Shown in pieces: positions 1 through 64,000 of a DNA stretch of 64,000 nucleotides. How positions within the stretch are numbered: the first letter of the stretch is position 1; each line of letters opens with the position of its first letter. The stretch is from Aneurinibacillus soli. GTDB lineage: Bacteria; Bacillota; Bacilli; Aneurinibacillales; Aneurinibacillaceae. Below the pieces are notes generated by a model. The model worked only from the letters and a program-made list of their open reading frames with translations. It did not search any database and was not told the origin of the DNA. The translations under genes were made by a program, and so were the position numbers. The DNA is taken from positions 1,195,001-1,259,000 of the forward strand of contig NZ_AP017312.1 in assembly GCF_002355375.1 (NCBI RefSeq), given 5' to 3'.

Positions 1-49
1 ACGACAATCTCGATTCGTATATGTTTTATATTTAAAAGGAGCAGGATGT

Positions 50-1180
50 ATGGACATGATTTATCTCGACCATTCGGCTACGACTCCGGTGCATCCAGAC
101 GTTGTCGAAGCGATGCTACCACATTACCGGGAGCTGTACGGCAATCCATCAAGCATGCATCGGTTTGGCCAACAGGCACGCTTTGTGCTAGATGAGTCGC
201 GTATGGCGATTGCACGTAGCCTGAATGCTACGCCGGCTGAAACCATCTTTACAGCGGGCGGTACAGAAGCGGATAATATGGCGATTTTTGGTGTGGCGGC
301 GGCACAGGCAGAGAAAGGGAAGCATATTATTACAAGTGCGATTGAGCATCATGCGGTGCTGCATGCATGTGAGCGGCTTGCCCAGCTCGGCTATGAGATT
401 ACATATGTGCCAGCTGATTCGTACGGTCGAATCGCCGTAGCTGATGTGGCAGCAGCGATTCGACCGGATACAGTTCTTATTACGATCATGTACGGCAACA
501 ATGAGGTGGGCACACTTCAGCCGATTGAGGAAATTGGTCATCTGGCACGGGAGCAGGGCGTGTATTTTCATACGGATGCGGTGCAAGCCTTTGGCATTGA
601 AGCGATTGATGTACGAGCGCTTCCGATTGATCTGCTTTCGGTATCGGCACACAAAATCAACGGACCAAAAGGCATAGGTATGCTCTACGTGAACCGTAAT
701 GTAAAGATTGAGCCACATATATATGGGGGCAATCAGGAGAAAAAGCGCCGTGCCGGAACGGAAAATGTGCCAGGCATTGCCGGGTTTGCCCGTGCAGCAC
801 AGCTAGCGATGGAGACGCGAGACGTGCGCCGTGCTGATTATGAAGCGTACCGTCGTGCGATGCTTGCGGTCTGGGATGAAGCGGGTATTGCGTACGTGGT
901 GAACGGACATGTAGAAGCGTATATGCCGCATATTTTGAATGTGAGCTTTCCTGGAACGCAAACAGAAGCGATGCTCATGAATCTTGATCTTATGGGTGTC
1001 GCAGCGGCCAGTGGTTCGGCCTGCACATCCGGCTCGCTTGAGATCTCTCATGTGCTACGTGCGATGAACTTATCGGAAGAACGACTTACATCCGCGATTC
1101 GCTTTAGCTTTGGCTATGGCAATACGGTGGAGCAGGTAGAAGAAGCGGCTCGCCGCATTGTGCGCATTGTACAAAAATAA
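50..1180 (+). CDS. yrvO: Cysteine desulfurase (IscS/NifS-like, YrvO type)
   Basis: PLP enzyme that takes sulfur from cysteine and holds it as a persulfide, normally for tRNA 2-thiouridylation with MnmA. Visible landmarks over 376 residues are the N-terminal YLDHSATTP motif, the His pair near residue 100, the PLP-binding Asp near 176, the Schiff-base Lys202 in SAHKINGPKG and the catalytic Cys325 in SGSACTSGS. The length is normal for the family. An AAAGGAGC ribosome-binding site precedes the start; the ATG two codons later (56) is an alternative. In many Bacilli mnmA follows directly, but here a terminator and a TPR gene follow instead, so the partner must be encoded elsewhere. Identity is secure; the tRNA-thiolation role is inferred from synteny. 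Confidence 0.95.
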   Translation: MDMIYLDHSATTPVHPDVVEAMLPHYRELYGNPSSMHRFGQQARFVLDESRMAIARSLNATPAETIFTAGGTEADNMAIFGVAAAQAEKGKHIITSAIEHHAVLHACERLAQLGYEITYVPADSYGRIAVADVAAAIRPDTVLITIMYGNNEVGTLQPIEEIGHLAREQGVYFHTDAVQAFGIEAIDVRALPIDLLSVSAHKINGPKGIGMLYVNRNVKIEPHIYGGNQEKKRRAGTENVPGIAGFARAAQLAMETRDVRRADYEAYRRAMLAVWDEAGIAYVVNGHVEAYMPHILNVSFPGTQTEAMLMNLDLMGVAAASGSACTSGSLEISHVLRAMNLSEERLTSAIRFSFGYGNTVEQVEEAARRIVRIVQK

Positions 1181-1193
1181 AGCAGGTAAATTG

Positions 1194-1222
1194 ACGCCGC
1201 ATTACTCAGGATGCGGCGTTTT
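1194..1222 (+). terminator. Rho-independent terminator after the cysteine desulfurase gene
   Basis: A perfect 9-bp stem (ACGCCGCAT at 1194-1202 with ATGCGGCGT at 1211-1219) is followed by TTTTC. It separates the desulfurase gene from the TPR gene. Confidence 0.85.
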
Positions 1223-1223
1223 C

Positions 1224-1232
1224 TGCTATGAT
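1224..1232 (+). promoter_or_regulatory. Extended -10 promoter candidate for the TPR gene
   Basis: TGCTATGAT lies 40 bp before the GTG start of the TPR gene and just after the preceding terminator. It matches an extended sigma-A -10 element. No convincing -35 hexamer is visible, so this is a candidate only. Confidence 0.4.
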
Positions 1233-1272
1233 TTAGACATACAGGCAAGAGGATAACAAGGGGGTAGAAAAC

Positions 1273-1938
1273 GTGAAGAAAACGGCAGAAGACTACAATG
1301 ATCTTGGACTGCAGGAACTAGCACAGGGGCATTTTGAAGAAGCGCTCTCACTGTTTGAGAAATCAATTCAGACAGATGGAAGTTACGCACATCCGTACTG
1401 CAACATCGGCAACATTCTCGCAGCGACCGGACATGAAGATGATGCGGTGCGCTGGTTTACCCGTGCCATTGAACTCAATCCGCAGCTGGAGCTGGCTTAT
1501 TATGGTCTGGGCAATTCGTATTTTAATATCGGCAATTATGAATCCGCACGTGTATCGTTTGAGAAAGCAAAAGAAAAAGGCATGGATCATCATGATCTTG
1601 ACTTTATGATTGCGATGTCATACATGCAGGGCGAACAACTGGAAAAAGCGATCGCGTCATTTGAAGCGTGTCTTACTGTACAGCCAGGTGATGTGGAAGC
1701 GTACTTTAATAAAGGCATGTCGTATGCCCGCCTTGGTCATATTGAAGAAGCAAAGCAGGACTTCCTTAAGGCAATTGAACTGGCACCGGAGCATGATGAC
1801 GCACTGTACAATCTTGGGGTAGCGTATGCGTTCCTCGACAACACAGAAGAATCGAAGGCCCAGTTCGAGAAAGCACTTGCCGTCAATCCGAGTCACATTC
1901 TGGCCCAGAATGCGCTTGCTGAATTGAATAAGCAGTAG
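1273..1938 (+). CDS. yrrB: Tetratricopeptide repeat protein (YrrB-like)
   Basis: A 221-residue protein made almost wholly of TPR units; about six 34-residue helix pairs can be laid end to end, with the usual A/G at position 8 and A at position 20 (for example GNSYFNIGNYESARVSFEKA). No signal peptide or membrane segment is seen, so it is probably a cytoplasmic scaffold. The start is GTG at 1273, preceded by AAGGGGG. B. subtilis YrrB sits in the same neighbourhood and is described as a TPR protein with a suggested scaffold role near the tRNA-thiolation genes. The partner cannot be read from the sequence. Confidence 0.85.
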   Translation: MKKTAEDYNDLGLQELAQGHFEEALSLFEKSIQTDGSYAHPYCNIGNILAATGHEDDAVRWFTRAIELNPQLELAYYGLGNSYFNIGNYESARVSFEKAKEKGMDHHDLDFMIAMSYMQGEQLEKAIASFEACLTVQPGDVEAYFNKGMSYARLGHIEEAKQDFLKAIELAPEHDDALYNLGVAYAFLDNTEESKAQFEKALAVNPSHILAQNALAELNKQ

Positions 1939-2010
1939 CACTGGAAGATGTGTCCGGGCATAGCTTGCTCTCGTTGTTCCATACTACAAGTACGGAAGGA
2001 GATGATCGTC

Positions 2011-2559
2011 ATGCAGCGCGCACGCGACATCATTGGACTTCCTGTTATTGGACGGGAGACGGGCAAAGAGGTGGGCTCTGTCCAGGACCTTCTGTTTAAT
2101 AAACAGTGGCAGTATATGGGGCTTTTATTGAAAGAAAAAAACTTCTTTCATAAAGGAACTTATGTTCCGGCATCCGCAGTTTTTTCGTTTGGCACAGACT
2201 GCATCATGATTGGTGCAGAAGCGATCACGTCATTTGATTCTTCCTCCATGTGGCAGATGCTTCGCACGGGGCGAGCTCCGCTGAAAGGCAAATCGGTTGT
2301 GACGGCGTGTGGACGTCATCTTGGATTTGTGGCGGATGTTTATATTGAGCCACATGCGGGCAAAATAGTAGGGTACGAGCTTTCGGATGGTTTTCTGTCC
2401 GATATGCTGGATGGCCGCAGGATGATTCGGGACACACAGCGTATCACGCTGGGGGAAGACACTGTTGTTGTAGAGAATATAACAGACGGTGCGCCCCTAC
2501 ATTTGGGAGGATTCAAGTATGATGACGTGCATCAACTGCCAGTCGAAGGACATCGGTAA
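2011..2559 (+). CDS. PRC-barrel domain protein (YrrD-like)
   Basis: A protein of 182 residues with two PRC-barrel-like halves: the first begins RARDIIGLPVIGRETGKEVG and the second around LKGKSVVTACGRHLGFVADV. PRC barrels are small beta barrels found in RNA-processing and photosynthetic proteins; in Bacilli the role of YrrD is not known. I chose ATG 2011 rather than the open frame from 1948 because AAGGAG at 1996-2001 is correctly spaced for it. The 3-prime end overlaps the next gene by 41 bp, so the three small genes here are probably translated from one message. Confidence 0.8.
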   Translation: MQRARDIIGLPVIGRETGKEVGSVQDLLFNKQWQYMGLLLKEKNFFHKGTYVPASAVFSFGTDCIMIGAEAITSFDSSSMWQMLRTGRAPLKGKSVVTACGRHLGFVADVYIEPHAGKIVGYELSDGFLSDMLDGRRMIRDTQRITLGEDTVVVENITDGAPLHLGGFKYDDVHQLPVEGHR

Positions 2560-2722
2560 GATCGGGACAAATCAGTATTACTGTTGGAACTGTTGTATTG
2601 AGTTCACGACAGCAGGCAGCAAAGTGTCGTCTGTTTTCCAGGTGGAAGAAGACGGTAGCCTGCATTCGCTGAATGACCTGTTTTGTGATGATTGCCCGCC
2701 ACCATTTGAAACGAACCTATAA
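2519..2722 (+). CDS. Small zinc-ribbon protein
   Basis: A 67-residue protein with two N-terminal CxxC knuckles (CINC and CWNC) about 17 residues apart, and a CDDC near the C-terminus, consistent with a structural zinc site. The start is ATG 2519, after GGGAGG in the end of the PRC-barrel gene. An equivalent small protein lies beside yrrD in other Bacilli. The function is unknown; nucleic-acid or protein binding are both possible. Confidence 0.75.
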   Translation: MMTCINCQSKDIGKIGTNQYYCWNCCIEFTTAGSKVSSVFQVEEDGSLHSLNDLFCDDCPPPFETNL

Positions 2723-2734
2723 GGAGTGAGTGCC

Positions 2735-2938
2735 GTGGGTCGTTCTTTATGGATCGGAGTTGCACTACTTGCCGTAGCGATGGGAATGATGCGTCGGAAG
2801 CGACGCAGTCGGACATGGCAGATGCTTGGCTATGGACGACGTCTCATGCGTAGCATGGATGTAGCTGGTATGACGAATATGTCGGCTCGTTACTTGAAGC
2901 GAGCTGGTCGCCGTGCCATTCGCGCTATGGCGCGGTAG
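2735..2938 (+). CDS. Small basic protein with N-terminal hydrophobic helix (DUF3918/YrzQ-like)
   Basis: 67 residues: a hydrophobic helix (SLWIGVALLAVAMGM) followed by a strongly basic, Arg-rich tail. The start is GTG 2735, spaced correctly after AAGGAG at 2721-2726; an upstream in-frame GTG at 2726 overlaps that site. The pattern of a short apolar N-terminus and Arg-rich end resembles the DUF3918 proteins found near yrrD in Bacilli. The assignment rests on general pattern and position, and the function is unknown. Confidence 0.6.
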   Translation: MGRSLWIGVALLAVAMGMMRRKRRSRTWQMLGYGRRLMRSMDVAGMTNMSARYLKRAGRRAIRAMAR

Positions 2939-2943
2939 AACAC

Positions 2944-2984
2944 AAAAAGGTGTAGATTCCATGTGGAGTCTACACCTTTTTTAT
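2944..2984. terminator. Bidirectional terminator between the small-gene cluster and the MCP gene
   Basis: AAAAGGTGTAGA pairs with TCTACACCTTTT, with A-rich and T-rich flanks on the two sides. It can end transcripts from both converging units. Confidence 0.8.
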
Positions 2985-2985
2985 G

Positions 2986-4959
2986 TTATACGGTAAACCG
3001 CAGCACTTTCTCATGTGTCTCGGTAGCAAGGTGAGATAAATTCTCGATAGCGGATGCCATCTCTTCGGCTGAGGTGCTTTGCTGTCCGGCTGCGACCGCA
3101 ATCTGGGTAAGGCCGCTTGATGTCTCCTGGCTTACATCTGTAATGACACTGATCTGGGTGTGCAGATTTTTGATCAATCCCTGTAGTTCCTGCTGCATGT
3201 GCGTAATGTTTTCCATCTCTTCTTTTGTCTGCTCTGTTTTATGCACAATGTCTTCAAGGGCGCTTCCGCCACGGTGTACCATATTAATCTGATGTTTCAC
3301 TTGCTCTACATTCATTTCCATAGAGCGAACCGTGACGGCTGTCTCACTCTGTACGTGTTCGATTAAATGTACAATCTCCTGTGACGCTTTCCCGGATTCC
3401 TCGGCGAGCTTGCGTACTTCATCGGCTACGACAGCAAACCCTTTTCCCTGCTGTCCGGCTCGGGCAGCTTCGATTGCAGCGTTTAAGGCCAGTAGATTCG
3501 TCTGGTCGGCAATTCCTGAAATCACGCCCACGATACTTCCGATCTCTTCTGAACGTTTACCAAGTTTTTGAATGGCCTCGGTTGCGAATGTAACGGTTTG
3601 GGAGACGATATCTAAATGATTGATTGCGTCGTTTACCGCTTCCATACCATCCACGGCTGCGCGAGTTGTCTGAGCTGCCATAGTAAGAGCTTCTTCGGCC
3701 ATGGTTGTCGTATGTTCGACTTTTTCCCGTGTTAAATTCATATCGCGATTTACATGCATAATCGCTTCTGTTTGCTCTTCGATGCTTGTAGCGATCTGCT
3801 TGACAGTCTGGGCGACCTGTCCAGTGGTGGCTCCGGTTTCCTCTGCAGCCGCCGCCAGTTGCTCGGATGTTGAGGATACATTCTCGGATGATTGTTGCAT
3901 CGTCTGAATAAGAGAACGCAAGTCTTCTGTCATGTGATTAAAGCCGTCTGCTAGGTGCCCGATCTCATCCTGACGTTTGACAGGAAGCTGCACAGTAAGA
4001 TCCCCTTCAGCGGCTACGCGGAAGCTTGCTTCCATCTCGGTAATCGGACGTACAAACATCCGGCGCATGAGGAACGAGAGGATGGTGAGCAGCACGAGCA
4101 GCGACACAAGGGAGACACTGAGAATAACGAGGCGCATCGTATGAATCGGCGCATATGCTTCTGCGCTTTCCATTGCGACAGCAACGACCCAGCCTGTTCC
4201 TTTGACCGGATGGAAGGCCATGAGTTTCTCTATGCCGTTAAATGTATATTCTGACGTTCCTTCTTGTTGCTTGAGCATGGTACGCCCGAAGTCATATTTT
4301 GAGAGATCAAGGGTGGCGATGTTTTTCGCGTCTGGATGGGCGAGCACAAGCCCTTTGTTATTGACAAGAAAGGCATAGCCGGTCTTACCCATCTTGATTT
4401 CTTTAATATGGCTTCCAAGTACGTCGAGCCGGACTGCTGCGGCCAGAATGCTGCGTCCGCCGTTAATCGGTTCGGCAAAATAGAGCACTGGTGTTCCATC
4501 TTCGGTTTTGGTGAGTGGGCTGACGAAACTTTTTTTCGTCTGGGCAACCGTCTCAAGCACCGATGGTTCCGGGAACGTCTTGCCGATCAAATAACCACTT
4601 GAGCCGGCGAGAATGGTACCAGTTGGAGAGGCGATGTAGATCGACTCGTACTCTGGTTCGTTGTTTTTTAAGGATGTAAGAAAACGCCCGGCTTCAAATG
4701 CGCGGTCAGGTCGGGTATCGACCGCCTGAATTACCGCAAACCGGGCGAGCTGGAACAATGAATTTTGTTTGGCAGCGACTTCTTTCTCTATCAGAATCGC
4801 GGCTTCATGTGCAGCCTGGTCCATTCCCTGCAGGGTGGCGGTGCGTAGGGAAGTCGTAGAACTTCGATCAATGAAGAAATATAGGGTAAGAAAGGCACCG
4901 GCGAGTGTTAAGGCCAGCATCAGCATCATACGCGTCTGTAGCGTCATCGTTTTTTTCAT
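2986..4959 (-). CDS. Methyl-accepting chemotaxis protein
   Basis: 657 residues with the full plan of a transmembrane chemoreceptor. There is an N-terminal membrane helix (about 12-30), an extracellular sensor of about 240 residues of dCache type, a second membrane helix near 277-300, a HAMP domain and a long coiled-coil signalling domain. The signalling tip is seen in the highly conserved stretch around [19 protein letters not shown]. Gln/Glu-rich adaptation segments flank the tip. The sensor has the double-PAS features of dCache receptors, but I cannot name a ligand. The gene is 11 bp downstream of a STAS-domain gene, so the two are probably co-transcribed. Confidence 0.93.
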
Positions 4960-4970
4960 AGCTTGCTCCT

Positions 4971-5336
4971 TTAGTAATCCAGAATGGACAGAGAAGGAGA
5001 TAGCACAGGGATGTCGTCGTCCAATGCAGCATCTAGTGTGTCATACAGATGGAGCACCCGGTCCAGTTTGGAAAAGTGAAGGAGTCTAGACCATGAAGTC
5101 TGACCGGTTACGACACGGCTTTCAAATCCCTGGCTGTGGCACTTTTTGCAAAAGGAAAACAGAAGGGCGAGTCCCGTGCTGTCTACACCTGTAAGTTGTG
5201 TCGTATCAAGGATGTAGCGCGTGTGGTCGGCTGTAATGGCCGCAAATAATGTTTTTGCGGCAGCTCGCGAGCGGCTGTAATCAATTTCTCCCTCAAGGGT
5301 CAGCACCCGAAAGCCTCGAATATCCGTTACCAACAT
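4971..5336 (-). CDS. STAS-domain protein (anti-anti-sigma factor-like)
   Basis: 121 residues with the STAS fold. The conserved loop reads [15 protein letters not shown], where the Ser/Thr after Asp is the position phosphorylated in SpoIIAA and RsbV-type antagonists. Such proteins bind and release anti-sigma kinases or act in stressosome-like relays. The gene is the first of a two-gene unit with the chemoreceptor downstream, so it may link taxis input to a sigma-factor or adaptor switch; that link is inference. The RBS AAAGGAGAGAG precedes the start. Confidence 0.8.
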
Positions 5337-5508
5337 TCGTTCTCTCTCCTTTTTCTAAGGCTTATGTATTGTCTGTTTTTATGATAGCGCAGGAGTTTAG
5401 TCCTGATGTTAATGAAATATAAAGATTCAGTTAATATTGTTACATAAAGGAACAAGAGGCTGGACAAACTTGAAAGAATGAATGTAAGGAAGAGATGGAG
5501 GAAGCAGG

Positions 5509-6594
5509 ATGGGACGGTTGCTTGTAAGCCGCTGGTTGTATGGAGCGGTCACGGCGCTGCTCATAGTAGGGATTGTTTATTTAGCGGGACAGGTAAGCCC
5601 GTTTTTTCTGGCGGTATGTATGGTTGTGAAAAAAGTGCTGACTCCGTTTTTTCTCGGGTTGGTTGTCGCTTATTTGCTTAACCCGGTGGTAACCTTTTTA
5701 ACGAATCATCATTTTCCACGCGGGCTGGCGATTTTTTTGATTTATACGTTATTTTTGTTATTTGTTGCGTTCGTTATTATTAACGGCGGTCCAGTGATTA
5801 TGCGGGAATCCCGTGAACTGTCAGGGAAGCTGCCGGAGCTTGTGTTTACATACCGAGAGTGGCTTGGACAGATACAGATTCAGCAGGCAGACTCGCCGTT
5901 TCCGCTACACAGCGGTCTGACAGGTGGACTCAGGCGAATAGAGCTTGCGGTGAATAGCTATGTCGCAGGATTGTTTACAGAAGTGGATGACTGGCTGGAT
6001 CGTCTGCTGCTGGTGATGCTGATTCCGTTTATTGTGTTTTATATGCTTAAGGACATGAAGACGATGCAGCAAGGAACACTGTTGCTCGTTCCACCACGCC
6101 ATCGATCAACGGCGCGGCGCATTCTGCATGATATTGATTATGCGCTTGGCCAGTACATTCGCGGTCAGCTTATTGTATGTGCGGTAGTTGGAGTGCTAGC
6201 ATATGTAGGCTATTTCCTGATTGGTCTGCCGTACGCCGGAGTATTTGCGCTGCTTGTCGCAGTGACAAATATAATTCCGTATATCGGCCCATTTTTTGGG
6301 GCAGTGCCAGCTATTTTATTTGCGCTGACGATTTCATGGAAGGTGGCATTGTACGCAGTCATTGTAAATTTGATTATTCAAATACTCGAAGGCAATATTG
6401 TCTCGCCGTTCATTGTTGGCCGTTCATTGCATCTGCATCCGTTGTTTATTATTCTTGCGGTAACGATTGGCGGGGAGATTGCGGGTCTTGCTGGATTGAT
6501 TTTTGCAGTTCCGGTCGTTGCTTGTCTGAAAGTTGTGATTGAGCATGTTGTCATTCATACGGTGCGGCGGGAGAAGACAGAAGAGCTGGATTGA
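5509..6594 (+). CDS. yrrI: AI-2E family transporter (YrrI-like membrane permease)
   Basis: 361 residues, highly hydrophobic, with about seven to eight membrane helices and the family signature region NIIPYIGPFFGAVPA near residue 255. The family includes TqsA and proton/sodium-linked exporters; the substrate here is unknown. The start is ATG 5509, after GGAGG. The gene lies directly upstream of alaS as in B. subtilis, and its stop codon overlaps the -35 box of the alaS promoter. Confidence 0.88.
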   Translation: MGRLLVSRWLYGAVTALLIVGIVYLAGQVSPFFLAVCMVVKKVLTPFFLGLVVAYLLNPVVTFLTNHHFPRGLAIFLIYTLFLLFVAFVIINGGPVIMRESRELSGKLPELVFTYREWLGQIQIQQADSPFPLHSGLTGGLRRIELAVNSYVAGLFTEVDDWLDRLLLVMLIPFIVFYMLKDMKTMQQGTLLLVPPRHRSTARRILHDIDYALGQYIRGQLIVCAVVGVLAYVGYFLIGLPYAGVFALLVAVTNIIPYIGPFFGAVPAILFALTISWKVALYAVIVNLIIQILEGNIVSPFIVGRSLHLHPLFIILAVTIGGEIAGLAGLIFAVPVVACLKVVIEHVVIHTVRREKTEELD

Positions 6595-6620
6595 CAGAGA
6601 ATCGTAAGGATTTGTATAAT
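6591..6620 (+). promoter_or_regulatory. Sigma-A promoter of alaS
   Basis: A consensus TTGACA at 6591-6596 and a consensus TATAAT at 6615-6620 are separated by 18 bp. The -35 box contains the TGA stop codon of the upstream transporter gene. Transcription would start near 6627, at the beginning of the T-box leader. Confidence 0.9.
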
Positions 6621-6626
6621 AGTTCT

Positions 6627-6898
6627 TGGTGTAAAAAGCTGAATAATGAAGAAATCGTTGAGGGAACAAGTAGACGCAAGCCCTTGCCCCAGAGAGGGAG
6701 CTCCACGGCTGAGAGAGCATCCGGAAGAAGAGGCGTTGAAAGCTGCTCCTGAGAGCGGAACGATTGAAGTTCCGCCGGATGCATACGCATTCGTTATTCC
6801 AACAAGGCGACTGCCTGCGTATGTGCGCATGTGGTAAGCAGGGTGGTACCGCGAGAAGATAGCTCTCGTCCCTGAATAGGGATGGGGGCTTTTTTATA
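6627..6898 (+). promoter_or_regulatory. T-box riboswitch (tRNA-Ala sensing) upstream of alaS
   Basis: The canonical 14-nt T-box AGGGTGGTACCGCG is at 6840-6853 and is followed by a terminator hairpin (about 6870-6896: TCCCT / AGGGA and a T-run). Stem I lies upstream with an AGAGAGGGAG-type motif near 6692-6703. Two adjacent GCT triplets at 6742-6747 are candidate alanine specifier codons, just before CCTGAGAGCGG. Uncharged tRNA-Ala would stabilise the antiterminator and allow alaS expression. The exact specifier position is inferred. Confidence 0.92.
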
Positions 6899-6927
6899 TT
6901 GAAATAATAGATGGAGGGGTTATGTAT

Positions 6928-9564
6928 ATGAAACGTTTAAGCTCGGCGGAGATTCGCCAGATGTTTCTTGATTTCTTTCAGAGCAAGGGCCATAAAATTG
7001 AGCCAAGTATGCCGTTGATTCCAATTGATGATGCATCTCTCTTGTGGATTAACAGTGGCGTGGCCACATTGAAGAAGTATTTTGACGGGCGCGTGATTCC
7101 TGATAATCCGCGTATTACGAATTCACAAAAGTCGATTCGTACGAATGACATTGAGAATGTAGGAAAGACAGCACGTCACCATACATTCTTCGAGATGCTG
7201 GGTAACTTCTCAATCGGCGACTATTTTAAGGAAGAAGCGATTACGTGGGCGTGGGAACTCCTCACAAGTCCAGAGTGGATTGCATTCGATCCAGAAAAAC
7301 TGTCGGTTACGATTCACCCGGAAGATGATGAGGCGTATGAGATCTGGAGCAAGAAGATGGGAGTACCAGATGAGCGTATTGTGCGCTTAGAAGGGAACTT
7401 CTGGGATATCGGAGAAGGCCCATGCGGACCGAACAGTGAGATCTTCTTCGACCGTGGCGAAGCATTCGGCAATGACCCGAGTGATCCAGAACTGTATCCA
7501 GGCGGCGAGAATGAACGCTACCTCGAAATCTGGAATCTCGTATTCTCTCAGTACAATCATAATCCGGACGGCTCATACACGCCGCTACCGAAGAAAAACA
7601 TTGATACAGGTGCCGGTCTTGAGCGCCTAGCGTCTGTACTACAAGAAGTAGATAATAACTTCGAGACGGACCTTCTGTTCCCGATCATCGAAGCAACAGC
7701 CAGCATTTCCGGCAAAAAATACGGCGAGTCGGAAGAGTTCGACGTAGCCTTCAAAGTAATCGCAGACCATGCACGTACCGTTGTATTCGCAATCGGTGAC
7801 GGTGCACTGCCATCAAACGAAGGACGTGGGTACGTTATCCGCCGCTTGCTTCGACGTGCGGTTCGCTACGGAAAAGTTCTCGGTATTGAGAAACCGTTCC
7901 TTGCAAGCCTAACTCCGGTTGTCGGAGAGATCATGAAGGCATACTATCCGGAAGTGCTTGAGAAGCGTGAGTTCATCGAGCGTGTCATTAAAAACGAAGA
8001 AGAACGTTTCCACGAGACACTGAATGAAGGTCTGCACATTTTGGAGCAGATGGTAGAGACAGCGAAAGCGGCAGGTCAGACACAAATTGCTGGTCCAGAA
8101 GCATTCAAATTGTATGATACATATGGCTTCCCATTTGATCTCACTGAAGACTTCGCGATGGAAAAAGGCATGACTGTGGATCGTGAAGGCTTCGATGCTG
8201 CGATGGAAGAGCAACGTGCTCGTGCCCGTGCAGCTCGCCATGATGAGAACAGCATGCAGGTTCAGGGTGGCGTTCTGGGCGACATTAAAGTAGCGAGTGA
8301 GTTCGTTGGCTACACGAATCTCGTAGCGGATGCAAAAGTTGTGGCGCTGATTCATGAAAATGAACAGGTTGACATGGTAAGTGCAGGGGCTGAATGTCAG
8401 ATCATCCTGGATCGTACCCCATTCTATGCAGAGTCTGGTGGACAAGTAGCGGACAAAGGTACACTTGTAGCAGGTGACACACAGGCACACGTAAAAGATA
8501 CGCAGAAGGGACCGAATGGCCAGAACGTACATACCGTATTGGTGGAGACCGGCACGCTCAAAATCGGCGATACAGTCGCTGCATATGTCAACCGGGCATC
8601 TCGTGCGGATATTGTGAAAAACCATACTGCGACTCACTTATTGCATCAAGCGCTTAAAGACGTACTTGGTACACATGTGAATCAGGCGGGATCTTTAGTA
8701 TCACCGGAGCGTCTGCGTTTTGACTTCTCTCACTTTGGCGCGGTAACTCAGGAAGAGCTTGAACAAGTTGAAGCAAACGTGAACGAGCAAATCTGGCATA
8801 ATATTCAGGTTGATATTATGAATAAATCGCTCACAGAAGCAAAAGCTATGGGCGCAATGGCGTTATTTGGCGAGAAATACGGCGATACCGTTCGTGTGGT
8901 ACAGGTAGGCGACTACAGCCTGGAGCTGTGCGGGGGCTGCCACGTCCATAACACAGCGGAGATCGGGTTGTTCAAGATCGTAAGCGAAGTTGGTATCGGC
9001 GCTGGTACAAGACGTATTGAAGCCGTAACGGGTCGCATGGCGTATGAGTATCTGAACAAACAGCTTCAAACGCTCAAATTCGTTGCTGATGAGCTGAAAA
9101 CAACCGTACCAAATGTTCCACAGCGCATCGAAACACTCAAAGTTGAAATGAAAGACATGGAGCGTGAAAACGAATCGCTGCGTGCGAAGTTGAGCAATCT
9201 CGAAGCGGCATCCTTAACCGATCAGGTAGAGGACGTCAACGGTGTTAGCGTCCTTGCTGCAAAAGTAAATGGTGTAGATATGGATAACTTGCGCAGCATG
9301 GTAGATGATCTGAAGCAAAAACTTGGTTCTGCTGTTGTTGTGCTTGGTTCTGTGAAAGAGGATAAAGTAAACCTTGTAGCCGGTGTAACAGCTGATCTCG
9401 TTGGACGAGGTCTGCATGCGGGCAAAGCGGTCAAAGAAGCGGCTTCACGTTGCGGCGGTGGCGGTGGCGGTCGTCCGGACATGGCGCAGGCTGGCGGTAA
9501 AAATCCAGAACAGCTGTCCGACGCACTCGCTTTCGTGAAAAACTGGGTACGCGAACAAATTTAG
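6928..9564 (+). CDS. alaS: Alanyl-tRNA synthetase
   Basis: Class II aminoacyl-tRNA synthetase that charges tRNA-Ala. It has the standard layout: N-terminal catalytic domain (class II motif 2 around [15 protein letters not shown]), tRNA-recognition domain, editing domain with the zinc-binding HTATHLLH (about residue 567) and CGGCH (about residue 669) motifs, a coiled coil, and the C-Ala domain with the Gly-rich GGGGGGRPD stretch. The length, 878-880 residues, is normal. Starts at 6922 and 6928 are both possible; 6928 has the better distance from GGAGGGG. Expression is governed by the T-box just upstream. Confidence 0.98.
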
Positions 9565-9640
9565 TTTTGACTAGGACAGGAATTTGGCGAAGCGAAGCGA
9601 ATTATGAAAGGATAGAGATCCTTTGAAAGAGGTGCTAGCA

Positions 9641-9904
9641 GTGAGTTCCATGGATCATACAATGAAATTTACATTTAAACCGGACGATGTGGAAGCGGAA
9701 GCCCGGAATGTACTGCTCAGCGTGTACGGGGCGCTTGAAGAAAAAGGGTACAACCCGATTAATCAGATTGTTGGCTATCTAATCTCGGGAGACCCGGCGT
9801 ATATTCCGCGTCATAACAACGCACGTACCATGATTCGTAAGCTAGAGCGTGACGAATTAATCGAGGAGCTTGTCCGTTCGTATCTTCGCCAGCACGGTAG
9901 CTAA
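9641..9904 (+). CDS. yrzL: IreB family regulatory phosphoprotein (DUF965)
   Basis: 87 residues, nearly the exact length of B. subtilis YrzL. The core [20 protein letters not shown] and the [13 protein letters not shown] helix are diagnostic. In Enterococcus, IreB is phosphorylated on N-terminal threonines by the PASTA kinase IreK and affects cephalosporin resistance; the Thr near the N-terminus (DHTMKFTF) fits this. I chose GTG 9641 because AAAGAGG at 9626-9632 is well placed for it; the TTG further upstream lacks a site. The gene lies between alaS and ruvX in the conserved order. Confidence 0.93.
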
Positions 9905-9991
9905 ATTCCACAGGGCTATGTATCCGGCCAGGCCGCCGTTCATGGGGTAGCGAGCCGGAGCAATTATCAGGCAAGAGCAGGAGACACATGT

Positions 9992-10414
9992 ATGCGCAGG
10001 ATGGGACTCGACGTCGGAGACAAAACAATCGGGGTGGCAGTCAGCGACGAGCTTGGCTTTACTGCCCAGGGAATTGAAACAATCCGGCGTGAAGGCAAGA
10101 AAAAAGATTATCTCCGTCTCGAAGAACTCATAAAACAGTACGAGATCGGGGAAATTATTGTTGGACTTCCCAAGAACATGAACGGTACGATTGGACCTCG
10201 GGGAGAACTGTGCCAGGCATTCGGAGAGTACGTGCATAACCGCTCCCGCATTCCGGTTGTGATGTGGGATGAGAGGCTTACCACAATGGCAGCCGAGCGT
10301 ACGCTGCTTGAAGCGGACGTCAGCCGCAAGAAGCGAAAACAAGTCATCGACAAAATGGCGGCGGTAATGATTTTGCAAAATTACATGGATGCCAAACCAC
10401 AAATAGGAGGTTAA
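9992..10414 (+). CDS. ruvX: Holliday junction resolvase-like protein / pre-16S rRNA nuclease RuvX (YqgF)
   Basis: 140 residues of the RNase H fold. Acidic active-site positions are seen in [15 protein letters not shown] (first strand), the [14 protein letters not shown] loop, WDERLTT and the C-terminal [14 protein letters not shown] helix. Family members mature the 5-prime end of 16S rRNA, and some resolve DNA junctions. The next gene begins six bases after the stop, so the two are translated together. Confidence 0.92.
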
Positions 10415-10419
10415 TTCGT

Positions 10420-10707
10420 ATGGAAATGGAAAACATGGAAGTAAACGTTGGGGAATACATCACAATTACAGATGAAGAATCAGGTCAGGAGATTGAATTC
10501 CTGATTATGTACATCTTCGAAATTGAAGACCGCACATATCTCTGCCTTGTGCCGGCTGATCAGGAAGAAGAGGAAGAGTACGAAGTAGAGTTTATGCGCT
10601 ATGACGGCTCTGACATGCTTCACCCGATCGAGAACGATGAAGAATGGGAACAGGTTGAAGCGACATTTGAAACGCTGATGAACGAACTCGATAACGAGGA
10701 AGTATAA
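10420..10707 (+). CDS. yrzB: DUF1292 protein (YrzB-like)
   Basis: A very acidic protein of 95 residues: several runs of Glu/Asp, and the family pattern ITITDEESGQEIEF then VPADQEEEEEYEVEFMRY. It forms the end of the alaS-yrzL-ruvX-yrzB group, with AGGAGG before the start and a strong terminator after the stop. No biochemical function is established for the family. Confidence 0.9.
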   Translation: MEMENMEVNVGEYITITDEESGQEIEFLIMYIFEIEDRTYLCLVPADQEEEEEYEVEFMRYDGSDMLHPIENDEEWEQVEATFETLMNELDNEEV

Positions 10708-10735
10708 GCGTTACTAACGATATGATGTAACACCG

Positions 10736-10763
10736 AAACCGCTCACGTGCTGAGCGGTTTTTT
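10736..10763 (+). terminator. Terminator after yrzB
   Basis: A 9-bp perfect stem, AACCGCTCA (10737-10745) with TGAGCGGTT (10751-10759), is followed by six T. A TATAAT sequence at 10768-10773 directly behind it may serve mltG. Confidence 0.9.
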
Positions 10764-10813
10764 GGTGTATAATAAACGGATGGAATTCGTGCATAAAGGA
10801 GAGAGGGAGAGTT

Positions 10814-11857
10814 GTGCGACAGATAGCGAAGCTTATGGGGGGAATTCTGCTGTTGTTTGCCGTGCTTGTCGGTGGGATGGGCTACTATGTATACAGCGGT
10901 CTGCAACCAGTAGAAGAAAACAAAGGGCAGAAGAAAATCATTGAGATTCCACCGAGTTCATCTACAACAGAGATTGGACAGATTTTAGAAAACGAAAAGG
11001 TAATTAAAAATGGTCGAATATTTTCTTTGTATTTGAAGTTCGGAGAAAAATCCCCCGTACTGAAAGCAGGGAAATATCAGCTGACCGTTGGGGATACAAT
11101 TGAGCAGATTGCGGCGAGAATGGAGAAAGGCGAATTTTACAAAGATGATCATGTAGTGACGATTCCAGAAGGATTCACCATTGAGCAGATTGCTACCCGC
11201 CTTGAAGAAAAGAAAATTGTGAGCAAGGCTGCATTTTTGAAAGAGGTAAACCAGGGAGTATTTACACAGGAGATTCTTAAAGGAATTCCCCAGTCGGACA
11301 AGCGTATCAAGTATCGCTTGGAAGGGTACTTGTTCCCGGATACGTATGAGTTCAAAAAAGGCAGCACAGCACATGATGTGATCAATAAAATGCTGGATCA
11401 AACAGAAGAAGTCTGGAACACTGAATGGAATGCGAAGTTCCAACAGCATCATCTTACGCGTCATCAAGCGATTACGCTCGCATCTATTGTGGAGCGGGAA
11501 GTGCGTGTCGATGAAGAGCGGCCGATTGTCGCAGGTGTCTACTTCAACCGTCTGGCCAAACAGATGCCGCTGCAGTCAGATGCGACCGTTCAGTATTTGT
11601 TCGGCAAGCAAAAAGAGCGGGTTACCTTTGCTGATTTGAAGCAGGTGAGTCCGTATAACACGTATAAAGTGAAAGGGTTACCGCCAGGTCCGATTGCAAG
11701 CCCAGGCAAGAAGTCACTCGAGGCTGTAGCGAATGCCCAGAAGAATGAGTATTTGTTCTATGTTACGAAAAAAGACGGCTCTGGTGGGCATTATTTTGCG
11801 AAAACGTACGAAGAACATCTGAAAAACATCGAACGTAGCAAAGGGAACGAAAAATAG
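10814..11857 (+). CDS. mltG: Endolytic murein transglycosylase MltG
   Basis: 347 residues: a short cytoplasmic end, one membrane helix (about 7-27), a LysM-like segment and the YceG catalytic domain. The catalytic Glu lies in ASIVEREV near residue 226, and the family motif SPYNTYKVKGLPPGPIASPG is intact. The enzyme cuts nascent glycan strands at the membrane. The start is GTG 10814 after AAGGAG/GGGAG. A class B PBP and a PAP2 phosphatase lie further down the same strand, fitting a wall-synthesis theme. Confidence 0.95.
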   Translation: MRQIAKLMGGILLLFAVLVGGMGYYVYSGLQPVEENKGQKKIIEIPPSSSTTEIGQILENEKVIKNGRIFSLYLKFGEKSPVLKAGKYQLTVGDTIEQIAARMEKGEFYKDDHVVTIPEGFTIEQIATRLEEKKIVSKAAFLKEVNQGVFTQEILKGIPQSDKRIKYRLEGYLFPDTYEFKKGSTAHDVINKMLDQTEEVWNTEWNAKFQQHHLTRHQAITLASIVEREVRVDEERPIVAGVYFNRLAKQMPLQSDATVQYLFGKQKERVTFADLKQVSPYNTYKVKGLPPGPIASPGKKSLEAVANAQKNEYLFYVTKKDGSGGHYFAKTYEEHLKNIERSKGNEK

Positions 11858-11914
11858 ATTTTACACTATCATTATGTTATTATAAAGAAGTTTTGAAGGA
11901 AGGATGGTATTCGT

Positions 11915-12562
11915 ATGATTACCACAGACGCAGTCACGCAGTATATCGAACACCTCGTTCCCGTGCGTGATGAACTGCTGTCGCGTATGGAGCAGGAAGC
12001 GATAGAGGAACATATCCCGATTATTCAGCTTCCAGCTGTACAGATGCTTCGCTTCCTGTTGACGATGCATCAACCAAAGAACATTTTGGAAGTCGGGATG
12101 GCGATTGGCTATTCGACGATCTGGCTTGCGCGCGCAGCGGATGAAGCGCACATCACATCGATTGAGATTTCTGAAGAGATGGTGCAGCGGGCGCAGCGCA
12201 ATTTTGCAGAAGCCGGAGTAAGCGATCGGATTACGGTACTGCATCAGGATGCACAGGATGGTCTGGCAGATGCCCAGGAATTTGACTGCATCTTTCTCGA
12301 CGCGGCCAAGGGGCAGTATCGGAAGTATTTCGACCTGTACGTCCCGCATTTGAAAAAGGGCGGTCTTCTGATCTGCGACAATGTGCTGTTTCGCGGTATT
12401 GTGGCAGAGCCCGATGAGAATGTGCCGAAAAACAAGCGTGGCATGATTACGAAGCTGCGTAGCTTTAATGAATTTCTTGCAGCCCACCCCGCATTGGAGA
12501 CGACTTTCGTGCCGATTGGAGACGGGCTTGCGTTATGTATAAAACGGGGGGACTTATCGTGA
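11915..12562 (+). CDS. trmR: tRNA 5-hydroxyuridine methyltransferase TrmR (YrrM)
   Basis: 215-residue class I O-methyltransferase of the catechol-O-methyltransferase type. The SAM-binding loop is LEVGMAIGYSTIWLA, and the metal-binding acidic residues appear in FLDAAKGQY and CDNVLFRG. In B. subtilis, YrrM methylates 5-hydroxyuridine at tRNA position 34 to 5-methoxyuridine. Its stop overlaps the GTG start of the following U32-family gene (GTGA at 12559-12562), which implies translational coupling with the enzyme that makes the hydroxylated base. Confidence 0.93.
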   Translation: MITTDAVTQYIEHLVPVRDELLSRMEQEAIEEHIPIIQLPAVQMLRFLLTMHQPKNILEVGMAIGYSTIWLARAADEAHITSIEISEEMVQRAQRNFAEAGVSDRITVLHQDAQDGLADAQEFDCIFLDAAKGQYRKYFDLYVPHLKKGGLLICDNVLFRGIVAEPDENVPKNKRGMITKLRSFNEFLAAHPALETTFVPIGDGLALCIKRGDLS

Positions 12563-13485
12563 AAAAACCAGAGTTACTCTGTACAGCTGCAAACCTTGAT
12601 GAGCTGGTGCAGGTGATGGACGCAGGTGCAGATGCGGTAAGCATCGGGAACGAGCGCTTCGGTCTGCGTGTGGCAGGCAACTTCTCACTCGATGAGATTC
12701 GAGCGGCAGTCGAGCTGGCACATGCGCGCAGCGTAAAAATTTATGTATCGGTGAATGCCGTGCTGCATAATGCCGATCTGGAAGAGCTACCGGACTACTT
12801 GAAGGCACTTGATGAGATTGGGATCGATGCCGTCGTATTTGGCGATCCAGCTGTAGTGATTACAGCGCGTCAGGTCGGTTTGCAAGCGCCGTTGCACTGG
12901 AACGCAGAAGTGCTGACAACGAACTATGAAACGATGAACTATTGGGGCAGCAAGGGTGCGACTCGTGCATTTGTGGCACGCGAGCTGAACATGGATGCGA
13001 TCATCGAGACGAAAGAAAATGCCGAAGTGGAAATTCAAGTGCAAGTGCATGGTCCGACATGTATTTTCCATTCTCGTCGTGATCTTGTAACGAACTACGA
13101 GAAGAACAAAGGTGAGGAACTGGAGCGTCCGGGCTTAGATCGCAGATTGTTCATTACGGAAGAGAAGCGGGATGAACTTCAATATCCGATCTATGAAGAT
13201 CGGAACGGCACCCATATTATGAGTGCAGATGATATCTGTATTCTGGAGTATCTTGACGAACTGATGGATGCGGAGATTGACAGCTTCAAGATTGAAGGCA
13301 TTATGAAAGATGCGGCATACAATGCCAAAGTCGTGGCAATCTACCGTGCTGCGATTGATACGTATATGGAAGATCCCGATGCATTCCGGGATAAACTATC
13401 TGAATGGATGAAAGAGATTGAGGCCATCCAGCCGGATGAACGTGAACTGACGACAGGGTTCTTCTTTAAAGAGCAAGTTTATTAA
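12559..13485 (+). CDS. trhP1: U32 family protein TrhP1 (tRNA uridine hydroxylation; YrrN)
   Basis: 308 residues, U32 'peptidase' family. The N-terminal ELLCTAANLDELVQVMDAGADAV region is typical of these TIM-barrel proteins, and the C-terminal half carries DSFKIEGIMKDAAY. The cysteine-rich signature is degenerate (VHGPTCIFHSRRDLV) compared with the next gene, as in other YrrN proteins. TrhP1/TrhP2 are needed for prephenate-dependent 5-hydroxyuridine formation in tRNA. I chose GTG 12559, coupled to the trmR stop and preceded by GGGGGG, not the open frame from 12535. Confidence 0.9.
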   Translation: MKKPELLCTAANLDELVQVMDAGADAVSIGNERFGLRVAGNFSLDEIRAAVELAHARSVKIYVSVNAVLHNADLEELPDYLKALDEIGIDAVVFGDPAVVITARQVGLQAPLHWNAEVLTTNYETMNYWGSKGATRAFVARELNMDAIIETKENAEVEIQVQVHGPTCIFHSRRDLVTNYEKNKGEELERPGLDRRLFITEEKRDELQYPIYEDRNGTHIMSADDICILEYLDELMDAEIDSFKIEGIMKDAAYNAKVVAIYRAAIDTYMEDPDAFRDKLSEWMKEIEAIQPDERELTTGFFFKEQVY

Positions 13486-13499
13486 TCGAGGTGATCCGA

Positions 13500-14801
13500 A
13501 TGACGGAATCAAATAGTATGACAAGTAAAATCATTACACCGCGTGGGCCGATTCTGCAAAAGCCAGAAGTGTTGGCACCAGCCGGTAACTTGGAGAAGTT
13601 GAAATACGCCGTGCGCTACGGCGCGGATGCGGTGTACATCGGTGGACAAAGCCTGGGTCTGCGTGCAAACGCGGATAACTTCTCCTTCGATGAAATGAAG
13701 GAAGCAACCGAGTTTGCCCACGCCCATAATGCAAAAGTATTCGTTGCAACAAACATCATCGCGCACAATGAAGACTTGCATCAAGTGGACGATTTCATGC
13801 GCAACCTGCAACGTGCAGGCATTGATGCGATTATCGTCGCCGATCCAGCGCTTATTCAACGTACGAAACAGGCAGCACCGGATCTTGAACTGCATTTGAG
13901 TACACAGGCATCGACAACGAACTGGCAGACCGTGCAATTCTGGAAAGAAGAAGGCATAAGCCGTGTCGTATTGGCCCGTGAAGTGTCCGTACAAGAAATC
14001 CGTGAGATCAAAAAGCATGTTGATATTGAAATCGAAGCGTTTATTCATGGTGCGATGTGCATTTCGTATTCCGGACGCTGTGTGCTGTCGAATCATTTCA
14101 CTGCGCGTGACTCGAACCGTGGTGGCTGTTCGCAGTCTTGTCGCTGGCAGTATGACATGTTTGAACCGCTGCCGAAAGACGAAGCCGCACTCGGACAGAT
14201 CGGCAAGAAAGCCCTGCCGATGTTCGGTGAGGAAGATCCGATGTTTACGATGAGCTCCAAAGACATGTGCATGCTTGAATACTTGCCGGATATGATTGAT
14301 GCTGGCGTGGACAGCTTCAAGATTGAAGGTCGTATGAAGAGCATTCATTATGTGGCGACCGTTGCGAACCAGTATCGCCGTGCCGTGGATGCGTATTGTG
14401 CAGACCCGGATCATTACAAGCTGAATGCGGAGTGGATGGAAGAAATCTGGAAAGCGTCACACCGTTCAATGACAACAGGCTTCTTCTATGGCACACCGAC
14501 AGAAACCGAGCAGCTGTTCGGAGAGAACGAAGACATCCCGCAGTATGACTTTGCAGGTCTTGTTCTGGATTACAATGCAGAAACAGGCATCGCAACGATC
14601 CAGCAGCGCAACAAATTCAGTGTTGGTGATACGATCGAATTTTTCGGTCCGAAAATGGACCGTTTCACGCAAACTGTTAGCGAGATGTGGGACGACAAGG
14701 ATGAGGTTATTGAGTCCGCTCCTCATGCGATGCAAGTTGTGAAGATGCACGTAGACCGTCCTGTGGCACAGCACGATATGATGAGAAAAGAGAAAAAGTA
14801 A
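13500..14801 (+). CDS. trhP2: U32 family protein TrhP2 (tRNA uridine hydroxylation; YrrO)
   Basis: 433 residues with the full U32 signature: EAFIHGAMCISYSGRCVLSN, followed by the GGCSQSCRW cysteines thought to hold a metal or iron-sulfur centre. The N-terminal KPEVLAPAGNLEKLKYAVRYG and DSFKIEGRMKS motifs are intact, and a C-terminal beta domain follows. ATG 13500 is preferred over an upstream GTG at 13491 because GAGGTGATC is placed for it. It lies 14 bp after trhP1 and completes the ho5U/mo5U module with trmR. Confidence 0.93.
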   Translation: MTESNSMTSKIITPRGPILQKPEVLAPAGNLEKLKYAVRYGADAVYIGGQSLGLRANADNFSFDEMKEATEFAHAHNAKVFVATNIIAHNEDLHQVDDFMRNLQRAGIDAIIVADPALIQRTKQAAPDLELHLSTQASTTNWQTVQFWKEEGISRVVLAREVSVQEIREIKKHVDIEIEAFIHGAMCISYSGRCVLSNHFTARDSNRGGCSQSCRWQYDMFEPLPKDEAALGQIGKKALPMFGEEDPMFTMSSKDMCMLEYLPDMIDAGVDSFKIEGRMKSIHYVATVANQYRRAVDAYCADPDHYKLNAEWMEEIWKASHRSMTTGFFYGTPTETEQLFGENEDIPQYDFAGLVLDYNAETGIATIQQRNKFSVGDTIEFFGPKMDRFTQTVSEMWDDKDEVIESAPHAMQVVKMHVDRPVAQHDMMRKEKK

Positions 14802-14812
14802 TACGGTTTAAG

Positions 14813-14873
14813 CCTCCTTTTGTTTCGGCAAGACTGATGATAACAGTCTGAGTCGAAATAGAAGGGGGTTTTT
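14813..14873 (+). promoter_or_regulatory. Long hairpin plus T-run that contains the SD of the PBP gene
   Basis: CCTCCTTTTGTTTCG..AAGACTG (14813-14836) pairs with CAGTCTGAGTCGAAATAGAAGGGGG (14844-14868) with a few mismatches and is followed by TTTTT. It looks like a terminator for the trhP operon. Its 3-prime arm AGAAGGGGG is also the ribosome-binding site of the PBP gene starting at 14876, so read-through transcripts would have a masked SD. Confidence 0.7.
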
Positions 14874-14875
14874 GT

Positions 14876-16669
14876 ATGTCGATTTCGCGGAAGAAGCGGC
14901 GGATCTTTGTTGTGTTGATTTTATTTACGCTTCTCTACACAGGAATTGTCAGTCGTCTGGCGTGGATTCAGGTTGTGGCAACGCGGATGTTCTCCCCTCA
15001 TCATGTTGATCTCGTCGAGCGAGCGGTAGCCCAGCGCCGGGAGAAGCTGGTGCTCAACAGTGGGCGTGGCATGATCTATGACCGACAGGGGGCACCGCTG
15101 ACCGGAGAAGAAAAAGTAGGGCTGGCGATATTTCCGCTCGTCCGGTATGATCTTGAGGAAAGTGGGAAAGTTGGCAAGCTCGCACATATTCTCAGTATGA
15201 CAGCAGAGGAAGCATTCCGACTGATCAAAGATCGAAAGCACGCAGGGTTCTGGGAGAATGGGCCAGGGAATGTGGTGGCACTCCGGCCTGATCAAGCGCG
15301 TGACATACAGGCACTCGGCATTGTGGGTGTATTGCCGCTTCCTGTGACAACTCGCTATTCAAAAGATGGACTCGCTCCCCAGATGATTGGCTACATTGGA
15401 CAGAACGCGAAGCTCATTGCGGAGAAATACATGGATGATGTACAGAGCGGTGCACTTCATCCGAACAGCAAGATCGGAGTTGCAGGACTAGAGCGCACCT
15501 TTCAACCTTTTCTTGCCGGTGTCGGGGAGAAGTCGGTTTCGTATTATGTAGACGGGCGCGGCAATCCATTGAATGGTCTTGATGTTCGGATGAATGAAGC
15601 GCAAAACTCCTTTTATCCACTGTCGATTATGACCACGCTTGATAGCACCATACAGAAAAAAACAGAAGAGGCACTACAAGCGTCTCCGCTTCGAAAAGGT
15701 ACAGCCGTCATACTTGATGTTGGAACACGGGAAGTGCTTGCAGTTGCCTCGAAGCCGAGCTTTGATCCGTCTCGTCCGAATCCAGGTACGAATGACTGGC
15801 AGAACCTTGCGATCAAGCAGACGACCCCCGGTTCGATTTTTAAAATTGTGGTAGCGGCTGCTGCACTCGAAGAAGGGCTGGTTAAGCTCGATGATCATTT
15901 TGTATGTAAGGGTCAATATGGTAAGTACGGATTTGCTTGCTGGAAGGAAGGCGGTCACGGCGAGCTGACATTTGCAGAGGCGTTTGCGGATTCATGCAAC
16001 ATTACGTTCGCGGAAGTAGCAAAAAAAGTCGGGCCAGAAAAGCTTCAACTTTATGCCCGTAAGCTTGGGCTGGATCAGGAAATCGGCTGGCAGAAAATGC
16101 CGTTCTATAAGCTTGGATTGTTCCGGCAATTTGATGGGGAAGACAAAGGACGTGTATTCGCGCAGGATCATCCAGTTGGAGATGAAGGTATTTTGATCCA
16201 GACGGGAATCGGACAGCGGGATGTACAGATGACGCCGTTACAGGCTGCGAACATGGCGGCTATTATCGCGGGTGGCGGGCAAAAGCAAAAGGTAAAAGTC
16301 GTCCAGTCGATCAATTATCAGAACGGCACGACTTTCTATTGCTTTGAAGATCGTCCGCTTGACGGTGGTACAATCTCGCCGGAGACAGCTAGTAAGTTGC
16401 GTGGCCTAATGGAAGGGGTAGTGGATCACGGGACAGCGAAAATGCTAGGGAACCTGCCGTGGAAAGCGGCAGGAAAAAGCGGAACGGCCCAGATCAGGGT
16501 AAATGGGGTAGCACGCAATAATCAGTGGTTTGTCGGGTACGTACCGCGTGAGAATCCTAAGTATGCCATCGCTGTATTGGCGGCAGACCAGCCAACGAAA
16601 GGCGTGAATGAAGCAACGAAGCTGTTTGGAGAGATTGTCACGCGAATGGCACAGACAGAGAAGAAATAG
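14876..16669 (+). CDS. pbpI: Class B penicillin-binding protein (transpeptidase; PbpI/YrrR position)
   Basis: A 597-residue membrane-anchored DD-transpeptidase. An N-terminal helix (about 12-32) is followed by the PBP dimerisation domain and the transpeptidase domain. All three active-site motifs are present: SIFK (Ser near 320), SCN (DSCNITFAEV) and KSGTAQ (near 533). It lacks a transglycosylase domain. In B. subtilis the corresponding PBP gene lies downstream of the U32 genes. Its wall-synthesis role is supported by mltG upstream and the PAP2 gene 23 bp downstream. Confidence 0.93.
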   Translation: MSISRKKRRIFVVLILFTLLYTGIVSRLAWIQVVATRMFSPHHVDLVERAVAQRREKLVLNSGRGMIYDRQGAPLTGEEKVGLAIFPLVRYDLEESGKVGKLAHILSMTAEEAFRLIKDRKHAGFWENGPGNVVALRPDQARDIQALGIVGVLPLPVTTRYSKDGLAPQMIGYIGQNAKLIAEKYMDDVQSGALHPNSKIGVAGLERTFQPFLAGVGEKSVSYYVDGRGNPLNGLDVRMNEAQNSFYPLSIMTTLDSTIQKKTEEALQASPLRKGTAVILDVGTREVLAVASKPSFDPSRPNPGTNDWQNLAIKQTTPGSIFKIVVAAAALEEGLVKLDDHFVCKGQYGKYGFACWKEGGHGELTFAEAFADSCNITFAEVAKKVGPEKLQLYARKLGLDQEIGWQKMPFYKLGLFRQFDGEDKGRVFAQDHPVGDEGILIQTGIGQRDVQMTPLQAANMAAIIAGGGQKQKVKVVQSINYQNGTTFYCFEDRPLDGGTISPETASKLRGLMEGVVDHGTAKMLGNLPWKAAGKSGTAQIRVNGVARNNQWFVGYVPRENPKYAIAVLAADQPTKGVNEATKLFGEIVTRMAQTEKK

Positions 16670-16692
16670 CTGGAATTAGGGAGGGAGAGGGA

Positions 16693-17388
16693 ATGAAACA
16701 GACGCTTAGTCGAATGGCAAACAAGCTGTCGCCAGGCGGTAGCCTGAGTGTGGTGCTCACGGTTGGGGCCGCTTTGGCCGTGCTGTTGTTGTTTATTTCA
16801 ACTGCGATTGTAGATGAAGTATTGGAAAAGGAAACGGTGCAATTTGATCAGATGATATATGGTTGGCTGCACCAGATGCATAGTGAGGCAATCACTGCCG
16901 ATGTCATTTTTTTGACGAACATGGGGTCAGCGTTTCGACTGATTCCGATTTATGTGCTGCTCGTGCTCGTGCTCTTGATCTGGCGGAAACGGGAAGAAGC
17001 GCTCATGTTAACGTTTGCCCTTGGTGGAGGTGGAGCACTCAACTATGTTTTGAAGCAGATATTCCGCCGCAGTCGCCCGGATGTGGAGCATCTGGTAGAG
17101 GCAGGAGGGTATAGTTTTCCGAGCGGGCATGCGATGGTGTCGTTTATTTTTTATGGCATGCTTGCCTACCTGGTCTGGTACTATTTGTATGAGTATCCGA
17201 TCTGGCGATATAGTATTCCTGCCCTGCTTGTTCTGCTTGGCATCAGCATCGGCATTAGCCGCGTGTATCTTGGGGTGCATTACGCAACGGATGTGATTGC
17301 CGGGTTCACGATTGGAGGAATCTGGTTGATTGCCTGCATCGTTGGGCTTCGGGCTCTGCACTGGTATAAAGAAAAGCAAAGCAGTTGA
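16693..17388 (+). CDS. PAP2-family membrane phosphatase
   Basis: 231 residues with about five to six membrane helices and all three acid-phosphatase motifs: KQIFRRSRP (C1), PSGH (C2) and SRVYLGVHYATD (C3). Members dephosphorylate undecaprenyl pyrophosphate or phosphatidylglycerol phosphate on the outer membrane face. Its position right behind a PBP gene makes carrier-lipid recycling the likelier role, but the substrate cannot be decided from sequence. The RBS is GGGAGGGAG. Confidence 0.9.
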   Translation: MKQTLSRMANKLSPGGSLSVVLTVGAALAVLLLFISTAIVDEVLEKETVQFDQMIYGWLHQMHSEAITADVIFLTNMGSAFRLIPIYVLLVLVLLIWRKREEALMLTFALGGGGALNYVLKQIFRRSRPDVEHLVEAGGYSFPSGHAMVSFIFYGMLAYLVWYYLYEYPIWRYSIPALLVLLGISIGISRVYLGVHYATDVIAGFTIGGIWLIACIVGLRALHWYKEKQSS

Positions 17389-17412
17389 ACATATGCGTTC
17401 GTCGCTTTGTTT

Positions 17413-17421
17413 TGCTATAAT
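17413..17421 (+). promoter_or_regulatory. Extended -10 promoter candidate for hemQ
   Basis: TGCTATAAT lies 50 bp before the hemQ start, directly after the PAP2 gene. It is a perfect extended -10; the -35 region is weak. Confidence 0.55.
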
Positions 17422-17470
17422 GGGAAATGGTTAGACAAGCTAGTAAGCACCCATATAAGGAGTGACAAAC

Positions 17471-18214
17471 ATGAGTGAAGCAGTACATACACTAGAAGGC
17501 TGGTTTGCCCTGCACGATTTCCGGACGATTGATTGGACATCATGGGGAGCGGCTACAGAAGCAGAACGTCAGGAAGCGATTGAAGAACTGATGGCGTTTA
17601 TGAACAACTGGGCCGATATTGAAGAATCTAAGCAGGGAAGCAGCACGGCATTTACCGTAGTCGGTCATAAGGCAGACATCGCGTTCATGCACCTGCGCCC
17701 AACGCTCGAAGACATTGAAGAAGTTGAGAATGAATTCAATAAAACAGCATTTGCCTCGTATACAGTTCGCGATTATTCGTATGTCTCAGTTGTTGAGCTG
17801 AGCAGCTATATGTCTAAGGAAGCGGACCCGATGCAGGACCCGGCCATCCAGGCGCGTCTGTACCCGGCCCTGCCAAAAACAAAACATGTATGCTTCTATC
17901 CGATGAACAAGAAGCGTGAAGGTAACGATAACTGGTACATGCTCAGCATGGAAGAGCGTCGCGGCATGATGCGCAGCCATGGCATGATTGGTCGCTCATA
18001 CGCAGGTCGCGTGACCCAGATTATTACCGGCTCCGTTGGCTTTGATGATTGGGAGTGGGGCGTGACGCTGTTCTCGGATGACCCGATCACGTTCAAGAAG
18101 CTCGTATATGAAATGCGCTTTGATGAAGTGAGCGCACGCTTCGGTGAGTTCGGATCGTTCATCATCGGCAATCGTCTGACGAATGAGCGTCTACCAGAGT
18201 ATCTTTCGCTCTAA
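17471..18214 (+). CDS. hemQ: Coproheme decarboxylase HemQ (ChdC)
   Basis: 247 residues of the chlorite-dismutase-like family in its Gram-positive HemQ form. It performs the last step of coproporphyrin-dependent haem synthesis, decarboxylating coproheme with H2O2. The axial His is seen in [14 protein letters not shown], the active-site Tyr in [18 protein letters not shown], and the C-terminal [16 protein letters not shown] is typical. The distal Arg of true chlorite dismutases is not expected here. ATG 17471 is spaced correctly from AAGGAG at 17457. It appears to be monocistronic. Confidence 0.95.
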
Positions 18215-18225
18215 GTGCTACAAAT

Positions 18226-18275
18226 AAAGGAGTGGTTTCAAAAGTCGTACGTGACGATTGAGACCGCTCCTTTTT
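18226..18275 (+). terminator. Terminator after hemQ
   Basis: GGAGTGGTTTCA (18229-18240) pairs with TGAGACCGCTCC (18259-18270) and is followed by TTTTT. The loop contains a further self-complementary GTCGTACGTGAC. Confidence 0.88.
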
Positions 18276-18321
18276 CATCTGCAAGGTTTTTGAGGATTGG
18301 ATCTGCTCAACGTGTAGTGGA

Positions 18322-18523
18322 GGAGCGGAGAAGGGAGGCATCTGTCACTTCGGTACGCTTGGCAGGGGAGTAAATCTGGTCGCTCCAGGGCTCCGGTGCA
18401 CTCGCCCATAAAAGGACAGGATGAAGGTTCACAGAAGGGTTATGGGCAAAAGCCCGTGCACCAGATCCCTTCCGCTGGGCAACGCGCGTACAGGCGTTCC
18501 GTGATGCCTCCCTTCTCCGCTCC
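18322..18523 (+). repeat. Structured element A with perfect 21-bp terminal inverted repeat
   Basis: The ends, 18322-18342 and 18503-18523, are perfect reverse complements over 21 bp. Inside are nested helices: GTACGC (from 18353) with GCGTAC near 18484-18490; ATCTGG (18374) with CCAGAT (18461); GGTGCAC (18395-18401) with GTGCACC (18456-18462); and GCCCATAA (18404-18411) with TTATGGGC (18440-18447). A related element lies inverted at 18627-18834. The 103 bp between them hold only a short hairpin (GTACGGC-TTT-GCCGTAC, 18572-18588). No coding frame is credible. It may be a structured RNA, a palindromic mobile repeat or both. Confidence 0.8.
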
Positions 18524-18626
18524 TGCCGCCAGTTGGGCCAGTTATCCATCACTCAGCAAGCACAGATCTTAGTACGGCTTTGCCGTACACTCTGGACTTT
18601 GTCTTTTTTTTGAATCTCAACTTTGT

Positions 18627-18834
18627 TGGGAGGAGAGAAGAGAGAAGTAAGAGAGCGCCTGTACGTGTTACCCAGCGGAAGGAGAACAGCGAACGGGCCT
18701 TTGCCCGCAACCCTTCAGTGAAAGAACATCGGGGGTCCTCTTTTGCGGGCGAGTTCGCTGGGCTCCTGGAGCGGACAGTCTATTCTTCTCTGCAAGCGTA
18801 CCAAAGCGAACGGCTTCTCTCTTCTCGACTCCCA
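18627..18834 (-). repeat. Structured element B, diverged inverted copy of element A
   Basis: Read on the - strand this matches element A in order (GGTACGCTTG, CGCTCCAGG, ACTCGCCC, GAAGGGTT, GGGCAAA, CCTTCCGCTGGG, GTACAGGCG). Its ends pair over 19 of 21 positions (18627-18647 with 18814-18834). The inner helices are kept with different bases: CAGCGAAC/GTTCGCTG (18687-18694 with 18753-18760) and GCCCGCAA/TTGCGGGC (18703-18710 with 18743-18750). Such paired changes show selection for base pairing rather than a recent plain duplication. Confidence 0.8.
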
Positions 18835-18857
18835 CCACCAAAGTTACTCGATTCCAC

Positions 18858-18888
18858 AAAAAAGAGCAGCCCTGTTAGGACCGCTCTC
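18858..18888 (-). terminator. Terminator of the namZ gene
   Basis: On the - strand AAGAGAGCGGTCCT... pairs imperfectly with AGGGCTGCTCTT and runs into six T. It stands 11 bp after the namZ stop. Confidence 0.7.
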
Positions 18889-18898
18889 TTCCCCTACC

Positions 18899-20104
18899 TT
18901 ATTGATACAGCAAATAATTTTTGCGCTCTTCTTTAAACTTCTTCAGCCCCGACGCATATTTTGCTTCGATCTGCTGCGGTGTCAGTCCTTGCAACAGGTA
19001 CTGACCAATCTTATCTGTACCCATAATCTTATCAAACATCACAATTTCCTTGCCGCTGCGTGGTACTTTGAAGTTGTTAAGCTTATGTGCATACGCAAGC
19101 GCATAAATACCAGTGCGTGCCGGGTTGAATGTGCGGTAGTTCGTGATTTTTAGCTGCACACCGCCTGAGCTACCGCGCTTTTCAGCAACGAACGTTACAC
19201 CTGGCAGTTTTGCACCGTTCAGCAATGCCGCGTACTTTTTCGAATCAATGCCTTTGCCGCCAATCCAGGAGAACGGACCGTCCTGGAATATACCTGTTCC
19301 TTCACCAAGACCAGTTGCATTATAGCCGAATACAGACTGCATATTTGGCATAAGCGGCGAGCTTTGTACCCATTTCAGCCCTGTATCCTGGAAGATCATA
19401 TTGCGCGTATAGCCTTCCATCGGTACGACAGAAAGATTCGCTTTAATCTTTCGGTTAAAGAAGTAGGCGAGTTCTCCCGCGGTCATGCCGTGTGACATTG
19501 GGAGATTGTCCACCCCAACGAATGTCTTGAATTTATCTTCTAGCACTGGACCATCCACAATTGTGCCGCCGAGCGGGTTCGGGCGGTCTAAAATGACAAT
19601 CGGTATACCAGCTTTTTGTGCAGCCACCATACAATAGTTCATCGTCGACATGAATGTATACGAACGAGCACCGATATCCTGCATATCGAATACAAGCACA
19701 TCTACATTTTTAAGCATAGCCGGTGTCGGCATGCGAGTCGTTCCATACAAACTGTATACCGGAATTTTAAGGGTCGGATGTGTGTAGGATGTTACATACG
19801 CTCCGGCTTTTGCTTTGCCATCCAGTCCGTGTTCTGGACTATACAGCGCAGTAAGTGAAGCGCCAGGATAGGAAGCTAGCACATCTACCATGCTGACCCC
19901 ATTACTGTTAACGCCTGTCTGGTTCGTAATTAATCCGATGCGCTTGCCGTCAATGAGATGAGAATACTTCTCTAGTAAAATATCATCGCCCAGCTTAAAA
20001 GCGGATGTATCGGGTGCTTGTGGTGCAATAGAAGCTGATGCAGGCAGGATCATCCCCATAAGCAGTACAATTAGTGCCGTAAGCACTGACAACCATTTTT
20101 TCAT
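18899..20104 (-). CDS. namZ: Exo-beta-N-acetylmuramidase NamZ family protein (DUF1343)
   Basis: 401 residues with a clear signal peptide (KKWLSVLTALIVLLMGMILPASAS). The DUF1343 landmarks are present: GLITNQTGVNSNGVSM, YSPEHGLDG, VDVLVFDMQDIGARSYTF and ILDRPNPLGG. B. subtilis NamZ (YbbC) releases N-acetylmuramic acid from peptidoglycan fragments; this protein probably acts outside the cell in wall recycling. The usual partner genes for MurNAc uptake (nagZ, amiE, murP, murQ) are not beside it here. Length is normal for the family. Confidence 0.92.
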   Translation of the reverse strand: MKKWLSVLTALIVLLMGMILPASASIAPQAPDTSAFKLGDDILLEKYSHLIDGKRIGLITNQTGVNSNGVSMVDVLASYPGASLTALYSPEHGLDGKAKAGAYVTSYTHPTLKIPVYSLYGTTRMPTPAMLKNVDVLVFDMQDIGARSYTFMSTMNYCMVAAQKAGIPIVILDRPNPLGGTIVDGPVLEDKFKTFVGVDNLPMSHGMTAGELAYFFNRKIKANLSVVPMEGYTRNMIFQDTGLKWVQSSPLMPNMQSVFGYNATGLGEGTGIFQDGPFSWIGGKGIDSKKYAALLNGAKLPGVTFVAEKRGSSGGVQLKITNYRTFNPARTGIYALAYAHKLNNFKVPRSGKEIVMFDKIMGTDKIGQYLLQGLTPQQIEAKYASGLKKFKEERKNYLLYQ

Positions 20105-20292
20105 TCTTTCTCCCTGCTTTCCTTTATGTATATAACTTGATTATACGTGGATTCATTTCATCTTCCTACCAGTTTGGCACGGAATCATTCAAAAGTTCTA
20201 TGAGATTTTTCGAGAAGAATGAAACTTGTGCGACAAGTACCCCGTATAAAAAATTAATGAGAAAACTATGATCGAGGGGGATATAATCTTTT

Positions 20293-21276
20293 ATGTTTAA
20301 AAAGTTTATGGCCAAGATCGGAATTGGTTCTGCAAAAGTGAATCTCGTTTTGCATAAAGACGGCTGTGAGATGGGACAGACTGTAACGGGTGATTTGATG
20401 ATTGAAGGTGGATCGGTTGAGCAAAAGATTAACCGGCTGGATGTTGATTTCATGCTGAGTATTCGGACGAAACAGAAAGAATACGTACACCGTATAGCGA
20501 CCATTCCGATGTCAGGTGCGTTTGTTATCGGCGCATCCGAGCGCAAAGTGCTACCGTTCTCGTTTGCATTGTCGCCAGACTTGCTCGTAAGTGCACCATC
20601 TGTGGCGTACTACTTCACGACACATCTTGATATTGCGGGTGGAGTGGACAGTGGCGACCGAGATTATCTTCATGTGCTTATGCCGCATTATTTGGCTAAC
20701 ACAGTCGAAGCGCTTCGCTTACTTGGCCTAATGGAAAAGCCGAACTCGCGTAAATTTGATGGCTACACGCAGCAATTCGAATTTGCCCCAACTACGATGT
20801 GGCGCGGTCAGATCGAGGAAGTAGAATTCGTTGCAGCAATGGAGCCGGATGGCATCCGTCTTCTGCTAGAAGTTGATCTATATTCTTTCGGACGCGAAAC
20901 GGAGTTGCGCCGTGACGTATACATTCCAGCAGAGACAGCAGATCATGTGCAGGAACTTGCCGAGCATCTGCGCGGCATGATTGATGGGATGATAGAAAAT
21001 CCGCAAATGTATATGCATGTGCGTGATTACTTTGGCCGAGGACACCACCATGATTATCAAAGCTACGGCGCCAACCGTTACGGAGGATTTGCCGGAGCAC
21101 TGGGCGGCCTGGCTGTTGGGATGCTTGGTGGCATGATTCTCTCCGAAATCATGGGGGATTTCATGGAAGATGCGCTCGGGGAAATTGGCGATATTGGGCA
21201 GGAAATAGAGTCTGCGGCAGAAGATTTTGGTGGGGATTTATTTGACGGTGGCTTTGACTTTGGAGACGATGAATAA
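20293..21276 (+). CDS. spo0M: Sporulation-control protein Spo0M, with Gly-rich C-terminal extension
   Basis: 327 residues; the first ~250 form the arrestin-like Spo0M domain (MFKKFMAKIGIGSAKVNLVL at the N-terminus, then GQTVTGDLMIEGG and the conserved PFSFALSPDLLVSA region). B. subtilis Spo0M affects sporulation and cell division. The final ~75 residues add a Gly-rich, apolar segment (GGFAGALGGLAVGMLGGMI) and a very acidic Asp/Phe tail, longer than the B. subtilis protein. The segment could be membrane-active. The RBS CGAGGGGG is somewhat far (about 12 nt) from ATG. Confidence 0.9.
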   Translation: MFKKFMAKIGIGSAKVNLVLHKDGCEMGQTVTGDLMIEGGSVEQKINRLDVDFMLSIRTKQKEYVHRIATIPMSGAFVIGASERKVLPFSFALSPDLLVSAPSVAYYFTTHLDIAGGVDSGDRDYLHVLMPHYLANTVEALRLLGLMEKPNSRKFDGYTQQFEFAPTTMWRGQIEEVEFVAAMEPDGIRLLLEVDLYSFGRETELRRDVYIPAETADHVQELAEHLRGMIDGMIENPQMYMHVRDYFGRGHHHDYQSYGANRYGGFAGALGGLAVGMLGGMILSEIMGDFMEDALGEIGDIGQEIESAAEDFGGDLFDGGFDFGDDE

Positions 21277-21360
21277 AAGCCAGTAAAAATAGCGATAAAA
21301 GTAAGAAATGGATATGTGTTAAGCTGATCGTTACACAGGCGTTATGAAGGAGGGGATTCC

Positions 21361-22473
21361 ATGGACTTTACACAACACGCACTTACAGAAGCAGAAAAGC
21401 TGGAACCGGGGAGCTTATCCCATCTGACAGAAGACGAGCGTCGGAGAGCAGAGGATCTGGCCCAATCCATTCAGGTGAATGATAGTGCAGCGGTGCTACA
21501 GTACGGTGCAGCTTTGCAAAACGAGATCTCACAGTTTTCGGATACGATTCTTGATCATGTGCGTGCCAAAGATGGCGGTGAAGTCGGTCAGGCACTCACG
21601 GAATTAATGCTTAAAGTGAAAGAAGTGGATACGACGACGCTTTCGGGTCGCAAAAGTGGACTGTTATCGAAGGTGCCTGTGTTTGGTTCCATGATGAATT
21701 CCGGCAAGAAGATGCTGGCGCAGTATGAGAAGCTGGGCGGTCAGGTCGCAACGATTACACAGCAGCTTGGGACGGCGAGTCAACAGCTTTTACGAGACAT
21801 TAAGTTGCTCGATACGCTGTACGAGAAAAATCGAGAATTCGTCCGGGAGATTGATTTGTACATCGTAGCCGGAAAAATGAAGCTGACCGAGCTTGCGACA
21901 GAAGTGTTGCCTGCGTTGAAGCAGAAAGCAGAAGCATCTGTTGATCCGGCTGATGTGCAGGAGTTAAACGATATGGGCCAGCTTATCGATCGGCTGGAGA
22001 AAAAAGTGCATGACCTGATTTTGACACGCACAGTCACGATCCAGTCTGCCCCGCAAATCCGGCTTGTACAGAACAACAACCAGGTGCTGGTCGAAAAAAT
22101 TCAATCGTCCATTTTAACAACGGTTCCATTGTGGAAAAATCAGCTTGTGATTGCAGTGAGTCTCCAACGTCAGAAACATGCGCTTGACGTACAGAAGCAG
22201 GTAACTGATACGACGAATGAACTGCTTCTGCGTAATTCAGAGCTATTAAAGATGAACTCGATTAACATCGCCAAAGAGAACGAGCGCGGGGTAATTGAGA
22301 TTGAGACTTTGAAGAAAACACAGTCAAATCTTGTTGACACATTGGAACAGACATTGCAGATTCAGCGAGAAGGACGAGAGAAGCGGCAGGCAGCGGAGCA
22401 GGAAATCACGCATATGCAACAAGAGCTGAAAGAGAAATTAACCGCACTGGCAACCGAATACCGAGGCCGGTGA
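21361..22473 (+). CDS. Toxic anion resistance protein (TelA family)
   Basis: 370 residues, mostly helical with coiled-coil segments, containing the TelA family pattern SKVPVFGSMMNSGKKMLAQY and the central LRDIKLLDTLYEKNREFVREI. Family members (TelA, YceH, YaaN) are associated with tellurite and envelope-stress tolerance in ter-type and Spo0M-linked contexts, but the mechanism is unclear. Spo0M lies just upstream with 84 bp between, so a joint stress role is plausible. The start ATG 21361 follows GGAGGGG, and a terminator lies right after the stop. Confidence 0.9.
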   Translation: MDFTQHALTEAEKLEPGSLSHLTEDERRRAEDLAQSIQVNDSAAVLQYGAALQNEISQFSDTILDHVRAKDGGEVGQALTELMLKVKEVDTTTLSGRKSGLLSKVPVFGSMMNSGKKMLAQYEKLGGQVATITQQLGTASQQLLRDIKLLDTLYEKNREFVREIDLYIVAGKMKLTELATEVLPALKQKAEASVDPADVQELNDMGQLIDRLEKKVHDLILTRTVTIQSAPQIRLVQNNNQVLVEKIQSSILTTVPLWKNQLVIAVSLQRQKHALDVQKQVTDTTNELLLRNSELLKMNSINIAKENERGVIEIETLKKTQSNLVDTLEQTLQIQREGREKRQAAEQEITHMQQELKEKLTALATEYRGR

Positions 22474-22475
22474 TC

Positions 22476-22511
22476 AAAAAAAGGTTGGAGCAATATGCTT
22501 CAATCTTTTTT
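22476..22511 (+). terminator. Terminator after the TelA gene
   Basis: AAAAAGGTTGGAGCA pairs (with G-T pairs) with TGCTTCAATCTTTTT around a short loop. A near copy of this hairpin and its flank (TTTTTGCTGT) recurs at 23200-23238. Confidence 0.85.
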
Positions 22512-22650
22512 GCTGTGTGTCATTATTTTTCTAATCACAAAAATATGTTCAGAATATGTTTAGAAGCATTTGGTAATATGGAGGTGTTCAGCTTATGATA
22601 GCGTGATTTCAAGAAAGTCGAGAGATATAGCCTGAAGGAGGAAAACTAGC

Positions 22651-23145
22651 TTGATTACTAGACAAAATGTTACGGCAGATGATGTTTCATTTCTCTATCA
22701 AGTATATAAGGAAACGAGAGAGGAGGGGCTAGTAGGAATGGATTGGGACGAGGAAGAGCGAGAAGCCTTTCTTCGTATGCAGTTCGATATGCAGAGGAGT
22801 TCGTATGCGCTACAACATCTAGCAGCCGATCATGAGATTATACAGCTTGATAAGGTGCCTATCGGTCAGATTATGACCAAAATCACAGATCATTCCATCT
22901 GGCTTATTGATTTATCTTTGCTTGCGCAATATCGAAACAAGGGAATTGGTACACGCTTGATTCGAGATCTTCAAGAGCGAGGAGAGGAGCTGGGGAAGGT
23001 CGTACGCCTACACGTGCTATATAATAATCCGGCACAGGATTTGTATGCAAGACTTGGATTTTGTATAACGAGTGAAAAATTTCCGTACCTTGCGATGGAG
23101 TGGTTGTCGAGTGAAAAAGCAGAAAGAAATAAGAAGAAAGATTAG
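22651..23145 (+). CDS. GNAT family N-acetyltransferase (copy 1)
   Basis: 164 residues. The acetyl-CoA-binding motif is QYRNKGIGTRLIRDL, followed by VRLHVLYNNPAQDLYARLGF, the standard GNAT C-terminal half. It starts with TTG at 22651, nine bases after AAGGAGG. The product closely resembles the second copy at 24232-24729. Behind the stop lies the beginning of a broken tail-collar gene, so the arrangement GNAT-then-collar seen at 24.2-24.7 kb was once present here too. The substrate is unknown; modification of the collar proteins is a guess. Confidence 0.88.
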   Translation: MITRQNVTADDVSFLYQVYKETREEGLVGMDWDEEEREAFLRMQFDMQRSSYALQHLAADHEIIQLDKVPIGQIMTKITDHSIWLIDLSLLAQYRNKGIGTRLIRDLQERGEELGKVVRLHVLYNNPAQDLYARLGFCITSEKFPYLAMEWLSSEKAERNKKKD

Positions 23146-23146
23146 G

Positions 23147-23215
23147 ATGAGTGATCAATATGTGGACGAAACTCGGATGTGTATCGGCGCATATGCTTCA
23201 AAAGGTTGGGGGCAA
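23147..23215 (+). pseudogene. 5-prime remnant of a tail-collar gene
   Basis: Translation from ATG 23147 gives MSDQYVDETRMCIGAYASKG followed by W, aligning with the start of the intact collar proteins (MSEPYIGEIRMFAGNYPPIG then W). Homology stops at GGTTGGG, where the sequence changes into a hairpin copied from the TelA terminator. The rest of the collar domain is missing. It directly follows GNAT copy 1. Confidence 0.72.
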
Positions 23216-23232
23216 TATGCTCCAACCTTTTT
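23200..23232. terminator. Bidirectional hairpin terminator, copy of the TelA terminator
   Basis: AAAGGTTGG (23201-23209) pairs with CCAACCTTT (23222-23230), with A- and T-rich flanks. It can end both the GNAT/collar-remnant message and the opposing AlbA_2 gene. Confidence 0.8.
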
Positions 23233-23241
23233 GCTGTATGA

Positions 23242-23961
23242 TTATTCGTCTGTCATGCCGTACACATCAAGCACCTGCTCGATACGCCGTTGCTTCCGTT
23301 CGATGACCCGTTCAATAAATCGTTCGTAGTCGTCATCTGCCTGCCGATTGCGTTCTGCATATAGATATTTTAACTGAGTTAGATGCTCAATAAGCGTTAG
23401 GTCCGTAGAATACGCATCGCCTGCATTAACCTTGCGTAAAATGATCTCAAGCAGTTTCTCGTTTGACGCTTCGATTGATTTCGTACCCTGCCGGATGTAG
23501 ATCGCTCCATATCGCAGCTCACCCCGGCTGATGATCGATGTATACGGCACGTATTTCGGATCGTATTCAATAATGAGCACCTGGAACTTTTTATCCGTAA
23601 ATGGAGCGAGTGCCTGCTTATCAAAAATGAAATCTTCCGTGCGGTATTTGACCCAGCTTGGCAGATAATTGCCGAGTTTATTATCAACGTCGGCCTTGTC
23701 GAGAAAATCCTGACTGGACAGGCCATCAAGCGATGAACTTCCATCCGACTGTTGACCGACACCGACAATAATCGAGCCGCCACCAGAGTTGGCAATGGCA
23801 AGAATATGCTTGGCCAGCTTCGTTAGATCAATCCACTTCGCCTTAAAATCAAGGAAATCTGTCTCACCTGTATTATAGAGCAGCAGTTCGCAAAGCGTAT
23901 CGTGCGTAGGATCAAGCAGAAAATCTTTTAGTTTTTGCGGCTGAATATCTTCATAAAACAT
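23242..23961 (-). CDS. AlbA_2 (Schlafen-type) domain protein
   Basis: 239 residues. The N-terminal half carries the AlbA_2 signature: E/DFLDFKAKW, then ILAIANSGGGSIIVGVG and a later GAIYIRQGTKSIEA. This domain binds nucleic acid or nucleotides and occurs in Schlafen-like regulators and defence proteins. The C-terminal ~70 residues are charged and helical (RRIEQVLDVYGMTDE end). It is a single gene, transcribed against the GNAT genes on either side. Function unknown. Confidence 0.8.
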   Translation of the reverse strand: MFYEDIQPQKLKDFLLDPTHDTLCELLLYNTGETDFLDFKAKWIDLTKLAKHILAIANSGGGSIIVGVGQQSDGSSSLDGLSSQDFLDKADVDNKLGNYLPSWVKYRTEDFIFDKQALAPFTDKKFQVLIIEYDPKYVPYTSIISRGELRYGAIYIRQGTKSIEASNEKLLEIILRKVNAGDAYSTDLTLIEHLTQLKYLYAERNRQADDDYERFIERVIERKQRRIEQVLDVYGMTDE

Positions 23962-24187
23962 TCCATTCGACCTTTCTTACTCGTTTGCTTGTATTATATC
24001 GTATGAAGTGAGTCTATGTGCATGTATATTTTGATTTCAGGAGTAGGGAGTTATGGCATAGATGTTTTGGATGAAATGAGTATTTTTTTGCTCGAAATGG
24101 CCTATTATCATATGACCAATATGACTCTTATAATAAATACAGGAAATACCTTACAAAAAATGGATGTATTGATTTCTACGAGGAGGT

Positions 24188-24235
24188 ATGACTATTTTTC
24201 AAACCAGTACTGTAGTCGTGGTGTCTCTATTATGA
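24188..24235 (+). CDS. Short leader ORF coupled to GNAT copy 2
   Basis: A perfect AGGAGG at 24182-24187 is directly followed by ATG. The frame MTIFQTSTVVVVSLL ends in TGA at 24233-24235, which overlaps the ATG (24232) of the acetyltransferase as ATGA. The spacing of SD to this ATG is short, but the acetyltransferase start has no good SD of its own, which suggests it is translated by coupling. The peptide itself may have no function. Confidence 0.45.
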   Translation: MTIFQTSTVVVVSLL

Positions 24236-24729
24236 TAACTAGGCAAAACATTACTGCAGATGATGATGGATTCCTCTATCAAGTGTACAAGGAGACGAGA
24301 GAGGAGGAACTACGAGTAACTGGATGGAGCGAAGAAGAGCAAGACAGCTTTCTTCGGATGCAATTCGATATGCAGAGGCGTTCGTATGCATTGCAGCATG
24401 ATGGGGCTGACCATATGATCATTCTGTTTGATCAGGTGCGCATTGGTCAGATTATGACAAAAACAACAGATGATTCGATATGGATTATCGATGTGGCTTT
24501 GCTTGCCACATACCGAAACAAAGGGATTGGCACGCACTTGATCCTCGATATTCAGCAGCAGGCAAAAGAGATAGGGAAGAGTGTGCGATTACATGTGTTA
24601 TACAATAATCAGGTGCGTAATTTGTATGCGAGACTCGGATTTCAGGTAACAGAAGAAAAGCCTCCTTACTTCGCTATGGAATGGTGTCCGAATCAAAAAT
24701 TACAAGGTAGTAAAGAAAGGAGGTCCTAG
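24232..24729 (+). CDS. GNAT family N-acetyltransferase (copy 2)
   Basis: 165 residues, collinear with copy 1 throughout (MITRQNITADD at the start, TYRNKGIGTHLILDI as acetyl-CoA motif, VRLHVLYNNQVRNLYARLGF). Start ATG 24232 is chosen from this alignment; the open frame extends upstream to 24016 without homology. The following collar gene starts two bases after its stop, so the acetyltransferase and the three collar proteins form one operon. GNAT genes accompany MdpB-type collar triplets in several bacterial groups, but no role is known. Confidence 0.88.
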   Translation: MITRQNITADDDGFLYQVYKETREEELRVTGWSEEEQDSFLRMQFDMQRRSYALQHDGADHMIILFDQVRIGQIMTKTTDDSIWIIDVALLATYRNKGIGTHLILDIQQQAKEIGKSVRLHVLYNNQVRNLYARLGFQVTEEKPPYFAMEWCPNQKLQGSKERRS

Positions 24730-24730
24730 G

Positions 24731-25249
24731 ATGAGTGAGCCGTATATAGGTGAAATTCGTATGTTTGCAGGTAATTATCCTCCAATAGGTTGGGCGTTTT
24801 GTGATGGAAGTGTACTTCCGATAAGTGGAAATGAAGTGTTATTTACGCTTATTGGCATCACATACGGCGGAGATGGACAGACGACATTTGCCTTGCCAGA
24901 CTTGCGAGGAAGAATTCCAATTCATATGGGCACTAGTTCTTTGTCCAGCGCAACGTATGTGTTAGGACAGAAAGGTGGCACGGAAACCGTAACGGTAACC
25001 GAATCTCAGCTTCCTCAGCATACACATCCTGTGTTTGCCCAGTCTGCTGATGGAACGACGACGAGCCCGAACAATGCCTTTTGGGCGACTAGCTCAATTA
25101 ATCAATATTCTAAAAGTGAGCCGACGAGCACAATGAAAAATACGGCAATTAGTTCGATAGGAGGCAATCAATCTCATAATAACATGATGCCGTTTTTAGC
25201 TGTCACTTTTATTATTGCACTAGAGGGAATGTATCCTTCGCTGAATTAA
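24731..25249 (+). CDS. Tail-collar domain protein (MdpB/microcystin-dependent type), first of three
   Basis: 172 residues with the phage tail-collar fold. The N-terminus reads GEIRMFAGNYPPIGWAFCDG, then LFTLIGITYGGDGQTTFALP and DLRGRIPIHMG. The C-terminus contains QSHNNMMPFLAVTFIIALEG, typical of the free-standing MdpB proteins found outside prophages. No signal peptide or phage structural genes are present. The RBS is AAAGGAGG. The three paralogues differ in the middle, a histidine-bearing region (LPQHTHPV), so they may form a hetero-trimer like collar or fibre tips; that is inference. Confidence 0.9.
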   Translation: MSEPYIGEIRMFAGNYPPIGWAFCDGSVLPISGNEVLFTLIGITYGGDGQTTFALPDLRGRIPIHMGTSSLSSATYVLGQKGGTETVTVTESQLPQHTHPVFAQSADGTTTSPNNAFWATSSINQYSKSEPTSTMKNTAISSIGGNQSHNNMMPFLAVTFIIALEGMYPSLN

Positions 25250-25284
25250 AAGACTGAATATTTAAATATTTTAGGGGGTGAATC

Positions 25285-25779
25285 ATGTCAGAGCCATTTA
25301 TCGGCGAAATTCGTATGTTTTCTATGAATTATCCGCCACAAGGTTGGGCTTTATGTAATGGACAGCTCTTGTCTATCAATAGCAATCAAGCGTTGTATTC
25401 TCTTATCGGCACAGCGTTTGGAGGCAATGGTACGACGACATTCGCCCTGCCGAATTTGCAGGGAAGAGTGCCGACCCAGATGCCGAATATAAGTGCTGTC
25501 GGTCAAAGTGGCGGGGAAGAAGCTCATGCGTTGACGATTAGTGAAATGCCTGCTCATACACATCAAGCGTACGCAGGATCAGAAAAACTGTATGATACGC
25601 CAGTTGGAAACGTATGGGGTACTAGTACACCCACTAATTACGCGCCGCAAGCGAATAGTCAAATGCATGCTCATGCTCTTGCCCAAAGCGGGGGGAGTCA
25701 AGCACATTCGAATATGCAGCCGTATACAGTAGTAAACTTCTGCATTGCACTAACGGGGATTTATCCGTCTCGAAATTAA
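25285..25779 (+). CDS. Tail-collar domain protein, second of three
   Basis: 164 residues, same family as the first (FIGEIRMFSMNYPPQGWALC, FGGNGTTTFALPNLQGRVP, SHA-type ending SNMQPYTVVNFCIALTG). It is the shortest and most diverged of the three. A 35-bp gap with AGGGGGTGA separates it from the first gene. The conserved MPAHTHQA motif places His residues where collar trimers bind metal. Confidence 0.9.
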   Translation: MSEPFIGEIRMFSMNYPPQGWALCNGQLLSINSNQALYSLIGTAFGGNGTTTFALPNLQGRVPTQMPNISAVGQSGGEEAHALTISEMPAHTHQAYAGSEKLYDTPVGNVWGTSTPTNYAPQANSQMHAHALAQSGGSQAHSNMQPYTVVNFCIALTGIYPSRN

Positions 25780-25797
25780 AGGAAAGGAGGATAGCTT

Positions 25798-26316
25798 ATG
25801 GATCCTTATATCGGTGAAATTCGTATGTTTGCAGGTAGATTTGCACCTTATGGATGGGCATTTTGTGATGGAACGTTGTTGCCTATCAGTACAAATACCG
25901 CTTTATTTTCGATTTTAGGCAATCAATTTGGCGGAGATGGCAAGACAACATTTGCTTTGCCTGACCTGCGTGGGCGTGTCCCGATGCATCAGGGGACTGG
26001 ACCAGGCTTGACGACGCGTGACTTTGCAAGCAAGGGTGGGGCGGATACAGTCACCTTACTTACAAGTGAGATGCCATCCCACGGTCATGCGGCTGCTTGC
26101 ATTGTGCAACAGACGGTAAAAGATCCAACGGAGGCAGTATGGGCTAATTCTGGAGGCAGATCAGGAGATAAGATATATTCAGGAGTGTCTGGTGTGATGA
26201 TGAATCCAGGGGCTATTGGAGTGATGGGAGGAAGCCAACCGCATAATAATAGGCAGCCGTATGTTGCCGTTACTTTTATTATTGCTCTCCAGGGAGTTTG
26301 GCCGTCACGAAGTTGA
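25798..26316 (+). CDS. Tail-collar domain protein, third of three
   Basis: 172 residues (YIGEIRMFAGRFAPYGWAFC, FGGDGKTTFALPDLRGRVP, ending SQPHNNRQPYVAVTFIIALQ). The RBS AAAGGAGG is ideal. Only 21 bp separate its stop from the start of the giant SLH protein, which suggests the surface protein belongs to the same message. Confidence 0.9.
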   Translation: MDPYIGEIRMFAGRFAPYGWAFCDGTLLPISTNTALFSILGNQFGGDGKTTFALPDLRGRVPMHQGTGPGLTTRDFASKGGADTVTLLTSEMPSHGHAAACIVQQTVKDPTEAVWANSGGRSGDKIYSGVSGVMMNPGAIGVMGGSQPHNNRQPYVAVTFIIALQGVWPSRS

Positions 26317-26337
26317 TGGATGAGATGGGGGAGAAGT

Positions 26338-29300
26338 ATGAAAAAGTGTATTTCGATGTTTCTATGTACCTTGATGGTAGTATTGAATTTTCAAATCGTC
26401 AGCATCAGACCGGCTAGTGCTGCGCTAGTAACGAAGACTCCGACTCAAGACGCAATATGGGATGTTGGAGGGAAATGGCCTGATGAACCATTAAACTATG
26501 TTGGGTATTCAGCGGATAACGATTATGGTGTGCAAAGATCAGCTGTTCAATTCGATCTATCTGATATTAACGCTTCTGTGGGGCAGGCAAAGTTCCGTTT
26601 TTTTGTCACAGAGAACCAAGACTTAACACCATCGGACCCTTTTATCCCATTTGTTACACTGTATGGTTCTAGCATTGATTCATGGGGGACTACATTTCCA
26701 TTGGATGCAGGGGACCTGCCTTTATATATAGGGCGCACAGATATTCCGCAGGGGCAATGGAGGGAATTTGATGTAACGAATTTTGTTAATAGTCAGATAA
26801 GTACAGATAAAAAAGTGACGTTCGCGTTACTTGGTCAGGAAACAGTGCCAGGTGCACAATTTAACTTTGCCGGAAGGACCTATCCAGACGCTTCAAAGCG
26901 GCCACAACTTGTACTTATTCCTCCTGCTCTACAACCGACTGTCACTAGTACAGTGACAGCGGAAGACACACAGAGCGGAAGCGGACTGATCATCACTAAG
27001 GATGTTGCCGATAGCTCTTCGGTTACACACTTTAAAATTAGCGGGATTACGGGAGGGACGTTGTATAAAAACGATGGTACGACCGTAATTCATGATGGCA
27101 ATTTCATCACGGTAGCGGAAGGAGGGGCTGGGTTAAAGTTTACGCCAGCGCCAGATGCGAATAGCCCGACAGGTGGTATATTTGGCTTTAAGGTGCAAGC
27201 CGCATGGGATTCGAGTGGAAGTGGGCTCAGTAATGCTGCACAAGTAGCCATTACTGTTACGGAAGTGAATGACCCGCCGGTTGCAGTGAATGATTCATTG
27301 TCTTCGATTGAGGCAGATTCCGGGGCTCGTACCATTCCGTTTGCGACTTTGCTTGCTAATGATTCTCCAGGACCAGCTAATGAAAGTGGTCAGGTGCTGA
27401 CGATAACCTCCGTTGATAGCCCGGTCGGTGGTACGGTAAGCATCTCAGGATCGAATGTAATTTTTACGCCTAGTGCAAATTATCACGGGCCTGCAAGTTT
27501 TCGATACACTGTGCAAGACAATGGTACGACTAATGGTAGCGCTAATCCGAAGACTGCTCAGGCGACTGCTTCTTTTACGATTAATGCACCTGCAGTGAAA
27601 AATATCACAGCGGTATCACCCCCAGCTGCGAAAACGGGGATCGCGAACGGAACGGCCAAAATAGTGTCAGCACTGGGATTACCGGCTCAGGTAGGCGTGA
27701 CGTTAAGTGACAGCAGCACAACGAACGTAGACGTAGTATGGGATGTAGCAGGTTCTTCGTATGACCCATCGCAAAAGACGTCGCAGACGTTTACTGTAAC
27801 GGGGACGTTGACCAATCTTCCAAGTAATATCACCAATTCCACCAATAAAACCGCCAGCATTAGTGTAACGGTCGATGCGGAGCCAACGAAAAACATCACA
27901 GCGGTATCGACACCGCCAGCCAAAACAGGAATCGCGAACGGCACAGACAAAACAGTGTCAGCGCTGGGATTACCGGCTCAGGTAGGCGTGACATTAAGTG
28001 ACAATAGCACCGCAAACGTAGATGTAATATGGGATGTAGGGGGTTCTTCGTATGACCCATCGCAAAAGACATCGCAGACATTCACAGTCTCCGGGACATT
28101 AACCAACCTTCCAAGTAACATTACCAATTCTACTAATAAAACGACCAGTATCAGTGTAACTGTTGATGCGGAACCAACAAAAGATATCACAGCGGTATCA
28201 ACCCCAACTGCGAAAACAGGAATCGCGAACGGCACAGACAAAACAGCGACAGCGCTGGGATTACCGGCTCAGGTAGGCGTGACGTTAAGTGACAGCAGCA
28301 CAACAAACATAGACGTAATATGGGATGTAGCTAGTTCTTCGTATGATCCATCACAAAAGACGTCGCAGACGTTTACGGTAACGGGAACGTTGACCAACCT
28401 GCCAAATACAATCACCAATTCAGCCAACAAAACAGCCAGCATCAGCGTGACAGTAGACGCCGAGCCAACGAAAGACATCACAGCGGTATCGACGCCAACA
28501 GCAAGAACAGGGGTCGCGAACGGCAGTGCCAAAACGGTAGCGGCGCTGGGATTACCGGCTCAGGTAGGCGTGACGTTAAGTGATAGTAGCACAACGAACG
28601 TAGACGTAATATGGGATGTAGCCAGTTCTTCGTATGATCCATCACAAAAGACACCGCAGACGTTTACAGTAACGGGAACGTTGACCAACCTGCCAAATAC
28701 AATCACCAATTCAGCCAACAAAACAGCCAGCATCAGCGTGACAGTAGACGCCGAACCAACGAAAGACATCACAGCGGTATCGACACCAACAGCAAGAACC
28801 GGGATCGCGAACGGTAGTGCTAAAACGGTGTCGGCACTGGGATTACCGGCTCAGGTAGGCGTGACGTTAAGTGACAGCAGCACCGCAAACGTAGATGTAA
28901 TATGGGATGTAGGGGGTTCTTCGTATGACCCATCGCAAAAGACGTCGCAGACATTCACAGTCTCCGGGACATTAACCAACCTTCCAAGCAACATTACCAA
29001 TTCTACCAATAAAACGACCAGTATCAGTGTAACGGTCGATGCGGAACCAACAAAAGATATCACAGCGGTATCAACCCCAACCGCGAAAACAGGAATCGCG
29101 AACGGTAGTGCTAAAACGGTGTCGGCACTGGGATTACCGGCTCAGGTAGGCGTGACGTTAAGTGACAACAGCACCGCAAACGTAGATGTAATATGGGATG
29201 TAGGGGGTTCTTCGTATGACCCATCGCAAAAGACATCGCAGACATTCACAGTCTCCGGGACATTAACCAACCTTCCGAGCAACATCACCAATTCTACCAA

Positions 29301-31242
29301 TAAAACCGCCAGCATTAGTGTGACGGTAGAAGCGGCGACAACAACATCCGATACGATCAGTGTTACAGGAGTGTCGTTGGATCAATCGAGTCTTAGCTTA
29401 ACAGTAGGAGGGGCAACCGGAACATTAATCGCCACGGTGCTTCCAGCTGATGCAACGAATAAAACGATACTGTGGTCCTCTAGTAATCCCAATGTCGCGA
29501 CAGTTGTAGGTGGTGTAGTCACTCCATTACAAGTGGGAACGACAACGATTACAGCAACTTCACAAGCCGACCCTACCAAACAGGCTACCAGCTTGGTAAT
29601 GGTGGAAGCGGCGACAACAACCCCCGATACGATCAGTGTTACAGGTGTATTGCTCGATCAATCCAGTCTCAACTTAACAGCAGGAGGAGGCACGGGCACA
29701 TTGACCGCCACCGTATTTCCGGCTGATGCGACGAATAAAACGATATTGTGGTCGTCCAGTGATCCAACAGTAGCAACGGTAGCAAATGGCGTCATTACAC
29801 CATTGAAAGCCGGAACCACAACCATTACTGTAACAACGGTAGATGGAAGTAAGACGGCTAGCTGCATCATAACCGTGAATCAGCCATCTTCCGGTGGAGG
29901 AGGAGGCGGCGGTGGTGGCTCTTCTAATGGTGGTTCATCTGGCAACTCGAATTCTACCCCATCAACACCAACTACAAATCCGAATATGGGTATTGACATT
30001 AGTATTACGGAGGCAGGAGTCATTAAAGATCGGATTCCGAACGTTGTCCAGGTGAGCAACAAAAAAGCAGATGATGGAAGAAGCATGACGACGCTTACCA
30101 TTTCCAATGAGTACCTTGAGAAAGTAGCAGGAGTCATCAAATCGGGCGAGTCCGTAGTTGTGTCTGCCAAATCCTTGCCAGATACAAGTGCTATTCAGGT
30201 AGAGGTAACAGCGAAAGCCCTCTCTTCTCTAGCAGAAAAGAATGCAAGTTTGTCCATTCAAACAAAAGAGGCAGCAATTCAACTTCCGGCAAGAGCACTC
30301 CAGATAGAAAAAGTAGCAGAAAAGCTGGGTGTAGCGGCCGAACAAGTAAAAGTAAATATCACGATTACAAAACCAACCGTACAAGTGGCACAACAGGCGG
30401 CAGCCCTTGCTGAAAAAATGGGGGCGAAGGTACTAGTAGAACCAATCCAATTCTCGGTAACAGCGACAGCGAATAATCAAAAGTTGGATAGTAACAAGTT
30501 TGGCAATCAGTTTATTACACAATCGGTCGTGCTAAATCCAGCCCAACAGATTAACCCGATGAAAGCTGTTGCTGTGATTGTAGAAAATGGAAAGCTACAT
30601 CCGGTACCAGCAAGATTTATGGACGGGAAGGCAGAGATTCATACGACGAGAAACGGCACGATCATGATTATGGAGCGAACAGAAACATTCACAGACATAT
30701 CCAACCACTGGGCACAAAAAGATATTGAAGCTCTTGCGAACAAATTGATCGTAACAGGGATGGGGGATCAGAAATTCCATCCAAATGACAATATTACACG
30801 CGCCGAATTTGCTGCATTTATGGTTCGAGCGTTAGGATTAGAGGATCATACAGCGAGAAATGAAAGAACATTCACTGATGTATCCGCTGACGCTTGGTAC
30901 TCGTCTGTTGTAACAACTGCTACAGAGGCTGGCATTTTTAAAGGTGTAACGCAGGAACAATTTGCGCCAAACGAACTGATTACACGTGAACAAATGGCAG
31001 CTGTATTAGTTCGGGCTTCCAAGAAATTCGGCTTACCACTTAAGTCTGAAGCATCAACACCAACTATTTCTGATCTGGATCATGTTTCTAGCTGGGCGAA
31101 AGATGAAGTGGCAGAGGCTATTCAAGCCGGTATCATGAAAGGAAATCCGAATGGGACAGTTACACCTGGAAGCACAGGCACACGTGCTCAAGGAGCTGTT
31201 CTCATTAAAGGGTTATTACAGAAAACGGAATTAATTAATTAG
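26338..31242 (+). CDS. Large surface protein: DNRLRE domain, Ig-like repeats, three SLH domains
   Basis: 1634 residues. Signal peptide (KKCISMFLCTLMVVLNFQIV, cleavage near PASAA), DNRLRE-type domain (about 30-195), cadherin/VCBS-like segments (about 205-415), six 97-residue bacterial Ig (group 4-like) repeats (about 423-1004), two BIG2 domains (about 1005-1180), a Ser/Gly linker, a mixed beta region, and three C-terminal SLH domains (from about 1450). The SLH domains carry ITRAE, ITREQ and GTRAQ motifs that bind pyruvylated wall polymer. The product should be attached to the wall and reach outward. ATG 26338 is preferred to 26320 because GGGGGAG is placed for it. It follows the collar genes closely. 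Confidence 0.92.
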   Translation: MKKCISMFLCTLMVVLNFQIVSIRPASAALVTKTPTQDAIWDVGGKWPDEPLNYVGYSADNDYGVQRSAVQFDLSDINASVGQAKFRFFVTENQDLTPSDPFIPFVTLYGSSIDSWGTTFPLDAGDLPLYIGRTDIPQGQWREFDVTNFVNSQISTDKKVTFALLGQETVPGAQFNFAGRTYPDASKRPQLVLIPPALQPTVTSTVTAEDTQSGSGLIITKDVADSSSVTHFKISGITGGTLYKNDGTTVIHDGNFITVAEGGAGLKFTPAPDANSPTGGIFGFKVQAAWDSSGSGLSNAAQVAITVTEVNDPPVAVNDSLSSIEADSGARTIPFATLLANDSPGPANESGQVLTITSVDSPVGGTVSISGSNVIFTPSANYHGPASFRYTVQDNGTTNGSANPKTAQATASFTINAPAVKNITAVSPPAAKTGIANGTAKIVSALGLPAQVGVTLSDSSTTNVDVVWDVAGSSYDPSQKTSQTFTVTGTLTNLPSNITNSTNKTASISVTVDAEPTKNITAVSTPPAKTGIANGTDKTVSALGLPAQVGVTLSDNSTANVDVIWDVGGSSYDPSQKTSQTFTVSGTLTNLPSNITNSTNKTTSISVTVDAEPTKDITAVSTPTAKTGIANGTDKTATALGLPAQVGVTLSDSSTTNIDVIWDVASSSYDPSQKTSQTFTVTGTLTNLPNTITNSANKTASISVTVDAEPTKDITAVSTPTARTGVANGSAKTVAALGLPAQVGVTLSDSSTTNVDVIWDVASSSYDPSQKTPQTFTVTGTLTNLPNTITNSANKTASISVTVDAEPTKDITAVSTPTARTGIANGSAKTVSALGLPAQVGVTLSDSSTANVDVIWDVGGSSYDPSQKTSQTFTVSGTLTNLPSNITNSTNKTTSISVTVDAEPTKDITAVSTPTAKTGIANGSAKTVSALGLPAQVGVTLSDNSTANVDVIWDVGGSSYDPSQKTSQTFTVSGTLTNLPSNITNSTNKTASISVTVEAATTTSDTISVTGVSLDQSSLSLTVGGATGTLIATVLPADATNKTILWSSSNPNVATVVGGVVTPLQVGTTTITATSQADPTKQATSLVMVEAATTTPDTISVTGVLLDQSSLNLTAGGGTGTLTATVFPADATNKTILWSSSDPTVATVANGVITPLKAGTTTITVTTVDGSKTASCIITVNQPSSGGGGGGGGGSSNGGSSGNSNSTPSTPTTNPNMGIDISITEAGVIKDRIPNVVQVSNKKADDGRSMTTLTISNEYLEKVAGVIKSGESVVVSAKSLPDTSAIQVEVTAKALSSLAEKNASLSIQTKEAAIQLPARALQIEKVAEKLGVAAEQVKVNITITKPTVQVAQQAAALAEKMGAKVLVEPIQFSVTATANNQKLDSNKFGNQFITQSVVLNPAQQINPMKAVAVIVENGKLHPVPARFMDGKAEIHTTRNGTIMIMERTETFTDISNHWAQKDIEALANKLIVTGMGDQKFHPNDNITRAEFAAFMVRALGLEDHTARNERTFTDVSADAWYSSVVTTATEAGIFKGVTQEQFAPNELITREQMAAVLVRASKKFGLPLKSEASTPTISDLDHVSSWAKDEVAEAIQAGIMKGNPNGTVTPGSTGTRAQGAVLIKGLLQKTELIN
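27604..29349 (+). repeat. Six tandem 291-bp repeats within the surface-protein gene
   Basis: Units begin with ATCACAGCGGTATC at 27604, 27895, 28186, 28477, 28768 and 29059, exactly 291 bp (97 codons) apart. Neighbouring units share blocks of sequence in a mosaic way: units 3 and 4 share the CTGCCAAATACAATCACC version, units 2, 5 and 6 the TCCGGGACATTAACCAACC version. This indicates recombination between units. Confidence 0.95.
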
Positions 31243-31250
31243 TAAACAAA

Positions 31251-31297
31251 AGAGCCCTCACTATCCAAAAAAATGGATTGCGTGGGCTCCCTTTTTA
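31251..31297. terminator. Terminator between the surface-protein gene and the GH18-NodB-GT2 gene
   Basis: GAGCCC..CACTATCCA pairs with TGGATTGCGTGGGCTC and is followed by CCCTTTTTA. It lies between two convergent genes; its T-run favours the + strand. Confidence 0.8.
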
Positions 31298-34200
31298 TTT
31301 ATTCACTGCACTTCCTAGCCGTTTAAGCTTATTCCATCCAACTGTAATTCCTCGCAGCGCAGACCCGATTGATTTTATGACAACATACGTCATGAACTGT
31401 CGGTAAATAATTCGCTGCAGGAACAGCCAGATCAGTGGTTTTGGACTTTCTTCCTCCAGGCGGAATGCATAGAAGGAGGCAAGAAAATCAACCAGGAAGA
31501 ATACAACATAGAACAATAACGTTTTTTGTGGCTGTACGCCGAACAGTCCCATGACAAAGAGAATGTCAGCAAGCGGTGCAATCAACTGGAATACGTATTG
31601 GAACAGCCACATATTAGGCAGACCAACAAATCCGAGCGATTTTTGCTTCCGATTGAAGAGAGCACCCCGATGTTTCCATAAGCACTGGAGGGTGCCATAC
31701 GTCCAGCGATAGCGCTGCTTGAGCAGGCTGCGGACATCTTCCGGCGCTTCGGTATAGGCGTAAGCTCGTTCCTCGTACATAATCCGATACCCGTTACGCA
31801 GGAGTGTGAGTGTAATATCAGTATCTTCTGCCAGGGTATCTTCCTGAAAATAGCCAACTTCGGCTACCGCTTTTTTGCGCCATGCTCCAATGGCGCCTGG
31901 AACGACGGCAATACAGTTTAGTTCATCGAACGCGCGTCGGTCCAGATTAAATCCAGTTACATATTCCACCTGCTGCCATTTAGTTAGCAGGTTACGGGTA
32001 TTTCCGACTTTTACGTTTCCAGAGACCGCAGCGATATTCGGATCAACAAAGTGACGGGTAAGCAGAGCAATGGCGTCTGGAGCAATAAGCGTGTCTGCAT
32101 CAAGGGCGATGACGATGTCACCAGATGCTTCCATGAATCCGCGGTTTACGGCAGACGATTTCCCGCCATTTTCTTTGGAAATCAGTTTGACATACGGATA
32201 TTCTCTAAATGTTTCTTTAACTACTTCCGCTGTACGGTCAGTCGATCCGTCATCGACAACAATGATTTCAAAGTCTGGGTAGTTACTTTCCAAAATCGAA
32301 TGTATCGTTTTCGCAATGACTTTTTCTTCATTATAAGCTGCAATGACTACGCTGACCGGTGGAGTAAAGTTCATATTCACCACACGGGCGCGACTTCTTC
32401 GCTTCTGTCTGGAAGCAAGATAGATCAGAACAAGGAAGCGAATCATCCCAACACCGATGGACAGATAGAATAAAAAGGCGATTCCTTTCTGCCATCCGGA
32501 AACAGCTGTGAAGACAGTTTTGTCATACGTCATAAACGGACTTTCCGTGTGTTCAACAACAGGCATAAGATCGTTTGGCGTCTTCCCGAGTAATTGATGC
32601 ACCGTCGTAAACGTGTAGCCCATATGCTGTAGTTTTTCAATGAGCTTCGGTAGTGCTTCGACTGTATGGGAGCGATCACCACCTGCGTCATGAAGCAGAA
32701 TAATATTCCCATCCGGTAATTCTTTCATAACACGTCTTACAATCTCATCACTAGATGGGTCCTGCCAGTCTTCCGGGTCGACTGCTTCCCCGACCATCGT
32801 ATAGCCCATTTGCTGTGCCCGTAAAATCGGCAGTAGCTCTTCAGGCGTAGATGGAGAAGAGTCGGCCACGTAAGGCGGACGAAACATCGTCATGGAGTGC
32901 CCGGTCAGCTCCTGGAACAGCCGCTGATTCGCATTTAGCTCCATTTTTGCACGTATCGGGGAGATGGCCGCCACGTTTGGATGGGTAAACGTATGGCTTC
33001 CGATCTCATGGCCTTCTCTATACATTCGTCGGATGATATCCGGGTTTACCTGCGCATTTTCGCCCACAATAAAGAACGAGCCTTTTATATGATACCGATC
33101 CAGAATATCGAGAATTTTTGGTGTATATTCTGGATCAGGTCCATCGTCAAACGTGAGAACAACTTGCTTACCTGCCGCTTTACCATATCGACTTATCTGG
33201 AACGGAGAGGGATAAGTCGTATAGGATTCTCCGGAAAGTGTTCCGTCTTCATCCACGGAAAAGTCCCGTTCTCCATCTTTGGCAGACGAAGTGATCTGCA
33301 AAATCTCACCGTCTCCTGAATAATGAACAGGTTCCGGACTTGTTAATGTATGAAGTGTATTGACTTGTGACTGAAATTGATCCGGCTGGTTCAATACATT
33401 CCAGACAGTCGGATCTTCTGAGCCAAGTCGCCACAGGGCGACGCCCTTGGCTCCATTTTCATGTGACATTTTCCATTCATTGTACAAAGAAACACCATCT
33501 AAAAACCAGATAATGTGTTGGTCTTCGCCTTCTTTGTAACGCACATATGGATTTTGGCTAGCTTGATCCCACTGGATGTGCAGATGGGAAGCGCTCGCCA
33601 TATCCATAATATCGCCAAATGTCACGACATCGGCAGGGTCACTGCTGTTTTCTGTCCAGTCGTATCCGTAGCTTCCTAAGCTGACGATCAGCTTGTCAGG
33701 TGGGATATCGAGTTGGTCTAATGATTTCTCAAACCAGGAACTAGAGGCGATCGGCCCTGGTTTTCCTGTTTGATAATGTTCATCATAGAGCATGACAATC
33801 ATTCGGTCTGTAACTTTGGCGAGCGCACCGTAATCAAAAGCGTCATCTTTCGCCGGGACATCCTCAGTCAACTGCAGACCAGCAGCATGGAACGTATGAG
33901 ATAACTCTCCCATAAAAGCAGTGAGAGCATCCTGATCTTTCGGATCGATTGATTCAAAGTCAATGTTAAAGCCGGAATACCCATTCGTTTTTGCTTCTGT
34001 ATACAATTGATCAATGACTTTCTTTCTGCTTTCGGGCGAAACAAGTAGGTTGTGAACAAGTGCAGCATCCCATTTTCCATTCACAAAGTTATTGATAAGC
34101 GGCATAACTTTTACATGATTATCCGCCGCTAATTTTTTTACATCAGGTTGAACGTCCTTTTGTAAGGTTAAACTAGAAGTAAGGTGATACCATTCTGGAA

Positions 34201-34714
34201 TTACGGTAGTCAGGGAACGAATATTTTTTTTCAGTGAGATTTTACTGTTTTCATCCCAATTTACATAGAATCCGTATACTTCTTTTTGACCTGACGACTG
34301 GACTTTGTTGTCTTTATGATGCTTTTTAAAATCAAGCTGAAAAGTCGGGTGTTTTTTCTCTTCTTCTTTTAGCTGCGCTATTAAAGAGCGCTCATTAATT
34401 TTTTCGATAATGGGGCTAATGAGAGCAAATTTGCTGTTTTCATTAAAGGATAGCCGCGGAAGAGATGGATCTGAATTCAGGCTAAAACCAAATACGCATA
34501 AGACAAGGACCGAAGCGATCCCGAACACGATACCAAGCCGTTTTATCAAAGACCAGCGACGGCCTGAATCATCATAAAAAATGAAATTTTTTGTTTCCGG
34601 TTTTTCCGTGCGGTTCATTTTTTTACGGTATAGCGAAGTAAACAGAAAATAAACGAGTGCAATAACGAGAATGATTTCGACAATATGGATATATGGTATC
34701 CATTCATTAATCAT
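31295..34714 (-). CDS. Trimodular GH18-like / NodB deacetylase / GT2 glycosyltransferase membrane protein
   Basis: 1139 residues. Two N-terminal membrane helices (about 11-28 and 59-78) precede a GH18-like domain with GFNIDFESID (DxDxE catalytic signature), a NodB polysaccharide-deacetylase domain (TFDDGPDPEYTP, then HEIGSHTFTHPN), a membrane helix, and a family 2 glycosyltransferase (VSVVIAAYNEEK, DDGSTD, ALDADT, EDTDITL and QRYRW). C-terminal membrane helices follow. The last motif set is that of processive synthases such as PgaC and hyaluronan synthase. One polypeptide thus joins polymerisation, deacetylation and cleavage of an N-acetylhexosamine polymer, equivalent to PgaC plus PgaB. The polymer identity is inferred. 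It lies 26 bp downstream of a NodB-like gene. Confidence 0.9.
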   Translation of the reverse strand: MINEWIPYIHIVEIILVIALVYFLFTSLYRKKMNRTEKPETKNFIFYDDSGRRWSLIKRLGIVFGIASVLVLCVFGFSLNSDPSLPRLSFNENSKFALISPIIEKINERSLIAQLKEEEKKHPTFQLDFKKHHKDNKVQSSGQKEVYGFYVNWDENSKISLKKNIRSLTTVIPEWYHLTSSLTLQKDVQPDVKKLAADNHVKVMPLINNFVNGKWDAALVHNLLVSPESRKKVIDQLYTEAKTNGYSGFNIDFESIDPKDQDALTAFMGELSHTFHAAGLQLTEDVPAKDDAFDYGALAKVTDRMIVMLYDEHYQTGKPGPIASSSWFEKSLDQLDIPPDKLIVSLGSYGYDWTENSSDPADVVTFGDIMDMASASHLHIQWDQASQNPYVRYKEGEDQHIIWFLDGVSLYNEWKMSHENGAKGVALWRLGSEDPTVWNVLNQPDQFQSQVNTLHTLTSPEPVHYSGDGEILQITSSAKDGERDFSVDEDGTLSGESYTTYPSPFQISRYGKAAGKQVVLTFDDGPDPEYTPKILDILDRYHIKGSFFIVGENAQVNPDIIRRMYREGHEIGSHTFTHPNVAAISPIRAKMELNANQRLFQELTGHSMTMFRPPYVADSSPSTPEELLPILRAQQMGYTMVGEAVDPEDWQDPSSDEIVRRVMKELPDGNIILLHDAGGDRSHTVEALPKLIEKLQHMGYTFTTVHQLLGKTPNDLMPVVEHTESPFMTYDKTVFTAVSGWQKGIAFLFYLSIGVGMIRFLVLIYLASRQKRRSRARVVNMNFTPPVSVVIAAYNEEKVIAKTIHSILESNYPDFEIIVVDDGSTDRTAEVVKETFREYPYVKLISKENGGKSSAVNRGFMEASGDIVIALDADTLIAPDAIALLTRHFVDPNIAAVSGNVKVGNTRNLLTKWQQVEYVTGFNLDRRAFDELNCIAVVPGAIGAWRKKAVAEVGYFQEDTLAEDTDITLTLLRNGYRIMYEERAYAYTEAPEDVRSLLKQRYRWTYGTLQCLWKHRGALFNRKQKSLGFVGLPNMWLFQYVFQLIAPLADILFVMGLFGVQPQKTLLFYVVFFLVDFLASFYAFRLEEESPKPLIWLFLQRIIYRQFMTYVVIKSIGSALRGITVGWNKLKRLGSAVNK

Positions 34715-34740
34715 ATCTGATCCTCCATCTTTCAGAGTAG

Positions 34741-36087
34741 TTATAGTGCCTGTGGCGCTGTCTTCGTATAATCAAACGTGTCAGGTGCGAACCATTTAAT
34801 ACTGATGCTTCGCTTTCCGGTTTGGTCCGGAGGGTTATATTGAACGTCTTTTGGATCGAGTCCATGTTCACCGATAAAAAGTTCTACTTTATGAGGATCT
34901 GCTACGTAGAACGTTATTCCGCGAACATCGTTTATCGTTACAGGACGTGAGCCAAAGAGCGGGTCTTTAATGGAGTGTAGTTGAATTTTTGTTTTTCCTT
35001 CCTGTGTGGTCGTAACCGAATAAGTAAGAAAATTGTGTGCGACATTGTAGTGAAGCAGACGGCTAGTGCGTGCAACTAGAATGCGGCCACTATCTTGATA
35101 ATGGGCAAGCATACGCAGCGGTTGAATGTTCTTGTTGTCAAACGGATAGGGCCCATTTCCACCGCCAAAGTGCTGGGCAATGATCGAATATTCATGTCTA
35201 GCTACCAGTTCATCTAGCCTTTTTGGTGTTAGTTGCATATACAAAGCTTTCGGTCCCCAGGTCCAGTTCACACCGTGTTTTGTCCGGTCAAAAGCATAGC
35301 GATGAAATCCCCATATGTTCTGTCCATCACGCAGCCTGATCGGAAAGATGGCATTTTTTTCTCCGAATGCAGCGTCTCCTCTTGAGTTCCATACGAAATG
35401 CACATCATTCTTACGGATTAGATCCGTATGGTAGTAGGGGGAATATTTATTGTCACCTTGCTGATATGCAGTAAAGCTGAACGGAGAATAGGCCCCGAAG
35501 TTCTCCCGATTTGCTTCATTCCCGTGATTGATCCATATGTCAGGATGGATACCATCCTGATTCAGATGATCCCATGCTGCGATAGCAAGGTCTCGCGTAC
35601 AAAGCCCTTCATTACGGTTTACACGTGAAAAATCACCATACCCATGCATAGAATCAATCCAGCCTGCACGATAATAATGGTTAATTAAGGCAGCATCTTT
35701 CTTCTTGGTGCGATCTGTTCCAGTAAAATAGGTCATAATTGCATTTGACGTATGCTTCTGATTGTCCACATAATAAGGATGAGAGCTATTCGTATCCATA
35801 TACATCCAGAAACTATCGCCAACATCAAGTCCTAATCCGGTTCCCATAGGTGTATGGGACTTCGTGTTTAAGAACTGATGGTATTGAGCAAATTCTTCAG
35901 GAGTTGTACCATCAATATCGGAAGCAAAAGAAAGCATAGCCTGATATGGATACGGAAATGGGCGCATCTGCACTTGTGGGACGGAAGAAGCTGAAAAGCC
36001 GTTCTTGATAAAAAATATAATGCCGATCATGGCCGATAAAAGTAATGCCATGATGATCCCAGGACGGGTTAGTACGGTACGGTTCAT
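34741..36087 (-). CDS. Membrane-tethered NodB-like protein of unknown function
   Basis: 448 residues with one N-terminal membrane helix (about 11-29, IIMALLLSAMIGIIFFI). AMLSFASDIDGTTPEEF resembles the first NodB motif with an Asp pair in altered form, and DSMHGYGDF and INHGNEAN give further candidate metal or substrate residues. Canonical HSxxH is absent, so it may be a divergent deacetylase or a polymer-binding protein. It is the promoter-proximal gene of a two-gene unit with the trimodular synthase, and divergent to the two-component system. I do not recognise a named family. Confidence 0.6.
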   Translation of the reverse strand: MNRTVLTRPGIIMALLLSAMIGIIFFIKNGFSASSVPQVQMRPFPYPYQAMLSFASDIDGTTPEEFAQYHQFLNTKSHTPMGTGLGLDVGDSFWMYMDTNSSHPYYVDNQKHTSNAIMTYFTGTDRTKKKDAALINHYYRAGWIDSMHGYGDFSRVNRNEGLCTRDLAIAAWDHLNQDGIHPDIWINHGNEANRENFGAYSPFSFTAYQQGDNKYSPYYHTDLIRKNDVHFVWNSRGDAAFGEKNAIFPIRLRDGQNIWGFHRYAFDRTKHGVNWTWGPKALYMQLTPKRLDELVARHEYSIIAQHFGGGNGPYPFDNKNIQPLRMLAHYQDSGRILVARTSRLLHYNVAHNFLTYSVTTTQEGKTKIQLHSIKDPLFGSRPVTINDVRGITFYVADPHKVELFIGEHGLDPKDVQYNPPDQTGKRSISIKWFAPDTFDYTKTAPQAL

Positions 36088-36200
36088 AGCTTTCTATCCT
36101 TCTTATTTTTCTCTGTATAGAAGAGCATAAGATAACAAAATAAGAAGGGGCTGAGAGATATATTAAAATTTGATGAGAGGAAAAAAAGGAGGGAGAAATC

Positions 36201-36890
36201 TTGAGGAAGATTCTAATCATTGAAGATGAAGAGAATATCGCCCGGTTTATTGAGCTTGAACTTAAGCATGAAGGATTTAGTGTAGAAATTGCCTATGATG
36301 GCAGAAACGGGCTAGAAAAAGCACTGGATGTAGAGTGGGATATGATTTTGCTTGATCTGATGCTTCCTGGTTTGAATGGAGTGGAAGTATGCAGGCGAGT
36401 TCGACAGACGAAAAATACGCCGATTATTATGCTTACCGCTCGTACGAGTGTGCTGGATCGTGTATCCGGACTTGACAGTGGCGCGGATGATTACATTACA
36501 AAACCACTGGCAATTGAAGAATTGCTTGCTAGAATGCGGGCTTTATTTCGTCGTACGGATAACCAGACGGAAAAAAGGGTGGATTCTATACTGCGGTATA
36601 AAAATATTGAAGTGAATACCGAATCACAAATTGTAAAACGTGACGGAGAAACTATTTCGTTAACAAAACGGGAGTATGATTTGTTAACGATGTTTATGCG
36701 TAATATAAATCGGGTAATGACCCGGGATTTGCTACTGGATCTTGTATGGGGGTATGATTCGGCAGTAGAGACAAATGTCGTGGATGTGTATGTCCTGTAT
36801 TTGCGCAACAAACTCGATACATCGGGACAGGAAAGCATCATTCAAACTGTGCGAGGAACAGGGTATGTCATTCGAAATACAGAAGGATAA
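36201..36890 (+). CDS. OmpR/PhoB-type response regulator
   Basis: 229 residues. Receiver domain with the acidic pair (EDEEN), the phospho-accepting Asp in MILLDLMLPG, Thr in LTART and Lys in ITKPL, followed by a winged-helix DNA-binding domain (SLTKREYDLLTMFM... VVDVYVLYLRNKLD... TVRGTGYVIR). It starts with TTG at 36201 after a strong AAAGGAGGGAG. The kinase gene begins five bases after its stop. The divergent exopolysaccharide-type genes are likely targets, by position only. Confidence 0.95.
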   Translation: MRKILIIEDEENIARFIELELKHEGFSVEIAYDGRNGLEKALDVEWDMILLDLMLPGLNGVEVCRRVRQTKNTPIIMLTARTSVLDRVSGLDSGADDYITKPLAIEELLARMRALFRRTDNQTEKRVDSILRYKNIEVNTESQIVKRDGETISLTKREYDLLTMFMRNINRVMTRDLLLDLVWGYDSAVETNVVDVYVLYLRNKLDTSGQESIIQTVRGTGYVIRNTEG

Positions 36891-36895
36891 CGGAT

Positions 36896-38296
36896 ATGTA
36901 TAAAAAATGGACGCCTCGTTCTCTTACATCACGCCTGGCCTTTTTATTTACGATTGCTATGGTCTTCTTTTTGTTGATTATGAATTTATTTGTCTACTGG
37001 GCAACGATGCAGCTTGTTTATCGTCACCAGCACCAACTGCTCCAGTCGAAAGCTGATGTGATAACGAACGAGATATCAGAGGATTTGTCTACCCATTCCA
37101 AGCTGAATCAGGTTCATTTGCGGCAAATGCTTAGTAAGTTTGTTAATGAATATCAGGCAGTTTCTCTTTTCACAGGAGATGGCACAGAAATTATTACAAT
37201 AAGAGGACCAAGATGGAGACCGGAGAGTATAAGCGATATTGCGAAAGTATTTGAGCCCGAATCGTATTTTATTATTCAGATGAGAGCGTTTCGGGAAGAT
37301 CGGACATTCTCTGTTCCTGGTTTTGCTAAGCCGCTGCGGCTTGAAATGCTTGAAGATGCCAAGCCGTTGAATCATTTTATTCGGACTCTTCTCCTTATCC
37401 TTGGCACAGCATCCGTTGGAGCCATTATGATTTCTGGTGTAGGTGGGTATGTTTTGTCTCGTTTGGGTTTGCGACCGTTGAACCGGTTAATGACAGAGAT
37501 TTATGAGATGAAAGCCGCATCTTTATCTCCACGGTTATCACTCCAATCGACAGCGCAAGAAATTACGGCCCTTACGGATGCGTTTAATGGGCTGCTGGAC
37601 CGAATTGAAGCTGCATTGGCCAAGCAGAAGCAGTTTGTCTCGGATGCCTCCCATGAATTACGCACGCCGTTGACGATTATTGATGGGTATTTACGACTGT
37701 TAGACAGATGGGGAAAGGATGAAGTAGAAATACGGGAAGAAGCGATACAGGCGATGAAGCAGGAATGTGGGCGACTGTTCCATCTCGTAGACGATTTGCT
37801 GCTGCTAGCCAAGTTGGAGGAAGGAACTGCATCGGCAGAAATTTTAGAGGTGCAGGATCTCGAGCCGCTCTTAGAAGAAGTACAACAAGCCTGGTCATCA
37901 GCTTTTCCTGCTCATTTGAAATTAGTTTGTGAGTGGGAAGATTCGCTCGTGATTGCGATGGATCGGGAGAAATTTCGCCGACTTCTGGATATTTTTCTTG
38001 ATAATGCACGCAAGTATACGGATGAAGGGGAGGTGCGACTCAAAGCTTATAAGCAAGAAAATCAAGTCCATATTATTGTAGAAGATACGGGGATTGGGAT
38101 TGATGAAAAAGAAATTCCCTTTCTCTTTGAACGTTTTTATCGCGTAGATAAATCACGCAATCGTCAAAAAGGCGGTAGTGGACTGGGCCTTGCGATTGCT
38201 AAAACGATTATAGAGATGCATAGAGGAGAGGTTACGGTGTGCCGTACCGATCAAGGAGGGACAGCCATTCATATTGTACTTCCTAGTTATGGATAA
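36896..38296 (+). CDS. Sensor histidine kinase
   Basis: 466 residues: membrane helix near 15-38, an extracytoplasmic sensor of about 120 residues, a second helix near 160-185, HAMP, HisKA (VSDASHELRTPLTIIDGYL with the phospho-His) and HATPase (FLDNARKYTDEG as N box, EDTGIGIDEKEIPFLFERFYR as G1/F, KGGSGLGLAIAKTI as G2). Partner of the response regulator directly upstream. The sensor domain shows no motif that names a signal. Confidence 0.95.
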   Translation: MYKKWTPRSLTSRLAFLFTIAMVFFLLIMNLFVYWATMQLVYRHQHQLLQSKADVITNEISEDLSTHSKLNQVHLRQMLSKFVNEYQAVSLFTGDGTEIITIRGPRWRPESISDIAKVFEPESYFIIQMRAFREDRTFSVPGFAKPLRLEMLEDAKPLNHFIRTLLLILGTASVGAIMISGVGGYVLSRLGLRPLNRLMTEIYEMKAASLSPRLSLQSTAQEITALTDAFNGLLDRIEAALAKQKQFVSDASHELRTPLTIIDGYLRLLDRWGKDEVEIREEAIQAMKQECGRLFHLVDDLLLLAKLEEGTASAEILEVQDLEPLLEEVQQAWSSAFPAHLKLVCEWEDSLVIAMDREKFRRLLDIFLDNARKYTDEGEVRLKAYKQENQVHIIVEDTGIGIDEKEIPFLFERFYRVDKSRNRQKGGSGLGLAIAKTIIEMHRGEVTVCRTDQGGTAIHIVLPSYG

Positions 38297-38304
38297 GTTC
38301 TCAA

Positions 38305-38339
38305 CAAAAAAGAAGAGGCGTATAACCCCTTCTTTTTTT
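38305..38339. terminator. Bidirectional terminator after the kinase gene
   Basis: AAAAAAGAAGAGG pairs with CCCCTTCTTTTTTT around CGTATAA. It serves the kinase gene on + and the DUF2653 gene on -. Confidence 0.82.
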
Positions 38340-38350
38340 GTACAGTCTTG

Positions 38351-38644
38351 TTAGACAACAATGACTTCAGCACCAATTTTTTCAATCTCAGAAAAAGTAA
38401 GATCAACTCGCAGATGTTCAGGAATAAAACAGTGATATTCAGCTAAATAAAAGGCGATTGAATCGACGATGTCTTGCTCATAGAACAACGTATGTGTAAG
38501 ACGGCTGCGAATATCGGCACTAAATCCTCTGTGTTGATCAAACTGAAGATCGACCTCGATGTCCTGTGGATGACCACCATGATGTCGAGTCGCAAACACA
38601 CAACATGAATCAATTATATCTTGTTCTGAAAAATAAAGCTTCAT
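38351..38644 (-). CDS. DUF2653 family protein (YxcD-like)
   Basis: 97 residues. The start KLYFSEQDIIDSCCVFAT and the middle EDIVDSIAFYLAEY-type repeat match the DUF2653 proteins found in Bacillus (YxcD). The protein looks like two similar halves (SEQDIIDS.. and YEQDIVDS..), each with a following beta pair. It follows a gene for a secreted His/Ser/Gly-rich protein at 26 bp and is probably co-transcribed with it. Function unknown. Confidence 0.78.
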   Translation of the reverse strand: MKLYFSEQDIIDSCCVFATRHHGGHPQDIEVDLQFDQHRGFSADIRSRLTHTLFYEQDIVDSIAFYLAEYHCFIPEHLRVDLTFSEIEKIGAEVIVV

Positions 38645-38670
38645 AACCGTTCACTCCTTCGTATGCTTGA

Positions 38671-39126
38671 TTATCTGGATACGAGACGGCGAATAAGGAA
38701 AAAGCCGATCGCAATAATTACGATATCAACGAGCAAGCCTGTAGAGGAGAACCCTGAAGTTCCACCTGCACCAATACTGCTTGCTCCACCAAACGGATGA
38801 ATCATGCTACCAAGCAAAGTTCCAGCTCCGAATGCGGCCGCATGGGACAAGAATCCGCCAGATTTTTTTGGAGGATCGGCTTGGTGACTACTGTTTGTAT
38901 AAGAATGCTGCGTGTGATTGCTCACCTGAGAAGAAGGAGAGCGATAGCCTGAATGATACGTAGTGGAAGCTGGACTTTGCGTTAGACGATTGCTGTTGTG
39001 TACACTCGACGCCCCGCCTTGGTGGTAGGAACTTGAATGTCCTCCGCTGAACCCTTTTGCGAATACGGATACGGGGGACAACAACATCAATCCTGCAATG
39101 AGTACAGAGACGACTTTTTTATACAT
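38671..39126 (-). CDS. Exported Ser/His/Gly-rich protein with C-terminal membrane helix
   Basis: 151 residues. A signal peptide (KKVVSVLIAGLMLLSPVSVF, cleavage after AKG or FA) leads into a low-complexity Ser/His/Gly/Asn region (FSGGHSSSYHQGG...). A Gly/Ala patch (GAGTLLGSMIHPFGGASS) and a C-terminal helix (LLVDIVIIAIGFFLIRRLVS) follow. It is probably anchored in the membrane with the low-complexity part outside. The pairing with a DUF2653 gene is also seen in Bacillus relatives (from memory). Function unknown. Confidence 0.72.
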   Translation of the reverse strand: MYKKVVSVLIAGLMLLSPVSVFAKGFSGGHSSSYHQGGASSVHNSNRLTQSPASTTYHSGYRSPSSQVSNHTQHSYTNSSHQADPPKKSGGFLSHAAAFGAGTLLGSMIHPFGGASSIGAGGTSGFSSTGLLVDIVIIAIGFFLIRRLVSR

Positions 39127-39332
39127 GGAGTTCCTTCCTTTCTGTTTGTTCTGGTATGGGTCTATTTTTAAAAAAGACGATTAGAATTAAATTAAAACCT
39201 TCTTTAAGCAGAATTTAATTTTTTTTACCAGATTCTAATCAATTTCTTAGTTTTGCCTAATACTCCTTCATTATAATAATTCGAATGCTGATCAAACAAC
39301 AAATGACTTGAAAAACCTGGGAGATGGTAAAC

Positions 39333-40466
39333 ATGAAGGCAGTAAGGAAAGAAAAAGTATGTATTCTTTCCGGAAACTATGGCGATGGACACCTGCAAGC
39401 GGCTCATGCCATTCAAGAATCCGCCCGTTTGCATATACCTGAGGTAGAAACGCTTCTTGTAGATTTTATGGAATGTGTACATCCATATTTTCATTCCATT
39501 GGAAGAAGTATCTTTATTGAGGGAGTAAAAAACTTCCCTTCTATATATGGATATATTTATCGAAAAACACGTCCGGTCAATCGGTTTTCTCTTTTTATGA
39601 AACCATTCAATCACTTAGGAATATGGCGTATGATCCGCCTTTTGCAGGAGACACAGCCTTCTATTGTGGTGAGTACGTTTCCATTAGCTGCCTGTATGAT
39701 TTCAAAAGTAAAGGAACTAGGTTTAACTAGCGCGGATGCTGTAACGGTAATTACGGATCATACGGACCATAGTAGTTGGATTCATCCCTATACAGATCGG
39801 TATATTGTAGGATCAGAGTTTGTTCGTACGTCCTTGAATCAACTGGAAGTAGAAGATGAAAAGATTCGTGTAACCGGCATCCCGGTTCGACCGGAATTTT
39901 GCAAGACATATAATCGCAACGCTCTTCGAGATAAATTCAACCTCGATCGAGAACGGCCGACTGTTCTGATTATGGGCGGAGGGTTCGGGATTATTGGAGA
40001 AGGATTGTCGAAGCTTTTATCTTCTGAGCTCGTATCACAGTCTTTGCAGATTATCGTGGTATGCGGTCATAATGAAAAACTGCGGCAAGAGTTAGAACGA
40101 TATCAGACAGTTTCAAAGCATGTCTTACTTGTAACAGGGTACGTAAATTACATTCATGAGCTCATGGCGCTTTCTGACTTCATGATTACTAAGCCAGGCG
40201 GAGTAACGACAGCAGAAGCGATTGCGATGGAACTTCCGATGCTTCTGTATAAGCCGCTTCCTGGTCAGGAACAGGACAACGCTCAATTCTTGATCAACAG
40301 TGGAGTGGCCTTGTATGCAGAACAGGAGGCGGATTTACACAGGTATCTGACTCAGATGTTAGAAAGTCCCGAAGTTTTAGCAAAAATAAAGGGAAACTTT
40401 CGGCATCTGCATTCCAAATGGGCAGCTTCTCGAGCACTGGATGTTATCATAAAAAAGGGAGTATAG
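39333..40466 (+). CDS. MGDG-synthase-like glycosyltransferase (UgtP family)
   Basis: 377 residues of the GT28/MGDG synthase type. The N-terminal lobe has ILSGNYGDGHLQAAHAI, the C-terminal UDP-sugar lobe has LIMGGGFGIIGEGL, and the acceptor-nucleotide region is TKPGGVTTAEAIAMELPMLL with PGQEQDN. Such enzymes transfer glucose or galactose from UDP-sugars to diacylglycerol. ATG 39333 is preferred to 39324 because TGGGAG is better spaced. A polysaccharide deacetylase gene starts five bases after the stop. Confidence 0.9.
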   Translation: MKAVRKEKVCILSGNYGDGHLQAAHAIQESARLHIPEVETLLVDFMECVHPYFHSIGRSIFIEGVKNFPSIYGYIYRKTRPVNRFSLFMKPFNHLGIWRMIRLLQETQPSIVVSTFPLAACMISKVKELGLTSADAVTVITDHTDHSSWIHPYTDRYIVGSEFVRTSLNQLEVEDEKIRVTGIPVRPEFCKTYNRNALRDKFNLDRERPTVLIMGGGFGIIGEGLSKLLSSELVSQSLQIIVVCGHNEKLRQELERYQTVSKHVLLVTGYVNYIHELMALSDFMITKPGGVTTAEAIAMELPMLLYKPLPGQEQDNAQFLINSGVALYAEQEADLHRYLTQMLESPEVLAKIKGNFRHLHSKWAASRALDVIIKKGV

Positions 40467-40471
40467 GCAGG

Positions 40472-41242
40472 TTGGACAGGATGGGGAAGTTATTGCTGGA
40501 TGGGCTACTCGTTTTTGTGTTACTATATGCGGTTATTCCGGGTATCATGGCGCGTATGACGGGGATGGGCGCATTTCGGAAGGGGCACAGAGTACGAGGA
40601 ATAGCGCTTACGTTTGACGATGGACCTGATCCACGCTACACACCGTATTTGCTGGATTTGTTGAAAAAGTATAACGTAAAGGCCACGTTTTTTGTTGTCG
40701 GATCAAAAGCAGAAAAGCACCCTGCTATAATTCGGCGTATGCAAGAGGAAGGGCATGTAATTGGGATTCATAATTATGTTCACCGTTCGAATTGGGTTAC
40801 GAATCCATGGAAGTTGTGGCAACAGATTCATCATTCAGCTGATATCATCGAGCGTATCACGGGGCAAAGACCTATGTATTATCGCCCACCATGGGGGCTA
40901 TTTACCATTTTTGATTTTATAATGGGAAAAGAATTTTTCTTTGTATTATGGTCGGCAATGGCCGGAGACTGGCGAATTCAGGTTGACCATAATGTTCTAC
41001 AGAAAAGAATTCTGACTTGCTTGCATGGGGGATGTGTACTCGTTCTACATGATAGCGGTGAAACATTTGGTGCCGACCATGACGCACCCCTGTATATGCT
41101 TAAGGCATTAGAAGGTGTATTGCAAGATGACGTAAGTAAAACGTATTCCTTTGTTTTGATTAATGAAATGATGGGACATACGTCGAAAAATAGTTTAATG
41201 ACGCAGAACCGTACAGGTACATGTAGGCATGAGGCCAGATGA
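40472..41242 (+). CDS. Polysaccharide deacetylase (NodB domain), membrane-anchored
   Basis: About 256 residues. An N-terminal helix (LLLDGLLVFVLLYAVIPGIM) leads to a full NodB core: ALTFDDGPDPRYTP with the metal-binding Asp, EGHVIGIHNYVHRSNWV as the His motif in modified form, RPPWG and a late LHDSG. It should act outside the membrane on a GlcNAc-containing substrate. I prefer TTG 40472 after AAAGGGAG; ATG 40481 is the alternative. It is co-transcribed with the glycosyltransferase upstream. Confidence 0.85.
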   Translation: MDRMGKLLLDGLLVFVLLYAVIPGIMARMTGMGAFRKGHRVRGIALTFDDGPDPRYTPYLLDLLKKYNVKATFFVVGSKAEKHPAIIRRMQEEGHVIGIHNYVHRSNWVTNPWKLWQQIHHSADIIERITGQRPMYYRPPWGLFTIFDFIMGKEFFFVLWSAMAGDWRIQVDHNVLQKRILTCLHGGCVLVLHDSGETFGADHDAPLYMLKALEGVLQDDVSKTYSFVLINEMMGHTSKNSLMTQNRTGTCRHEAR

Positions 41243-41272
41243 AACACATTCCTTTTTGGGAGTGTGTTTTTT
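41241..41272 (+). terminator. Terminator after the polysaccharide deacetylase gene
   Basis: AAACACATTCC pairs with GGGAGTGTGTTT around a T-rich loop and is followed by TTTTTT. It overlaps the end of the stop codon region. Confidence 0.78.
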
Positions 41273-41352
41273 AGTACTAGTTATAAAAAGCAGATCATTT
41301 CGTACACACTAAATGGAAATAGCGTGGTATTGATAAAATGGAGGTTATATTT

Positions 41353-42573
41353 ATGAGTCGCCATAAATTACAAGAAAGACTCAAAATGAAAAATGTTGAA
41401 ACAAAACATGGGGAGCAGTTTAACGATTTACTGCGCTATGTGTTTCAAGTAACGAATCAGGAATTACAACGATTTGGTTGGGAGAATAGAGAAATCGCAC
41501 AAGCTAAGCTACCTGTGCTAAAACAGGCCGATGTATTAGGGTGGTTTGATGATGATAAGCTAATTTCACAGCTAGCCGTGTACCCATTTCAGGTAAATAT
41601 TTTTGGACAAATATATGAAATGGGTGGATTGACAGGTGTAGGCACGTATCCTGAATATGCCAATCTCGGTTTGATGGATCAGTTGATGCGCCAGGCGCTG
41701 ACAAATATGCGTGAGCGGAAACAATCGATTTCTTATCTGTATCCGTATTCGATCCCGTATTACCGTCGGAAAGGCTGGGAGATTATTTCAGATAAAATGT
41801 CTTTTGAAGTTCAAGATACGCAACTTCCAAAATTGAAGACGGTGTCCGGTGATGTGGAGCGCGTAAGCATTGAGCATCCGGCTATAAAAGATGTTTATCA
41901 GCGGTTTGCTTTACAAAAACATGCTGCAATGCTCCGAAGTGATTTGGCGTGGGAAGAATATTTGCGGTGGGACCTGGATGATTTGACAGCGGCAGTTTAT
42001 TATGACAGTAATGATCAGCCAATGGGCTATCTCATGTACTGGATTGCCGGTGAGGTTTTCCATATGAAAGAAATGGTGTTTGTAAATGAAGAAGCGCGGA
42101 CGGGTTTATGGAATTTTATTAGTGCCCACTTCTCAATGGTGACGTATGTCAAAGGGTATACATATACAAATGAACCGCTGGCTTTCTTATTGGATGATAG
42201 TGATATTAAGGAGACGATTGCCCCTTATTATATGGCCCGTATTGTAGATAGTAGACTTTTTATCGAGCAATATCCATTTCAGTCTCAAGAAACCGAATGT
42301 CAATTAACATTTAATCTGCGCGATCCAATACTTGAGTGGAATCAGGGGAACTTTACATTGACGGTGGATAAGCAAGGAAAAGGAAATTTAGTAGAAGGAG
42401 GAGATAATCCGGCTGCTACATTTGATATCCAAACATTGACGACAATGCTAATGGGATACAAGCGACCGTCTTACCTGGCACGGATCGGTCGTTGTCAGGC
42501 AGATGAAGCCACAGTCAAAATGCTTGAGCGGCTGATTATTCACGAGAAACCATATTTCTCGGATTATTTCTGA
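41353..42573 (+). CDS. Eis-like GNAT acetyltransferase with C-terminal SCP2-like domain
   Basis: 406 residues. Plan of the Eis family: tandem GNAT folds and a sterol-carrier-like C-terminal domain (TFNLRDPILEWNQGNFTL to the end). The first GNAT part has ISQLAVYPFQVNIFGQIYEM and the acetyl-CoA loop region VGTYPEYANLGLMDQLM. Eis proteins N-acetylate aminoglycosides or protein/peptide amines; the substrate here is unknown. ATG 41353 is correctly spaced from GGAGG; ATG 41338 lacks a site. The gene stands alone. Confidence 0.85.
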   Translation: MSRHKLQERLKMKNVETKHGEQFNDLLRYVFQVTNQELQRFGWENREIAQAKLPVLKQADVLGWFDDDKLISQLAVYPFQVNIFGQIYEMGGLTGVGTYPEYANLGLMDQLMRQALTNMRERKQSISYLYPYSIPYYRRKGWEIISDKMSFEVQDTQLPKLKTVSGDVERVSIEHPAIKDVYQRFALQKHAAMLRSDLAWEEYLRWDLDDLTAAVYYDSNDQPMGYLMYWIAGEVFHMKEMVFVNEEARTGLWNFISAHFSMVTYVKGYTYTNEPLAFLLDDSDIKETIAPYYMARIVDSRLFIEQYPFQSQETECQLTFNLRDPILEWNQGNFTLTVDKQGKGNLVEGGDNPAATFDIQTLTTMLMGYKRPSYLARIGRCQADEATVKMLERLIIHEKPYFSDYF

Positions 42574-42612
42574 TGAAGGGAAAACAGTAGCGTAAGCATC
42601 GTGGACAAAAAT

Positions 42613-42645
42613 AAGCCAGGTTTGCTCAAAAGACAGACCTGGCTT
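42613..42645. terminator. Bidirectional hairpin terminator
   Basis: AAGCCAGGTTTG (42613-42624) pairs with CAGACCTGGCTT (42634-42645), with A-rich sequence on the left. It lies between convergent genes. Confidence 0.75.
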
Positions 42646-42668
42646 GACCGGTAAGCACGTTCCTTTAT

Positions 42669-42983
42669 TTATCGGACTCTTACCGCCGTTCCCGTAGCGA
42701 TACACATCATCATACCATCTCGAAGCGTTTCAAAATCTAGATCGACACCAATAACTGCGTTAGCACCTAGCGTCCGCGCTTTATCAACCATTTCTTTGAT
42801 TGCGATCTCTCGGCCTTCCGCTAGCTTGCTTTCGTAAGCGCCGCTACGTCCCCCAATAATATCCGTAATCCCTGCCATGAAATCACGCACCACATTGGAG
42901 CCCATAATAGCCTCCCCGGCCACAATCGAAATATATTCCTCAATTTCCTTCCCTTGAAGCGTTGGGGTCGTTGTAACGATCAT
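42669..42983 (-). CDS. YbjQ family (UPF0145) putative heavy-metal-binding protein
   Basis: 104 residues, standard length. Family hallmarks are [19 protein letters not shown], the [11 protein letters not shown] turn, and [16 protein letters not shown] followed by [13 protein letters not shown]. Members form pentamers; metal binding has been suggested but is not proven. The RBS AGGAGG is well placed. Single gene. Confidence 0.93.
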
Positions 42984-43096
42984 CGTGATTCCTCCTATGA
43001 GAGATATGTATTTTTAGAAGCTCATTCTTTATTACGAAATTCGTGTATCTTTGTTTCGGAATTTTTCCCTATTCCCTTTATCACGACTGATACAAT

Positions 43097-43129
43097 CAAA
43101 AAGAGAGGCTGTATATAATCGCCTCTCTG
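43097..43129 (-). terminator. Terminator of the UPF0180 gene
   Basis: On the - strand AGAGAGGC (43128-43121) pairs with GCCTCTCT (43109-43102) and is followed by TTTTT. It stands 20 bp after the gene. Confidence 0.85.
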
Positions 43130-43149
43130 CTACATAGATGCTATACCGA

Positions 43150-43395
43150 TTATGCTTGGAAGCTGTTGTCTACCTGCTGGCAAACCTGCTCAGCTGTTAG
43201 GCCGCTTGCATCGATTACAGACCCTTGTGCCACTACATTTTGTATCCCCATTACATTCTGATCCGCACCTGAAATCACACAGCAGTCGCAATTTTTTGCA
43301 TCTGACTCGTTTTTCAGGTCAACAACTTGATGACCGCGATTTTGAAGTTCTTGTTTCACCGCTGTCAATGATTGTTCTACTGCAATTTTCGCCAT
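43150..43395 (-). CDS. UPF0180 family protein (YkuS-like)
   Basis: 81 residues. The sequence begins AKIAVEQSLTAVKQELQNRG and contains the CDCCVISGADQNVMG core and the DASGLTAEQVCQQV end of the YkuS/UPF0180 family. Three cysteines (CDCC) lie together. AAGGAGG is correctly spaced for ATG 43395; the frame extends three codons further to a GTG that overlaps the SD. Function unknown. Confidence 0.9.
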   Translation of the reverse strand: MAKIAVEQSLTAVKQELQNRGHQVVDLKNESDAKNCDCCVISGADQNVMGIQNVVAQGSVIDASGLTAEQVCQQVDNSFQA

Positions 43396-43468
43396 AATAT
43401 CCACCTCCTTGTCAGTTCATAGTTATCCCAGATAAGGAGATTTTTATGCACCCTTTGTAATCATCAGC

Positions 43469-43682
43469 ACGCTGACCATGTGTTTCAAAGACATTATGAA
43501 CACAACCTGATGTCAAAGAAGTGTGGCAAGTATCGTGATTTCATCGAGTTTTCGGCTGAAGCGTTTGAACAGGAATAATGAGGAAGTGGTTATTGAGCAG
43601 TCAGATCGGTGATTGATCTTTGGGGAATAAGTTGATTACATTGAATAAAAGGACAAGTCGATTCAAGGTTTAGTCTTGTCCA
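43469..43682 (+). repeat. sigK-derived repeat unit, copy 0 (5-prime truncated, internally deleted)
   Basis: From GCTGACCATGT onward the sequence follows the other copies. It jumps across AAAGACAT (43487-43494), the same 8-mer that occurs at both ends of the segment missing here (52453 and 52614 in copy 3). The 3-prime part retains the second reading frame (KRLNRNNEEV) and ends with the hairpin GGACAAG (43651-43657)/CTTGTCC (43675-43681). The promoter and start region are absent. Confidence 0.8.
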
Positions 43683-43954
43683 TGAGATCATCCTTTATGT
43701 TGGAATTGTACAGGAACAACCTGCATAAACCAGTATAAAGGATTTTTTTATGGATCAATAAAGATTCTGATAATTTAGATTGGATTAATGCGACACTAGT
43801 GGTTCAAAATTAAAAAATGAAAATAACTAGTGAGTGACAGTGTTTTCATTACATTTATTGGATTTTGTTTAGAATTTGTTCAGTGGAGTAATGTACACTT
43901 TGATTATAGTTGCTACTATGCAGTCTATGTTTGATAAAAAAGGAGGGGTGCATT

Positions 43955-43981
43955 ATGTCCGATATTACACATTCCTTATAA
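43955..43981 (+). CDS. Eight-codon ORF with a strong ribosome-binding site
   Basis: AAAAAAGGAGGGGTG precedes ATG 43955, and the frame MSDITHSL ends in TAA. A rho-independent terminator follows at 44043. The 43.7-43.93 kb interval before it has no gene. It may be a small peptide, a leader or an sRNA with a vestigial start; nothing identifies it. Confidence 0.35.
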   Translation: MSDITHSL

Positions 43982-44042
43982 ATCAAAACCTGAAGCCATA
44001 CGCCAATAACACATAATTTTTATGTAGAAGTAAAGCCTTTTT

Positions 44043-44079
44043 TGAAGAAGAATCAGAATCGACTCTTCTTCATTTTCTT
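44043..44079 (+). terminator. Terminator downstream of the eight-codon ORF
   Basis: TGAAGAAGA (44043-44051) pairs perfectly with TCTTCTTCA (44064-44072) and is followed by TTTTCTT. Confidence 0.75.
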
Positions 44080-44147
44080 GTCGCCTTATTATCTATGTGA
44101 TTTTTTGGAATGAAGGTGGAGAGCTATGAATAAGGGAGAAGTAATAT

Positions 44148-44315
44148 ATGAAGGAGTCATTCAGTTCCTGTGCAGTAGTCGAGGCATTAATTCATACAAA
44201 AGAAGAGATTAAAAATAAAATTATGGATCCATCTATCACTTGGGAAGAACGTCTTCTGCTTTATGAGGCGATCCAAAGGATTAACAAATATATCAAAGAG
44301 ATTAGAGAAGGTTAA
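44148..44315 (+). CDS. Small helical protein, Spo0E-like in layout
   Basis: 55 residues predicted as two helices joined by a short turn: EALIHTKEEIKNKIMDPS then WEERLLLYEAIQRINKYIKE. The layout resembles Spo0E-type phosphatases of Spo0A, but the diagnostic SQxLD motif is missing (LYEAIQRI stands there), so the family is doubtful. The RBS is AAGGGAGAAG. A second ORF (ATG 44126, 28 codons, with its own AAGGTGGAG) overlaps in another frame. The HD-GYP gene starts 32 bp later. Confidence 0.5.
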   Translation: MKESFSSCAVVEALIHTKEEIKNKIMDPSITWEERLLLYEAIQRINKYIKEIREG

Positions 44316-44347
44316 ACATAATTATCTAATCTTAGAAGGGAGTCAAG

Positions 44348-45397
44348 ATGAATATAAAGAAGTCTAACTTTGATTTCGTTGGTTCTTGTTTAAAACATGA
44401 TATTATTAATCACCATGGCATACTGCTTTTATCAGCAAACACCACAATAGATAAAGAACATATTGTATTGCTTATGAATAATCATATCGTTTTAACCGAA
44501 CATGATTTCATTTTAGAACAAGAAAATAATCCTGCTCCCCAAAAAGATACGATAACAGAAAAGCTGATTGAAGAAGCAACCCTACAAGTGAAAGATATTT
44601 TTCAATTTGTACGGGAGAGAAATAAAATTCCTATACTAGAAGTGAGAAACCATATTATCCCTGTAATTCATCAAGCATCTGAAAATAGCGATGTAGTTCA
44701 ATTGTTTTCCATGCTGCAATCAAAAGACGATTATACCTATCGACATAATATTGGAGTAGGGGTATTTGCTACTTTACTTGGAAAATGGCTACATTTACAT
44801 GAATCTGATTTGAAATTGCTGACCATTTCGGCTACGTTACATGATGTGGGAAAAATGAAAATTCCCGATGAGATTTTAAATAAGCCAGGTAGATTAACTG
44901 CTACGGAATATGGTGTAATCAAGAAACATACGACTTATGGGTATGAAATGCTTAAAAAAACAACAGGTATCTCTCCTACATGCGCTCTTGTTGCTTTACA
45001 GCATCATGAGCGAGAAGATGGAAGTGGATATCCATTTGGATTGAAAGGCGATAAAATTCATCAATTCAGTAAAATTGTGGCGGTGGCTGATATTTTTCAC
45101 GCTATGACTTCTAAGCGTGTTTATCACGAACCGGCTCCCTTTTATAAAGTCATTAACCAGATGCAAGAAGATCGGTTTGGCAAATTAGATCCTAAAATAA
45201 TCAGATTATTCTTGCATAAAATTATGATGATTCTTATAGGTAGTGATGTTGTTCTTTCAGACGGGAGAAAAGGGAAAATTGTAATGATTCATACCCATGA
45301 ACCTGCTCGACCACTCGTCAAAATAGGAAATGAATTTATTGATTTAAGTAAAAGCTCATCGATAAATATAGAACAGATCGCACTTCCTTACGCTTAA
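44348..45397 (+). CDS. HD-GYP domain c-di-GMP phosphodiesterase
   Basis: 349 residues. An N-terminal part of about 110 residues without clear homology is followed by an HD-GYP domain: TLHDVGKMKIPDEILNKPG (HD pair), IKKHTTYGYEML, HHEREDGSGYP (GYP motif) and IVAVADIFHAMTSKRVYHE. These metal ligands are intact, so hydrolysis of c-di-GMP to pGpG or GMP is expected. No receiver domain or membrane helix is seen; the protein should be cytoplasmic. A PilZ gene, encoding a c-di-GMP receptor, follows 123 bp later. Confidence 0.92.
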   Translation: MNIKKSNFDFVGSCLKHDIINHHGILLLSANTTIDKEHIVLLMNNHIVLTEHDFILEQENNPAPQKDTITEKLIEEATLQVKDIFQFVRERNKIPILEVRNHIIPVIHQASENSDVVQLFSMLQSKDDYTYRHNIGVGVFATLLGKWLHLHESDLKLLTISATLHDVGKMKIPDEILNKPGRLTATEYGVIKKHTTYGYEMLKKTTGISPTCALVALQHHEREDGSGYPFGLKGDKIHQFSKIVAVADIFHAMTSKRVYHEPAPFYKVINQMQEDRFGKLDPKIIRLFLHKIMMILIGSDVVLSDGRKGKIVMIHTHEPARPLVKIGNEFIDLSKSSSINIEQIALPYA

Positions 45398-45520
45398 ATT
45401 TAGAGAGGAGAATAAAGCTTTGGGCTAAGTGTCTTTTTACGTTTCGTTGGAAGAATGGAAACATTGCAGAAAATGATTTGTACAATAATTTTAGAATGTA
45501 ATAAGAGGAGAAATTAGGGT

Positions 45521-46183
45521 ATGTTACCTAAAACCAATGAAATTATATATATAGAAAGTGGTTTAGTAGATAATAAAATTTTAAAAACAGTTGTATCAGA
45601 AGTAACGTCAGACGCTATCCTGGTGATGTTACCAGTCGAAGAAGGTACGGGGAGAATAAGAACCTTTTTTATAGATGATGTATTAATAATATCTTATCCT
45701 TCAAATGGATGCCAGTATAGATTTAAGACAAAAGTTATTGATAAAACTAATGATGTAATACCATTGTTATGTCTACAAAAACCAGAAGAGAAAAATATTA
45801 AAAGAATCCAACGTAGAATGTCATTTCGAGTACCACTTTCTTCAAAAATAGTAGCGAATATAGAAAAAACAAGAGGAGAGAGGATAGAAAATGAAGAATT
45901 GGAAATAAATTTGCTGGATATTAGTGAAGGAGGAATAAGAATTTCTTGTGACAAGTCGTATGACATAGAAATTGGAGATAAAATTACAGGAAATCTAGAA
46001 ATTACAGATGAAGAAATTATTCCATTTGAAGCTAACATTGTTCGAAGAGCAGAAGAAGGGAGATTGTTAGACTACAAACAATTCGGCATTCAATTCCATA
46101 ATATGAATACAATTGTAAGACAAAAAATAATTAGATTTTGTATAATGAGACAAATTGAGTTAAGAAAGAAATTGATGATGTAA
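45521..46183 (+). CDS. PilZ domain c-di-GMP receptor (YpfA/YcgR-like)
   Basis: 220 residues: an N-terminal YcgR_2-type beta domain (IESGLVDNKILKTVVSEV...) and a C-terminal PilZ domain. The c-di-GMP-binding motifs are RRMSFRVP (RxxxR) and LDISEGGIRISC (D/NxSxxG), both intact. In B. subtilis YpfA (MotI) binds c-di-GMP and inhibits flagellar motility. Adjacent to an HD-GYP enzyme, it may form a local signal/response pair. The RBS is AAGAGGAG. Confidence 0.92.
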   Translation: MLPKTNEIIYIESGLVDNKILKTVVSEVTSDAILVMLPVEEGTGRIRTFFIDDVLIISYPSNGCQYRFKTKVIDKTNDVIPLLCLQKPEEKNIKRIQRRMSFRVPLSSKIVANIEKTRGERIENEELEINLLDISEGGIRISCDKSYDIEIGDKITGNLEITDEEIIPFEANIVRRAEEGRLLDYKQFGIQFHNMNTIVRQKIIRFCIMRQIELRKKLMM

Positions 46184-46340
46184 AGAGGAACAACATGCCT
46201 TGCCTTGAAACTGTAATCCTAAAAGAGATGTGGAGAAGATAACAATAAAGAAGACAGTCTGGTGTTGGTCCACCAAGCGGTCGAGATACAAATAGACGCT
46301 TTTCCACAAGGGAGCGGCTCAAAATTCGTATTTCTAGTGA

Positions 46341-46384
46341 ATAGACCTCCCAGTACTTTGCGGACTCAAGGGAGGTCTATTTTT
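46341..46384 (+). terminator. Plus-strand terminator, overlapping the 3-prime end of the toxin gene
   Basis: AATAGACCTCCC (46340-46351) pairs with GGGAGGTCTATT (46370-46381) and runs into TTTTT. The T-run serves the + strand, whose RNA would be complementary to the last ~25 codons of the toxin message. Confidence 0.82.
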
Positions 46385-46485
46385 CTTGCTTCATGACAGC
46401 AATGGTCAGTGAATACTGCGATGAAAATAGTAGCAACAAGCATGCCGCAACCAATCATCAGAGATAGTGCTTCGTATACTGTCAT
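46366..46485 (-). CDS. Holin-like type I toxin (small membrane peptide)
   Basis: 39 residues, beginning MTVYEALSLMIGCGMLVATI, the hallmark of the 'putative holin-like toxin' family of Bacilli. One membrane helix is followed by a short charged tail (HCCHEARKIDLP). The SD GGGGGTGA is strong but lies in a perfect 8-bp stem, and an extended -10 (TGTTATAAT) is upstream on the - strand. The 3-prime end is overlapped by a converging terminated unit, as in TxpA/RatA-type pairs. Toxicity is inferred from family membership. Confidence 0.75.
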   Translation of the reverse strand: MTVYEALSLMIGCGMLVATIFIAVFTDHCCHEARKIDLP

Positions 46486-46490
46486 GGGCT

Positions 46491-46553
46491 TCACCCCCTT
46501 TCAGGCGGGGGTGAGCTGACGCCGTATCTATTTGTACGAAGTTGATTATAACA
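46491..46553 (-). promoter_or_regulatory. Promoter and SD-masking hairpin of the holin-like toxin
   Basis: Read on the - strand, TGTTATAAT (46553-46545) is an extended -10. The leader holds TCACCCCC (46514-46507) and GGGGGTGA (46498-46491), which pair perfectly; the second arm is the SD, six bases before ATG 46485. This would keep the primary transcript untranslated. Confidence 0.7.
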
Positions 46554-46631
46554 TAGAAAAAGCAATGCAGGTGACAAGAATCCGTTTCTCTAGCGGATAA
46601 AAAATAGGCTCATCCTTTGGAACCGTACAGG

Positions 46632-46655
46632 CACGGACTGGGCGTGGAGTTCATA
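46632..46655 (+). promoter_or_regulatory. Sigma-K/sigma-E-like promoter in the repeat unit
   Basis: CACG at 46632-46635 and CATACCCTG from 46652 are 16 bp apart, close to the sigma-K consensus (AC, 16-17 bp, CATA). The same elements are kept in copies 2, 3 and 4. A native sigK gene is expected to have such a promoter, which supports descent of the unit from a real sigK upstream region. Activity is not shown. Confidence 0.5.
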
Positions 46656-46693
46656 CCCTGAGATAAGGTGAAAAACATCTCGGAGGTGACGCC

Positions 46694-46942
46694 ATGTCAA
46701 GCTTGTTCGCAATGTTGACCATGTTTTTCAAAGACATGATGATGTTTGTGTCGTACATCAAGAACAATGTGTTTCCGCAGCCGTTAAGTGAGGCGGAGGA
46801 GAATCGGTATCTGGATTTGATGGCAGAGGGAGATAAGTATGCGCGGAATATGCTGATTGAGCACAATTTACGTTTGGTCGCGCATATAACAAAGATGTTG
46901 TCAACACAATACGATGTCAAAAGAGTACTACAAGTATCGTGA
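46694..46942 (+). pseudogene. Truncated sigma-K (N-terminal ~66 residues), copy 1
   Basis: An 82-codon frame. Residues 1-68 match the start of sigma-K: a hydrophobic pro-sequence-like start ([20 protein letters not shown]), then [20 protein letters not shown] and [16 protein letters not shown]. In real sigma-K the protein goes on for ~170 more residues (regions 2, 3 and 4). Here the frame leaves homology after HITKML and ends 14 codons later. It carries pro-sequence and the beginning of region 2.1 only, so it cannot be a working sigma factor. The RBS and ATG are intact, so a peptide may still be made. Confidence 0.82.
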
Positions 46943-47142
46943 TTTCAGCGAGTTTTCAACTGAAGCGTTTGAGCAGGAATAATGAGAAAGTGATTGTGGA
47001 GCATCCAGGTCGGCGATTGAGTCTGGGATTATCAGCTAGTTACATGAAATAAAAGGACAAGCCTGCTGGAAGAATATTCTCGGCAGTCTTGTCCTTTCTA
47101 GATAAGGAGCTAGACTCCCATAATCTTCAAACTCAACAGGCT

Positions 47143-48504
47143 TTATCTAAGCTGTTTTTTATCAAGTTTACCCAAAGGAGTATAGGGTATATGATCAACA
47201 AAAGTTATATCTTTGGGCATCTGGAACCTTGCAACCTTGAAGCGTAACCATTCAAAAAGCTCCTCTTTTGTAAGACTTGCGTTTCTTTCCAGGAGTACAA
47301 ATGCCTTTAGCCTCTGCCCAAAAATTTCATCACTGATTCCTATGACTGCTACATCTTCTACTTGAGGATGATTTATTAATACCCGTTCTATTTCAATCGG
47401 ATAGACGTTTTCACCAGCTGAGATAACTAAATTGTCCACTCTGCCACACCAAAAATAATACCCGTTAGAATCTTGATAGCCCATATCCCCTGTCTCAATC
47501 CACGAAAGGCTTTTGTTTATCATGGACCATTTATTCTGAATGTAAAATTGCCCAATTGCCCCCTTTTCAACCTCTTTTTTATCTTTATCCACTATTTTTA
47601 ATCGAACCCCGTTTATTTTTTTACCAATCGTTTGAGCTGAATATCTCAAATCTTGTGGTGTAGCTATGATATTTAAACCTGCTTCAGAGGTCCCGTAGAG
47701 ATTATATAAAACATCTCCTAATTTGCTAGTGACCTCCTCAACCAGTTTGGGATTAAGCTCTGTACCCCCAGAAGCAATACAGCGCAGGGATGTTAAGTCC
47801 TCTGGATTATGCCTTAACATTTTATATATCATAAGCGGTACCACCGTTATGACTTCCACATGATGTTCTTGAATTAGACTGCATGCTTTATGGGCTGCTA
47901 CTTTGGCATGTCCTGTCGTACCCCCAGTTAGTAGCATAAGTTTACCTGATGTGGTTCTTTTCAGGTCTTGCTTTCTATTCATACCAAATTGAAGGAAGTT
48001 GCTGATAGCTGGTAAGGTATCATGATAACTTACTATTTTATCTTTAGCATAAGATGACTGTTCAATGAAAGAATACCATTCAGGATCATAGACTAGAAAA
48101 TCAAAATCATGACGCATCAATAAATTAGTAAACTGAGTCTTGCTCATTTCCGCATTAAGCAAATAGAGATCAGCTCCTAATCTAGAAACAGCAAAAATCG
48201 TTTTAACTAACGAAGCATGATTTTTACACAATAAACCCACCTTTTGACCACTGTTAAGCTTGTAGTTTTCTTTCAACACTATGGAAAGTTTTTCGGATTG
48301 GAGCCACAATTCTTTATAACTTAGTGTTTCATGCTCATCTACTAGTGCAATGTTATCGGCATAAGACCTAGCGGAAAAAGCTAATAGAGTCATCATATTT
48401 ACTCCATTTTGGTAGAGGACAGCCATTAATCTATACAATCCCGATGGAGAAAGCATTTGAACATTGTATAAAACATATAGAAGTGTAAAGAACTTCAACA
48501 TCAT
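47143..48504 (-). CDS. AMP-forming acyl-CoA ligase
   Basis: 453 residues of the adenylate-forming superfamily. Motifs seen: LLTGGTTGHAKVA (P-loop; the usual Ser is Gly), LYGTSEAG, WIETGDMGY, and CGRVDNLVISAGENVYP with the late catalytic Lys in TPLGKLDKKQ. It is a little shorter than typical FadD proteins at the N-terminus. It overlaps the upstream SDR gene by four bases (ATGA), so the two are co-translated, and together they suggest activation and reduction of a fatty or aromatic acid. The substrate is unknown. Confidence 0.88.
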   Translation of the reverse strand: MMLKFFTLLYVLYNVQMLSPSGLYRLMAVLYQNGVNMMTLLAFSARSYADNIALVDEHETLSYKELWLQSEKLSIVLKENYKLNSGQKVGLLCKNHASLVKTIFAVSRLGADLYLLNAEMSKTQFTNLLMRHDFDFLVYDPEWYSFIEQSSYAKDKIVSYHDTLPAISNFLQFGMNRKQDLKRTTSGKLMLLTGGTTGHAKVAAHKACSLIQEHHVEVITVVPLMIYKMLRHNPEDLTSLRCIASGGTELNPKLVEEVTSKLGDVLYNLYGTSEAGLNIIATPQDLRYSAQTIGKKINGVRLKIVDKDKKEVEKGAIGQFYIQNKWSMINKSLSWIETGDMGYQDSNGYYFWCGRVDNLVISAGENVYPIEIERVLINHPQVEDVAVIGISDEIFGQRLKAFVLLERNASLTKEELFEWLRFKVARFQMPKDITFVDHIPYTPLGKLDKKQLR

Positions 48505-49349
48505 TCCCCCCTTTTTTTTCTCAAGACCCTAGGCATTGAATTTTCCCAAATCCCCCTGAATGATATGGATGCCCACTGTCCAAAAATAAACCACCATGGT
48601 TTATATACTTTTCTTTTTGTATACATGGACTTTCCAATGATTTTGGCAACATGAGTTGGGCACATGGCAGGAAATTTTTGATAAGCTGTCGTTGGAATAA
48701 TCATAGGGGTTTTTACCAAGGGCAGATAGATGGATGTTGTTGAAATCCCCATGGCATTTAACTCAGGAGCTGCAGACCGAAACCAGGTGTCAAAAGCTGA
48801 CTTAGATGCTTGATAAGCAGCCCAATAGGGGAGTGGTAGTAACATAACGTTGACTGTAGATATGTTAATTACATGTCCTTGATTTTTTTGAAGAAGAGGG
48901 ATGATTGACAACAGCAATTGAACAGGTGCGAAATAATTAATCGCCATCGTTCGTGTAAAATCGTGATATCGGTCTAACGAACGGTTAATCGATCGCCTAA
49001 TCGATATTCCTGCGTTACTTACTACGAAATCTAAACCATCAGGCATGTGATGAAGAAAGGCTAATAAACCTTCCATGTCTTCCTGATTTCTAAGGTCTGC
49101 TCTGAAAATACTTACTTTGGCAGCTTTCATTTCGATTTCTTTTTTCATTGTTGAAAGCTGCTCTTCTCTTCTTGCCACTAAAATTAAATGTGTATGTATA
49201 TCTGCTAATAGATAAGCTAATTCCTTCCCAATTCCAGAACTCGCACCAGTTATAAGCACAGTCTTTCCTTTTAGTTTGTATCTAAGCTTATTGTTTTTTA
49301 AATAAGTAGGTGGAAAGAGTATATTTTCCAAAAAGCTATATTTATACAT
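48501..49349 (-). CDS. Short-chain dehydrogenase/reductase
   Basis: 282 residues. Rossmann fold: KGKTVLITGASSGIGKELAY (TGxxxGxG), VSNAG (NNAG variant), catalytic Ser in NISTVNVML and YQASK (YxxxK). A hydrophobic N-terminal stretch of about 30 residues precedes the fold. I chose ATG 49349, after GGAGG, over an 18-codon upstream extension. It is the first gene of the two-gene - strand unit with the acyl-CoA ligase. Confidence 0.87.
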   Translation of the reverse strand: MYKYSFLENILFPPTYLKNNKLRYKLKGKTVLITGASSGIGKELAYLLADIHTHLILVARREEQLSTMKKEIEMKAAKVSIFRADLRNQEDMEGLLAFLHHMPDGLDFVVSNAGISIRRSINRSLDRYHDFTRTMAINYFAPVQLLLSIIPLLQKNQGHVINISTVNVMLLPLPYWAAYQASKSAFDTWFRSAAPELNAMGISTTSIYLPLVKTPMIIPTTAYQKFPAMCPTHVAKIIGKSMYTKRKVYKPWWFIFGQWASISFRGIWENSMPRVLRKKRGE

Positions 49350-49403
49350 AATGCCTCCGTAATGATAACGATGGACAGAGATGACGAACTGCTCTCCAAG
49401 CAT

Positions 49404-49704
49404 CGAATTCTCCTAGAATTCATTCTTAATAAGTTATGAAATTAACAAAATATGTATGTGTATATTTTACTATATATGTTTTGAGAAGACATGGCTTGAT
49501 GTGATAAAAAGTAATAGCTATTAAAAATGAAAGCAGTATAGGGTTGAGTATGATGATTTGCTGACTTACTGAAGATTATTCATAAACATGTATGACGAAG
49601 ATAGCGATTTATAAAAAGGTCGGTAGCTTTTTTGTTCGTCTGTTTCCAGATATAATAAAATACAACAAGACAGGAGCGACATATTTAGAGAACGGGGGAT
49701 TGCT
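49404..49704. other. Divergent intergenic region with a palindrome and a candidate promoter
   Basis: It holds the palindrome GAATTCT-CCT-AGAATTC (49406-49422), just upstream of the SDR gene, and a TATAAT at 49651-49656 that could drive the Fic gene, with a T-rich weak -35. No coding frame is credible in the rest. Confidence 0.45.
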
Positions 49705-50445
49705 ATGGATATGCCTTTATTGAATCAGGTTGATGAGAAAAAAAAGAAGCTGGATCAAAAGAGACCTTTCTCATCCCACACCGTAAAAACGATTCGGGGA
49801 CACTTAATTGTAGAATGGACGTATCATTCCAATGCTATTGAAGGAAACACACTGACTCTTTCCGAAACAAAAGTCGTGCTGGAAGGCATTACAGTTGGCG
49901 GTAAGACGCTTCGTGAGCATTTGGAAGTCATTAACCATAGGGAAGCTATTTTTTATTTAGAAGATATGGTGCGGAATAAAGAGCAGCTTTCGGAATGGCA
50001 TATCAAGAATTTGCATGGAATTGTTTTGAAGGGGATTGATCAAAACAATACAGGAACGTATCGAAGAGAAAATGTCTTGATCAGCGGTGCGCGGCATATC
50101 CCGCCAGATGTCCTGCAGGTTTCGGAGCAGATGCGTGAGATGATGGAGTGGTATGAGGGAGAGGCACAAGAGCTGCATCCGATTGTACGAGCAGCTATGC
50201 TGCACAGCATTTTTGTTAAGATTCATCCATTCATTGATGGAAACGGTCGAACAGCACGGTTGCTTCTAAACCTGGAACTCATGAAATCAGGATATGTTCC
50301 AATTGTGATTCAAAAGGAAAAAAGGCTCGATTACTATAAAGCGTTGGATGAATCGCATGTGACAGAAGATTATTCTGACTTCGTCCAATTGGTTGCAAGC
50401 ATTTTGGACGAGACGCTTGAGTTTTATTTCCGAATTGTAAAGTAA
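49705..50445 (+). CDS. Fic family protein (AMPylator, class II)
   Basis: 246 residues. The Fic active loop is complete: HPFIDGNGRTAR. The N-terminal helix carries SNAIEGN, matching the inhibitory (S/T)xxxE(G/N) motif of self-inhibited class II Fic proteins, so the enzyme is probably auto-regulated. It should transfer AMP or a related group to a target protein. No antitoxin gene is beside it. A fragment of the sigK-derived repeat (its 3-prime end) begins 11 bases after the stop, so its downstream flank is the product of a rearrangement. Confidence 0.92.
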   Translation: MDMPLLNQVDEKKKKLDQKRPFSSHTVKTIRGHLIVEWTYHSNAIEGNTLTLSETKVVLEGITVGGKTLREHLEVINHREAIFYLEDMVRNKEQLSEWHIKNLHGIVLKGIDQNNTGTYRRENVLISGARHIPPDVLQVSEQMREMMEWYEGEAQELHPIVRAAMLHSIFVKIHPFIDGNGRTARLLLNLELMKSGYVPIVIQKEKRLDYYKALDESHVTEDYSDFVQLVASILDETLEFYFRIVK

Positions 50446-50455
50446 GTAGCAACGA

Positions 50456-50525
50456 AGCAGCCAGGTCGGCGATTGAGTCTGAGATTATCAGCTAGTTACA
50501 TGAAATAAAAGGACAAGCCTGCTTG
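50456..50525 (+). repeat. 3-prime fragment of the sigK-derived repeat unit
   Basis: GCAGCCAGGTCGGCGATTGA through ATCAGCTAGTTACATGAAAT and AAAAGGACAAGCCTGCT agrees almost base for base with copy 1 at 47002-47066. The 5-prime ~430 bp of the unit and the right arm of its terminal hairpin are missing. Confidence 0.85.
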
Positions 50526-50582
50526 GATGCAGACAGCCCATAAGGTAAAATAAATATAAAACTACGGACAGGAGGTTTAAGT

Positions 50583-50849
50583 ATGCGCTGGGAAAAAGTT
50601 CAGGAAATCTATCCAAACCAATTCGTTTTACTTCAGTGTCTGAAATCGCATGTGGAAGCCGATAAAAAGTATGTAGAAGAAGTAGCGATTGTCCGTCCGT
50701 TGGAAGATGAACGAGAAGCGACAAAAGAATTACTAAAGGCAAAAGGAGATCAGTTTGTTTATCATACGTCAAAGCCTTCCATTGTAATGGAGATTATTCG
50801 CAAACCGAATATCAGGGGGAAGGCTTTAAATGAAAATGGAGTACACTGA
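50583..50849 (+). CDS. Small protein coupled to the retropepsin-like gene
   Basis: 88 residues (RWEKVQEIYPNQFVLLQCLK at the start; mixed alpha/beta; ends KALNENGVH). No catalytic motif is seen. ACAGGAGG precedes the start. It overlaps the following protease gene by 20 bp, so the two are translated together, and pairs of this kind occur together in other Bacilli (from memory). It could be a partner, substrate or inhibitor of the protease. Confidence 0.72.
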   Translation: MRWEKVQEIYPNQFVLLQCLKSHVEADKKYVEEVAIVRPLEDEREATKELLKAKGDQFVYHTSKPSIVMEIIRKPNIRGKALNENGVH

Positions 50850-51219
50850 TGGTTTGCTGCATGTATCTTTTACGATTACCTATCAAGGGAAAACCAAAAC
50901 ACTTGAGCATGTAATTGTAGACACAGGAGCTGCTCGCACTATTATTTCTGCGGATGCAGTGTTTGACTTGGGGATTTTTGCGACAGCGGACGATGAAATT
51001 AATGTGATGTACGGGATTGGTGGAGAAGAGTACTCGTTCCGCAAGACGGTAGATGAAATTGAGTTTGCATCATTTAAGGCTGATAACTTTCCTATTGATT
51101 TCGGTGATTTAGATGAAGGATTCGGAATCAACGGTATTATTGGACTGGATGTTTTATTGGAAGGAAAGTTTGTTATTGATTTAGAGAGTATGGCTATTCA
51201 TCAAAAGGATAAGGAATAA
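50830..51219 (+). CDS. Retropepsin-like aspartic protease
   Basis: 129 residues, the length of one retropepsin lobe, so it would work as a dimer. The active-site Asp is in VIVDTGAARTIIS (DTG), and the second family motif is INGIIGLDVLLEGKF (hydrophobic-hydrophobic-G). No signal peptide is present. Start ATG 50830 lies inside the upstream gene. The substrate is unknown. Confidence 0.82.
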   Translation: MKMEYTDGLLHVSFTITYQGKTKTLEHVIVDTGAARTIISADAVFDLGIFATADDEINVMYGIGGEEYSFRKTVDEIEFASFKADNFPIDFGDLDEGFGINGIIGLDVLLEGKFVIDLESMAIHQKDKE

Positions 51220-51265
51220 TAATGGGTACCCTTTTTATAGCTGGTAGATAAAAGGGGCATTTTTT

Positions 51266-51610
51266 AAAAATAGGCTCATCCCTTGGAACCGTACAGGCAC
51301 GGACTGGGCGTGGAGTTCATATCCTGAGATAAGGTGAAAAACATCTCGGAGGTGACGCCATGTCAAGCTTGTTCGCAATGCTGACCATGTTTTCCAAAGA
51401 CATAACAAAGACGTTGTCAACACAAAACGATGTCAAGGGAATGCTGCAAGTGTCGTGATTTCAGCGACTTTCCGCCTGAAGCGGCTGAGTAGGAATAATG
51501 AGAAGGTGATTGTGGAGCAGCCAGATCGGCAATTGAGCCTGGGATGATAAGCTTGTTACATGAAATAAAAGGACAAGCCTGCTGGAAGAAGATTCTCGGC
51601 AGGCTTTTTA
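51266..51610 (+). repeat. sigK-derived repeat unit, copy 2 (internally deleted)
   Basis: The upstream part, SD and first 14 codons match copy 1, then about 160 bp are missing (join at AAAGACATAACAAAGAC, 51397-51413). The second frame (FRLKRLSRNNEKVIVEQPDR) is intact. It ends with AAGCCTGC (51575-51582)/GCAGGCTT (51599-51606) and T5. Confidence 0.88.
51360..51458 (+). pseudogene. Truncated sigma-K start, copy 2 (in-frame deletion)
   Basis: 32 codons: [13 protein letters not shown] joins directly to ITKTLSTQ, dropping about 52 residues without breaking the frame. The SD CGGAGGTGA and ATG are kept. Confidence 0.75.
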
Positions 51611-51774
51611 TGTGAAGATAAGCGTCTATGTTAACGTTTGCTGTTCGTTTTTTGACGATAAAAAAATCACTGTAAAGGCGGTTAAATTGAGCTATCGTTT
51701 TCCGTCCTTGAGTTTAATGATAAGCACTTTTGATGGATTCTCCGCTATCGGTACTCGAAAGTTTAACTTCTGAA

Positions 51775-52179
51775 TTACATTCCAATAAACATATTTCTGC
51801 TAAAGGGACCCCAGTTTTCTCCCCTAAAACCAGTCATTCCCTCTAAGTTAACAAAACAAGGGAGCACAATATACATTACACCAGACATTGCATTAACCCT
51901 AAATGTCAGGATGTATCTCATCCTCGAATTGTCAGCAGGTGTTATCATTGCCATATTGGGACGTATTGCGTTCTCTGCCGTTAGTGCATCGTTCATTCCT
52001 ACGCTCGCGATACCAACAGGACCCATATTACTTCTAATCCAATAATTCGAAACGTTTGTTGCTGACGCTAAATCAGTCCGCTTATCATACGTCATTAAAA
52101 TTTGATTTGAGGCAATTTGTCTTGCCTCCAAAAGAATTGGATGAGGTATCATTTGTCGCTCTGCATGAAAACTTAACAT
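51775..52179 (-). CDS. Ig-like (SbsA-type) domain protein, no export signal
   Basis: 134 residues, mostly beta. Order and spacing of NQILMTYDKRTDLASATNVSNYW, then MRYILTFRVN and the GMTGFRGENWGPF end, resemble bacterial Ig-like domains (Big_5/SbsA type) found as units in S-layer proteins. No signal peptide is present, which is odd for this class; it may be a detached fragment or a cytosolic product. ATG 52179 is placed by GGAGG; a perfect hairpin abuts the SD. Identity is a pattern-based guess. Confidence 0.5.
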   Translation of the reverse strand: MLSFHAERQMIPHPILLEARQIASNQILMTYDKRTDLASATNVSNYWIRSNMGPVGIASVGMNDALTAENAIRPNMAMITPADNSRMRYILTFRVNAMSGVMYIVLPCFVNLEGMTGFRGENWGPFSRNMFIGM

Positions 52180-52188
52180 TAGTAACCT

Positions 52189-52233
52189 CCACATATTTTG
52201 AAATAGTCAAATTATCTATTTCAAAATATGTGG
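52189..52233 (-). promoter_or_regulatory. Perfect 18-bp hairpin next to the SD of the Ig-like gene
   Basis: CCACATATTTTGAAATAG (52189-52206) and CTATTTCAAAATATGTGG (52216-52233) are perfect complements with a 9-nt loop. On the - strand the stem ends in the GG that begins the SD. It may control translation or serve as a binding site at DNA level. Confidence 0.7.
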
Positions 52234-52321
52234 GTTAACTTACTTAAGTTCGCAATAAATAGCTAGCAAGTCATAAAATTTTTTTACTATACTGCCCGTT
52301 GATTAAATAAGGAAAGTGGTG

Positions 52322-52833
52322 AAAAAATAGGCTCATCCCGAGGAACCGTACAGGCACGGACTGGGCGCGGCGTTCATACCCTGAGATAAGGTGAAAAACA
52401 TCTCGGAGGTGACGCCATGTCAAGCTTGTTCGCAATGCTGACTATGTTTTTCAAAGACATGATGATGTTCGTGTCGTACATTAAGAACAATGCGTTTCCG
52501 CAACCGCTCAGTGAAGCGGAGGAAAATCGGTATCTGGACTTGATGGCAGAGGGAGATAAGTATGCGCGGAATATGCTGATTGAGCACAACTTACGTTTAG
52601 TAGCGCATATAACAAAGACATTGTGAACACAAACAGATGTAAAAATAGTTCAGCAAGCATCGTGATTTCGGCAAGTTTTCACCTGAGGCGGCTGAGTAGA
52701 AATAATGAGAAAGTGATTGTCGAGCAGCCAGATCAGCGATTGAGCTTGGGGTAAGAAAATGATATAGGTTTTTAAAACCAATGTGTTAATAGAAATGGAC
52801 AAGCTTGTTGATGAATAAGCTTGTCCATTTTTA
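52322..52833 (+). repeat. sigK-derived repeat unit, copy 3 (full length)
   Basis: Same order as copy 1. The terminal hairpin has changed on both arms: AAATGGACAAGCTT (52793-52806) with AAGCTTGTCCATTT (52817-52830). The two AAAGACAT 8-mers that bound the deletion of copy 0 are at 52453 and 52614. Confidence 0.9.
52417..52626 (+). pseudogene. Truncated sigma-K (N-terminal ~66 residues), copy 3
   Basis: 69 codons, differing from copy 1 at only a few residues (A for V at 26, T for M near the end). The frame stops at HITKTL. SD and start are intact. Confidence 0.82.
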
Positions 52834-52841
52834 TTACATGT

Positions 52842-53510
52842 TTACTTGCTAATCCGATAATCAGGATTGCTTTGTGTCCAGCCTCCGTTAGTATTAACAG
52901 ATGAATCTCCATCACCATCAACCCATATTTCTGTGCCGTCGGGTAAGGTTCTCCAATGAGGAGAAACGTGATGTTCATTTGGGTTTTCAAGTAATTGGAC
53001 ATCTGTGTTTTCTACAATTGGAACTTCATGACCTTCAGCAGGATCAATTTCTGCAGCGGAAACCACTCCGTCTGCCCCATCAACCAAATCTACTACGCCA
53101 ACAGCAAATATACCAACGGCAGCTACTTTGGCTAGGTTTTTTCCAGCCTCTACTGCTGCATCCGTATCTCCATCTATTAAATTTTCGATTGCATTTATAC
53201 TTGTTTCAGCAACGTGAACCAAGCCTTTTCCAACATTAGATACCGTATCAGCAGCGGTATCTAATATCTCATCGAACCCATTTTCAACTTGCCGTTCGTT
53301 GGAGGTTACCACTCCTTCGATAACATCCACTGCTCCATTGGCAATATTTCCAACAATCTCGCCTGTTTTTGATGTCGCATGGTATACTCCCGTTCCCACT
53401 TCTTTTATGAAATCACTGTTGGTAGCTTCTCCTACTAATTCAATCGCTCCACCAACTACACCACCTACAATTTCTCCTGCCCCTGAGAATAAACTTTTTA
53501 AAAATCCCAC
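52842..53510 (-). CDS. Gly/Ala/Val-rich amphipathic protein with conserved DGDGD C-terminal module
   Basis: 222 residues. The N-terminal ~150 residues are rich in Gly, Ala, Val and Asp with repeated GEIVGG / GEIVGN-type patterns and no signal peptide. An apolar helix (NLAKVAAVGIFAVGVVDLV) follows. The last ~45 residues form a separate module: HHVSPHWRTLPDGTEIWVDG then DGDSSVNTNGGW and SNPDYR. The acidic DGDGD may bind calcium. The start is GTG after AGGAGG. I know no named family; export by a special route, or a structural/toxin role, are both possible. Confidence 0.7.
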   Translation of the reverse strand: MGFLKSLFSGAGEIVGGVVGGAIELVGEATNSDFIKEVGTGVYHATSKTGEIVGNIANGAVDVIEGVVTSNERQVENGFDEILDTAADTVSNVGKGLVHVAETSINAIENLIDGDTDAAVEAGKNLAKVAAVGIFAVGVVDLVDGADGVVSAAEIDPAEGHEVPIVENTDVQLLENPNEHHVSPHWRTLPDGTEIWVDGDGDSSVNTNGGWTQSNPDYRISK

Positions 53511-53668
53511 GCTTGTACCTCCTACTTCCTAGTAAAATACTAGTAGTAATTCGTTTTATTAATAGTAATTCCTTCCTAAGCGGGGATTTATGGTAAAATT
53601 AAGGGTGGGAAATAGCTTTTTATATTTCAATTTAGCAAGTCTGCAAGCAAATTTTTGGAGGAACAACT

Positions 53669-54604
53669 GTGAAGAAGTTATCTTTTATTGAATTAGCTCG
53701 AAAGATACTAACTGAAGCAGGATTCCCTATGACTACAGAAGAGATATGGGAATATGCCCAGAAAAATGGATTGGATTTACTTGTCGGAAGTAAAGGTAAA
53801 ACACCATGGGCTACATTAGGCGCCCGGATATATGTCGAACTGCGTGATAATTCTAAAACCGATTTTGTTAAAATCGATTCCAGACCGAAGAAATTCTTTT
53901 TACGTCATTTAATAAATAAAGCAGATCTCGAGCAAATCGCCGAATTTGAAAAAGAGAAAGTGGAGGAACCCTCATTAACACGTTTTCATGAACGGGACTT
54001 GCACCCGTTTTTAAGTTATTTTGCGGATTCCTATCTCCAAGTGCATACGAAAACGATTTATCATGAACGCTCTTCTAGAAAGTCGTATGCCCAATGGCTA
54101 CATCCCGATATAGTGGGCGTGCGATTTCCAATTGAAGAGTGGGAAGCAGAAGTACTGGATTTTGGAATGGCTCTCGGGAGTTCGCTGATTAAGCTGTATT
54201 CATTCGAACTAAAAAAAGAGCTTACTTTTTCAAATCTGAGAGAGAGCTTTTTTCAAACAGTATCAAATTCCTCCTGGGCAAATGAAGGATATCTCGTCGC
54301 ATCAAAGTTGTCCAGGGACGAGGAATTTATGAACGAACTCAAAAGGCTTTCTTCAGCATTTGGTATTGGAATCATTCAGCTTGATATTGAAGATCCTGAT
54401 GCTGCTGAGATCATATTTCCTGCGCGCTTTACATCAGATTTGGATTGGGAAACCATTAACAAAATTTCTAAGGAAAATCCCGACTTTATGGATTTTCTCA
54501 AGCGGGTAAAAAATGATATTTCTAGCAAAGAGGTTCGAAAAGAAAAGTATGATCGAATTTTTCAATCAGAAAAGCTTATTCAAACTATACGCACAAAAAA
54601 ATAA
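53669..54604 (+). CDS. HARE-HTH domain protein (COG2958-like)
   Basis: 311 residues. The N-terminal ~75 residues form a HARE-HTH domain (SFIELARKILTEAGFPMTTE, then WATLGARIYVELRD), a DNA-binding or DNA-modification-sensing fold fused to restriction enzymes, RNA polymerase delta and chromatin proteins. The rest matches the general plan of COG2958 proteins (LHPFLSYFADSYLQVHTKTI, HPDIVGVRFP), a restriction-endonuclease-like nuclease superfamily relative; WEAEVLDFG and FELKKEL supply possible acidic/Lys catalytic residues. The start is GTG after GGAGGAA. Likely linked to DNA surveillance, by inference. Confidence 0.75.
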   Translation: MKKLSFIELARKILTEAGFPMTTEEIWEYAQKNGLDLLVGSKGKTPWATLGARIYVELRDNSKTDFVKIDSRPKKFFLRHLINKADLEQIAEFEKEKVEEPSLTRFHERDLHPFLSYFADSYLQVHTKTIYHERSSRKSYAQWLHPDIVGVRFPIEEWEAEVLDFGMALGSSLIKLYSFELKKELTFSNLRESFFQTVSNSSWANEGYLVASKLSRDEEFMNELKRLSSAFGIGIIQLDIEDPDAAEIIFPARFTSDLDWETINKISKENPDFMDFLKRVKNDISSKEVRKEKYDRIFQSEKLIQTIRTKK

Positions 54605-54627
54605 AATGGCGAGGGAATCAAAGTCGG

Positions 54628-54741
54628 ATGGAAAATCCTCAGGTTGTACATATTGAGATTGACGATATTACGTCTGGGAAAGTAAATATCTTTTCGTTTT
54701 ATCATAATGTTCCATCTCATTTGATATCTGTTTTTTTGTAA
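54628..54741 (+). other. Short open frame, possible gene remnant
   Basis: A 37-codon frame (ENPQVVHIEIDDITSGKVNI...) with natural amino-acid composition but no SD. The frame is open upstream into the stop of the HARE-HTH gene. It looks like the tail of a lost gene. Confidence 0.3.
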
Positions 54742-54826
54742 TTATAGAGTCCTGTATTAAAAAGGAGAGTGTTGCTTTAAATTTACTAACAAAAAATGAA
54801 AAAAAGAGCTATTGGAGATGTTTTAA

Positions 54827-56074
54827 ATGAAGAAAAGTAATAGTTATAAGGCTACAGTGGTATTAGGTATATCATTTTTTGGACTTTTATTATCTTACCC
54901 ATTTAAAGATAGCTTTACTGGAGGTTTTTTTACTAGTCTATGTAGCGCTGCTATGGTTGGCGGTATTGCGGACTGGTTTGGTGTTACAGCTTTATTTCGA
55001 AAGCCCCTAGGTATTTCTTTTCGAACAGAGATTATTCCAAGGAATCGAGAGAAAATTTTTAATGAAATGGCAAACATGGTACAAAATGAGTTTCTAACAA
55101 AGGAGCGGTTAAAAAGTAAAGTAGAAGAATATGATATTGCTGATTTATTAATTCGTTATTTAAAAGAGCATGGTGGAAAGCAGGACATGAAAGAGGTATT
55201 AGACAAGGTTGTTCAAAACCTCCTAGATGAAATTCATCCTCAAGAAATGGGTGTTTTTATCGAAAAATTAATCAAGGATGGTGTAGAAAAAGCACAGGTT
55301 TCCCCAATAGTTGTTAAAGTCATTGCATGGTCAATTGAACATGGATATGATGATCTAATTATCGATTTTACCTGTAAAGAATTAATCAGAATTATCAAGC
55401 GCAAAGAGGTTCATGATGAACTTACAATGTTTATTAAACGTGTTAGAAGTGAGTACGAGAAGCATAGTGTAGTCCGTACTTTGACAGATAAGATTCTGTT
55501 GGACTGGTTTTTATCTTTGTCGCCAGCTAATATAGCACAACTACTTCAAGATAAGGGGTGCAATCTCCTTGAGGATAAACATGTACTGAGAAAGGAAATA
55601 CGAATTTATATTGAGAACTGGCTTAAGAAGTTGAAGGAAGATAAAAACACACAAGATAAAATTGAAAAACTGAAAGTGGAAATCGTAAAGAAAATTTCTA
55701 TCCATGAACAACTTGCCCAAGTTATCAAGACATATAAAGAAGTAGCTGCTACTCATTCTGAAGGGGTTTTTTACTTAATCAAGGATATAAATCAAGAAGT
55801 AAATAATCTAATAACCCGGTTTGAGGATAATGTTGAAAGAAGGAATCAACTTAACAGTAAAGTGCAGCAGAAAGTAATTCAGTGGATTGATAAAGAACAT
55901 GGGTATATCGGAAAAATGGTAAATGAAAGTTTAAACCATTTTACCAACGCAATGCTGATCGAGTTTATAGAATCTAAAGTAGGAAATGACTTGCAGATGA
56001 TTCGTATCAATGGTTCTATTGTTGGTGGATTAGTAGGCGCTTTTATTTTTGTAATAACATTCTGGTTTGTATAG
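54827..56074 (+). CDS. DUF445 membrane protein (first of two)
   Basis: 415 residues. N-terminal helix (ATVVLGISFFGLLLSYPF), then the family signature GGIADWFGVTALFRKPLGIS, repeated helical domains of the YheB/DUF445 type, and a C-terminal hydrophobic helix preceded by RINGSIVGGLVGAFIF. Both ends thus lie in the membrane with a large helical domain between. Function unknown in the family. A tandem paralogue starts two bases after its stop. Confidence 0.9.
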   Translation: MKKSNSYKATVVLGISFFGLLLSYPFKDSFTGGFFTSLCSAAMVGGIADWFGVTALFRKPLGISFRTEIIPRNREKIFNEMANMVQNEFLTKERLKSKVEEYDIADLLIRYLKEHGGKQDMKEVLDKVVQNLLDEIHPQEMGVFIEKLIKDGVEKAQVSPIVVKVIAWSIEHGYDDLIIDFTCKELIRIIKRKEVHDELTMFIKRVRSEYEKHSVVRTLTDKILLDWFLSLSPANIAQLLQDKGCNLLEDKHVLRKEIRIYIENWLKKLKEDKNTQDKIEKLKVEIVKKISIHEQLAQVIKTYKEVAATHSEGVFYLIKDINQEVNNLITRFEDNVERRNQLNSKVQQKVIQWIDKEHGYIGKMVNESLNHFTNAMLIEFIESKVGNDLQMIRINGSIVGGLVGAFIFVITFWFV

Positions 56075-56076
56075 AG

Positions 56077-57438
56077 GTGGGGGAGTTGAAGAATCGTAGG
56101 AGAGCTAATGTTGTTCTTACGTTTTTGTTTATCGCATTTGTTATAGCTCTGGTATTGAATCACTTTGTTTTTCATAATTCTATGCTTTTAAAAGCAACAC
56201 TTTTTGTACTTGAAGCGGCACTTGTTGGCGGGATTGCTGACTGGTTTGCAGTAACAGCACTTTTTAGAAAACCATTAGGATTCCCAGTTCATACAGAACT
56301 TATTCCAAAAAGTCGGGACAAGCTAATTGATTCCGTTACAAAAATGGTGACGGATGATTTACTAAGTCCGACGGCTATTAAAAAGAAATTTGACAATATA
56401 CACTTTGTTGATTGGTTTATTGAGTTGATAGAAGAACCAAATGCTAAACGATACCTAGGAAACTTTGTTGTAGAGCACAGTGTATCTTTTCTGAAGAAAT
56501 TAGACTATGAGCAAGTGTCAAAAGAGATAGAGGATTTTATAAAGAATAAAGCAGAGGACATAGATATTGTTCAGCAAGTAAAAGTTTTTTTTAAGCGGTT
56601 TTTGCATGGTGACAAAGGTGATGAACGAACTTCCAACTTCATTGATAACATCATTTCACTTTTAGAAAAGCCAGAAATTCAAATATGGATGAAGAAGGAG
56701 CTAGAAGGTTTAAAACAAGAAAAAGTTGGTAATGCTAATAGTTTCATAAGGAGAGTAGTAGGAAAAACTATAATAAAGTTTGTTGAAAAAGTGGATGGCT
56801 TAAACACAGGCTCGGCTGCTCAGCTATTATGTGAAGAACTTATTTCTTTGTTAGTTAAGATGAAAGATCCCGACGATCCTTTAAGAAGGCAATTTAAAAT
56901 GGTGTTTTATGAAACGGTAGGGAGACTCGAGAAGCAAGGAAAGTTCACGGATGAAGTAAATAATTGGAAAAACGAAATCGTTAAGCAGGTTAAATTACAG
57001 GGGACTTTAGAAGAAGCAATTAAAGCTGTAGTGGAAAGCATTAGCACTCCGTTACGCAAGCAGGAAGAAGGAAGAGATACAGATGTAACTCTCTCCTTGG
57101 CAGGTGAATGGATTGCAAAACAAATTATCGAATATCTTTATAATTTTAAGAAAAGCCAAGAACAGAAGGAGTGGGTAGAAAAACATCTCAAGTCTGTAAT
57201 ATATCGTGTGATTGATACGGAATATCATATTGTAGGAAGAATTGTGCGGGAGGCATTAGAAGCTTTGTCTAAAGAAGAATTGAACAAGTTTGTCGAGGAT
57301 AAAGCTGGCGAAGACTTGCAGTGGATTCGTATCAATGGCTCAATTGTTGGAGGAGTTGCAGGGATGCTACTATTTTTATTTTTGCAGTTTCTCTATGAGC
57401 CGTTCGTAGTTCCTGTTATTAGATCGTGGGTCTACTGA
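56077..57438 (+). CDS. DUF445 membrane protein (second of two)
   Basis: 453 residues, the same plan as the first gene: GGIADWFAVTALFRKPLGFP near residue 50 and RINGSIVGGVAGMLLFLFL near the C-terminus. GTG 56077 fills the frame, but TTG 56086 sits better behind GAGGTGG. The two DUF445 proteins share about the same length and probably act together, perhaps as a hetero-oligomer. A terminator follows. Confidence 0.9.
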   Translation: MGELKNRRRANVVLTFLFIAFVIALVLNHFVFHNSMLLKATLFVLEAALVGGIADWFAVTALFRKPLGFPVHTELIPKSRDKLIDSVTKMVTDDLLSPTAIKKKFDNIHFVDWFIELIEEPNAKRYLGNFVVEHSVSFLKKLDYEQVSKEIEDFIKNKAEDIDIVQQVKVFFKRFLHGDKGDERTSNFIDNIISLLEKPEIQIWMKKELEGLKQEKVGNANSFIRRVVGKTIIKFVEKVDGLNTGSAAQLLCEELISLLVKMKDPDDPLRRQFKMVFYETVGRLEKQGKFTDEVNNWKNEIVKQVKLQGTLEEAIKAVVESISTPLRKQEEGRDTDVTLSLAGEWIAKQIIEYLYNFKKSQEQKEWVEKHLKSVIYRVIDTEYHIVGRIVREALEALSKEELNKFVEDKAGEDLQWIRINGSIVGGVAGMLLFLFLQFLYEPFVVPVIRSWVY

Positions 57439-57449
57439 AAATAAAGAAA

Positions 57450-57479
57450 GGCAGAGATGAAAGGTCTCTGTCTTTTTTT
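57450..57479 (+). terminator. Terminator after the DUF445 pair
   Basis: GCAGAGA pairs with TCTCTGT around TGAAAGG and is followed by seven T. The remaining ~320 bp before the next gene hold an 8-bp perfect hairpin (ATGGAAGA/TCTTCCAT, 57547-57570), an ACA repeat run and no credible ORF. Confidence 0.8.
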
Positions 57480-57801
57480 ATTTTCCCTTTATTGAAGAAA
57501 ACTGCCCGTTAGCCATTCATTCTGCTGTCGAAGTGCCATAGATAATGGAAGATGTACCATTCTTCCATGGTAGTTGAATAAGAAAAACAACAACAACAAC
57601 AGGATTTAACAGAGCCTTGTTTTAAAAAAATCTACGTTTCCAATAAGATACATACACAAAGGAGGACCCCCCCAATTTTTTAAAAAACTGTTTACAAACT
57701 AATAAGTTATGACTCAGTTTTAAAAAAATGCATATATCGAAGAAATTTCACATATCCATGAGATATATCAAAAATGAAGAATGAAGCGGAGGAAAAGGAA
57801 T

Positions 57802-58386
57802 ATGACTTTTTTAAATCAGGTAGTTAACGATTTTCAACGCAAACAATTCACGAAGGTTCAAATGAATGAACTAATGTTCTATGCACAGTTTCGGAACGAC
57901 CCCAAAAAACTCTGCCACTTAATCGGGAGGGCAATCGCATCCAATGGAAAAACGCAGTCCCATCAGAAACGCATCAAGCGAGAAACCAAAGACAATCTGG
58001 AACAACATTTGCTGACCATCTACCCTCTAATACCTTCCTTAAAGGATTTTGATGAACTAAGGGAACTCATTACTATAAAGGGCATTGGAGATTTGACGGT
58101 GTACGATACGGCTGATCGGATTGGATATGCTTTTGGACTTCATCCAGAGAAGGTGTATATCCATCGGGGAGCCAAAACCGGAGCGAAAAATCTATTGGGG
58201 CGTAAAGCGGTGCGAGGACGTAAGTTTCTGTATATACACGAATTGCCAGTAGAATTTCAAAACCTTACGCCAAGGGAAGCGGAAAATTGTTTGTGCATCT
58301 ACAAGGACTCTTTCCTAACCGGGAAACTACCAAAGCCGAAGAAATCCTGCAATGGTAAACTGCCTAAAGTGAAGGAAGCATGTTAA
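57802..58386 (+). CDS. HhH-motif protein of unknown function
   Basis: 194 residues. The centre carries a helix-hairpin-helix: ELITIKGIGDLTVYDTADRI, as in DNA glycosylases and nucleases, followed by GYAFGLHPEKVYIHRGAKTG. No catalytic residue set is obvious. The C-terminal end is basic with repeated LPKPKKSC / LPKVKEAC. ATG 57802 is chosen after GGAGGAAAAGGA; an upstream start at 57781 lacks a site. A DNA-binding role is likely. Confidence 0.7.
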   Translation: MTFLNQVVNDFQRKQFTKVQMNELMFYAQFRNDPKKLCHLIGRAIASNGKTQSHQKRIKRETKDNLEQHLLTIYPLIPSLKDFDELRELITIKGIGDLTVYDTADRIGYAFGLHPEKVYIHRGAKTGAKNLLGRKAVRGRKFLYIHELPVEFQNLTPREAENCLCIYKDSFLTGKLPKPKKSCNGKLPKVKEAC

Positions 58387-58502
58387 AAAGGTTTGGAGTT
58401 TTCTCTAACGCGTTCTCTTCAGGGGGGAGTTTCATTAAAAAACAAATAAAATCTCCCCAATTTCAGCACTGAAAATCACAGACAAAATAGTTAATTTTCA
58501 TC

Positions 58503-58533
58503 AAAAAAGAACATCGATTTCGATGTTCTTTTT
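58503..58533 (+). terminator. Terminator downstream of the HhH gene
   Basis: AAGAACATCG (58507-58516) pairs perfectly with CGATGTTCTT (58521-58530), with A-run and T-run on the two sides. Confidence 0.85.
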
Positions 58534-58535
58534 AA

Positions 58536-58688
58536 CTTTTGTCTCGGTTAACTTTTAATGTTGATATTTCACCAAAAGAAAAAAGTCAACTAGCTGTTCT
58601 TTATGAGACTATTGGAGATATGAAGGGTGTTGTTCATTGGAAAAAGAAGAGAGATGAGATAGAGAGATCACTGCAAAATCTTTGTTGA
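58536..58688 (+). pseudogene. 3-prime remnant of an unknown gene
   Basis: A frame without start codon or SD reads LTFNVDISPKEKSQLAVLYE...KKKRDEIERSLQNLC then stop. The composition is that of a normal helical protein C-terminus. The 5-prime part is gone; a terminator precedes it. Confidence 0.45.
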
Positions 58689-58755
58689 GTTTTCATTATT
58701 AAAAAAACTAAAGTGATTGGATGGTATGGTTAAGGACTGATAGGATGGATATTGT

Positions 58756-59248
58756 AAAAAATAGGATTTTCCCATAGGACCGTACAGGCACGGAGTGGGT
58801 ACGGCGTTCATACCTTGAAATAAGGTGAAAGACATCTCGGGGGTGAAGCTATGTCAAGCTTGTTCGCAATGCTGACTATGTTTTCCAAAGACAAGATGAT
58901 GTTCGTGTCGTACATTAAGAACAATGCGTTTCCGCAGCCATTAAGTGAGGCAGAGGAGAATCGGTACCTGGATTTGATGGCAGAGGGAGATAAGTATGCG
59001 CGGAATATGCTGATTGAGCACAATTTACGTTTAGTCTCGCATGTAACAAAGACATTGTGAACAATACATGATATCAAAATGGTTCAGCAAACATTGTGAT
59101 TTCGGCGAGTTTCCGCTTGAAGCGGCTGAGCAGAAATAATGAGAAGGTGATTGTTGAGCAGCCAGATTGGTGATTGAGCCTGGGATAAGAACATGTATGT
59201 TGAAAAAGGACAAGCCTGCTGGAAGAAGATTCTCGGCAGGCTCATTTT
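58756..59248 (+). repeat. sigK-derived repeat unit, copy 4 (full length, most diverged)
   Basis: Same parts in the same order (GTACAGGCACGGAGTGGG, GTTCATACC, SD CGGGGGTGA, sigK fragment, FRLKRLSRNNEKVIVEQP). The hairpin AGCCTGC (59213-59219)/GCAGGCT (59236-59242) closes the unit. Confidence 0.9.
58851..59060 (+). pseudogene. Truncated sigma-K (N-terminal ~66 residues), copy 4
   Basis: 69 codons with S for F at 12, K for M at 15, and SHVTKTL at the end. It stops at the same codon as copy 3. Confidence 0.82.
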
Positions 59249-59320
59249 ATTATTGCTTATGTTTCGTATAAATACTGGTTGTAGTCATTGAATGTGTGAC
59301 TATGTCTAGAACTTTCTTTT

Positions 59321-59797
59321 TTATCTATCCCAGGGAACAAAATCACCTTTTTTACACTTGAAGCGAACGAGTTCTTTACAAACTACCCACATTATCCCTT
59401 CATCTTCTTGAAGAATTTCACCGAAGATGCGGGATATGTATCTTGAATAATCATCCAACCAGTATGCTTTAGGGTGTCTTGCTTTAAATTCGTCGTGTGT
59501 ATAAATCTTACGCTCTTCTGAACTGTAGGCTTTAATTAGATCTGTCCATTCTTCTCTATCATAAATATGGCAACGTCCAATTATTTTATCGGAATTTGGT
59601 CCAGAGTAACCGCGACTGGGAGTTACACAAAACTTTTCTGATTTCCTGTATTTAAAGCCAAGCCTTCCATCTTTGGTGTCGGGTAAATGGATGTAGGTCA
59701 CAACTCTTTCGATGGGTGTGTTAAATTCGATACAGTATCCGCAAACACCGATTTTATTCACTTCTCGTATTTGATCGCATAGTTTGCACTTCTTCAT
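59321..59797 (-). CDS. Small protein with N-terminal zinc knuckles
   Basis: 158 residues. Two CxxC pairs near the N-terminus (CKLC and CGYC, 13 residues apart) form a probable zinc ribbon. The rest is mixed alpha/beta with many aromatic and charged residues (YDREEWTDLIKAYSSEERKI) and ends CKKGDFVPWDR. I do not recognise the family. It stands opposite copy 4 of the repeat and is flanked by intergenic DNA with no operon partner. Confidence 0.6.
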   Translation of the reverse strand: MKKCKLCDQIREVNKIGVCGYCIEFNTPIERVVTYIHLPDTKDGRLGFKYRKSEKFCVTPSRGYSGPNSDKIIGRCHIYDREEWTDLIKAYSSEERKIYTHDEFKARHPKAYWLDDYSRYISRIFGEILQEDEGIMWVVCKELVRFKCKKGDFVPWDR

Positions 59798-59939
59798 AGT
59801 TACCTCTCTTATTTTTATCCTAATGTTTCCATTTTACATTTGGATAGTAAAAAAGTACATAAATTCGTGTTAGCAGAATAAGAAAGGAGGCATTTCTCAT
59901 TGTTGAGGGAGTACCCTTTGTTAGTAGAAGAAGGTTTTC

Positions 59940-60428
59940 TCATCGGGTTCGCTCAGATTTTAAAGAGGAGATCAAAAAGAATGGGATAAATAAAATAAAC
60001 AGCATAACAATGAGTAGGGTAAGGGATAAAAGAAGTAATTTTCCCCCATTATAGAAGAAAATTAAAGCCATAGTAACCATGATACTTAACAAGATCCACT
60101 TTATCACCACATCCTGACGTTGAGGTGTATTATCTTGAATTTGTTGATATAAAAGCCTACATGCTGATCCTACGAAAAGAGTGGCAATTAACTGCAAAAT
60201 ACTTGGTAGCTCTATATTCCAAAAGATATCGTAATTCATTTGATAAATATCGTATTTTTCCTGTGTCATTTCTTTTATGATGCTCGTCAATACGGAAGAA
60301 GCATGTGAAGATGCTTCATGTAATAATTGTATAAATGTTAAATGGTTGATAGGAGTAGAAAGAATTTTCCCCCAAATGGCGAACCCAAAGCCTATTGACG
60401 CTAACAAATAAGGTAAAAGTAAAAACAT
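59940..60428 (-). CDS. Small membrane protein with four predicted helices
   Basis: 162 residues. Helices near 1-20 (FLLLPYLLASIGFGFAIWG), 72-90 (LQLIATLFVGSACRLLY), 104-123 (WILLSIMVTMALIFFY) and 128-150 (LLLLSLTLLIVMLFILFIPF). A helical loop of about 45 polar residues lies between the first two. ATG 60428 is chosen because AAGGAG precedes it; the frame extends 28 codons further upstream. No family recognised. Confidence 0.6.
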   Translation of the reverse strand: MFLLLPYLLASIGFGFAIWGKILSTPINHLTFIQLLHEASSHASSVLTSIIKEMTQEKYDIYQMNYDIFWNIELPSILQLIATLFVGSACRLLYQQIQDNTPQRQDVVIKWILLSIMVTMALIFFYNGGKLLLLSLTLLIVMLFILFIPFFLISSLKSERTR

Positions 60429-60659
60429 GATTAACCGTCTCCTTCCTTTTTCTTGATTAATGAGTATGTGGAAATGCCTATTTATAGGACAATACTGTGT
60501 TTGCTTTTTCAATAAATAATCTGATTGAGTAGTAATACATTATTGTATCTAAACATTTTTACCTTTGTATGATTACAGAGCTAATCGTATAAGAGTTGAT
60601 GGTAAAATACCCTACTTTTTAGGTTTTATTATTTGTCCTAGATGCAGATATTTTTACAT

Positions 60660-60870
60660 ATTTATAATCAGGAGGTGAATCAGCGAGAGTTATTCTGAAG
60701 GTAAAAGAGCTATTATGAGTATAGTTTTTATTTACAATTACTGGTTTTGTAATGATTTTTTGTACTGGAAATGTCTATGCGAACAACGTTGGATATGAGT
60801 ATTTATGATGTGATTTCATCTATTTTAAAATTTGATCTTCTAGAGGATAAAAGAGTCGAGATTTTTTGAA
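60660..60870 (+). other. Remnants of decayed coding sequence in a 540-bp gene-free stretch
   Basis: Frame pieces look like a former secreted protein: FLFTITGFVMIFCTGNVYAN resembles a signal peptide with an AxA-like end, broken by frameshifts. It is followed by SIYDVISSILKFDLLEDKRV (ATG 60795, 24 codons). An AGGAGGTGA at about 60671 leads only to a seven-codon frame. Nothing else is visible between 60429 and 60971. Confidence 0.35.
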
Positions 60871-60971
60871 ACATGTTTTTCTAGTCGTCTTTTACGATAG
60901 CATGGGGGAGTTTTCTTATTTATATCTCTATTTAGTCAGAGAAAAGATACTAAGTTAAAGGAGAACATTTA

Positions 60972-61961
60972 ATGGATCAAGTGGAATCGAAAGAAATCTT
61001 AGTAGAGGAATTAAACAACTCTATATGCATAGATATCGTGGGACCTGCTCGTACAGGAAAATCAACATTTATTAAAAGCTTTGTTGATTTGTATGTACTT
61101 TCAAATATTTCTGACGAACAAGAAAAGGATAACATTATAAGTTATCTTCCTGAGATTGGAAAAGGGAAAATAATGCAAACAATACAGAAAACGAGTTTAG
61201 TTTTTCAATCTGTTACTATCAATGGTTTTTCCACAGATGTGAAAATTACCGAACAGATTAAGCATAAGATACACGGAGCTAAATATCCAGAAGTCAAAAG
61301 TGAAGAGGAAATAAGTAATTTAATTCTCCAGAGTGAAGCCTCTTTAACACCATATCCCCATTCTCATATAACGTTATTATTCACAACTGACGGAAGTTTT
61401 GGAGGCTTTCCTCGATATGCTTATATTGATGCAGAAAAAAAGTCAATAGAAGATTTAAATATTGTAAATAAACCTTTTGTTATCGTGGTTAACACAGCTA
61501 ACCCAGAGTCTGAAGATGCTTTATTGCTTCAACAAAAGCTACAAGAAGAGCATAGTGTTCCGGTTTTTATACTTTCAGCCGCTAATTTGAATATCGGAGA
61601 GTTTAATCAGGTATTAAAAAATAATTTATGTAAGCATCCTATCAACGAATTAAACCTAGAAATTTCACCAAGTTTAATTATGAGTCTAGATGAGAGCCAC
61701 TCACTTCGTATGCAAATAAATGATATGGTAAAAGAGGTTACTCAAGATATTGCTTGTTTTTGTCATTTAGAATATTTGTTAAAACGGTTTATGGACTTCA
61801 GAATAGTAAGTAATGTACAAATTTCTAAATTAAATATGTCTGCTGGTACAGTTGAGATTTGGATTGATATTGATGAGGAGGAAGTTGGAAAAGTTGAAGA
61901 TGAAATATTTACAGAAAAGAAAAAAGGGTTAGGCATTATGAGGTTACTGTTTGGAAAGTAG
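60972..61961 (+). CDS. SpoIVA-like ATPase, shortened paralogue
   Basis: 329 residues, against about 490 in SpoIVA, the ATPase that polymerises on the forespore to form the basement layer of the spore coat. Similarity in order: DIVGPARTGKSTFIKSFVDL (Walker A region), TLLFTTDGSFGGFPRYAYID, and NKPFVIVVNTANPESED with PVFILSAANLN. The region that in SpoIVA carries the VDxxGY (Walker B/switch) motif and the following polymer loop is replaced by a shorter segment with no such Asp-Gly. So nucleotide hydrolysis may be lost. The C-terminal ~100 residues are acidic and end KKKGLGIMRLLFGK. RBS AAAGGAG. Confidence 0.7.
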   Translation: MDQVESKEILVEELNNSICIDIVGPARTGKSTFIKSFVDLYVLSNISDEQEKDNIISYLPEIGKGKIMQTIQKTSLVFQSVTINGFSTDVKITEQIKHKIHGAKYPEVKSEEEISNLILQSEASLTPYPHSHITLLFTTDGSFGGFPRYAYIDAEKKSIEDLNIVNKPFVIVVNTANPESEDALLLQQKLQEEHSVPVFILSAANLNIGEFNQVLKNNLCKHPINELNLEISPSLIMSLDESHSLRMQINDMVKEVTQDIACFCHLEYLLKRFMDFRIVSNVQISKLNMSAGTVEIWIDIDEEEVGKVEDEIFTEKKKGLGIMRLLFGK

Positions 61962-62033
61962 GTAATTCTTATTTAGAAGTACTGTGTTGACTCAAAAATT
62001 GAGTCAACGATTTATTTCTCATATATACAGGAA

Positions 62034-62094
62034 GGCACAATATACGGGAAAGCTGATTTTATTTTTCCTTAGCATATTGTGCCCTTTTGTTTTA
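62034..62094 (+). terminator. Hairpin terminator between the SpoIVA-like and CPBP genes
   Basis: GGCACAATAT (62034-62043) pairs perfectly with ATATTGTGCC (62074-62083) and is followed by CTTTTGTTTT. A second hairpin, GTTGACTC (61986-61993)/GAGTCAAC (62001-62008), lies closer to the SpoIVA-like gene. Confidence 0.65.
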
Positions 62095-62136
62095 TTAGGT
62101 AGTTTTTTAATAGTATCTTCACTTATGGTACAGCTT

Positions 62137-63030
62137 TTAGTGTTGATTTATTCCTAGCATGCCGATCCAAATTTTGTGTACCATATCTGAACTTGCGTTA
62201 AATGTAGCATGACTTAAAAAGCTTGCTATTAGCCCATATCTCAAAAAGAAAAACCAATCAACGACACCACCCAAAAAATATAAATGAAAGTTTGTTATAT
62301 CAGGTTTATGAAGTATAGAAAACACAGTTGAAGCAACGATTACATAGATGCATGTCCCTAATTTACTACTTCTTTGAAATATCTTTTGTACAAAAATTTC
62401 TATCATAATGTTAAATAAGTTCAGCATCTTATATAAAACCATCTGCGCAGCATTAAAAGTTTTAACTTTTTCTCTTGGTAAAGGAGCTATCATTGAAAGT
62501 AACAATAAACACACACCATCATAAAATAAAAAACGTGTTATAAATTCTTCATTTGATGGAGCTATGATACATGTTAGAAACCAATTAGCAAAACGGGACA
62601 GATGTCCATCATCTTTTACTTGTCCACTGCCTATACCAATGATATCTCCATTAAATATTAGAGGAAGGTATCGTGTTCCTTCAAGAATAAACACGGTGAT
62701 TACTCCTATTACAATTGGTTTAGAAATAACTGATATGTAGTCTTTACTAGTAATCAGTCGCTCCATGAATGCTTTTCTTAAATTTGAAAAACTCATTAGG
62801 AAAAAGAGTGCCATATATGCAGGTACAAATGCCAGTTGTATATCTTCTTCTGTCATTCCCCAATTCATCTTGATATTGATGATTAAAATTAGTACACAAA
62901 TAGAAATAAATATTAAAAAGAATTTCATCATTCTAATTGCTGATCTAATAGTAATCCCTCCTTTTTTCCATATACTTATGAAGATAAATGGGACAAAATG
63001 CAAAAATAAAATGACTAGTTTAATTGACAC
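62137..63030 (-). CDS. CPBP-type (CAAX/Abi-like) intramembrane protease
   Basis: 297 residues, seven to eight membrane helices. The CPBP motifs are present in order: NEEFITRFLFY (EExxxR), FSILHKPD (motif with His) and FLSHATFN (HxxxN/D). Members act on membrane substrates, process bacteriocins or give self-immunity. The frame begins with GTG 63030, but its SD is weak; ATGs at residues 33-34 (near 62934) are alternatives. It is divergent to the ankyrin lipoprotein gene. Confidence 0.72.
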   Translation of the reverse strand: MSIKLVILFLHFVPFIFISIWKKGGITIRSAIRMMKFFLIFISICVLILIINIKMNWGMTEEDIQLAFVPAYMALFFLMSFSNLRKAFMERLITSKDYISVISKPIVIGVITVFILEGTRYLPLIFNGDIIGIGSGQVKDDGHLSRFANWFLTCIIAPSNEEFITRFLFYDGVCLLLLSMIAPLPREKVKTFNAAQMVLYKMLNLFNIMIEIFVQKIFQRSSKLGTCIYVIVASTVFSILHKPDITNFHLYFLGGVVDWFFFLRYGLIASFLSHATFNASSDMVHKIWIGMLGINQH

Positions 63031-63147
63031 CTTTGTATTAAGAAATTAATTAAATCAACTTTGTGAAATCAATCTCAAATATTGATTAAAAGAAGGGGGG
63101 AAAGTAAAAAATTAGGTTTAATAAATTCGTTAAGTGAGGGATAAAAA

Positions 63148-64000
63148 TTGAAAAAAACGTTATTAAGCCTAATGGTTATTACTGTTCTTCTTTCGGGTTG
63201 TGGAACTACCCCAGAAAAGGCAAGAGAAGAACTTGGAAAAATGAATATCCAGTACACAAATTCAAGTTTTGTAAATGCAGCAAGTAACAATGATACAATG
63301 GTTATCGATTATTTTATTAAGTCTGGGATGAGCCCGAATGTACAGGATACAGATGGGAAGACAGCTCTAGCTGAAGCGACTAGGCTCGGACATTCTGGTA
63401 TTGCTAAAATGCTTTTTGAAAATGGGGCTGATCCTACTCTTAAAGACCGAGCGGGGATGAATGCCTTATACTATGCTGCTGCAGATGAAAATAAATTTGA
63501 CTTGTTACAATCTTTTCTTAGTAAAAAAGCGGATATTAATGCTCTGACAAATAATAAAACATTACTTATGACTGCAGCAGAAAACGGAAATAACAAAGCA
63601 ATTGATTTGCTATTAAGCAAGGGAGCAGATATTAATATAAAAAACCAACTGGGTGAAACAGCATTATCGAAAGCTGTTGTCACAGGTAGTATAGAAACAG
63701 TCAAATTATTATTAAACAAAGGTGCAAATCCTAAAGATAAAATTCAAGGAAAAGGAAGTCTGTCTACATTGGCTGCCTATTCTGGGTATAGAGAAATTAC
63801 GGAGATGTTAATAAATAAGGGTACAAAAGAAATGAGTCTTCTTGTTTTACCTGAGGTTAATAAAACAGAGGGAGTTAAAGAAAATGAAGTGATTTCTAGC
63901 AATCCAGAACTTCATTTTACCAAAAATTATAATTCAGCGAATCCCGAAGTTACTTATAATTTGGATGGAAAGGGACAAAAATTAACTTTTCGTTTTCAAA
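63148..64000 (+). CDS. Ankyrin-repeat lipoprotein (partial, runs off the window)
   Basis: Open from TTG 63148 to the end of the window (284 codons seen). A lipoprotein signal (KKTLLSLMVITVLLSGCG, lipobox LSGC) is followed by at least five ankyrin repeats: DTDGKTALAEATRLGHSGIA, DRAGMNALYYAAADENK, NNKTLLMTAAENGNNKAI, NQLGETALSKAVVTGS, GSLSTLAAYSGYREI. A beta-type region (NSANPEVTYNLDGKG) begins near the window end. It would be anchored outside the cell membrane. The RBS is GTGAGGGA. The C-terminus is not visible. Confidence 0.82.
   Translation, partial: MKKTLLSLMVITVLLSGCGTTPEKAREELGKMNIQYTNSSFVNAASNNDTMVIDYFIKSGMSPNVQDTDGKTALAEATRLGHSGIAKMLFENGADPTLKDRAGMNALYYAAADENKFDLLQSFLSKKADINALTNNKTLLMTAAENGNNKAIDLLLSKGADINIKNQLGETALSKAVVTGSIETVKLLLNKGANPKDKIQGKGSLSTLAAYSGYREITEMLINKGTKEMSLLVLPEVNKTEGVKENEVISSNPELHFTKNYNSANPEVTYNLDGKGQKLTFRFQ

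Follow-up and report, generated by a model that had tools for sequence, protein, structure and literature searches.

The window, the stretch of 64,000 nucleotides of Aneurinibacillus soli (NZ_AP017312.1) that was analysed here, contains two inverted elements that face each other between a hemQ-like gene and a convergent NamZ-like gene. An earlier note, made from the letters alone, had suggested a structured RNA or, alternatively, a mobile element of palindromic form, and the locus raises the question of which of these the pair represents, or whether it could be both. Matching with a covariance model (CM R1, built from 37 copies) and an inverted-repeat search placed element A at positions 18319 to 18528 (207.6 bits, E 1e-55) and element B, an inverted copy of A, at positions 18624 to 18835 (219.9 bits, E 6e-59). 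The 95-bp spacer between them (18529 to 18623, based on spacer alignment and spacer listing) carries a small hairpin (GTACGGCTTTGCCGTAC, 18572–18588), the stem of which differs from copy to copy. The putative RNA strand is the minus strand for A, with its 5′ end at the spacer, and the plus strand for B.

The two facing elements were found where the earlier note had placed them, but its length of about 205 bp was too short, because the stems extend further outward, to GCTTGATGG/CCATCAAGC in A and to TTTTTTGTGGAATCGA/TCGATTCAAAAAA in B, giving about 210 bp each. The long paired ends that it described were also evident: in A, the outer arm (18321–18342) was complementary to the inner arm (18503–18524) at 22 of 22 positions, and in B, the inner arm (18624–18647) paired with the outer arm (18814–18837) over 24 nt with 88% complementarity. 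Compared with dinucleotide shuffles, the folding z-scores were −6.4 and −7.0 for the plus and minus strands of A, and −5.4 and −2.5 for those of B, the minus strand of B being the weakest. A and B represent two subfamilies of a single element.

Inspection by eye revealed a terminator-like hairpin with a T-run on each side of the pair, one after the hemQ-like gene (18227–18275, plus strand), pointing at A, and one of the convergent NamZ-like gene (18857–18890, minus strand), pointing at B, with its T-run running into the outer end of B. Neither of these hairpins was flagged by a consensus terminator scan, and a consensus scan for promoter-like sites found none at this locus. The flank common to the window and the relative G006 stops at 18275, in the former hairpin. 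It was also noticed that outer terminator-like hairpins, including that at 18227–18275, often resemble each other in an inner motif (similar to CAAAAGCCAGAACATGGCGACTGAG), most of all where the spacer is long; this motif could belong to the unit or represent a mini-repeat of its own.

Copy number, pairing and distribution

An initial DNA search of the genome returned dozens of copies, mostly as facing pairs. A search of this genome by covariance model, an approach proposed in the earlier note, raised the number to at least 150 full-length matches, which is a lower bound since 150 of the 1294 candidate sites were scored and every one of the 150 was full-length. Among these at least 150 copies, all 52 close pairs were head-to-head, in the order (−,+) by model strand, with spacers of 65–173 bp in 51 of them and of 398 bp in one. 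Single copies numbered 46 among those scored; some may merely have unscored partners, and one was the product of its partner's deletion. None of the 150 scored copies of the 1294 candidates was located in the first 478 kb (G000:C1:1-478000), an absence that may not be real.

Copies were intergenic, often with gene ends and terminator-like hairpins nearby on the outside. The element, about 210–250 bp in size, had no ORF, and the arms of close pairs were too near to each other to hold a gene. Convergent gene context was observed for 10 of the 32 pairs with both neighbours called and was otherwise mixed, indicating that convergent genes are not required. Examination of 59 neighbouring genes (74 Pfam families) revealed no recurrent family beyond generic transporters and PilZ. 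A helper gene inside wide-gap pairs was considered and rejected, the contents being decayed transposase fragments or ordinary genes; at L145 (764–2066), the spacer of a pair had grown to about 1 kb, with a decayed frame that by eye resembled an IS1595-type transposase. Spacers were alignable among the short-spacer pairs and the small hairpin was kept, which indicates that A, spacer and B behave as one unit in the window's genus.

Of the genomes labelled as belonging to this genus, the window's genome had at least 150 copies and G006 had 105. G005 had 6, G003 no more than 8 (most of them weak matches) and G004 a single weak match; G001 and G002 had none. Two further genera of the family had 23 and 15 copies, and sampling of the class gave matches (E ≤ 1e-5) in 30 of 250 genomes, belonging to 15 of 105 genera (about 1 in 7). 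Among the diverged loci that were read, four had pairs, again in the (−,+) order, and one had a tandem. Plasmid records contained no match to the element, and a match in a KSB1 MAG, obtained from a pattern scan of named genomes, was not supported by the covariance model. The earlier note had recognised no named class and had given a known Rfam family as the outcome that would speak against it. No Rfam match was found in the window at gathering or permissive thresholds, and none overlapped the elements in 20 diverged loci; a search of open-licence papers found no description of the element.

Covariation and strand asymmetry

The helix pairs quoted in the earlier note were present, and their covariation, seen there between A and B alone, extended over many copies. 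In an alignment of 109 copies, fitted to the model, 96.7% of stem cells paired, both-side changes occurred at 40 of the 54 pairs, and none of 500 shuffles reached the observed covariation; inner stems with loop interruptions covaried as well as the outer stem. An alignment of 43 matches, mostly from other genera and likewise fitted to the model, had both-side changes at 50 of the 54 pairs, a value again reached by 0 of 500 shuffles. The same helices were obtained from a structure-free MAFFT alignment of 71 copies. Loss of covariation with more copies, also named beforehand as an outcome against the proposal, did not occur; the signal grew stronger. As for the unpaired blocks that had been called conserved, short ones like CCCAGCGGA and GGAGCGGACAGT were seen by eye to recur in diverged homologues in which the stems had been swapped out.

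Copies at the same loci in this genome and G006 differed by 10.3% at paired versus 21.8% at unpaired positions. Upon removal of one doubtful locus (L083/L019, excluded from the final ortholog counts for opposite element orientation and strong divergence), 30 double changes were counted versus 8 expected, and pairing was kept in 25 of the 30. The lower divergence of paired sites together with these compensatory changes suggests that the fold has been under selection since the elements inserted. At the common locus L083 versus L019/L058, a single element was inverted between the two species and strongly different, which suggests either that a pair has lost one arm there or that the element was replaced.

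The copies are not independent and the ratios are given as bare counts; overall, G·U exceeded A·C by about 3:1 on one strand, the one read outward from the spacer. With helices picked by Watson-Crick pairing alone, a structure-free alignment gave 82 G·U versus 25 A·C on the reverse strand of A, in which all four helices agreed, and single changes at the same loci, with the doubtful locus dropped, gave 61 versus 21. In the fitted alignment, where G·U counts lean towards the model, copies sorted by chromosomal strand gave 146:42 and 134:35; since the asymmetry is equal on either strand, the replication strand does not explain it. Because the G·U-rich strand reads outward from the spacer, the functional form is likely to be RNA, or a strand-specific single-stranded DNA. 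Covariation and strand asymmetry thus lend support to the structured-RNA half of the earlier proposal.

Hairpin targets and IS1182-like ends in relatives

The other half, a palindromic mobile element, gained support from the copy number and from what was observed in relatives. In three genomes (G204, G240 and G054), to which this result applies, 10 copies were flanked by direct repeats of 19–29 bp, each repeat being a whole terminator-like hairpin (for example, AAACCGCAGGAACGATTCCTGCGGTTC and AGCCGTCTCCCATCAGAGAGACGGCT). A repeat score of at least 15 was obtained for 12 of 29 diverged copies, compared to a maximum of 10 in 145 mismatched flank-pair controls. The copies in these three genomes have the ends CAGNNTGNNGACAAAG and CTTTGTC...CTG, which are similar to those of intact IS1182-family elements in G204 (CAGATTGCAGACAAAC...CTTTGTCTACAGGCTG). 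The transposase of the latter matched NF033551 with 491 bits (cut-off, 270), and 5 of the 8 IS1182 copies examined in G204 were flanked by duplicated hairpins of 20–31 bp. In these relatives, all 15 duplicated targets (10 of the element and 5 of IS1182) fold as hairpins. The elements themselves carry no gene and so no NF033551, the name IS1182 referring to the presumed helper only.

In the window's genome, there was no sign of recent movement: no target duplication was found at pairs or singles and no match to an IS1182-type transposase was obtained. Because the element ends in this genome differ from those of IS1182, we infer mobilisation here, and an origin in common with the copies of the relatives, by homology of the interior only. 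Most of the sites that could be compared between this genome and G006 were either shared or decayed, and there was no clean empty site in G006 among them. The window locus itself was considered as such a site and rejected, as it holds a decayed remnant and another gene in G006, and another difference proved to be the deletion of one arm. In addition, at L136/L003 and L137/L016 one arm of the pair was about 130–140 bp shorter in G006, with 6–8 bp overlaps at the junctions, as in slippage deletions inside hairpins. In the window's genus, the pair is best regarded as an old and probably immobile unit.

Origin of the element and relation to known systems

We consider it probable that this is a non-autonomous, MITE-like element related to IS1182, with a conserved structured interior that is probably RNA, and that it has become a fixed pair unit in the window's genus. 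The interior would adopt a nested, conserved fold, probably in RNA of the strand leading outward from the spacer, which would presumably be transcribed. For relatives in other genera, the shared ends and type of target suggest that a DDE transposase of the IS1182 type probably works in trans on the ends CAGNNTGNNGACAAAG; it would recognise hairpins, as a rule those of intrinsic terminators, by their shape and insert there, and the insertion would duplicate the whole hairpin, so that the neighbouring gene keeps its terminator. In the window's genus, A-spacer-B would have been fixed as a head-to-head unit and have multiplied to at least 150 copies. These units now seem to be inherited without moving, their fold being maintained by selection. 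A more far-reaching proposal is that of a strand-specific structured RNA class across many Bacilli genera, the genes of which would themselves be transposable via IS1182 transposases in trans into gene terminators with duplication of the hairpin, and which in one genus would have expanded to at least 150 copies, as pairs of divergent RNAs whose function is under selection; this we put forward tentatively, our judgement leaning slightly against it.

Palindrome-templated repair could be behind part of the covariation, and the element might be pure palindromic selfish DNA (a large MITE or REP-like repeat) without RNA function, in which template switching and gene conversion within the long inverted repeats would keep the arms complementary by copying arm onto arm. 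The folding of both strands, the at least 150 copies, the partial deletions with 6–8 bp overlaps inside G006 elements, and the failure to detect a promoter at the window locus or a conserved neighbour gene are consistent with this. However, such repair predicts neither that the approximately 3:1 strand asymmetry tracks element orientation nor that short unpaired motifs are kept across genera while stems change, and the covariation of the loop-interrupted inner stems, equal to that of the outer stem, also argues against selfish DNA alone, which we regard as unlikely.

A host ncRNA or 3′-end module, such as a terminator, an insulator or an mRNA stabiliser, might have spread because it benefits the host, with divergent RNAs running outward from the spacer and with mobility incidental. 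Such an origin would agree with the intergenic location, the frequent proximity to gene ends that have terminator-like hairpins on the outer side, and the conservation of the fold and the spacer hairpin. It is made quite improbable by copy numbers that vary widely within the genus (at least 150, 105, 6, 8, 1, 0 and 0), by the mixed gene context (10 of 32 pairs convergent) and by the target duplications in other genomes. More doubtful still is that the conserved object is single-stranded DNA, with a strand-specific fold recognised by a recombinase, as for attC or REP/RAYT. One-strand G-T tolerance would be expected here too, the hairpin geometry is suitable, and two Y1 transposase (Y1_Tnp) genes are present in the window's genome. 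Nevertheless, just two Y1 genes stand against at least 150 copies, on which ground a Y1/RAYT origin was judged improbable, and the enzyme associated in relatives is the DDE transposase of IS1182, with target duplications; we give this possibility very little credence.

The favoured reading, an IS1182-related element with a structured interior, would join three things usually seen apart: an RNA structure preserved through compensatory changes, mobile repeats of high copy number, and a transposase family that reads the shape of hairpins. It would also bring to light a structured element missing from catalogues that occurs in about 1 in 7 sampled genera of the class, and would explain how a parasite can reside beside many genes without loss of their terminators. 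Inverted pairs of palindromic units between genes are also known as REPINs or REP-BIME with RAYT, but the present units are several times larger and are associated with a DDE transposase. Similar to HEARO/omega-RNA, a structured RNA would be borne by a mobile element with copies that lack a gene; the differences are that there is no Rfam match and no recurrent adjoining gene, and that the presumed mobilising enzyme is another one. The repeat bcr1 is group-specific and inserts at a short TTTAT-like site, in which it would differ from the present element. In the Bacillus cereus group, bcr1 is an interspersed repeat of 147–167 bp with conserved secondary structure (PMC2267715), features which it has in common with the present element. 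Prokaryotic MITEs (RUP, BOX and Correia; PMC10969869) are likewise short, non-coding, high in copy number and intergenic with terminal inverted repeats, whereas the present element has nested covarying helices and unpaired motifs conserved over many genera, and its target duplication is a whole hairpin.

A close parallel in target choice is IS1272 of Staphylococcus, an IS1182-family element that is reported to recognise stem-loops by structure, not by sequence, and to replace them (PMC5678879); the hairpin targets are similar, and the ends in the relatives resemble those of intact IS1182 in the same genome. Unlike IS1182/IS1272, the element has no transposase, possesses a structured interior of about 210 nt and forms head-to-head pairs in the window's genus, and its target hairpin is duplicated, whereas that of IS1272 was reported to be replaced. 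Duplication of the whole stem-loop was drawn in the IS1272 study as an alternative, possible pathway (PMC5678879), for which the exact whole-hairpin duplications seen here are evidence. It was also noticed that two IS1182 copies of G204 (L199 and L202) have the same target hairpin, aaagaaccgagttttgtcggttcttt, on the left of one and on the right of the other, as expected after recombination between IS1182 copies.
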